Of a stretch of DNA of 64,000 nucleotides, positions 1 through 64,000 are shown piece after piece. This DNA is from Lepidurus packardi. Lineage: Eukaryota > Arthropoda > Branchiopoda > Notostraca > Triopsidae. The notes under the pieces were generated by a model, which was not told where the DNA came from, did not search any database, and saw only the letters and a list, made by a program, of their open reading frames with translations. The first letter of the stretch is position 1; every line of letters begins with the position of its first letter. The stretch is taken from positions 5,828,001 to 5,892,000 of the forward strand of contig JAKZAN010000005.1 of NCBI GenBank assembly GCA_023053545.1, given 5' to 3'. Position numbers and translations under genes: made by a program.

Positions 1-2392
1 TTGTCTAGTTGTAATTTTCTTTCTAGTTGTCTAGTTGTAGTTTTAGTTGTAAGTTGTCCTTTCTAGCCTACAAGGCCCGTCGAGAGATGTTCCCAGGCAA
101 CCTTAGCTTAGGATGCACCCAAAATTCTGACAAGGAATACAGTCACACTTTTTTTTTCTTTCGTAATATTTTTCTGGCATTTGCCTCATTGACCAATCGA
201 AAAATAGTACTTTAGCAGTACATAGTACGTAAATGGTTCAATTAAGTTCACTTTTTTGTTCACGGCGCATTTACAGTATACCCAATTCGTCGCGGCGCCC
301 CTTAGAACATAGGCCTATATCTTTCACGGCGCCCCTGCAAGCCCATCGCGGCGCACAGTTTGACTTCTAGTTTGACACAGACTTCTAGGGAAAAAAGTTG
401 ATCATAGGTGTACATTTTGCATTTGACTGCTGCATTCTCAGATATAGGGGTCGTCATCAGTGTCATCTTTTGACGAAAAATTATCACCTACTATACACAT
501 AAATGCATGTTACCCGTGGGATTAATTAATAGCTGCTTATTACGAACCGTTTTGTAGGGCTCTTGTCTAAAACCAAACCTAAACTACTAAAAGGATCTCA
601 TTTAACTTTGAGCTGGAGTACAGAAAATGACACAGCATGGCCACACCTCGAAGTAAAGACGGGTTCAAAAAAAAGTTTCGTGTAAAAAACTTAACGCCCA
701 TTCAGTTAGGACCAAGGTGACAAATAAGCAGTTTTCATCTGTTTGTATAATGTTTTGCTCATATAAGTAAAGAAAATATACCAACACGGATTAAAATCGG
801 AATCGGTCTTTTCAGTCGTTTTCTTATAGTCTAGCTATAGACCTTAACCGGTAGCAAATGTACGTAAATAATGCTCTGAAAATTCAAAAGTTTTGTATGA
901 ATCTAACTTCTGTCACTGTTGGCAAACAATGACAGCTTGTAAAGGACAAATTCATTGGCCAAACATACACACCCGAAAGCGTCAATTTTTTCCCGTTCGA
1001 ATGGACTTCCTATCGAGAAATTAACTATGTGAAAGTATTACATCTTCACATATACGCCTTAAGTGTAAATAATAAGAATTGGAAAGGTTTAAGCTTAATT
1101 AAAATGAACTTCAGTTTGTCGTCTGTACTCCATCAACTATTCTAGGCCAAGTTATTCTGGAACATTTCTGGGCCAAGTTGAGTTCCATTAATATTAATGG
1201 ACATTAGTGTCCTGTCTAGCCTAGGTGTAACGCTGGCTGCAAATTGCTTTTATTTTTTAACGCTTGGTTTTTGTCAGCTTTTTGTGATTGAGCTTGTAAA
1301 TTAACCAAAAAACCTACAGATTTATTTCAGCATTCAAGAGAAAGATAATGGTACCATCCCAATGATTTTGGGGATCCATTTTTGATGAGTATATGGAAAG
1401 GCGCTAGCTCTTCGACCAGGTATTCCCCCCTCCCCCCCATGTTATAAGGATTGGGAAATGCGAAATTTGAAGGGAAAGGGGAGGAGCTAATTCCACAAAG
1501 GAAAGCAAGAAAAGAAGCAAGGAGTTACATAACATAGCGAGTTTACCCATTTTGATTAATAGCGTTTTCAACTGGGTATACTGAGTGGCGTTTCACCGGC
1601 AACTGCTGTCAAGCGTTCCTTAGCAGGACGTAGACTTACGTTAGGTAGGCCTACACATATAAAGACAGGTATAATCAATCGCCAAGTCAAAGGGAGGGAG
1701 ATTCGGAAACAAATAAAGTAGTACTATACATACTTATGACGGAAAAATAGCACTGGCTTTTTTTAAATTTATTTAATAAATTATTTTATTTATTTTTTAT
1801 TTATTAAATAAATAAAAAAATAGCACTGGCTGATTCAGTTACCCCACCACTAGGTTCAGAGATGGCGTTACACATCCAGACTCCATTCTCTCCATTCATA
1901 CCCTCCACACGCAGCTTCCGCCTATTCCAAAATAACATAAGGACGAAGGTTAACATAAAACCTGAATATTGCAAGGTTTTAAAAACAAATGAAAAGAGGC
2001 CTTTCTGTTCCTAATTCTTACCTCCACGCCGCATTCCATATCCGTCACGTTTTGAACCGCTGCCGATGATGGTATTGTGAATCGTCCGTCTACTTCTCAG
2101 CAACGTGTGGGATGGTAGCTCTTTAACCTTCTGTGGGGTTCAAGGAAAACCAGAAGAAAAATATGTACCAGGGGTTGAAGTGTTCCACGATCGCGTCAGC
2201 CTGTTGAATGATCTACTTTCAATTTGAATTGATAACTATTTTTTTCGGAAAAAAATTTACACAATCTTACAAATCTATGCTATGACCTAGTCGTCGCAAT
2301 ATTTATAAAATATTAAGATTGAATACCAATTACTAGTTCATTAGAAAACAACTAAACATAATAAAGATGCAATTTAAAGCAATGGTTCACAT
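1..2392. other. No confident gene; AT-rich non-coding stretch
   Basis: I find no recognisable gene here. The first 60 bases are a degenerate run of CTAGTTGT-type repeats. Between 261 and 355 a GC-rich motif of the form C(A/G)CGGCGC occurs four times. On the minus strand, 2021-2070 and 1840-1925 look like two exon-like pieces: a GT donor lies just left of 2035 and an AG acceptor near 1925. They could encode the end of an unidentified gene reading ...VTDMECGVE then AEAACGGYEWREW. This is weak and is not called as a gene. Confidence 0.5.
1743..1831. repeat. AT-only insertion flanked by 16-base direct repeats
   Basis: The 16-base string AAAAATAGCACTGGCT occurs at 1743-1758 and again at 1816-1831. 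The 57 bases between are almost purely A and T and partly self-complementary (TTTATTTAATAAA-like). This looks like a small insertion that duplicated its target, or a replication-slippage product. No terminal motif of a known element family is visible. Confidence 0.75.
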
Positions 2393-2398
2393 TTTATT
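2393..2398 (-). terminator. Poly(A) signal of NXF1
   Basis: AATAAA on the minus strand (TTTATT at 2393-2398 as written), about 80 bases past the NXF1 stop codon at 2477. This is the expected distance for a short 3' UTR. Confidence 0.6.
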
Positions 2399-2476
2399 GA
2401 TCCTCTAATACAAAATTTCCCCTCGCACCGCAGCGAAATATCTCGCTAACAAGCAGATATCATTGCAGTTATCCCT

Positions 2477-5400
2477 TTACTTGACAAAAGCATCAGGCGG
2501 AATCTGTCCAGCCTTGTTCAACTCTGTGAACACGAATGCAGCTTTCTCAAAATCCCATCCGTTTTCTTCCAAGCACCTAAAAACCAGTATTAATCAGTGT
2601 GACTTTAATTTGACAGGACGAAATCAACTTACTTTACGCTCCAGTCTAAACTCATTCCAGACTGCGCTGCAAAAGCTGCGATCATTTCTTGCCTCACTGC
2701 AGGATTAGCAACTTGGGCCACCGGAGAAGTAACCAACAAAGGAGACACCCCTAGTGTACCAGTACCAACTGAAGAAGTAACAACCTGTGCGTGCGGGTTT
2801 GGTGACGAAGAAGGTGTGGGATCTGGGGCCTTGAACGACGCCTAAAAACCATCTTGTTTAACTTTCATGCGTTTTAAGACTCAAACTAAAATTACCTTAA
2901 TTTGCTGTGCTGAAGCAACTGTAACGAATAACTCTTCGTTTACAATACAATACCCTCCGTTGAAGGGCATAATGACGAAAACTCGATGGAAAGATCGCAC
3001 GATGCCATACCGCTCTTCTCTTTCCTTGAAAACGCCACGAACACTTAAAACCATCAAATGAGTCTATGGAATAACAGGCAAATAGGATTAAAATCTATCT
3101 TTCTTTCAGATCTTAGACTCAATCATACGGATGAAACAGGAACGTCTACGATTAATGATGCAGGATCATGTTGGGTGGCAGGTAGTTGACCCAGGAAAGC
3201 AACAATGGCGACTTTGCCTTGGTGCAGTAAGCGAAGACGTCGGGCATCGTCAGCTCGCTTCAAATTACGATTCCCACTCATGTAAGCGCCCAGCCTAAGA
3301 TTTCACGATACATTTAAAAAAAAAATCTGACCTTCGATAATTATAATAGGCCAATTTAAACACAAAATAATTACTTGTTGCCAGATGCTGCGGATTGATT
3401 GGCAGGATAACCACAGGTTAAGGAGAAATTGGCTTGATCATGGTAGGCGTCTACTAACGGCTGTCGATTATTGGAGTCATACAACGCGAAATATTGGTCC
3501 AAAAAGACTACCGCCACTTGTCGACCGCTATCCGATACAAAAAAGGATCCTGTCGAGGGTGCAATTTTTGTATCTTCCGCATCCAAATCAAAGCTGATGG
3601 GCGGTGGCAATTCAATTCCATCCTAGATTAACAGACAAAAGTGTTAAATTTTTTCTATTTTATACATAAATAGGAATAAAATTGTACTTACAAGGCGAAT
3701 GACTTTAGGAAAACGTTTCCTTACAGCGCTGGGAAGACAAAAGGGGCCAAAGGGTCACGGAGTCGGGAGAAGAAAACAGACATACGCAAAATCTCATTAA
3801 GAACTGCCCTGCTTCAACTAACAATCAATTTAATCGGTGTGGGAATTAACTTTTGGTGTTACAAGTGGTCGATATTTGTCTGTTTACTTACTTTGAGTGA
3901 AACTGGAATTTGAAATTAATTTCCCATACAAAACTGAAACATTAACCCGCAATCTTTAGTGCTTTTCTATGCTTAAAAGAAGAGAGGAGTTGGGGAGGTA
4001 GAAGAAGAGATTTACTGTTAAGCAAGCAGTTTCTCACTTTGAAAAAATTACATTCAAAACCGAAGACAGAACTCGCTTTACGCAGGAAAGTACAAACTAC
4101 AACACTCCATTACTGGTTAAGCGCTTATTTTTTTAGTGTTCTTTTTTTCATTTCTTTTTTATGCTCTTTATTTTTTTATTATTATTTTTACTTCTTTTTA
4201 TTTTTTTGTCCATTTTTTTTTAACTCCACTTATTTTTTTCTCTTTTATGGAGGGCTTTTCTGTGGCTTTGCAAATTAAATACAAATAAAGGGGATCGATA
4301 GGCAAGTCGAAAACCGATGGATTCTGATGACGGTCGAAACTGGCGGATGTGCCAAACTTTTGACGCACCAGTGAAGAGACGAACTGGTCCATTTTTTCTT
4401 TGTTGAAGATCAGCTGATCATTGTAGAGCAGAATTTGTGCACGTAAACGGTCCCAATGAAGATTTTAAGACTAAAAGCTTAATTCCGGCTTGGTCGGCCA
4501 CGTCTCCTTGCAGGCTCGAAGGTCACCATCGCCGGTTTAGTTACAGAAGCGCGCAGTTTTCTTCCTCTCGACGCACTCAAAGCATCCGAGTTTCTTATCT
4601 TGATAATAACAAGTACTTGTAGGACCAAGTATTTGTAGGCGAAATTTGGACGAAATTGACTTAGACGAAATTTGCATACGATCCAGGAACTCCACACGGA
4701 GTTTCCAAGTTGAACAATGCAGCCACAAACACTCAGCGACTACATTCGAGGCGAAGGGTGAGGGTTACTTTTCACAATCGAAGGGAAGGGATAACATATT
4801 TCTAGCCACAGAGCCATTTCTTCTTTTCTTTTTTCTCTTTTTTTTTCTTTCTTTCTTTTCTTTTTTTTCTTCACCAGTAAGGACACCCAGAATCAAACTA
4901 GCAAAAGCGAGCTTAGTCTTCGTAGATAATTACTTTTGCAGTGTAACTATTTCCTAAAAAATTCTTAAAACCTCCATTCCCCAACCCACTCCTCCAAAAG
5001 GGGGCAAAACAATAGCCCATGAAAGTCATTTTCATTTTGGAAACCCCAGCTTCCTCTCTAGTAACACAGACTAAAACGATTCACTTGGAATCCCCACTTT
5101 TTCACTTTTAGTGAAAAAGGAGCTAGATTTAAGATACCTTCCATTGCAGCAACTAACTTCCGTTGAAAAACAGATCAATTCATGGATATAGTACTACCGT
5201 ACCAATACACCGTAGATAAAAAGAACGAAGGTTACCTGACATAAGTACTTTGGTCCTGGATACGGTCGCACAAGGGATTGCCTTCAAGCCACAACTCCTC
5301 CAAGTTCAACCCCTCCAATTTATCCAAAGCGAGAACATTGTTCAGCTACAAGAACATTTTGAAAATATACAGAATTAGAAAAATTTCGAATAGATGAAAC

Positions 5401-6624
5401 GTTGTTTTAATACCTTGTTCTTGGTTAAATTGAGAGACTTCAGGTTCACAGTCACGTTAATCAAGGGTCGTAATTGGTCAAGGTTGAAAAGTTTGTTGTC
5501 TGATAGGTCTAGTGCGACAATTTCGGGTACATGGGAGATCAGAACGCCTACTACACACTGCATGACGTTATCGCGGCTCAGTGGACAATAAAAATCTTCG
5601 CGCAAATCTATACACAAAAAATAAGTAAACTAAAGGAGAATTTATACATGATTTTACCATCATCCAGGTGAAACTTGGATAATGACAACGCGCGGGTGGC
5701 CAAATTATACCGCTTGTTCATAACGAGCTTTATTCGCTCTTTCAGCTCATCATTAATGGGTAAGCTTGGCGGTGGACACCGATTGGTCAATAAACTGAGC
5801 TGGAAATTAGAACCACAATATTTCAGAAAGTCCTAATTAGAAAATTAGAAAGTACTTTTAAACCGTCGTCAAGAGTGATTTGTCTATCTAATTGCCGTAA
5901 GGCTTGGGCTGCTTCAGAATCTTCAACATAGAACACAGCACTTTTCCCTTCAACATGATACTAAAAGAGAAATTTTAAATTTGGAATTTCAACGCCGGAA
6001 AACTTACGTAAACTGGAATGAAAGGCTTTGCGGTGGCGTTAAGGAGAGTTTTAAGAATGTAGTCTTTGGCATAGCGAGCACCTTGATTTATACAAATTCG
6101 GTTCCAGCCAGGACCACCTGAATGCTGCTGTCTTCCGTTCATGAGAGGTCTGGGACCTCTGTTTTTCCCATACCTGCCTCCGCGTTGACCATAAGGAGAG
6201 CTAGAGAATTTTAAAACAGTAATTTATTATGACACATTTATTTAAAAGAAAAAAAAATATTACAATCTAGGCTGTCCAGAAGCGGACACTGGGCCACCTC
6301 CCATTTCTACATCGTCGTTGTCTAGCTGATTTCTGATTCGGGATGCGCTCACAGTTTGTCGTTGTCTGTGTCTGTCAATGCGTCCTCCTTTGGGCCCATT
6401 TGCATTTCTTCTGCTTCCATCGTTTCCTCTTCCGTCGTCATGTTCTGTAAGTAGGTAAAGAAGTTAAGACGTCACGAGGTGAAAACTCTGAAAGGGAGAT
6501 GGACTGAAATACAAAGCTTACCATAATAATCATTTCGCCTACTATCTTGATCACTTTCGCGAATAAATCTTCCTGTTGTCTCACCCTGCCCACGACCTTT
6601 TCTGTTTCGATAATTCTTGGGCAT
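2477..6624 (-). CDS. NXF1: Nuclear RNA export factor 1 (NXF1/TAP), complete, 13 exons
   Basis: General mRNA export receptor: with NXT1 it binds mRNP and carries it through the nuclear pore. Exons read from the right: 6624-6522, 6444-6264, 6200-6008, 5960-5856, 5799-5658, 5607-5414, 5345-5236, 3728-3692, 3622-3375, 3294-3129, 3063-2896, 2841-2633, 2576-2477. They join in frame to 651 codons (human protein about 619). Domains seen: an Arg/Gly-rich N-terminus ([13 protein letters not shown]), an RRM-like domain (exons 3-5), leucine-rich repeats ([34 protein letters not shown]), an NTF2-like domain (from [10 protein letters not shown] through [10 protein letters not shown] and [10 protein letters not shown]) and a C-terminal UBA-like TAP-C domain ([20 protein letters not shown]). 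All introns are short except the 1.5 kb one at 3729-5235. The start is the first ATG. It is divergent from the C9orf85 gene. Confidence 0.96.
3729..5235 (-). promoter_or_regulatory. Long NXF1 intron between 110-nt and 37-nt exons (candidate cassette intron)
   Basis: This is the only long intron of NXF1; the others are 50-80 bases. It follows a 110-nt exon and precedes a 37-nt exon. If retained, translation stops after one further codon (AGG then TAA), giving a protein of about 343 residues that ends after the leucine-rich repeats. In transcript sense it holds A-rich tracts (T-rich as written) at about 4130-4250 and 4820-4875. I find no convincing coding exon in it. Confidence 0.6.
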
Positions 6625-6707
6625 TATTTAAAGTATTTCACAGCAACAAGCCACGACAAAGCAGACTTCTCAGGAAGTATTACTATCGGTTTCTCCATGA
6701 AACGTTC

Positions 6708-6754
6708 GATACGATAGAATACGAAAGGATACGAATACGATAGGATACGAAAGG
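6708..6754. repeat. ATACGA tandem repeat upstream of NXF1
   Basis: Five ATACGA units, separated by TAG or AAAGG-type spacers, form two copies of a longer unit (ATACGATAG...ATACGAAAGG). The array lies about 85-130 bases upstream of the NXF1 start codon, in the probable 5' UTR or promoter. Confidence 0.7.
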
Positions 6755-7223
6755 TATTGGGGTGCTAGTAGTGAGTAAAAACCGACGCGAAACGCGATAC
6801 GGTAAAAAGCAAAACGGCATGCGAAACTTCCTGTTAAAACGAATACTATAAATTGAAAGGAATCAAATGTTAAAGTATAAAGTACATTTAAATAATGTTT
6901 AAAAATTATATAACGTAGACTAAACTAACCTACTTCCAAAATTGCACGAACCTTACAAGTTTCAGACGTAATCTAACCAAATTTACTTAAATTATAAGTT
7001 TAGTTTGGTAAATTAATTTAGCTTAGCATTTTAAGGTGTTTTACCAATCCAGTACGATATATCTTCGTTATTTAAAAGATATTTAAGTTTTTTAAACTTA
7101 ATTAGCTGTCAACCAATGAAAGAGAAATTTCGCACCTCGTTTCGCGTTTCTAACTTTAGCGTGGCTTTAAAGGAAAACAATACAATCCAGCGTGGAAAAG
7201 TCATCGAAAGTTTCCGAAGAAAA

Positions 7224-7951
7224 ATGAGCTCTCAAAGAGGAAATGTTAGTCGAACTCGCACCCAGAAACATGCCAATGTGACAGTATTTAAGAATAATAA
7301 ACACGGAGATACTCCTAAAACCAAGCTTTTGAATACGTTACAAGTAAAACGTCCTGTTCCTGAAATTAAAATTCATATTTAATTTATTTAAAAATTCTAG
7401 GTTTCGAATGTGTGTCGCAAGTGTCAAGACATTCTAGAATGGAAAATCAAATTTAACAAGTACAAGCCGTTGTCAGCACCCGCGAAATGCTCTAAATGCA
7501 TGGAAAAAACGATCAAGTTGGCCTATCACACTCTTTGCCAATCATGCGCCGAAAAAACGGGCGTGTGCGCTAAATGTTGTCAAAAAGATGAGATTGTGAC
7601 CAAACCAGGACCATCAGCTATCGAAAAAGCTCGCCTAGAGAGCCAGTTTCAAAAAGAACTTAAAACCCTTTCCGAGAGGAAACGGAGAACCTTTTTACGT
7701 TATTTAAGGAAGAAAGACGAAGGTACAAATCTCGCGTAACCCTTACCAAAACTTTTATTATTAAATATCTGTCTCTATTAGACCATGAGGAAGGTGAAGG
7801 ATACAAGGAAAGCGCAATTGAAGAAGCCAAAACAAGGTTAGGAGAGCTGAAATCTGGAAAAGAAGATGAAGAAGACGGTTGGAGTGATTTAGACGATCTG
7901 AGTTTAGGATCTGGTGACGAAGAAGACGAAGATAACGTTTCCAGCAATTAA
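7224..7951 (+). CDS. C9orf85 family protein (DUF2039), complete
   Basis: Conserved eukaryotic protein of unknown function. Exons 7224-7343, 7401-7722 and 7782-7951 join to 203 codons (human C9orf85 is about 180). The start MSSQRGNVSRTRTQKHANV matches the family's N-terminal signature (MSSQKGNV.R.R.QKHQN). The central part holds paired CxxC motifs (CRKC, CSKC, CQSC, CAKC) typical of its zinc-binding domain, with the conserved block ILEWKIKFNKYKPL. The C-terminus is acidic (EDEEDGWSDLDDLSLGSGDE). An upstream in-frame opening exists from 7116, but the internal ATG at 7224 is the family start. Its stop is 50 bases from the stop of the convergent Speedy gene. Confidence 0.93.
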
Positions 7952-8001
7952 TTATTGTGTATCATTTGGTAAATATCCGGCATTACAGACTTTCCAGGGA
8001 T

Positions 8002-9366
8002 TCATTTGATCTTTTTCAAATTTGGACTTTCTTCAAAAAACGCTGAGAGCCGGCTTGGACGTTTTACTGGCTTTTCGTTATACTTTTCAATTCTGGAGCG
8101 CAAGTTGTCTATAGCTGAAGATTCCAAGTTTGTAATAGTCTGCAAAGCAGTAGAATTGCTAAACATGTTAGTTGTCTCGGTTGGACCGTTATCTTTCGCC
8201 TTCGTTTTTCGGTATTCTTCAATGATTGTGCGATCCGTGTAGCTGAGCAAAGCCAGCGGAACATGTTCAACCGAAACCGACAGCTTCATGCTTTTCGGTA
8301 GTACCACGTTCAAAGCTGGGGTCACCTGATTCAGAAAATCTTCCACTTTCTTTCGGTCTTGCTGGCGTACTTGCACATTAGATTTACTGAACCTGGACTT
8401 GATCGTCCGCACGGTTTTGCAGGTTTGACAAGGTTCGGGAAGTGAATCTGGTTTCTTAATCGTGAATGAAATTGTTGGAACAATTCGTGTTGCTTCGCTG
8501 TGATGTTTGGGCCTTTCTCGTTTCCATGCCCAATGATCGGGGAACAGCGATATTACCTATGTCAGATTTGTCATAAATATATTATTTTACAGAGTTTTAC
8601 TAAGTTTCCTATGTACTTCAGTGCAGCATTTGTGAGAAACCAAAGCTCGAAAATGTAGCTGTTTCCAAATTTCTTCCTTTTTCTTCACTAACTTAGGGTA
8701 GCGATCACGCCAATGATAGCCAAGGGCATAGGGCAACATTCCGAGCTTGTGATCCAAGTCTTCTTCCATGTCGTGAGCGAGAAATCTGCGATTTTAGGGT
8801 TTATCTTTAGTTAATTATTGAGTTTAAATAATAGTGCTACGTACAGAGAGGCGTAAAAAATTTCGGCGTTAACTTGTTTCAGTTGATAGCCAGCGCGGTT
8901 TATTAAAACGAAGGTCATGGCGAGAAGGTAAGTGTCAGCGAGTACTTTACAAACGTCGTGGCTTAGGAAAAAAAATATTTCGGGTTGTTCTGTGGATCGA
9001 AACAAATGTTTTTACTTCAAATTCGTTAATTCTGTCTGTTACATGCCGACCCAACAATTGCAGGTACTTATAGACATCATGGGCTTGAATTACGGTAATG
9101 TCCTTTGTAGTTGATGACGTTGCCAAACTGACCAAACCAGACAATTTTCCCATTCGGGCTGTACGGTGAGGACGTTTTTTTTGTAGACTACTCGTAGACG
9201 ACAGAGCAGTCTTAATTTAAAGAATAAATTGATTAATATTTTCCTATATCTTAAGGTTAATTACCTTGGATGGTGAAGTAGCTTGAGTTGATTGCAAACT
9301 GCCCATATTCGCGTTCACATCGAGAGAATGTTCTTCAAAACTACATGCAATTTTATATGTTTTCAT
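8002..9366 (-). CDS. Speedy/RINGO-like CDK activator, complete model
   Basis: Speedy/RINGO proteins bind and activate CDK1/CDK2 without being cyclins. Model exons from the right: 9366-9265, 9210-9068, 8961-8845, 8785-8617, 8556-8002, joining to 361 codons in frame. The RINGO core is clear: VIQAHDV, then ADTYLLAMTFVLINRAGYQL, then LAHDMEEDLDHKLGMLPYAL, GYHWRDRYPKL and RALVSHKCCTEV, which parallel vertebrate Speedy A (KYLLAMTFVYFKRA, PWALGKNWR, RAIVSRRCCEEV). After the core come an HWAWKRERPKHHS segment and a CQTC pair, also as in Speedy A. The tail (about 150 residues) is unrecognised. The junction between 9068 and 8961 is the least certain: it uses donor AA|gtacct and acceptor tttcctaag and gives a core somewhat shorter than in vertebrates. 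It is divergent from HRD1. Confidence 0.85.
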
Positions 9367-9708
9367 GGCTCATGTTGTGCTTACGTCTTACATTAAGACA
9401 ATTTTAATTATTCTTCACATAAGGTATACAAGTCGCAGCTTAAGAAAACGTTCGATTTTGAACCTACTACGGATAATTCCGTCGCCTTCTGCAGAAACTG
9501 CTCGCGCAGAGCCAATAAGGAGCGCGTTACCGGCATGTGACGTCTTTGGACTTGACACTGATAAACCCCTCCTTTACCTGACTTCAGCCAGTAGCAAGCG
9601 GCCCAGTGGGAGTGACGTCAGGTACGCGTATAAGGTGGCTGAAAACCATGTTTTGGTTACGAACGTATTGAAAAGTGTCGAGATTTTGGACTTCTTGGTG
9701 AGGAACAA

Positions 9709-12123
9709 ATGAAAATGAGAGCGGAATTGTTACTTTTAGGCAGCCTGGCGATGACGGCCATGGTAATTGGCAACGCTTTTTATCAAAAAGAGCAGTTTTA
9801 TCCTTCAGTTGTCCACATAACCAAATCTAATCCCAGTATGATGGTAAGTTGTAATCAAACTTGCTCTATAATAGCAGTTCTCTAAACCAATCCCTTGTAG
9901 GTGATCTATTTCCAAGCCCTCATTATTGTCATACTCTTAGGCAAACTAATGAAGAAGGTCTTTTTCGGCCAACTTAGAGCAGCAGAAGTCGAAGTAACAG
10001 TTGACTCAATTAAACCCCTTTTCTAAATATGACTGCGCCAATTATTCATCCTAGCATTTGATTGACCGATCCTGGTATGCAGTAACGGAAACGTGTTTGG
10101 CCTTTACGGTGTTCAAAGATGATTTCAGTACCAAATTCGTGGCCCTTTTCACCGTCCTGCTCTTCCTCAAAGCTTTTCATTGGCTTTTGGAGGATCGTGT
10201 GGACTTCGTAAGATAATTTCTCACAGTGGTTACCTTCATTACATTGAAACTATACATATAGATGGAAAGAAGTCCTGTTATTACATGGTTATTCCACTTA
10301 CGAGTAACATGTAAGCAAAATTCCGTTTAAAACGCGAACATCAATTAAATTGCTTATTTTTTTAGCTCTACTGCTCCTTCTGGGTGCACTGGACGCCCAC
10401 TTCATATCGTTGGCCTACCATTCGACGCTAGCGCATGGGGCGTCAGTCCAGCTAGTTTTTGGTTTCGAATACGCCATTTTGGTCACAATGTTACTGGCAG
10501 TGGGGCTCAAGTACATCCTCCATGCCATAGACCTCGCTTCCGACAGTCCTTGGGAAAACAAAGCTGTTTATTTGCTCTACGCAGAACTTGTCGTGGGTAT
10601 GCTATTTCTCAAACCTACGTGTGTTCGTTTTGTCAAAACTTTTTTTTGTTTTGCTTCCAGGCTTAGTGAAAGTCGTTTTGTACGTCATGTTCCTTTTAAT
10701 TATGATCAGAGTGTACACTTTCCCATTATTCGCCATTCGTCCCATGTATTTAGCCATCAGGTAACTTTTAAAAATTCTTAAATCAACGTTTTACAAAAAA
10801 ACTTTTATATTTACTTCAATGGATTAGGTCATTCAAAAAAGCGCTTTTGGACGTCGTACAATCTCGCCGAGCAATCCACCATATGAACACTCTCTATCCT
10901 GACGCGACACCGGAAGAATTAGCTGCGGTAGATAATGTGTGCATCATTTGCAGGGAAGAAATGGTCACTGGTAAGCTTAGACCTTCACGTGCATGGTTTT
11001 TAATAATTGTTTTATCGTTTTTATATGCATCTTGCGAATTAGGCTCCAAAAAGCTGCCCTGCAATCATATCTTTCACACAAATTGCCTACGTTCGTGGTT
11101 CCAAAGACAGCAAACCTGTCCTACATGCAGATTAGACGTTCTGAGGTCACCTACAATTCCCGTTCCCCAAGCTACACCTCCTAGACCCCCTCCCGCTCAA
11201 CAGCAGCACCCACAAGCGAATCAAGTCCCTCCCGCACCTCAACCTGCTCAGCCACACACTCCTGCACCACCAGGTAAGATTAATTAAAAACAAAATACTT
11301 ATTCTACTGCACTTGGCAAGTATTTCTTCGATTCATCTTAACTCAATTGGTTAACTATAGGCGTTCATATGCATCCCGAACTCCGAACTCCCATGTGGCC
11401 CCCGTTTGCCCAAGCAGCAAATGGTATAAACCTACAATAAATATAAAATAACTCGAAGTGTTTTTTTTATTGTGTGATTTATGTTGATTAGGTACGCCTG
11501 CAGGGGACGGCACTAATATTCCACCGTTTTTACTTCCTCCTATGCCTTTTATGGCTTTCAGTAAGTGCAGTTTCCCATTCTCGGGTATCTTAAAACTGTT
11601 GAAAATTGTCTATAAAAATTGGAAGTTTATGCAAATTTGTCATTATATGGTCGTCTGTCTAGCTGTTCCGCCGCCTATGCCTCCGGCGTCTTTTGAAGGT
11701 CTCACCCCTGAAGAACTACGAGTAATGGAAAGCAATGAACGGAATGCAGTAGAAGCCAGGATTCAATGCTTAAGAAATATCCAAACATTGTTGGATGCTG
11801 CGGTGCTGCAGATGCAACAATATACGGCCATCGTCAGTCAGCTTAACCTAGCCACGCCCCTTCAGGCTACCAACAGCGGCCAGAATGTTGAAACTGTGAC
11901 GAATTTGACCGACGAAGCTACAGGAACGACTTTAAACTCTCCATTGCCCAATGGAATTGAAACCGTGCCGATAAATAACGAAGTTACAGCCGAAAATGTC
12001 ACTCCCATCAGGGGTGATATGGAGGGAGGGGTTGAGAATGTCGAAGAGGAGTCTGAAGCGAATTTGAGTGAGCAAGAGCGATTGAGGCGCCGACGGTTGC
12101 AGAGGTTCAATGTGGAAAATTGA
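9709..12123 (+). CDS. SYVN1: E3 ubiquitin ligase HRD1/synoviolin, complete, 11 exons
   Basis: ER-membrane RING E3 ligase and core of the ERAD retrotranslocation complex. Exons 9709-9843, 9901-9993, 10055-10207, 10262-10310, 10366-10596, 10661-10760, 10828-10970, 11043-11273, 11361-11423, 11492-11560, 11663-12123 join to 575 codons. The N-terminal half is multi-spanning membrane protein with near-identity blocks to human SYVN1 (RSWYAVTETCLAFTVF, SVQLVFGFEYAIL, YTFPLFAIRPMYLAIR). The RING-H2 domain reads CIICREEM...LPCNHIFHTNCLRSWF...QTCPTCR with all zinc ligands present. A long Pro-rich linker and a C-terminal coiled segment follow (EERLRVMES-like, ending RRRRLQRFNVEN). The first ATG of two close in-frame ATGs (9709, 9715) is used. 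Confidence 0.96.
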
Positions 12124-12438
12124 AGGTTTATTTTTTTTTTTTTAAGAAGGGAAAGGTTTTTTGAGAAATTATTTCTGCATTAAGTGTAATTCTCTGTGAT
12201 GGTGAACAAGAAATAACAACGTTTATTTCAGATCGTGTTTTCTCTTTATTGTGGTAAAAAGGATTTTAGGACCTTCATGGACCAATAGCAGCACAGGAAC
12301 GGATTTAGAGCACCTGTTTATTGTCCTTCGGTTTACCTGTGGTGGGCCAGGTAAAGCCAAGTTGCTTTTAGTTGTGCCGAGCAGTTGGCAGGAGCAAGAC
12401 GCGAATTTGCAGCTCCTGCTCCATGTGAGATTCCGACT
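12124..12438. other. HRD1 3' region / start of next gene
   Basis: Non-coding. It holds the 3' UTR of HRD1 and presumably the promoter and leader of the glycosyltransferase gene. No clear TATA box or AATAAA is visible. Confidence 0.4.
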
Positions 12439-12489
12439 ATGAAGGTGAAGATTAAAGAAGACATGATTTGGATTAATCCGAGCCATAAA
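12439..12489 (+). CDS. Candidate first coding exon of the GT31 glycosyltransferase
   Basis: The large glycosyltransferase exon at 15164-16201 is open back to a good acceptor (tttgacag) but has no ATG before its membrane anchor, so an upstream coding exon is needed. The stretch 12439-12489 is ATG plus 16 codons (MKVKIKEDMIWINPSHK) followed by a consensus donor (AAA|gtaagt) in phase 0, which matches the phase of the downstream exon. It would supply a short basic cytoplasmic tail. The implied intron is 2.7 kb. It is the best candidate I see, not proven. Confidence 0.4.
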
Positions 12490-15163
12490 GTAAGTCTTTT
12501 CCTGCGTTAAAGGTGACATTTGAAGTGTATTTTTGGCGTTGAATTTTCCCGTTTTATCTTCCCTTCTATCGGATAACAAACGCTAGTTAAATAGTATTCG
12601 GGTTTGGTTTTCCTTCTAAACGCCGCTTTTTCACAGTTCGCTTGCCGAGATTTGGGGTGATAGCAGTTTAGAAAGTCGCGGGTGAGAAAAACTTGCCAAC
12701 CTTTACGGTACTTTTATGGGCAGCATCCTTATGTTATGCTTGTCTTACTAGGCAATATTATTGTTCGCATTGCCACTTCTCGGGCAAGGTTGCTAGTATG
12801 CAAATAAGGCGTCAAGGATGCGATCCGCTTCAGCTCTTCTAAGGTCCAAGTCTACTGTTTTTTTGTTTTTTTTTTTAACGGAGGTCAATTGAGGATCTGT
12901 TAAACCTACAGACGGAATGAGTAATCGGATTCTTTTTGGAGGAGAAACCCCCCACTGAGAGCTTTAATTGAAGTTATTATGGCGACACGGATAATTCCGG
13001 CTGTTACTTAATTATAGTCCTAAAGACCGTCCATAAGAATGAGAAGACTATTATATTTTGTCCGATTCTATAAACAGTAAAACTAACAGTAGAAAGATAT
13101 ACTTACAAGTCTAAGAACTGCCATTACGTCATAATGGTGGAAGGAAACGCGCTTGTGCGTGCATATGTATATAAGAGTGTAAAACATATTTCAGCATTTA
13201 CGCATGTAATGAATAGCATTAGAATTCATGAAATACCTGCGTTTATTTTGAAGGGCATGTAAAGTTATGGCATCATGTTTGCGAAAACTAAAAATTCAAT
13301 TTCGATTATCTGATACGCCGTACCGGAAGAATCGGGAACCAACGTACCGTAAACAAAGCTAACTTGACATTTCGAATTGCAGTGTCCTTTCGTGTCGTAA
13401 TTACGTTCGGAGCTGAATAACTCGAGGGTTTTGTTTTATTATGCTCCGCCATTCTCCCAAAATGGCTAAGAGTTGTAAAAGTTCCAAAGCAACTAATAAA
13501 GCACTGGTCAGGCCAGGGTTTTTATTAGGGCTGTGCCCTTCTTTTACCATCTCGTTGGTTCTTTTGTTAACTCGGATACGCCCTCGAAAAAAATGGTGAA
13601 CTGCTGGAGCCATGTATAATCATGCAAAAACCGGATACAGGTGCCAGACGGAGGAGACAACACAAAAAACTCCACGACGGAAAGCTGCTCCATCCTATAT
13701 CTTTCCCTTTGTTTAATTAACTTCCCCGACTCCTTAACAGTTCTTCTTGCGACAACCAGTACAAAACCCACTAACTGGTATAGTTTGAATGTCTCGTTTT
13801 TTGCTAGTGTCTTTCGGCGATCCATTCACAATTAATTGGTACTCTTTCCCGCCTTATCAAGAAGCTTTCATGGAGCCAAGTATCATAACCTTTTTTGTGC
13901 CTGGCTTTGATTGACGCTGACTGATGGACGCCAGAAGTCCTTGCATTGTCTAACTAGTTCAAGTAGTCTAAAAAGATTAATCACATCAAAAAGTAATCGG
14001 TCATGTGGGTGACGCACCTGCTCCGTGGTCCTTTGCTCTGGATTCTTTATTTTTTTATTGATTTATTTTTTTACGAATCTTCACTGTTTAATTCAGACCG
14101 GATTGGTTTCTCTGCTACTCAGCATCCTCACTGGAATCCCGTAAATGCGGACTTTTTTGTCACAAAAACCGAAGAAAAGATTCTGTAGCATTTTTTTCAA
14201 ATGGTAAAACTCGTTAAAAAGCGCTTTCAAGAGTTAATAGGCTTTACGCGGAGCCATTGGCACGCCATATCCCCAACCTCTGAGACCACCCTAATAGCTC
14301 CCCAAGATCAAGCTTAATTGAAATCCCGACACAAGACTAAAAGACTGAGTTTTTCCCGGCCATTGACTCTGCGCGACACTGCAACTGCACTTGTAGAAGT
14401 GCCCTTTGCCTTTTTTTCGTTTCCGTTTTTTCTTCTTCTTTGGGGCGAGACGAGACGAATAAAAAAACGAAGAAGCTGAGAACTATGATGGGAAAAAGGA
14501 GTCGCTGAGAAGAGCAAAATAAGGTTCATTTGTGGCCCGTACTTTGCACCTTCCCGTGATTAATGAACTTGCCGAGTTCATTTTTATGGGATCAGCTCTC
14601 TGCGGCGTCACCTTTCACCTTCACCTCCATTTCCTTTAAGCACTTACTTTTTCTTACCTTTTTCACTCGTCGTTGAAATAATTGTTGTCTTCACAATTTT
14701 GAAAAGGAATAATATATTCTAACCTTTAAACATGAAACAACTTTAATATTTCAAGAAACTGTCAGGTACTTTCAAGTGAAAGTTTGAAACGTTGAATTTG
14801 AGTGGTTTATTATTTGTAGTGAAGCGTGACAATAGTCTGTGTTGCCTTGAAAGCACGCATGGTCACGCACCATATATTTGTTCTTTTGCAAAGACCTTAA
14901 ACTTTTTATGCGTAGTATACATCGGAGCATAGAACACGTCATGCGAAGGTAGCCAAGAAGGTCTCTTTTTCATTCTTTCGTTTTGGACTTTAAAAGCTAT
15001 ATAGGGAGAATAACGCTAGTCATGCCGTCACACTTCAACTTCGGCTATTGTCCCTCCCGTAATCGAGTTTCATGGCATTGTTTTAAAACCAACTTGAAAT
15101 GCATTTGCGAAAAAGAATGAAGGGAAGCACAGTACACGGTTCACTAATTGGAAATTTTGACAG
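12490..15163. other. Long non-coding stretch, probable intron
   Basis: I see no gene here on either strand. If the 12439 exon is real this is the first intron of the glycosyltransferase gene; otherwise it is intergenic. It has ordinary AT-rich composition with no repeat structure I can recognise. Confidence 0.45.
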
Positions 15164-16201
15164 GAACGGGAACGGATTACCGTGAAGTCGCCCTTTCATC
15201 AGCAGCGCTATTGGCACGCCACTTGTTTGACCCTGCTCACCTTTGCAGTCACATTAATAGGCTTCTTAACTTGGCAAGATGCTTCTTCAGTCGCCCATAA
15301 TGCGCTTCCGTTCGCATATCGGCATCAACCAGCCAATATCTGCCCTGCGGGAGAGCACATCTTCTTGCTCGTGCTGATTCACTCGAAAGCTGACCACTTC
15401 CGGCAACGCCAGTCTTTGCGCCAAACTTGGGCATCAGTCCATCAAGTGAATAATCAGCAAGTGCGATGGGCGTTTCTCTTGGGAAAACCAGCTATCCAAA
15501 CGTCCCCAATCTTGATGGAAGAACAGAGCTTAATTGCAGCTGAGAGTGGGAAATACGGGGACATCATCCAAGGCGAATTTGCTGACACGTACCGTAATTT
15601 GACGTATAAGAATTTGCTAGGCTTACAATGGCTCCAGGATCACTGTTTGCATGCGCAGTACGTTCTCAAAATGGATGACGACGCGTACATGGACCCTTAT
15701 CAAATTATACCGTACTTAGAACGTACGTTCGGTTTGTTGGCGCCTTCGCAGGCTTTTATGTGTAGTGTGCAACCAGCGGGACAATTAGTGCAGCGGAATA
15801 GCGGCGACAAATGGTTTTTGAGTGTCGAGGAATACCCAGTGCCCAAGTTCCCGCGGTTTTGCGGTGGTTTGGCCTACTTCTTGTCACCATCTTTGGCCCA
15901 AAAACTGTACAGAAAGGCGGCGAGTTTACCGGACAATCAGTGGCTTTGGATTGACGACGTTTTCGTGACAGGTTTGTTAGCGCAACAAGTAGGAGCCAAG
16001 CACTTTTACCTCAACACGCGCTACACATACAATCAATCTGATCTGGACAATTGGTTAGAGAGTGACAGCACAGATAAGAATGTATTATTGCCCTCCTCGT
16101 GCCCTTACATGATCGCGGAAATGGACACCAAAACCACCGAAGACTGGAAACCCATGGCAGACCAGTTGTGGAAGAAAACCTTACTGGCACATCACATTTA
16201 G
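15164..16201 (+). CDS. Beta-1,3-galactosyltransferase family (GT31) protein
   Basis: Golgi type II enzyme that would transfer a hexose (probably galactose) from a UDP-sugar in beta-1,3 linkage. The exon is open from the acceptor at 15163; coding here is 345 codons. Numbering from codon GTG at 15182: membrane anchor at about residues 14-31 (CLTLLTFAVTLIGFLTW), then family motifs FRQRQSLRQTW (73-83), ADTYRNLTYKNLLGLQW (134-150), KMDDDAYMD (163-171) containing the metal-binding DxD, and WIDDVFVTG (256-264), the counterpart of the EDVYVG motif. N-glycosylation sequons are at NLT 139 and NQS 284. The real start is upstream of this exon. Subfamily (B3GALT1-like or another) cannot be settled by eye. 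Confidence 0.92.
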   Translation, partial: ERERITVKSPFHQQRYWHATCLTLLTFAVTLIGFLTWQDASSVAHNALPFAYRHQPANICPAGEHIFLLVLIHSKADHFRQRQSLRQTWASVHQVNNQQVRWAFLLGKPAIQTSPILMEEQSLIAAESGKYGDIIQGEFADTYRNLTYKNLLGLQWLQDHCLHAQYVLKMDDDAYMDPYQIIPYLERTFGLLAPSQAFMCSVQPAGQLVQRNSGDKWFLSVEEYPVPKFPRFCGGLAYFLSPSLAQKLYRKAASLPDNQWLWIDDVFVTGLLAQQVGAKHFYLNTRYTYNQSDLDNWLESDSTDKNVLLPSSCPYMIAEMDTKTTEDWKPMADQLWKKTLLAHHI

Positions 16202-16724
16202 AAGCCAAGATTCCTCTTGATTTTCACAAACAACAAACGGCTGGGCCCCACAGATTTCCTCTAAATGCCATATTTCTCTTTATTTTCTAACTTACACATA
16301 AAAAGTGCCATGAAGCAGAAGGTAATAGGAAATTTCCCTTTTCACGAAAGAAATTTTGGAGAAGATTTCTATTCAAACTGTAGGGAGAACCTTCACTTCC
16401 CTACATTGCCTTTTCATTTTTCAATGAAAAGGTAGGAATAATTTCCCTTTGTTTTCCGCTTTTGGGCAAAGCTGTCCTTTCATATTAAACCTTAAAGAGA
16501 AAAGAATGTGAAATATCTCCATTAGACAACATGAATAGGGGCCCACAAATTTGATAAAGTGCCAAACAACAGTTGACAGGAATCCAGAACTGTCAATCTG
16601 TGCGAGTTAGGATTTTTTAACGTACCTGCTAAACTCAACTAATGTACATACAAACTGTAAATATACAGAAACACTTCAATTTTGTTTACATAAAATTCAA
16701 TCGGCAGGAATTTGATCAGAGTAT
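16202..16724. other. 3' regions of two convergent genes
   Basis: Non-coding space between the stop of the glycosyltransferase and the stop of ATXN7L3. It must hold both 3' UTRs. I see no gene. Confidence 0.6.
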
Positions 16725-17798
16725 CTAAAAATCGATTTTGCTGCGACGGCGGACAGCCTTGATCTTATTGTCCTTTTTTTTGGACGATGTCGAAGAGGTC
16801 GTGGACGTAGATTCTGCTGGAGAACCATGCAGTTCCTCAGCAGCTTGTGACTGGGTCAATAGCGACGCTAAAGAATCACCTTCTTCCCACGTATCCACGT
16901 CAATTTCGTGCTGCAGTTGCTGTGACCCGGTATCCATTACAACCGCACTGTTCGGCAGAGAATCATCGTCGGTGGGAACCGCTGCCGGTATCATAATCTC
17001 TCGCAGACCTCGGCGCTGATTCTCAGAGTGTTGCGGGCATTTTAAAGACCGCGTACACATCCGACCCGTGTGACCTGACACGACGCCACACATGGTTGAA
17101 AGCAAACTCCGGCGATCAGACAAGGACATAGCTTCGACTTCGCTTGCTTCGGGTGCAGTTACTGCATTGTACGTGAATGTCGGAGGTACCGGAGCAACCG
17201 TCAAGTCTTTCTTGGGTATTTTGAGGCGTCTGCCAGGGGAATACTTCTCTTTTTTACGCTTTTTGTTGCGCTCGCTGGCACTGCCGCCCAACCATTCCTG
17301 ATCGTCTTCATTATCATCGTCGCTGGCCATAGCCGCTTCGCGCGTGGCAGATGAAGCGATCCGCCGAGAGGCCAACCGCGAGCTATTCCGACCCATACCC
17401 ATACATTTCTCTAAATGAGGCGCGAAGCGCGAGGCCGCCATGTTACGCTGGCAGTTAGGACACAAGCATTCGGCTGTTTTCTTCTGATTAGTGCTTGACG
17501 TGCCAAACACGTCCAAGCCGATCATCATAGGGAGGCTGTCGGGCACCGCATCATCCGCAAAGAGGTTCCCGCCCCCGAACGAGCCCCGAGATTCCTCTCC
17601 CTCATCCGAGTTACCGGCGGCAGTCCCACTGCTCATGACGGGCTCGCTGCTGGAGAGGCCGTCTTCAAGAAGTAAATACAAACCGAGTTTGGTGCTCCGA
17701 TGGACGTCGAATACGACGCCTTGAATAACTTCGTCCACCAATTCGTTGTACACCCACACGGAAGCACGGTCCACTAACGCTGGCCATTCCAACGCCAT
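16725..17798 (-). CDS. ATXN7L3: Ataxin-7-like 3 / Sgf11, SAGA deubiquitinase module subunit
   Basis: Subunit of the SAGA histone H2B deubiquitinase module, activating the USP22 orthologue. From ATG 17798 it is 357 residues in one exon. N-terminal helix region: VYNELVDEVIQGVVFDVHRS. Then PMMIGLDVFG and the Sgf11 C2HC zinc finger (CLCPNCQRNMAASRFAPHLE followed by KCMGMGRNSS). A basic stretch (ERNKKRKKEKYSPGRRLK) precedes the SCA7 domain CGVVSGHTGRMCTRSLKCPQ, followed by HSENQRRG. The reading frame stays open upstream of the ATG to an acceptor at 17836-17837 (tttcatttcag), so a further 5' coding exon is possible. Near-identical blocks are found in human ATXN7L3. Confidence 0.93.
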   Translation of the reverse strand: MALEWPALVDRASVWVYNELVDEVIQGVVFDVHRSTKLGLYLLLEDGLSSSEPVMSSGTAAGNSDEGEESRGSFGGGNLFADDAVPDSLPMMIGLDVFGTSSTNQKKTAECLCPNCQRNMAASRFAPHLEKCMGMGRNSSRLASRRIASSATREAAMASDDDNEDDQEWLGGSASERNKKRKKEKYSPGRRLKIPKKDLTVAPVPPTFTYNAVTAPEASEVEAMSLSDRRSLLSTMCGVVSGHTGRMCTRSLKCPQHSENQRRGLREIMIPAAVPTDDDSLPNSAVVMDTGSQQLQHEIDVDTWEEGDSLASLLTQSQAAEELHGSPAESTSTTSSTSSKKKDNKIKAVRRRSKIDF

Positions 17799-17839
17799 CT
17801 TTTCCAAAGATATGTATCTCAAGCAGGGTTCAAATCCTG

Positions 17840-20800
17840 AAATGAAAACACAGAGTACAAAAAACCATCACAGTTAAACCCTTAGGAAAAAGTTGTTGGA
17901 ATAGTTTCACAACAAACACCTTGACAAGTTTATTTCTGTCTAGAGATAGTAATTCGAACAAAAGAAACTTTCCCATCTTTCCCATTGAGCTTTTGTTTGC
18001 GCTCTGGAATTTCTTTGCAAGGGCTAAGCACCTCAATGGCATTATTGAAAAAAGCTTCTAATGGGAACTAAGAACACATCAATCGATTTTTTTCTTTCCA
18101 CAAAAAAATGTTTAGGGAGAAAAATCTTTGTAGTAGGAAGTATAAAGACGGGTTTTCCTCCTAGCTTTCAAGTGTAAGGATCGCAGACTGTTTCGGTGTC
18201 CGTTATCAAAGCCCTTGATGATTTCTGACATTGACCAAACGGCACAAGGTACTTGGCATGTAAATTTGATATTCAAATGAGGTGCTCTTCAACTCTGTAA
18301 GCAGAGTCAACATAGCATATATGTGCAGGGCGCCATCCTACGCTTTGGCCTCAGCAACGCTCGAAAACTTCCTAATTCGGACGGGGTTGACGCTCTTATG
18401 GAGTCTCAGAGCGAACTCGAGAGAAAACTTGGAGAAACGCCCAGCACAGCGCCTAATTGCACAAGCTTTCAAGGGAGTGGTTTTGTAGAGTTTCTGATTA
18501 TGTGAAGAACAACACCGTATTTGGAAGTCTGACCCTGTTGTCCGTGGTACACACCCAGTATTTTAACTTCCTTTCCTGACTTTTATATGATAATTTTTTG
18601 TCTGCCCAAGGTTACAGCGTCGAATACTATTAATTTAATTAAAAACTAGGATGAAATGCTGCACTGAACAGTGACTAAAACCATACAAAAATCGTACAAA
18701 AACCACTCAAAAAAGATTTCGTGAAGGTTACAACGGTTGCCACGAACAGCTTTTTCGCTTTCGTTCTGTACAGGAAAACCCTAAAAAAATCTTCCTAGAA
18801 TTTCACTTTTTTGCTCAACAATGAAAATAAATGAAAAATGCGAATGCTGAGTCACCCAAATGTCGTCAACAAGAGCAGCTCGTAGTTTACTCGTTTTTAA
18901 AGTCCAACGGCCGCTGGACTTGACTCGCCAAAAATGAAAAAAGTTTAGGTTAAAAAAGTTTCCCCTTTTTCTTTTGACCACAAGATCCTATTCCTCCTCT
19001 TCTACCAAGATTAGATTCGCCTGGTCATTTAATTATTCTATTCCAACCGTACGACTCTAATTTCACATTGCCATTTCATTGCACCAAAAGAAAAATAGAA
19101 TAATACAACGCCAGGTGCTTGACTTGCCATGTGGTCAGATACTGGTAAACTATAATCAATCTAAGCATCGTGTGGTTTAGGGTTGGCTGAATCACGCAGC
19201 CTTCGCCCATGTATTGACATGAATACGCCAATTCTGACATCGGGATCTCATTGCAAGGGTTTTCCTTCTAAATTTCCGGGATCTTTGTATAAAAGCAGCA
19301 AAGTAAACTACCTTGACAAGGGTAGTTTTATTTCATATCAGGTTTCCTGGATCTCCTCTGTGTGACGCTAGAGAATTCGTGCGTGAAACGGGGGGAGGAA
19401 CTTTCGGGAGGGAAGATGTCAATTTGGACAAGAAACATTACCGGAAAGTTGCTCAGAGTGGCAAAAGCAGAGCCAGGGACCTTGCCGCGGGAGCTACGGG
19501 GCTTCCCTCCCCAAAGGCAGCGTCGTTGGGACGTCAAGATGGTTTAAAAGAACAAAAGCCTATCATTCCAAAGAAAAGATAATTATGAGCCTCCAGGAAG
19601 ATGCTCATGGCTCAGATGGAAAAAAGGTGAGAGTTTGGCTCTCGAGTTATGGAATGATTCGTGTTTATAGCTGATGGAGGGTTAATTATACTCATAACCG
19701 TTTGGGTCGTTCTTCTCCGTCGTTTGGAGGACACTTGCTTTTAGAATTTTTTAAACAAATCGTAACTTTTATCACATAGCATGTCCTTGCTTGTTGTTTC
19801 TTATGTTTCGGCAGGAAAAGCCTCTTCGAATGAAAGACAATTAACCAACAAGCCAAGTCTGGTTTGCTATGTAATGACTGTGGTTGCGTTTGGGGAGTTG
19901 GCGTGGAGATAATTGGGATGGAAATTATGGTTGGTTTCATGTCAAGGACGCGGTCGTGTCCGAATTGAATTTAAGCGGTATAACTTTGTAGTCTCCACTT
20001 TTGAATTTCGAAATTCGGAGTATTTAAGCCAGAAAGGGAAATATAAATGAAGATTGAGGACCGTGACATTCACGCTTTGCCAATGGAAAGCTTATTGAAG
20101 CTTATCCGTCTATTGAAATCGGCCGCCCGATACTTCTTGCAATTATTTTTTTGGTCGCTTGGGAAAATGTTTTAAGGAGACGTTGATTTTTGAGTACCCG
20201 TATCTAATTTCGAAGATTAATATCATGCTTGTTGGGTAGCAACGAGAATAAAAGGCAAATGTCGTGAGAATCCTGCCTCGATTATTCACCTTTCACCTGT
20301 TCTGTACCTGGGAATATTACACTCGTGAATGAAAACTTGATAGAAAAGCCACGAAGCATATAATAAAGCGTTTCCTGCGCCACGAAGATCTAGAGGTGAG
20401 TCATTCTAGGTTACGCTTTTACATATCGCGCCATCAACGGTTCTCATTACGGGCGCGAGAGAGCGGAACGGTACTGTTGCTAACGAATAATGTATCACCA
20501 GCGAATTTTATAATCTTTAAGCAAAAATTTAAATTAATGTCGGATTTAATTAAGTTCTGGATAACAACTTTGCTAACTTCATAAAGTAAACTTTATTAGA
20601 ACAAGAACAAAACTGAAGTTTGACTTACATTAAATTAGCTCTCTTTGGTCCTGAATACATTAATTTACTAAGTAGAACGAATCTTTTCGTTGACGATTAG
20701 AAAGCTGGTTATAAATGCGGGATACTTCCACTAAATTAGCAATCGTCTGGTAAGTTTCGCGAGTTTAATGAGCAAGAAGCTCTATGCTGCTTTTGCTAAT

Positions 20801-20974
20801 CACAACAAAAAAGTTTAGTAACGCTTACCGGTTCCCAGATGGCGTTCTACATTGTATTTTAAGACTCAATGTTTCTGTGATGATGTTTCCTTCACACGTG
20901 CGGAATACGTGATTACACTACAAAAACAGTGATTTTAGGTGATATTCCTACTACTTATTGATAACATATATAGC
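17840..20974. other. No gene seen; intergenic
   Basis: About 3.1 kb without a supported gene on either strand. It may hold a 5' exon and promoter of ATXN7L3 (left side) and the promoter of arginase (right side). The open frames here are short and have no family motifs. Confidence 0.5.
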
Positions 20975-22343
20975 ATGCCTTGCGCCAACATAGTTAAGCA
21001 CAATATTAATCGCTATGGGTCATGTGTAATGTCAACGCGTTTTTTCAATGGAAAAGCGGGAATCATCGGCGCGCCATTCGACAAGGGCCAGGTAAAAGGG
21101 AACTCTCATTGAACGATAATAGATTTAAGAGCATATAGTAAGTAGACAGCAATTCAGATTCTGATTACTTTAGTCAAAAGAGGGAGCAGCATTAGGTCCA
21201 GCTGCGCTACGAAGAAATGGTTTGATAAAACTGCTTGAAAAACAAGGTAACAATCTTCCTTGAACTTAATTGTTCCTAATTCTAGTGTTTTAAGATTGGG
21301 ACATAAAGGATTATGGCGATATCCAGTTTAAAATTGAAGAAAAGGGCCATTCTCACGGCAATTTATCCCATTTGAAGAATGTTTTCGCTTTCAACGAATT
21401 GGTATTGGTTTAATTTCTCAAAAATTTTACTCTGAAGCATACCAGTTACGTTCATTATAGCTCGCTCAGAGGGTGCAACAGGTGGTAAAAGATGGCAGAC
21501 TTTGCATTACCGTTGGTGGAGATCATTCCATAGGCCTGGGAACAGTTTATGGCCATTTATGTGCCAAACCGAACTCAAGCATCTTGTGGGTCGATGCCCA
21601 CCCTGATATCCACACCGCCTTAACTACCGAATCTGGCAATATGCACGGAATGCCACTGTCTTTTAACGTTCAAGAACTTCAAGAATACAATCCCGTATTA
21701 CCAGGCTTGGATTGGCACAAGCCATTGTAAAAACCTCAATGTTACAAAGCTCCTAATTCAACATTTAGTGTTCCTGTAGATTATCCTCGAAAAACATTGC
21801 TTTTATTGGGCTTAGAGACGTGGACCCCGGCGAGAAGCTTATTATAGACCAATTGGGAATTGTGGCCCTTTCCATGGAAGAAGTTCATGAAATGGGAGTC
21901 AAGGAAGCCACCAAATACGCATTGTCCAAAATTGATCCCGAAGGACGTCGCCCAATCCACATTTCCTTCGATATCGATTCCTTAGATCCCTTGGAAGCGC
22001 CAAGTACTGGAACTCCAGGTAAAGAATGTTTTCCTCTACGAAGTCAGAAAATTTGTATCTGTTTTAATTTCATATTGGTAATATTTCTGCTTTGTGTTTT
22101 TTTTAAGTACGCGGAGGATTATTGCTGAGAGAAGGTATGTCGTTGGTCCAGACGGTTTGTAAAACAAATCGGCTTTCTGCCTTGGATTTAGTGGAGGTTA
22201 ACCCCAAGTTGGGTTCCTCCCAGGACGTTAAACTGACAGTAGAAGCGGCTCAGTTCATTATTGCGGCCAGTTTAGGGTTTTATACTGGTGGAAAGCCTCC
22301 TAAAGGTGTTACTGACATTCCCAGACCTGTCAACCGTTCTTAA
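20975..22343 (+). CDS. Arginase, complete, 6 exons
   Basis: Hydrolyses L-arginine to ornithine and urea with a binuclear manganese centre. Exons 20975-21091, 21174-21246, 21295-21401, 21461-21726, 21780-22018, 22108-22343 give 345 codons. Metal-site motifs are intact: [25 protein letters not shown]. Also present are SGNMHG (catalytic histidine), GLRDVDPGE and ALDLVEVNP. The DAHPDIH motif carries His where arginases usually have Asn (DAHTDIN), a residue that contacts the substrate's alpha-carboxylate. The N-terminal 20-25 residues before [14 protein letters not shown] contain Arg, Lys, Ser and no acidic residue, so a mitochondrial presequence is possible. It is convergent with the PCBD gene. 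Confidence 0.95.
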
Positions 22344-22790
22344 AATCTAAGTTTACGTTTTCAGTTCAAGTTTACCTTAGTTTACTTATTCAAGCCAAGC
22401 TTACCCTATGTTCTAAGGAACATATCTTTGATAAATTTGATTCACTTGACGGTGTTTTTGCGCATGAAACATCTGCTTAAAATTTTACCTGTGGCAAGGT
22501 GACGAAATGTTCCCAGAATCTCCATTTCGATCTACCTATTATATTACTCGGTGCTTTTGTCTTTGTTGACTTTGCTAATCAAACCCAAACATTCCAATTT
22601 AAGAGTTATTATAACGAGAGTTATTATAGAGTTATTGAAAAGCGTGTATCATTTTGTTTTCGCTTTTAAGCTTTTTTTCTGGCATTTTGGACCAGATAAA
22701 CTTAATACATACCTAAACTAACATTGACGTAGCTTTGTCCCCAAACCCAATTTTCTAAGTTTAAAAGACCGATAATTAAGAAGGTTCCCT
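22344..22790. other. 3' regions of arginase and PCBD
   Basis: Non-coding interval between two convergent stops. A near-duplicate GAGTTATTATA pair lies at about 22600-22635. No gene is seen. Confidence 0.5.
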
Positions 22791-23323
22791 TTAAGATTTG
22801 GATTTGGTGGCGCAAGATTCCGCGAAAGTGGCCAATTTAGCATCACGATGACTTAGACCATTAACGTCATGGGACGATAATGTGACTTGGACTTTATTGT
22901 ACACATTAAACCATTCCGGATGATGGTCCATCTTATCAGCCTTCAAAGCGATGCGAGTCATGAAGCCAAAAGCCTTGAAATATAGACAATGAAATGTAAA
23001 TATGGGCTTTTGGAAGTTTTAGTAAAGCTTAGGATTACTTCATTAAAATCTTTGAAGATAAACTCCTTATAAAGAGCATCTCGACCTTCGGTAATGGTCC
23101 ACCCAGCCTCTTTCAAAGGTGTGAGAAGTTGTGAACGTTCATCTGCGGTTAATACACCTTGTGCTGCCTAGTTAAACTCCTCAAATTAGCTATATTTAAT
23201 TAAAATCCCTTATCTTACCATCTTTTTTGTACGAAACACCTGTTGCGACAGCCCAAATCTAGCTGGAATCGGTAACCTTCGAAATAGGGATGCCGTGGTC
23301 TTCTTTACCAACAATGACGTCAT
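22791..23323 (-). CDS. Pterin-4a-carbinolamine dehydratase (PCBD/DCoH), complete, 3 exons
   Basis: Recycles tetrahydrobiopterin by dehydrating 4a-hydroxy-BH4; in vertebrates it is also the HNF1 dimerisation cofactor. Exons from the right: 23323-23219, 23167-23039, 22973-22791, all phase 0, 138 residues. The family signature is intact: [40 protein letters not shown] (three active-site His: the HH pair and the later SSHDVNGLS). The catalytic domain starts only near residue 38. The first exon encodes a 35-residue extension ([18 protein letters not shown]...) that is Arg/Lys/Ser-rich and free of acidic residues, like a mitochondrial targeting peptide. This resembles the longer PCBD2-type start; the PCBD1/2 choice is not settled. 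Confidence 0.94.
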
Positions 23324-24208
23324 AATTGGACAGCTTATCCTGAACTACAAAGATGGCGCTCGTGCCCTATGCGACTGTACAATTTCATACTTCTGTACCC
23401 AAATGGGTTGTGAAGATGTTGCCGTCCCTATATTTGCATGTCCTACTTTCTCATGTAACACAAACATCGTCTAACCTATTCTGCAATTGGACGCGACAGC
23501 TACCAGGCCTACTATTCAGGTAAGGCCAATCTAGTTGGTGGGTCTAGTTGGCGGCATCGTGGTGACCTATTTAGCATACAGTGTATAAAGGGACCAGTTC
23601 ACCAGCGGACCAAGTCGAATACTTTATTCATTGAAGGTAGTCCTTACCAATTTTTCACCCTTAGAACTGGTGACAGAGGTTCCAAACTGTTATGGAAAAC
23701 TTTTAAGAAACTAATCCAATACCGTAAGGACCATTATCTTATTTACAGTTATGGAACTGGCCTTTTTTTGCCGCCTTTGTTTTTCAGGTTACCCTAAATG
23801 AATCGCATTATGACCCTTGTCGCTCTTCGTAAATAACAAAATCGTAAAAATACGGCACAGTTGTAATTATAAAATTTAAGAAAAGGGTTGTAAATAGTTA
23901 TATCTTTGAAATTTGTAATTACAATTAAAATACAGTAACGGCGTTACAGCTAGAAAATTGTAAAGCATATTTACTTCCATTTATTGTAAATTTACGGAAA
24001 TTTGTGCAGTGTACTGTGAGTGTTGCAATTTGATGAGTGATTTACTACCGCAATAAAAGCTTATAAACAGTATAAATATTTGCGCTGGTTGCGGAATGAG
24101 GTCAACTAGAGATAATATGCGATAAACAACTTTCAAATTCACTTGCATGGCCTTAGTTACAGCGAAAGGAGGTTTCCGACACTATACAAGCTAAAGGTAA
24201 AACCACAC
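23324..24208. other. Divergent promoter region PCBD / ASRGL1
   Basis: 885 bases between two divergent start codons. A perfect TGACGTCA palindrome (CRE-like) lies at 23315-23322, overlapping the PCBD start codon. Otherwise there is no TATA box or gene that I can support. Confidence 0.5.
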
Positions 24209-25566
24209 ATGAATCTCGCAAGTTTTGTTCCTGTGATCTTGCTAACAGTGATCCACCTTTTTTTTTCACGTTTTCTTCTCGTGGTAAGTTGCGCCATGGG
24301 CAAGTTTGAGCCGATTGTGCTAGTGCATGGTGGAGCAGGCGATATTCCTGCTTCTCGTGTTCCGCTTAAAATTGCTGGTGTAAAAAGGTCTGTTTTGGCC
24401 GGTTACGCGGCTCTTTCGAAGGGCGGAAACGCGTTAGATGCTATCGAAGCCGCCATTCACGTTATGGAAGACGACGATGCTTTTAATGCCGGTAACAAAT
24501 ACAAATAGAAAAAATCTTGGGTAAGCAATTGCGCCGTTAACAACGCTATTTAATTTAGGACGCGGTTCAGTTTTGAATACTGACGGAAAAGTAGAAATGG
24601 ATGCGATTATTATGGAAGGCAAAACGATGAAAATAGGTAAAAGTTTCTCTTAAACAGTATTGTATTAAAAACTATATTGACTCTTAATTTAAATTAGGTG
24701 CTGTGGGGGCGTTGCGGAATATGGCCCATCCTATTACTGTGGCGCGAATGGTAATGGAAAAGACTCCGCATGTAATGTTGGCTGGTGAAGGGGCTTTTCG
24801 TTTTGCCAGGGAGCAAGCCTTACCATATTGTCCCGACGAAGATCTTGTTACAGAATTCGCAAAAAAATACTTGAATGATTCCCTAGCCACCGGTAAGACA
24901 ACCAATGAGCTCGGTGGGAATCAAACTGAGGCTTTGGAAAAGAAAATTGGCACTGTTGGTGCTGTAGTCATCGATTCAGGTGATCTGCGATAGTAATATA
25001 CTTGTAAGAATTATTGTAATGTTTGGTTTCACGAAAAAAGACGGAAATCTGGCTTGCGGAACATCTACTGGGGGGATGTCGGGTAAATTACCTGGTCGTG
25101 TAGGAGATACGCCTTTACCTGGTTGTGGAGGATACTGTAACCATGTCGGGGCGGTATCGGTTACCGGAACTGGCGAAACATTGGCTCGATCTCTCATTTC
25201 CATGAAAATCCTTTCACTTATCGAGAATGGTGAGCGAAAAATCAAACGTGCATTTGGACTAGCATAATAAAAATGTCCTTGTTATTTTTAAAGGTTTAGG
25301 ACCCAGTGAAGCCACCAAAAAAGCGTTTGAGGACATGCAAGCTACTGTGGGAGGCAGTGGAGGTGGCATCGTAATTACGGCGGAGGGTAATGTCGGCTTC
25401 GAGTTCGTTTCTAAGTAATTTTACGGCTGGGTTATAATCTACGTGGCTGCTGAGATTAATGGGGTTTAAATTTAATTGCAGGAGAATGGCGTGGGCGTAC
25501 AGGAAAGGCAGTGTGCTTCATTATGGCATCGAACATGGTGAAGATAATGAAGAAATAGTGGATTAA
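24209..25566 (+). CDS. ASRGL1: Isoaspartyl peptidase/L-asparaginase (ASRGL1-type), complete, 6 exons
   Basis: N-terminal nucleophile hydrolase that self-cleaves and then removes isoaspartyl dipeptides or hydrolyses asparagine. Exons 24209-24491, 24559-24636, 24698-24979, 25041-25229, 25294-25414, 25482-25566. Family blocks: PIVLVHGGAGDIP, AFNAGRGSVLNTDGKVEMDA, the nucleophile Thr in KKIGTVGAVVID (autocleavage between G and T), STGGMSGKLPGRVGDTPLPG, GAVSVTGTGE. From the MGKFEPIV start at 24296 the protein is 316 residues, the family norm. An in-frame ATG at 24209 would add 29 residues, mostly hydrophobic (LASFVPVILLTVIHLFFSRF), resembling a signal peptide or anchor. Which start is used is open; I give the longer span. 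Confidence 0.93.
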
Positions 25567-26027
25567 TACGTTTGAACAGCGCATTATGCTTTTAAAATCA
25601 CTCAATCCAGCTTTTAAAAGTACTTTTAAGCGATTACGGGTAAATACAACGTAAAAGAAGTGAAAACATGTCGGGAAATTCAAGTTTGGCGCTAAACAAT
25701 CTATTCACTGTTGAACCGGAGCCATTCGTTCTTGAACTGTTCTAGCCATTCACCCTCCGTAGGCTATGAAACTCTAGAAAAATGGCGTCTTATTTTGGTG
25801 CGAACACTCTACTATGGCTGACGTGTTTGTCGTGAATTATTGTGCTTAATTTAGGACTTTTATTTTACAGGATGTCTTAAGTTAATCGTAAGAACATTAA
25901 TTTAACCTAAAAACCCTGTTTCAGTCTCACTTTGACCCCCCGAAGCCAAGCATCAGCGAACCATTGTGTTGTGGGTGTAATTTTTCATTGTTGAGGCGAT
26001 ATTGGGAACAGTTTTCTTGGGTTGAAT
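25567..26027. other. Intergenic, ASRGL1 3' end and PLEKHH promoter/leader
   Basis: No coding potential seen. It presumably holds the ASRGL1 3' UTR and the transcription start of the next gene. No TATA box is recognised. Confidence 0.45.
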
Positions 26028-37177
<11,150 letters not shown>

Positions 37178-38082
37178 AGAAAGAAAAGTGAGGTCTTTTG
37201 CCTTTTTATAGTATTCGAGAACATCTCTGGGGGTATACAGCGAGATAACCTTAGAAATTCAGGATCTTCTGCCTCCCTTTCCCCCTTTTCTTAATTATAA
37301 TTTTCAACTGATATTATTATGGCGAGTAAAGTTTAACCCCCAATACCCTCCCAAGGACTTTAAAAGGTAGACTAATACGTCAGCTAATATGCATGGCTTG
37401 TTTGTTTGGTTTGGAAATTTTTTGGTTTGACCTTTTTTATAGTCGTAGGCTACTTTTTGCCTAGTCTTTTTTAATTTCCCTGATATTGTTCAGGCAGTTA
37501 CAAGAATGCATGGCTGTGCGTATATGTATGTGTGTGTGTTTTAGTGGTTTAGCGAATTGTCATTTGAGGCTGCTTTTTTTAACCAGTGACTCGAGACGAA
37601 TTGCCTGACGTAAGAAAACAAAAGCCGTTTACTACACTAAAACAATAAATGGCTGTTTTTTTAGCAATTTGTTCTTTTCAAAAGTTTTCATCGTTCTAGA
37701 TTCAAAGACGGAGTGTATTAGGTTAGTTTTTACAACAGCAGCGAATGACGGTTCAAACAAATGTTTACAATAGCAATAAATAGGTTAGCTAAAACATTTA
37801 ATAAATTAAATGGAGATTTGCAGTGTTTTGGATCTTAGCGCCACATGACGTCACGTGTGCCAGTTTTGGTCGCCATGTTTCCAATTCGGAAGATCCTTCT
37901 GGGCGTTTTTAAGGTTTCTTCTGGGAATTTCGTGTTGATTTGCACATGAAATGGTCGCAAGCACCAGTTCGTGCAGTTTTGAAGAGTGGGTCGAGTCCTA
38001 CAACTTTACTCATGCTGTCAGGGGTCCTAAAATATTCTGAGTATGTAGAAAACGTGATATGGCAACATGGAATGACAGCTCC
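37178..38082. other. 3' UTR of PLEKHH and convergent intergenic space
   Basis: Non-coding. An AATAAA at about 37645 on the plus strand is a candidate poly(A) signal for the PLEKHH gene. A short CA/TG-type run (TATGTATGTGTGTGTGT) lies near 37525. No gene is seen. Confidence 0.55.
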
Positions 38083-38768
38083 TTACATGTTGGCGGCGTA
38101 CCATAAAGCCTTTTGGACATTGTTGGCTTCGGGGAGGCCTCCCATGCGGATCATTTCGCAGAAAATACGTTTCTGACAATTGGGCTTTTGCAAAGCGTCC
38201 AAACCGTAAGTGCTGATTAGATCCAGCACGGGAAACATGTATTTGGAGTCGTCCTCAGATCCTTCACGACCCGCCCCTTGGAAGCTTCGACCACTAATTA
38301 ACAAATTTTAAATTAAGTAAAGTTGGGAAAGCAAGGGTACAACTAGCGACTTATAGATACTACTTAAGTAATTGATTCATTGACATTATTTGTTTAACTA
38401 TAATATTAAAAAGAAGTACTTACACACTCACTGTAATGACGTTAGGAATGACTGCAGCCAAGAAGAGGCCAATGGGTAAGAAGGCTGTCAATGCATGAAC
38501 GAATTTGTCGAGTTTATCATCCCTGTAATCAACCGAACAAAACCATAGTTCAAGGCGTGTATCCCCTCTTACACCGTTTAAGTTGTCTCGGGTTGGTCGT
38601 TCCCACCCATGCAATACGAATTAGCCTAGAATCCAGCCATGCAGCCCACTTTACACTCACAAAAGTACTTTGTTATTTTTCTCCCTCTTCTTTGAACTAC
38701 CTACTCCCGAAACCTACTTAGTTATTCAACTACAAGAATACACAAACGAATTAGAGCAGTACTTACAT
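38083..38768 (-). CDS. Small unrecognised protein with N-terminal hydrophobic segment; split start codon
   Basis: I do not recognise the family. Model from the right: exon 1 ends at 38767 with donor AAAAT|gtaagt and supplies A and T of the start codon; exon 2 38522-38424 supplies G and begins MDDKLDKFVHALTAFLPIGL; exon 3 38293-38083. Together 103 residues in frame with consensus splice sites (acceptors gattacag and gttaattag). The protein has a hydrophobic stretch (FLPIGLFLAAVIPNVITV), a Gly/Ser/acidic linker, and a C-terminal region with two cysteines (PNCQKRIFCEMIRM). It lies tandem and just downstream of the secreted-protein gene. Small arthropod proteins of this layout exist, but no function can be given. 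Confidence 0.6.
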
Positions 38769-38857
38769 TTTCCCGCAAAAATATCGCCGTTGAACCTTAA
38801 TTTGTTTTATTTTTATCACTTAATTGAATTCTATTTCTAAAAATTATAATACTTCAA

Positions 38858-38863
38858 TTTATT
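38858..38863 (-). terminator. Candidate poly(A) signal of the secreted-protein gene
   Basis: AATAAA on the minus strand, about 115 bases past the stop at 38979 and about 90 bases before the start codon of the next minus-strand gene. Confidence 0.5.
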
Positions 38864-38978
38864 GCCTGCAATAATCTCTAAGACATAAATAGTTAGTTTC
38901 TACTATCAAGTGCTTTTGCTGAGGTCTGACTAGGGTGAGATTAAAATCTTGGCTTCTCTTGAAAATAGTTTTGCAAAT

Positions 38979-39941
38979 CTAGTAATAACCGTTTGACGGG
39001 TATTGGAATTGTTCGGGACAGCCGAGGTAAAAGGGCCAAAAGACCAATTTCTTCATGCTTTTGCCTGCTCCTTTCCACATTTTCTTCCACATGCCCCAAA
39101 GATTAGGAATAGGATAATAGGAATAGTCGTTGTAGTTGCTGCGAAAGGGATCAGAGCCAAATGCTGGCGCGTAGGAAGAATACCCACTGCCATAGCCGTC
39201 TCGGCGTAATCGTGAGAGCCCATAACGGTCGTTAGGGTTGAGAGCCTGTTGGCTTGGGTAAAAACCATTTTGAGGAATCGCGCCTAAAGCTGTTGTCCTC
39301 GTAGCAGTGGGAGAAAAGTAATTAGCTTGCATGGAAGGGAGATTGGTATTGTAATATCCAGCTCGATTACCCGTGAATGCCAAACCATTACCCGTTTCGA
39401 CGAAGTTACTGGAAGCTGACAAGTCGTCCAAACGTGAATTTGACCCCACTTTGGGTTGCGTGGCATAAGACACGCCTCCTAATGGAGTGTCGTTATCGTA
39501 ACCGCTTTTCTTAGCGACTGTGTTCGCTGAAAAGGCTTTTTTAAGAGGAGAAGGAGAAATAGAAGAAGAGGAGGAGGGCAATGATAAAGTACATGCGCTA
39601 TGTTGAGGAAAATTGTGGCAGAAATCAGCACGAGAAACGGTGTTGATTTGCAGAGTATTTGGAGAAGCGTACCCGCCGCCATAGCTGCTGGCCCCGTAGC
39701 TCCCGCCTGAACTGTAGCTGTCTCGCTCGATGTTATTGGCGCTTGGGATGGCTTGTTGGTCATCCGGGTAGACCGATTGCGACACCGAGGGCTGGTAATC
39801 AGAGACGGCTTTGCCGTAGGCTTTGTAGTTGGAAGACGAAGAGCTCGGGTCGTCGTATTGTTGGTTTTGGTAGAAACGGTCGTCGGCGATGACCGCGGCT
39901 AGAAAGCAGCCCAGCAGGAATAAAGATGAGCAGAATTTCAT
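38979..39941 (-). CDS. Unrecognised secreted Ser/Tyr/Gly-rich protein, 320 residues
   Basis: Begins with a clear signal peptide (MKFCSSLFLLGCFLAAVIAD) with likely cleavage after VIA or IAD. The mature protein is low complexity, rich in Ser, Tyr, Gly, Asn and Gln (SSSSSNYKAYG, YGASSYGGGYAS), with a middle segment containing a Cys pair (FCHNFPQHSAC). At about residues 243-247 there is a basic site (LSRLRRDG) like a furin site; beyond it comes a 73-residue tail rich in Tyr, Trp and Lys (WGMWKKMWKGAGKSMKKLVF) with one further Cys. All coding is in one exon; a 5' non-coding exon and TATA promoter lie upstream. Structural or cuticle-associated, or a peptide precursor, are guesses. Confidence 0.8.
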   Translation of the reverse strand: MKFCSSLFLLGCFLAAVIADDRFYQNQQYDDPSSSSSNYKAYGKAVSDYQPSVSQSVYPDDQQAIPSANNIERDSYSSGGSYGASSYGGGYASPNTLQINTVSRADFCHNFPQHSACTLSLPSSSSSISPSPLKKAFSANTVAKKSGYDNDTPLGGVSYATQPKVGSNSRLDDLSASSNFVETGNGLAFTGNRAGYYNTNLPSMQANYFSPTATRTTALGAIPQNGFYPSQQALNPNDRYGLSRLRRDGYGSGYSSYAPAFGSDPFRSNYNDYSYYPIPNLWGMWKKMWKGAGKSMKKLVFWPFYLGCPEQFQYPSNGYY

Positions 39942-39953
39942 CTTTGAATCTAA

Positions 39954-40808
39954 CCTATAACGAAGGATTTTTTTTTAGTCAAAAAGAAATTCTAGGGTTG
40001 GGTTATCATCCCACTGCAAAAGAGTTTCAGGGTTGGTAGGGCAGTTACCAGTGGTTATAGGTATTGCAATTACGACACTTGGATGAGTTGTCATGCAGAA
40101 CTGTTGGAGAGCAATTAGAGTAGGTGAACGCCCCGGGTTTTGTTTAAAGAACGCAATTTTTCGTTGTTGTCGTGTGAATTTTTTTAAAGGTAGTTACTGT
40201 TAGTTCGTGCCGTTGCCAGTAGGATGTTTTTTTCAAATTAGCATTTTTAAGATAATATGAAAAGTAAGAAATGTGTGATGATTTGGTGCGTGTATAAAGT
40301 GAATTGAATATAACTTAAAAAATGTTTATCTTTTTTAGTAATATTATTATAATGATTTTACTTCTATTTTAGACTAAGGGAGTTTTTCGAGTGCTGATGA
40401 TACCGGTTTTTCTTTCTAAAAGAATCGAGAAAATATTAGACGTAGTTTTCCTGGTCTTGGTTAGATAACGGTTTTTTTGTTTTCTTTGGTAAAAGCTGAA
40501 GTTGAATAATGAGACTGAATAATAGTGAAGTTGAGGTGCGTCATAATGACGGGGATGAGATTACGCTTCTGGTCGTTATAGCAGCCACACAGATGACTTA
40601 TAGTGTTTAATTTGGGCTTTGTTCTTACTGGGAGATTAATAAATTATAGAAGTGGCGAAGCTAATATAATCCGATTGGCTAATGGTCAGTAAAGATTTTT
40701 TTTTAGTAATACAATTACTGTGTTTGGGACTTACCTTTTTGGTTTTAAATTCACAGACATATTCACTTGGATCAAGACAATTCACTGAAGCTGAAGTCAA
40801 ATTGCACT
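39954..40808 (-). promoter_or_regulatory. Non-coding first exon and 5' intron of the secreted-protein gene
   Basis: A leader exon is predicted from an Inr-like TCAGT (40810-40806) to a consensus donor AAAAAG|gtaagt at 40735. The intron ends at the acceptor cgttatag at 39955, 13 bases before the ATG. This gives a 5' UTR of about 87 bases split by a 780-base intron. Confidence 0.6.
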
Positions 40809-40834
40809 GATACTGCTGAACTTAGAGCTCGCTG

Positions 40835-40842
40835 CTTTTATA
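40835..40842 (-). promoter_or_regulatory. TATA box (TATAAAAG)
   Basis: Minus-strand GGTATAAAAGCAGC, about 34 bases upstream of the TCAGT initiator at 40808. Strong TATA plus Inr promoters are typical of highly or developmentally expressed arthropod genes such as secreted or cuticular proteins. Confidence 0.7.
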
Positions 40843-42514
40843 CCTGTCCTGGCCCACCACTCATGAATTTTACCAGTGCGAATGGATTACCACAGGCAGG
40901 CCTTCCTTCCTGCTGTGGTGGTGCGTATTGCTGACGTCGACTGCCTTGGATTGCGGAGTACCACAAGAAGAATATGGATACCTTGCCTCTTACGTTAGGC
41001 CCGTAAGTTACCTGAGCAAATTGGACGCTGACAGGTGCATCAGGTTTTGCCTTCATGGATAGTAAGTGCGGAAAAAGCCTTCAGAGAAAGATGATGAGAA
41101 GGCGCTTTTCTTATTAAAGGAAAAAATTTATTCTGTAAGATTGACGGTTGACCCATATCTTACAGGGCTATTCTGAGTTGGAGTTTAAAGGTCAACAGGA
41201 AACACATGCGGTCATTCAAAACTTAATTTTTTCCTACTTCGTTAACGGAACTCTATCCGTTTTTAGTCCTGTTAATTAGATGCATCCTACTATTTCGTGA
41301 GTTTAATCCTGAGCGTTTCGGGTATTGAAATTTATGTCGATTGTTTGGAGACTTAACTTTGCGCTCTGATTATATATAAAAGTTACGAAGTTGGTAGACC
41401 ACGACCTACCAGATGGTGGTATACAGGAGAGGAGATCATGTGTTAAGTATGGGGATGGGCCATGTTCAAAAAAATGTTCTTGCTGTAACGATACATATGG
41501 ACCAGAAGCCAAAGTCACCGGTGCTTTTCCGGGGGTATTGCACTGGGCATCGCTTACACTTAAAAGATTGAATTTTTAACGCGGGACAGATGGAGGCTTT
41601 TTGCCGTTGCGGGAATGTTTTATGGTCCAAATATGGGTTAAGGACTTTTAATTACATACAGAGGGAAATTTGAGTGACTTCCGTTTTGAAACGTAGTGCC
41701 TTCCTGTTGTGTCCGAGAGTATCCTTGTTTGGACCTGGCAGTCGGTCTCCATTTAGTGTAGCCACCAGTTCGAGCTTGGTTATTTAACCGTCTATTTACC
41801 TATTACTGTAAAAATGTTTTGTATGTATTATCTTTCGACTTTTCTGCAACTGTTCTTCTTTAAAATCAGAATGTTAAAAATCGGAATTCCATAAACTTCC
41901 ATGGATAACTTTTGTCTTTGGCTTTACGTTTTATTTCGAATTCAGATGTTTCCACATCTTATGTCGTTCCAGAAATTTGATTTGATCATTTTTGTAAGTC
42001 CTTCTAAATTTTAATTAATTTGCTCATACTTAATTTGTTCATAATTAATTTGCTTTTAATTCTAAATTTTAATCAATTTGCTCATACGTGCGAAAAGTTC
42101 TCCCAATATTTTTATTTCCGGGCCTATTTGTAAAAGCCTGTATCGACAAGGTAGCCATTTCTTCCGCAGAAAATGACATCAAGATTAGTTCTTGCCTCAA
42201 ATCGAAAACTAATTTTTGGCTTTTCAGAGTGTAACATTAAAAAAATTAAATAGAAAATCTAACCAACTCTTAAAACAATAATTCGAAAACAATTTGTATT
42301 TATCTTCATGGAACTATTTAAACAATACGGATTACATTAAGTCCATAACGTAAAAGTGTAGTATAAAACGAAAAAACAGGTCCTGAAGTCTTAAAATGTT
42401 TTATCTCATCCCTGGCTTGCTTAGATGCAATATTCTCGATACTAAAGAGCTACATTTTCAAATGTGCAAGACCTGATATCTAGTTACATTATTACATTTT
42501 AAAACACATCCCTT
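40843..42514. other. Intergenic, no gene seen
   Basis: No gene is supported. The left part is the upstream region of the secreted-protein gene, the right part the 3' UTR of LDAH. The duplicated AT-rich segment at 42002-42087 is listed separately. Confidence 0.5.
42002..42087. repeat. Two-copy direct repeat, 28 of about 58-base period
   Basis: TTCTAAATTTTAATTAATTT followed by GCTCATAC occurs at 42002-42029 and again, with one mismatch (TAATCAATTT), at 42060-42087. Between them lie further AATTTG(T/C)TCATA fragments. It is a small local duplication in AT-rich DNA. Confidence 0.75.
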
Positions 42515-43811
42515 TCAGTCACGCTTCTTTACATGTGCGAGTTCGGGGTGGTCTCGGCGAATCCAATCCACAATTAATTCAGCCATAGTGTGGCTATGCG
42601 ATAACACAAAAGCATGCTCCATCCCTTGCTCGCAAACCATAGAACGAATATGGGGAATTGTATCTTTTAACGAAGAATGATATTCCAAGGGAGACCACGC
42701 ATCTTTTGTCCCATAGTACAGTCTTATCCTAAATTAAATGGACGAAACAATTAGAGAAATTATCAAACATACATAGAACACCAATCATTTTAATGCATCC
42801 AATATAGAAGAAATAAGAGGAAATTAAACAGAAGGAAATTTACCTAGATGAAAGCCTGTGCAACTGGATTTTATCCAGTTCTTTCACATTTTGTAGCTCA
42901 TCATGGGCCATAAACAGACTCTTCTCCAACGCGCTTGGATGTAGTAAACGCATCGTAGTTTCAATGCTACACCCCGAAGGCGAGAAATAATTAACTAACA
43001 CTGGAGAACCACCCCGTTTGCTATCTAAAATTTTAATGAAAGCTTTTAGAGCTGGAACATATCGAATTTAATACAAGACGAACATAAAACCCATTTAATG
43101 ATCATCCTTTTCACAAACGCAGGGATGTAATAAGCCAAACTGGCTGCGAAAACCACGGCGCTTCTAAAAGTGCCCAACATGGGTGCTAATCTCTTGCCAT
43201 TTGGAGTTTCGGCCATTCGTTCGATTGTGGGAAAGAGTAAATACGCTGTGGAGGGCGCATAGTTCAGTTTGTCCAATTCATCCATAACGTCCAGGCAAAT
43301 TTTGGCGCCAATAGAATGTCCAATCAGGATTAAACGTGTGGTTTTGGGCACAAACTTCGTTAGAAATGATATCTTGTGTCGAACTTGCCCCGCTAGCGTA
43401 TAAACGGACCCACGTTCTAGAAAGCGAGAGAGAACCAATGTTGAGTGTCCTTGGAAAGGTTTTCGGCGCCGACAAAATACCAGGGGGCATTCCCAAGGGT
43501 GAAACAGGGGGCATTTCATGACCCGCATGACCGACACCCCATACAGGAATGTCTTTAAACATACGGTGTATGTAGGTCATAAAAGATTCATAGTAACCAA
43601 CCAAGCCAGGATTACCTAATTGGAGAAATTGTGAAAATTATACGATAATTCTCCTCCGATTTTCCATACCTGGGATTACGATTATTAAATCTTTCGCGTT
43701 GCTTATTCGCGTATCTTCTACCCAACCACCTAATGTAACAACTCTAGTGGGTACTTCAAGTACATTAATAAAGCCTTCACGATAATTTTCCGACAAGTCT
43801 TCTGGATCCAT
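42515..43811 (-). CDS. LDAH: Lipid droplet-associated hydrolase (LDAH, C2orf43), complete, 5 exons
   Basis: Alpha/beta hydrolase of lipid droplets linked to sterol ester turnover. Exons from the right: 43811-43670, 43615-43481, 43416-43084, 43024-42844, 42728-42515; 334 residues (human 325). Motifs: IVIPGNPGLVGYYESFMTY, VGHAGHE, the nucleophile elbow LILIGHSIGAK (GHSIG, Ser), YLLFPTIERMAETPNGKRLA, then YYGTKDAWSP with the likely catalytic Asp, and MEHAFVLSHSHTMAELI with the likely catalytic His. The 43083-43025 intron uses a weak donor (TTAT|gttcgt) but is needed to keep frame and gives a typical 59-base length. It is divergent from Nup85, with start codons 232 bases apart. Confidence 0.93.
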
Positions 43812-44043
43812 TTCTTCGTCGTAACAAACAGGGGTAAATAATCACAAAATAAGATACGATAAATTTTTAACATGATTTTCCTACCTCAGTTTGATATCAA
43901 TATTTCTCGTATACATACGCAGTTCATATGTAAGGTAAAGTAATGCAATGACCTAAAGAGTCACAAGAAAAAGCAATTAGGACTGAATATTTTATTTATA
44001 ATCAGTAACACGGACCCACTACCCTTTTGCATCGAACTGGATC
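43812..44043. promoter_or_regulatory. Shared divergent promoter LDAH / Nup85
   Basis: Only 232 bases separate the two start codons, so both promoters must lie here. No TATA box is seen, as usual for housekeeping genes. Confidence 0.55.
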
Positions 44044-46982
44044 ATGGGTGACCGTGCGCCAGTATTTTTGAGCGGTAAGTCTACTCAACTTAATTAAACC
44101 ACGCCTATTCGACCAAAATTTCCTCGGGTTTTGATATTCAAAGGTTGAATTCGGAAGTTTGTCTTCAAAATATTATTATATTAACCTGTCTAGCTTGTTT
44201 TGTATAGAAATGGAGACTGTTCGCGAGGCCGGTGATTTTGAGCCACTTATTGGTATAACATGGGGTGTTGGCAATCATTTGTCGATTTTTCCCACTATCT
44301 ACCCAGCACGTGAAGGTAAGATTTGTTTGCAACCAAAAAACGATAGCTACTTTCAATATTATTTCATATTAGAAGCTGTTGCACAATTCAGTCCCAATAA
44401 AATCACCCACGTTGCATGGGAAACCACTTTGTATGTCCCCCAAGTCAGAAAACTGGTTAATGAAGCTCTTGGAACCTTCATCGCCTTGCAAGACGCCGCC
44501 AAAAACACTCTAACTTTATCTCAGCTGCTTAAGTCCTCTCGCCAGTATCGTTCCGTCATTAAAGCGTGTGTAGAGGACCTGAATAAGGCTGACGAATGGA
44601 ATAAAGCTGGAGAAAGCGAAAATCAAGACTTGGACCAGCTTAGCGAAGTGTTCTACAAGATTGAACTCGTCTGGAACTTGTGTGAAGTCCTTTATATTGA
44701 CAAAGATCCATGTACTACAAAATTTACACTCTTTAAGGACCTCAACTTACATGCTAATTTGCGTATTAGGTGGAATTGTGCTTCCGCAGCTCCTAGAATG
44801 GATCAGATTACACTTCCCTGCTGCGGACCAGCAAGCGTTAGAAGCTGCCAGTTCTGGAGAAGCTGCTGAACACCCAGAGTACTGGCTAGCCATGCAAGGC
44901 TTACTTTTGCAAGGCCAATTGGATAAAGTACGGCGACTGTTACAACTCCACCCTCAATTTGACCACGATGGATTCCAAAGTTTGGACGAACTCCTACGCA
45001 AAATGCCCGTTCATGGAGTAAATTGCCACAGCTCACCCTATAATTTATGGCAGTGGCCCTAATTTTTTTCGTGTGCAGGCTGGTTCCATGGCTGTTACCG
45101 AATTCGACTTTCGTTGGCGACACTGGCAAAGCGAAGTCCGGGCAAGACGTTCAACGGGCGATTTTTTAATCAATAATAGGTTAAATTTCCTAGCTCAAGT
45201 AAATGTAACGTTTTCGTATTTCTTATATTAATTGTGAACGTTTTATGCGTAGATTCTGGGAGGTGAAGACGAAGTGTGGGCCACGCTAAGGCCCCAATTA
45301 GAAACGTGGTACGAGGAATGGGTGGGAAGGCTCTTGTACACTGATCCTTGCATCACTTTATATCGTTTAAAAGAAGAAGCTTCGCAAGCCTGGTCTCGGT
45401 TCCAAGGGAACAGTCCAAGTAGACCAGTCGGTTTGGATGCTGTAATTCTAACAGCATTACAGAGCGATTGGCATGATGTCATTGGTCTGATACAGAGTAA
45501 CATCGATAATTCATGGGCCACGGCTCATTTAGCCGACTTGCTCTTCCACGCGGAAGAGATAGCCGAAGATCAGTAAAAATTATACACTTTTAATTTGGAA
45601 AATTAGACTACGTTTGCTTATTTAGATATTCTTTTGCCCTGAAAGAGAACTTATTAAGAGACTTTGCCGTATGCCTACTCAGCCATTCGAGTTTATGGAC
45701 CACGGGGCTTAGATATTTGGATTATTGCCCCACATGGGGTCCTGCATGTCAGGAACTTTTCATACCAGCTTTACTGCATAATGCCTCTCATCTGAAAGCC
45801 ATACAACTCCTTGACGCTGCCCAGAAAAGGAACCTTCGTCAAGCAGGTTTTTGAAGGCTCTTTTTTAGTGTCAAAAAGCTTTTAAAATTGTGTCTTGTAG
45901 CCCTTTCTGTTTGTCGGATTATGGGGAGACGGTGTTTGGCAGAAAAGAGATTAGGTCAAGCACTGTCTTGGGCGTTACGGGGACCTACACCAGATTCTCA
46001 GTTAGCCTCTGCTGTGGCTGACCAGTGCTTGGATTTGTACCTCAAACAATCATCTTTTCCGTCAGCTGCTTCCAGCGATTTGCTCAATTCGTTGGGTGCC
46101 GGAATTCTGGCATCAGACCGTTTAGCTTTTCTGGGTAATCCATCTCTATGTATTTTCTATGTAGTATATATAGTAATATGAATAAATATATTAAATATGT
46201 TTATTTATATATTATGAATATATAGATTTATATAGTATACTTATTTCTCCTAACACTAATGTTTTTGTAGTTCTTACGTTCCTTTTCGTCATTATAATAT
46301 TTTAGTACTTTTTAATTATTCTTTCATAGGAACTTTTTCTACATTACGTTTTTAGCCTTAAGTATACTAATTAGTATGTTAACTGTCATCGATCTAGGTA
46401 AGATCGTTTCAACACTATTAATTAGTCTGATTATCATTTGAATGTTGATTATTCTGGTAATCAGGCATCCAGTGGTGATTTAGGCATCCAATTGGTTATA
46501 ATTATGATGTAATATTCCAAATTACCCTTATATTGTGTGATGGTATTTTAGGTAAATATAGGGAATTTCACAAGTTGTATGGTCAGCGGGAATTCCGGGA
46601 GGCAGCTATATTACTGATTGGATTATTAACGTCCCGCATTGCTCCTCAATAGTAAGTTTGGCTTGCGGATATACAGAAAAGCGAGTTAACTAAACATTTT
46701 TGATCTCGTAGTTTTTGGCCCGTATTGCTGACGGATGCATTACCTCTTCTAGAAGCTAATCCGCCTGTATTTACGTCCGAAGAAACTTTAGAGCTGATGC
46801 AGTGTGTTCAAGAATTGCAAGCCCTGCAAAAAGACAGTACCAAAAATAACACGGATGTTGATATGAAGAGCGCAGATTCGATGGGCAAAACGCCAATTCT
46901 GGACGAAGAGAAGGATAAGCTGTTGGCGTTGGCCCTGAGTCGTAATTTGGCTAGGAGTTTCTTGCTTGAAGGCAGTGTGTAA
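44044..46982 (+). CDS. NUP85: Nucleoporin Nup85, complete, 10 exons
   Basis: Scaffold component of the Nup107-160 (Y) complex of the nuclear pore. Exons 44044-44074, 44208-44315, 44373-44711, 44770-45017, 45079-45198, 45253-45572, 45626-45846, 45901-46134, 46552-46651, 46712-46982 join to 663 codons (human 656). Blocks shared with human Nup85: YRSVIKACVEDL, VWNLCEVLYID, LPQLLEWIRLHF, GSALSW-type GQALSWALRGP, SDRLAFLGKYREFHRMYG, SRIAPQYFWPVLLTDALPLL, LALSRNLARSFLLEGS. It is an all-helical ACE1-type repeat protein. The 57-base intron at 44316-44372 is a multiple of three and has no stop in frame. The stop is 36 bases from the stop of NUDT1. Confidence 0.96.
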
Positions 46983-46987
46983 TTTTT

Positions 46988-46993
46988 TTTATT
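46988..46993 (-). terminator. Candidate poly(A) signal of NUDT1
   Basis: AATAAA on the minus strand between the Nup85 and NUDT1 stop codons. Cleavage 10-30 bases further would place the NUDT1 3' end inside the last coding exon of Nup85. A plus-strand AATAAA at 47122-47127, within the NUDT1 last exon, could serve Nup85. Confidence 0.5.
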
Positions 46994-47018
46994 GTCTTTC
47001 TTGTATATTGCGCGTTTT

Positions 47019-47616
47019 CTATACAACATCCGGTATACTCTCCACCTCATTCACTTCAAAAGACACCATTTTCTCATAGCCATCAAATTGAAAATAACCA
47101 TGGAACGTTTTCCCACTTAGAAATAAAGGGAACCAGTGAATGTCGTCGACCCACATTTTGTCGAATGGAATGCTATCCAAGGAATACCACTCCGGTCGCA
47201 TTTCTAGAGCATGGCAAATCTAATCATTAATATGCAAGTCAAACTAAGTAGTAAGTAAAGACCTGCAGTTTCAACGGGAAGTCCTTGGAATTGACGAGAC
47301 ATGAAAACGTGCACGTTGAGAAACAAGGGTTGATCCACAAACTCGTATTGCAACAGGCCAATTTTATCCAACGACGTAACTTCTAAGCCACATTCTTCGA
47401 GCAGCTCTCTAAGACAAAACTCTTCGTGGGTAAATAAATAAAAGAGAAATTGGAATATATTTACCGTTTCGCACCGTCTTCTGCAGATTCGCCTGGCTCA
47501 ATCTTCCCTCCAAACCCGTTCCATTTTCCTTTGCCGAAACCGTACTTTTTGTATCCAAGTAAAAGCCTTTCTTGGTCTCTTATCATCACCAACGTGCAAT
47601 TTATTCTTGTAACCAT
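47019..47616 (-). CDS. NUDT1: Nudix hydrolase MTH1/NUDT1-type (oxidised purine dNTPase), complete, 3 exons
   Basis: Removes 8-oxo-dGTP and related oxidised nucleotides from the pool, yielding monophosphates. Exons from the right: 47616-47465, 47408-47263, 47203-47019; 160 residues (human MTH1 156). The Nudix box is complete across the first splice junction: [16 protein letters not shown] then [13 protein letters not shown]1 features: [49 protein letters not shown]. The MRPEW(F/Y) and MWxDD segments form the base-binding pocket in MTH1, supporting this assignment over other Nudix families. Confidence 0.93.
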
Positions 47617-48599
47617 TTTCTTGGTTTGTGAATACAACCAAAAACAACAACTTCAGAATATGAATTAATGTAAACTAAGGTTTTAAAGGAAGAAATATTT
47701 ATTAAGAAGAGATCGGAGTTTATCATAAAATCACGGCAACTCCCTAACAAGATGAGAGAATTTTTCCTTTAGCTGTCCTAATCGTTATGATACGTAATTA
47801 AAAATGATTAATCATGGAGTTTTGATAGTCAAGTAAAAAAGAGCCAAGCCTAAAGACCTAGAGTTTGAACTTTGTAATGACCAGCCAAGCCGTGCGACTT
47901 GTGACGTCTCTAATTGTAGGCCGTGTGAGAGGGGTCTTCGCTTTGGCCGGGTCGCTAACTCGTCATTGTGTAGTCGTAACACGGGCTTGGGAAGTTGTTC
48001 TATAAAAACAAAAGAAAAAGCGATAAAAACCAGCGCTTTACTTCAAGTAAGTCTATTGAGAAACTTGTAACCAAAAACGCTGTAATTTATTTGTAATTTA
48101 TTAATTTTAATCCTAAAACTTGAGCTTTCTGATAAAAGTAAAGTTTGGGTGGCTCTGTTTACACTTGTCGTACACGCCCCTAAAGTTTACAAGAGTTCAT
48201 TGTGCAATTGTACATGTAGACGCTTTATAAAACGTTTTATAGTGATATTAAGCTTGTTGAAATAAAACGCGTTTCATTGTTACCCAGTGCGATTTGCTTC
48301 GAAGGCCAGGCATCCACCGTGTAGGTTGTTAAACGTGTATGTTTTTCTAGGAAGCCACTCATTTCGCTTCACCGTAAAAGAACTTGGGACTTTTACCGCT
48401 TCACCTTATAGGATTAAATTTTCTTCCATAAAAAGAGACCTTCATGTTCCCTGACAAAAGGACGTTTTCCAGCATTCTTAATAAATTTTGTATCTTTCTT
48501 GCAGGTTCTCGTTTGAAAAATAAGCACTTATTCAAAGTCGGTTTTTACCATCTTCCCTTTGTTTTGTGTGGTTTTGGTTTCCCGTCAAACGTTTCCCAA
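47617..48599. other. Intergenic / epsin 5' region
   Basis: Non-coding. It holds the NUDT1 promoter and the epsin promoter and 5' UTR; an acceptor-like ttcttgcag at 48504 suggests an upstream non-coding epsin exon. No gene is seen. Confidence 0.45.
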
Positions 48600-51500
48600 A
48601 TGAACGTATCCGGAATTCGTCGTAACGTGAAAAATATCGCCCATAATTACACTGAGGCCCAAGTAAATCACTGCACATGCCCTGTTTAGAAACCTTTTTT
48701 AAATATTTTTCCCTTTCTAGCGTAAAGTACGCGAAGCTACCAGCAATGATCCATGGGGACCTCCAAGCAGCGTTATGGCCGAAATTGCCGACCTTACGTA
48801 TAACGTGGTCGCATTTTCGGAAATTATGCAGATGATATGGAAACGACTCAACGACCATGGGAAGAATTGGCGTCATGTCTACAAGTCCTTGGTTCTCCTT
48901 GATTACCTCATCAAAACAGGCTCAGAGAAGGTGTAGCTTTTCAATCTGTATTCTTACATTCTTAAACACATTTCTGGTTCTATCTGCAGGTGGGTCAACA
49001 ATGCAAGGAGAACATTTTTGCTATCCAGACGTTAAAAGACTTTCAGTACTACGAAGAAAACAAAGATCAAGGGTTAAACGTCCGGGAGAAGGCTAAGCAG
49101 TTAGTGGGACTCTTGAAAGACGATGAGCGTTTAAAAAACGAGCGATCGAAAGCGTTGAAAGCGCGAGAGAGGTTTGCCCAGCAAGTGACATCAGGAAGTG
49201 ATTCCAACGTAAGTAGTTTTTAATATTTTAGCTTCAGTTTTGGTTGGGTGATGTATGACATGCGTGAAAGGATGCAGCACTGTTTTATTTCTATTATTAT
49301 TAACTTGACTGCTCTTATGCGTAAAAAATTTGGCTATGCTGTCCCTTCTTTGTTTGATCTCATATTTTTGGTCGTTGCCTTCAATTTTTTTCTGTCTGCG
49401 TTGTTACTGCTGTGCAATATTCAGGAGCTGTATTCGCCTTCCAGTCCACCCGCGCCAGATGTAAGTTGACTTCCAGCTTGCTATACTTATCTGTATTGTT
49501 ACACCTTTAATCATTTTCCTTCAAACTCACTTTTTCCCTAACTTGATCTCCCGTGTATCAAACATTAATCAGAAAATCCTTATCGGGTTCCTGCAAACGT
49601 GGGTTAATAAGATTTGACTTTTCTTTTAGTTTTCCGGTTACCGCTCAGACAGCTATGGATCGGACACCACGCTATCAAGAGGTCAGTTTACCTTATCTCA
49701 TTTCTGTTCTTTTCGGCTGCGTCCGATTTATTTGTTGTTCCGAAGATTGAAGAATTTAAACTTCATGTTAAAACGAAGCGCTTAAATTTCTTATAACATA
49801 ATGTCTTCGTTTTATGACAACCCTGACAAACTGACTATTTACTTTTTAAAACCTTCTTTATATGAACTAATTTAAATCACAAAGTTTTATTGTTGAAATG
49901 TGTTTTTCTTTTGCCTGTTTATTATGAGAACGTTAATTGTTATAATTAAAGCCATTTGTGTCGCGTCGCAGGAAACTTTGGCTGACACGCGTTTGACACA
50001 GTTACAAAGCGGATTAGTCATTATCGATTAAAAGTGCGAATTAGCTTTTGTGTTTGTCTAGAACACACGTCGGTTTAGTTAATATTTACGCTTGAAGTCA
50101 TCTTGTGTGGAACAGCTGGCCGGAAAGTGCATAGTCATGTAGTATAGCAATTGATTTACTTTTAACAAGCACTTGGAAACTATGATATACAGCCATACAT
50201 ATCATTAGCGTCAATTATGATCTCTAATTTTGGGGGATGTATTTTCACCCAGGTCGTCCACCTTCGGTGGAACTGGATCTGGCCCGCCCTCAAACCGCAG
50301 GCGAAGAAGAGTTGCAACTGCAGTTAGCGTTAGCCATGTCCAGAGAAGAAGCAGAGCAGGAAGAAGCCAGGCGTCGTTCAGATGACGTGCGTCTCGCCTT
50401 GGCCATCACGCAAAGCAAAACCGAGGGTAAATCCGTGCCCGAAAACGCATCCAACAACAGCAGCAATGCCAGTCACCTGCTGGATCTTTTGGATGTCAAC
50501 GTACCAGGCGCTACCGGCGGTAGCGATACACCTGTAGCAGGATGGGTGGACCCTTGGGGCACGCCTGCACATCCGTCCGAGCCACCAGCACCTGCAATGC
50601 CTCCCAGACCAAAAGTACAATATTTTTTTTTTTAAATGGAATGTCAACATTTCGGGAACTTTATTTTTTTAGTTTTTAGTTTATTATGGAGTTTACTTGA
50701 AATCGGAAGATCAAATTTTTTGTTTCCGTTGCCACTCAGGTGTCACTCCCTTGGTCTCCTTGTAATCCTTTTTCTGTTTCGGTGCCTCTTCCTTGCGTTT
50801 CGACCTCGTACTCTAGACGAGGTCAGGATTCCTTTATTGAAACGCCCACGAAGGTTAGCACCGTGGGGAATGCTGGCAATCTCCTCTTCGTTACTTTACT
50901 AATACTGTATTGAGTTCTGTGTCTGGCATTTTAACCTGATGTACTAATTTGTTTGCTCTTTTTGCATGCTAGAGTCTGGAATTATCTACTGTGCTTAGAG
51001 CGGTAAGGGGTGTAGGAGTGGTTATGACGTTACTAGTAGATTTGTTTGGGGGATGGGAGGGTATTTTGCACTTGGTGAATGCGTTTGATCGATAGCTAGC
51101 GTTAATTTCTGCTTTTACAGAGATTTTTGAGCTAATTTGTTGTATTTCGTGTGGTTAGATGTCGTCACCTTCGTCAGCGGCGGCCTTATCTACGCCTGCA
51201 TCACGTCCCGCTGTTGTTGATCCTTGGGGAATGCCTCATCAAAATGATTCTTTACCTGCTGTTCAAGTGCGTTTTAAATTGATATATTTATTTATTTATT
51301 TTTATTCAATTTTTTTCTTTATTTAAAAAATAATAATTTTGAGTTTATTGTAGGATCCTTGGACGAGCACAACGCCTTCGCCTGTAACTGTATCAGCCCC
51401 TGCGCCTGCGGATCCTTGGGCGCCTGCGCAAGTACCTTCTCGCAAGCCAGGTAGTTTGTTTTGCTTTTTCCTTCTTTTAAACAGCATTTTGCGTGTCTTT

Positions 51501-52312
51501 TGTTGAAATAATAGAAATTTTCGAGGATTTTACTTAATATGTGTGTGCTCTTTTCTAGCCTCCGCAGATCCTTGGAGTCCGGTGGCAGCTTCCGTGGCTA
51601 CGAAACCAACACCTAATAATGATCCCTGGTCGCCTCAAGTTCAAGGAGCCCACGTACCTAACTCCATGGACGACTTCGATGTGTTGGTCAACCGGAAAGC
51701 GGAAAGAAACAACAATGCGTCTCCGTTCGATTTACAGGAAATGAATTCCGCCCTGGACTCGTCCAATGGCAGTTTTGAAAATGGCGGAGTAAGAAGCAAA
51801 AAGACACCGGAGCTTTTCCTAGGACCTAACTCGAGTTTGGTCAATTTGGATAATCTCTTGCCTCCTCGACCGGCAGCCCAGCCCCCAGGTGTGGAATTTT
51901 TTTTAGTTTTTTTTTTTTTCATCTGAAACATTTCTATGCATTCTCGGCTCTTCTTATAGTTTCAAAATTTAATTTCGATGATTTAGGAATGTTTTCTTTT
52001 TCGGTTGGAATGCCATTTTTGATTTCTTGTTTGGCTTTTGGTGTTCCTTTCTTTTGTCATTTCGACGGCTATTTAGTTAATCCATTCGCTTTAACGATGC
52101 CTGGCGTCGCAGGGACCCAAGCCAACCCGTTCCAGCAACAGGTCGCTCCCCGTCCTTCGATAAACCAATTACGACAGCAGCAGAACCTGGGAGTTTTGTC
52201 TCCGCCCATGGGAGCCACCGTAGGTATGGCCGCATCACCAGCAGCGCCATGGAGTGGAATTCCGCCCACCAACACGCTAGGGTCGCCTACATCGAATCCG
52301 TTTTTAGCGTAA
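48600..52312 (+). CDS. Epsin (liquid facets type), complete, 12 exons
   Basis: Endocytic adaptor that binds PtdIns(4,5)P2, ubiquitinated cargo, AP-2, clathrin and EH-domain proteins. Exons 48600-48662, 48721-48930, 48990-49208, 49425-49460, 49630-49681, 50253-50614, 50740-50853, 50973-51002, 51159-51266, 51354-51450, 51559-51888, 52077-52312; 618 residues with all included. ENTH domain at residues 1-155 (VREATSNDPWGPPSSVMAEI, KNWRHVYKSLVLLDYLIKTG). Two ubiquitin-interacting motifs (ELQLQLALAMSREEAEQEE; DDVRLALAITQSKTE). Six DPW AP-2 motifs, clathrin-box-like LLDLL and LVNLD, and four NPF motifs (CNPF, VNPF, ANPF, SNPF). Exons 7 and 8 are phase 0 at both ends and may be optional. Confidence 0.95.
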
Positions 52313-54564
52313 AATATAAACAAAAGAAGAAACAAACGTTTTGCTAGAACACTATAGAAATTTTAACCCTTTAGCCCGAAAAAATGCTTCGATATAAAAT
52401 TCAGGCTAAAAGCACGGGGTAAGAATGAAATTGTAACAATTAATATTTTACGAAAAGTGAGTTGCGTTCGGATTTGGAGTGCCTACCATATATGATTCTA
52501 CTGTTGAGTAACTTATTCCATTCTTAGGGAAAACTTGTGTTTAGTGTCCATCTGAAAAGTGGTTGCTTTTTGTTTTGTTTTCAACAATTCCGGTTGCAAA
52601 CTTTGTATACAACTTCGGGGCGCGTGTGTGGGAAATATTGGAGACTTATTTGGTAGTTCTTTCTTTCTCTTGGAAGCTGTACCATTATTGTCCGCCCCAA
52701 ACTGTAACTTCTATTCTTATAAACTTCCTTCTACCCACCTCCACCAAATTTTCTTCTGACCCCGCTATCTTCTTGGCTGTATAGTTTTCTAGAGAAAAAT
52801 TTTTCACTTTCATGGCCTTTAGGTCGCCCGTCCCTTCTCTGAAAAATAAGTTGTATATGAAGAATTTGGAGGTTTTCGAGAGGCTTGGTCGAATTTTCTT
52901 AAGCTTCCGCTTTCCTTTCTAGGGTCCATATTTAGTTGATTAATCATTGCAAGATTGTTAGATTTTTTTTTTCTCTTGCTCTCCCTCCTCCCCCCACTGC
53001 ACCCTGCTACCAGTCTCGAGCGTTTCCCTTGGTGTGGCTTTATTGGCTAGCCAGTGACTGACGAGAAGGTGAAAAATAAAAGAAAAACGTTCGTTCTTGA
53101 TCCTTTGGCTGATGCACGGATATTGATAAGCAGAGGGATGTGAACCAACTGAGAGATTAATAAGAACGGAGGTTGCGGCATTGCGGGTAACCACGTGAAA
53201 TGTACTTTTTGCAAGCGGATATAAACCAAAGTTAGATTCTAGGGCCGGAAATCTAGGGCCATGGCCCCGAAATTCAACTTGAAGTGAGCAGCTGCTGAGA
53301 GGGCTTTCTTTGGACTGGAGGATTTTGGTGGTATACATAATGGAGAAGATGGGAACCCCAAATCGGGGTCAGGGAGCTGAGGAAAAGTCCCCGAAACTCG
53401 TGTGTTGTAAGCAAGTTTTGATATAAGCAGCCAATCTGGCGCTCTCGTAGGTTACTTGTGGCCAGGTTCGGGGAATTCATATCGTTTGTCATTGCACGCA
53501 GAAAGTCAAAAAGGAAAGTCGCTTTTATGCATGTTGTGATTATTTCATAATTATCTGTTCTTTTTCTAGTGTATCATAGTTTTTCTGAACTATTTTCGTA
53601 AGGATAGAAACTGACAATAATTGAACGGAAGCCGAGGATTTCGTTTTTAACAAACTTAAATGTTAATGGGTTTTTTACTTTCTTTATATAGCTTGGAGTG
53701 GAAACACGGTTGCACTTTTCAGGTGTCAGGAGAAGAATTCCGACGTCTTTTCATTTGATTACGTAGTTGCTAAGAAAGCTGGTCTAAAACGTCTTTATTT
53801 GAGTTCTAAGTGCGGTTGCATAACTCCTTGGGTTGAAGTTGCATTATGTACATTTTGGGTTTACACTGGGTAAATTTTTTGCGTACATTATACGTAAGTT
53901 TTTTAAAGCGAATTTAGATTTCTGTAGACTTTATTATAAAATTAAATGGAATCTTATATAACTTGACAAGATTGGGATTCGGAAGGTCTGGGGGCAAGTC
54001 AGTTAGATTGAATAAAGGTCAACAATGATTATATAGAAAGTGATTAGGATGTAAGGTTAGGATTGGAAGTATAGTACTTTTGTGGTTTTAATCATAGTAT
54101 GGAAGCGGTTTCTTGGGGCGGACCACGATTGCCAAGAAGAATAAAAAAACGCGGATGTTATGGAGATGAAAACGTTCGATACCAAAGCCCAGCTTCCAAG
54201 CGTTGCGCCAACTTGTAATACGGAGCCAACCGCAAGGCGGCGTCAGTAGACAGCGAGCTTTGGCAGCGTGAGGACCTCCTGCCGCCACGCACACTGATCT
54301 TCTCTTCCAAGATTTCAGACAGGATCTTTTGACAGTTAGCATAACCGCGCCCGGTTTGTTGTGTTGGTACCAGTTCTCTGCTCTAGTGAAGCGTGGAATT
54401 TTGATCATAAATCAAACTTTAAAGGTGTAAGTGAAGGACAAAAAAGCGATACGTTAAATTAACTCCTTCAAAATTTCGGGTGGGTGTGTCCAAAAACCGT
54501 TGCCGGTATAGACAGGCACTTTTTTTGGCAAGGTAACATTATAAACGGCAGCAAAAGCAGGAAA
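52313..54564. other. Epsin 3' region and myosin promoter region
   Basis: About 2.2 kb without supported coding sequence. The left part is epsin 3' UTR, the right part the leader of the myosin gene; AAAAGCAG just before the ATG could be an acceptor of a 5' UTR intron. The frames here have no family motifs. Confidence 0.5.

Positions 54565-64000
<9,436 letters not shown>

What the first reader, a model, noticed from the sequence alone, without database searches (positions are those of the whole stretch)
3692..5345. NXF1 exon-110 / long intron / exon-37 block: candidate regulated cassette intron
The NXF1 exons around the only long intron are exactly 110 nt (5345-5236) and 37 nt (3728-3692). This exon-110/intron/exon-37 arrangement is the reported conserved block of NXF1 genes, in which the intron (intron 10 in human, carrying a constitutive transport element) is retained in some transcripts and makes a short NXF1. 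Here all other introns are 50-80 bases, this one is 1.5 kb, and retention would stop translation after one codon. In transcript sense it is A-rich in two places. The autoregulatory intron thus seems kept in this lineage, possibly with A-rich tracts rather than a vertebrate-type element.
Basis: partly seen in the sequence, partly recalled or inferred. Interest (0 to 1): 0.75.

Follow-up and report, generated by a model that had tools for sequence, protein, structure and literature searches.

The report
NXF1 gene with one long intron
The mRNA-export gene NXF1 in this compact genome has one long intron, between exons of the lengths reported around an intron that some human messages keep on purpose, but nothing in the sequence yet shows that this organism does the same.

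Summary
A 13-exon NXF1 gene (ATG 6624, stop 2477, minus strand, 651 aa) has exon 7 of 110 nt (5345-5236), intron 7 of 1,507 nt (5235-3729, phase 2) and exon 8 of 37 nt (3728-3692); the other 11 introns are 47-80 nt. The junction lies in the codon aligned with human Ser339, with no gap around it. That human intron 10 lies there, between 110- and 37-nt exons, is recalled, not checked.

The regulatory reading is plausible but untested. The immediate stop occurs in 4 of 4 phase-2 introns of the gene, and the long intron's splice sites are among its best. Introns of about 2.4 and 3.0 kb occur in a myosin gene of the same window. A-rich tracts occur elsewhere in the window. No Rfam family and no outstanding fold was found. 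No relative's intron and no RNA data could be examined. If retained, the intron would give a 343-aa protein with RRM and LRR only. Filed as a new member of a known kind, function unproven.

The parts
2477..6624 (-). NXF1 gene, coding part, 13 coding exons, 651 aa
5236..5345 (-). exon 7, 110 nt, end part of the LRR domain
   Evidence: aligned without gap to human NXF1
3729..5235 (-). intron 7, 1,507 nt, phase 2, CAG|GTAACC ... TTCCCAG; the candidate retained intron
3692..3728 (-). exon 8, 37 nt, between exon 7 and the LRR-NTF2L linker
4808..4882 (-). A-rich polypurine tract in intron 7 (4876-4813 at least 95% A/G in 50-nt windows)
4120..4250 (-). A-rich tract in intron 7 with three AATAAA hexamers (4202, 4180, 4172)
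5038..5119 (-). best local fold of the intron: a 10-bp hairpin followed by a stem with small internal loops; not exceptional against controls

Best explanation
This is the old NXF1 intron (counterpart of human intron 10) in a gene that appears single-copy. Most transcripts splice it out. My best guess is that some transcripts keep it, as in humans and Drosophila, either held in the nucleus or exported. Those would encode a 343-aa protein with the RNA-binding RRM and LRR but without the NTF2L and UBA domains, so keeping the intron would lower full-length NXF1 output or make a short NXF1. Shown here: the gene, its exon and intron boundaries by sequence, the human residue aligned at the junction, and the product predicted on retention. 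Recalled: that human intron 10 lies at that residue. Inferred from other species: that retention happens and that it matters.
For: The junction is in the codon of Ser343, aligned without gap to human Ser339 (alignment; numbering counted by hand from residues named in PMC4330390 passages), and the flanking exons have the recalled human lengths. Human intron 10 retention with a CTE: passages of PMC5602073, PMC6478720 and PMC8758631. An intron-containing sbr (Drosophila nxf1) transcript, more abundant among sbr transcripts in the fly head: passage of PMC8151460. It is the only intron over 80 nt among 12. No second NXF gene was found (limits in Tried and rejected).
Against: No RNA evidence of any kind. 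Splice sites are strong for this gene: donor 7 of 9 consensus matches (best value, shared by 6 of 12 introns) and 85% pyrimidine before the acceptor (highest of 12), which does not suggest inefficient splicing. Rfam matches in the block are all far under their gathering scores, none in the window reaches one. Folding is no better than controls: 3 of 71 sense windows below z -2, against 5 of 71 antisense and 6 of 150 random. Introns of about 2.4 and 3.0 kb occur in a myosin gene of the same window, so 1.5 kb is not exceptional here.
Confidence: 0.45

Rival explanations
1. An ordinary, constitutively spliced intron. Its position is old, and it grew by neutral sequence accumulation, including A-rich low-complexity tracts; there is no regulated retention.
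For: Strong splice sites. Longer introns in another gene of the window. A-rich tracts occur at 0.13 per kb on both strands together in 200 kb of the same genome, and six other such tracts lie in the window. No structure or RNA family. The matches of the intron elsewhere in the genome all fall on its two A-rich tracts.
Against: The one long intron is the one thought to correspond to the intron retained in human and fly. Two tracts in the intron are more than the sampled rate predicts (about 0.2 expected on both strands; Poisson P about 0.02 by hand, before allowing for coding sequence in the sample and for after-the-fact choice). Strict polypurine stretches were absent from the 200-kb sample.
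Confidence: 0.4
2. Premature ending inside the intron: the A-rich tract at 4250-4120 with AATAAA hexamers acts as an intronic polyadenylation signal, giving a short mRNA with the same 343-aa product but no full retention.
For: Three AATAAA hexamers at 4202, 4180 and 4172 in sense, with a GTTTG at 4097 downstream.
Against: AATAAA is likely by chance in such an A-rich stretch; no downstream element was properly tested; no 3'-end data.
Confidence: 0.08
3. The intron is long because it houses something else: an enhancer, a promoter, a nested RNA or a poison exon.
For: Long introns often hold regulatory DNA (general knowledge). A purine-rich tract of the splicing-enhancer kind is present (the likeness is recalled).
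Against: No Pfam match over its cut-off in 7 of the 14 intron ORFs of at least 50 codons, no Rfam family at its gathering score, no tRNA. By the simple rules used, two internal acceptor candidates (4739, 3966) were found besides the real one, and nine donor candidates, so a hidden exon is not excluded.
Confidence: 0.07

Closest known systems
Human/vertebrate NXF1 intron 10 with a constitutive transport element
   Same: Orthologous gene; junction aligned with human Ser339, which by the recalled exon lengths is the intron 10 site; retention here would leave RRM and LRR and remove NTF2L and UBA, as a C-terminally truncated protein is made in human (PMC5602073 passage).
   Different: No CTE shown here; the 96-nt human element (PMC6478720 passage) could not be compared because its letters were not available; no RNA evidence.
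Drosophila sbr (Dm nxf1) intron-containing transcript
   Same: An arthropod nxf1 gene with an intron-containing transcript (PMC8151460 passage). That it is the intron between 110- and 37-nt exons, and that it bears poly(A)-like tracts, is recalled from Ivankova 2010 and Mamon 2013, not read.
   Different: Expression shown in the fly, not here; sequences not compared. That the window's organism is an arthropod was not tested.

Membership tests
NXF1 (TAP) orthologue | Tap RNA-binding domain, LRR, NTF2-like and TAP_C (UBA-type) domains in order | tested here: met
   Pfam PF09162, PF24048, PF22602, PF03943 all over cut-off; human NXF1 is the best PDB match
NXF1 exon-110 / intron / exon-37 block | exons of 110 and 37 nt around an intron at the end of the LRR | tested here: met
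   for the lengths and phase; that this is a defined block of NXF1 genes is recalled, its source paper was not found in the library, and human boundaries were not checked
NXF1 retained intron with constitutive transport element | a CTE stem-loop with NXF1-binding internal loop inside the intron | tested here: inconclusive
   no Rfam match near its gathering score (whether Rfam holds a CTE model was not established); best local fold z -2.55 to -2.99, within control range
NXF1 retained intron with constitutive transport element | cytoplasmic intron-retaining mRNA | not testable with these tools
   no RNA data
NXF1 retained intron with constitutive transport element | short NXF1 protein translated from it | not testable with these tools
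   only the predicted 343-aa product
Drosophila-type intron with poly(A)-like tracts (recalled) | A-rich tracts conserved among relatives | tested here: inconclusive
   tracts present; one scan of viral contigs gave no relative, and relatives of this genome are not held

The most novel reading that the evidence does not exclude
The A-rich and polypurine tracts are a poly(A)-mimicking export element without a vertebrate-type CTE fold: bound by poly(A)- or SR-type proteins, they would let the intron-retaining NXF1 mRNA leave the nucleus and make a short NXF1 that tunes mRNA export.
Probability: 0.1. Interest if true: 0.65.

Novelty: new member of a known kind. Interest (0 to 1): 0.3.

Why it matters
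If the intron is retained here too, self-control of the main mRNA export receptor through one intron would be seen in a further lineage, and the lack of an evident CTE would ask what replaces it. As it stands the sequence shows only a gene structure that fits the one reported for other NXF1 genes.

Tried and rejected
Immediate stop on retention as evidence: rejected. All 4 of 4 phase-2 introns of the gene stop after one codon, and one phase-0 intron does too (5 of 12 in all).

Length as evidence: weakened. Hand reading gives seven myosin introns of about 2.4 kb, 3.0 kb, 110, 160, 550, 65 and 270 nt (good to a few codons; one stretch, about 60,531-61,249, was left out because chain residues between are missing and may be a further exon). 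Two of seven exceed 1.5 kb. A genome-wide intron-length count was not obtained.

A-rich tracts as evidence: weakened. At 50-nt windows with at least 65% A, 26 tracts on both strands in 200 kb of own-genome sample (20 stretches picked by hand, 8 of them within about 100 kb of the window), 2 in the intron, 6 others in the window. In favour: stretches of at least 95% purine or pyrimidine in 50 nt were 0 in the sample and 3 in the window, one in the intron and two around pure T runs.

Structure: the best sense window z was -2.99, the antisense control's best -3.30, the random control's best -5.12.

Nested gene: none found; 7 of the 14 intron ORFs listed were scanned, with one sub-threshold match (E 0.06). 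Transposon origin: other genome matches fall on the A-rich tracts only (4 candidates scored in each).

Paralogues: the protein search gave 11 matches, all in this gene (10 candidates scored). The NXF_NTF2 family gave one further place, under cut-off, beside RGG-rich sequence and G3BP-like by eye. The LRR family gave nine further places; one of these reaches the cut-off when joined with its neighbours (C3:3879624) and lies in a 454-aa ORF that looks like a PX-LRR protein by eye; the other eight, under cut-off, were not followed.

Relatives in viral contigs: four pattern matches, none a relative. Sigma-70 promoter scan: not meaningful in a eukaryote.

Full report
What is there. The minus strand of 6624-2477 encodes NXF1, the main mRNA export receptor: 13 coding exons, 1,956 nt of CDS with the stop, 651 aa (boundaries set by GT-AG and protein alignment, not by RNA). 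Pfam finds the Tap RNA-binding, LRR, NTF2-like and TAP_C domains, and the best solved relative is human NXF1 (6e5u, E 6.8e-124). The genome of 108.6 Mb yields no second NXF that I could recognise (eight weak LRR places not followed).

The block. Exon 7 is 110 nt and exon 8 is 37 nt, with a 1,507-nt phase-2 intron between; the other 11 introns are 47-80 nt. The human protein aligns without a gap through both exons. Counting by hand from the linker residues Ile360, Phe362 and Val364 named in PMC4330390 (passages), the intron interrupts the codon aligned with human Ser339 (Ser343 here). That human exons 10 and 11 measure 110 and 37 nt, and that this block was described as conserved, is recalled from Mamon et al. 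2013, which was not found in the library. If so, equal exon lengths simply follow from shared intron positions in an ungapped stretch. No call gave human exon boundaries, so neither this position nor those of the other introns was compared directly.

What the literature held says. Human NXF1 intron 10 can be retained; a CTE in it is bound by NXF1, and a C-terminally truncated protein is made (PMC5602073 passages; PMC8758631 passages; PMC6478720 passages). In Drosophila an intron-containing sbr transcript is more abundant among sbr transcripts in the head, and it is called unknown whether it is a specific target of SBR (PMC8151460 passages). In the rows listed (20 of 296, 20 of 84, 20 of 127, 15 of 307, 1 of 1, 10 of 64 and 10 of 46 papers; open licences only) no title concerned NXF1 introns in an arthropod other than Drosophila; a Daphnia epigenome paper listed has no occurrence of nxf1.

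Does the sequence show regulation? Not by itself. (a) The early stop: in a phase-2 intron with a GTAA donor the first full intron codon is TAA; 4 of 4 phase-2 introns here behave so, and one phase-0 intron also stops after one codon. (b) Splice sites: the donor (CAG|GTAACC) matches consensus at 7 of 9 places, the best value, shared by 6 of 12 introns, and the acceptor has the most pyrimidine-rich tract of the 12 (85%); nothing marks it as weak. (c) Length: the non-muscle-myosin-like gene at 54.4-64 kb has introns of about 2.4 and 3.0 kb among seven read by hand. (d) A-rich tracts: two in sense, 4882-4808 and 4250-4120. The sampled rate is 26 per 200 kb on both strands, so about 0.2 were expected in the intron; a modest excess, and the sample includes coding DNA, where such tracts should be scarce. 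The window also holds pure T runs of 56 and 41. Strict polypurine stretches, however, were absent from the sample. (e) Structure: the best fold (5135-5036) has z about -3, but the antisense and random controls hold better ones (-2.55 on refolding). (f) Rfam: nothing at gathering scores in the whole window and six matches of E 0.83 to 6 in the block. (g) The matches of the intron elsewhere in the genome fall on its A-rich tracts only.

If it is retained. The product would be residues 1-342 plus one Arg: RNA-binding module and LRR, without NTF2L and UBA. By analogy with human this could be a cofactor or a competitor; by default such an mRNA would be expected to be detained in the nucleus or degraded (general knowledge). 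Either outcome would couple NXF1 output to splicing of this intron. I put a functional retained form at 0.45 and an ordinary intron at 0.40; these are judgements.

Verdict. The claim of an autoregulatory intron with A-rich elements is a reasonable hypothesis carried over from human and fly, not something this sequence demonstrates.

Noticed in passing
about 7116-7950, + strand: A DUF2039 (PF10217, E 3.6e-23) gene lies head to head with NXF1; its first ATG as read by eye is about 490 nt from that of NXF1, so the two may share a promoter.
   Followed up: partly
29504-29559 and 35575-35615: Pure poly(T) runs of 56 and 41 on the + strand. All 8 of 8 A/T-rich tracts found in the window at the 65% threshold have T on the + strand, against 9 A and 17 T in 200 kb of sample.
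   Followed up: partly
54604-64000, + strand: Motor-domain exons of a gene whose best solved match is non-muscle or smooth-muscle-type myosin II heavy chain, with introns of about 2.4 and 3.0 kb near its start; matches run to the window's end.
   Followed up: partly
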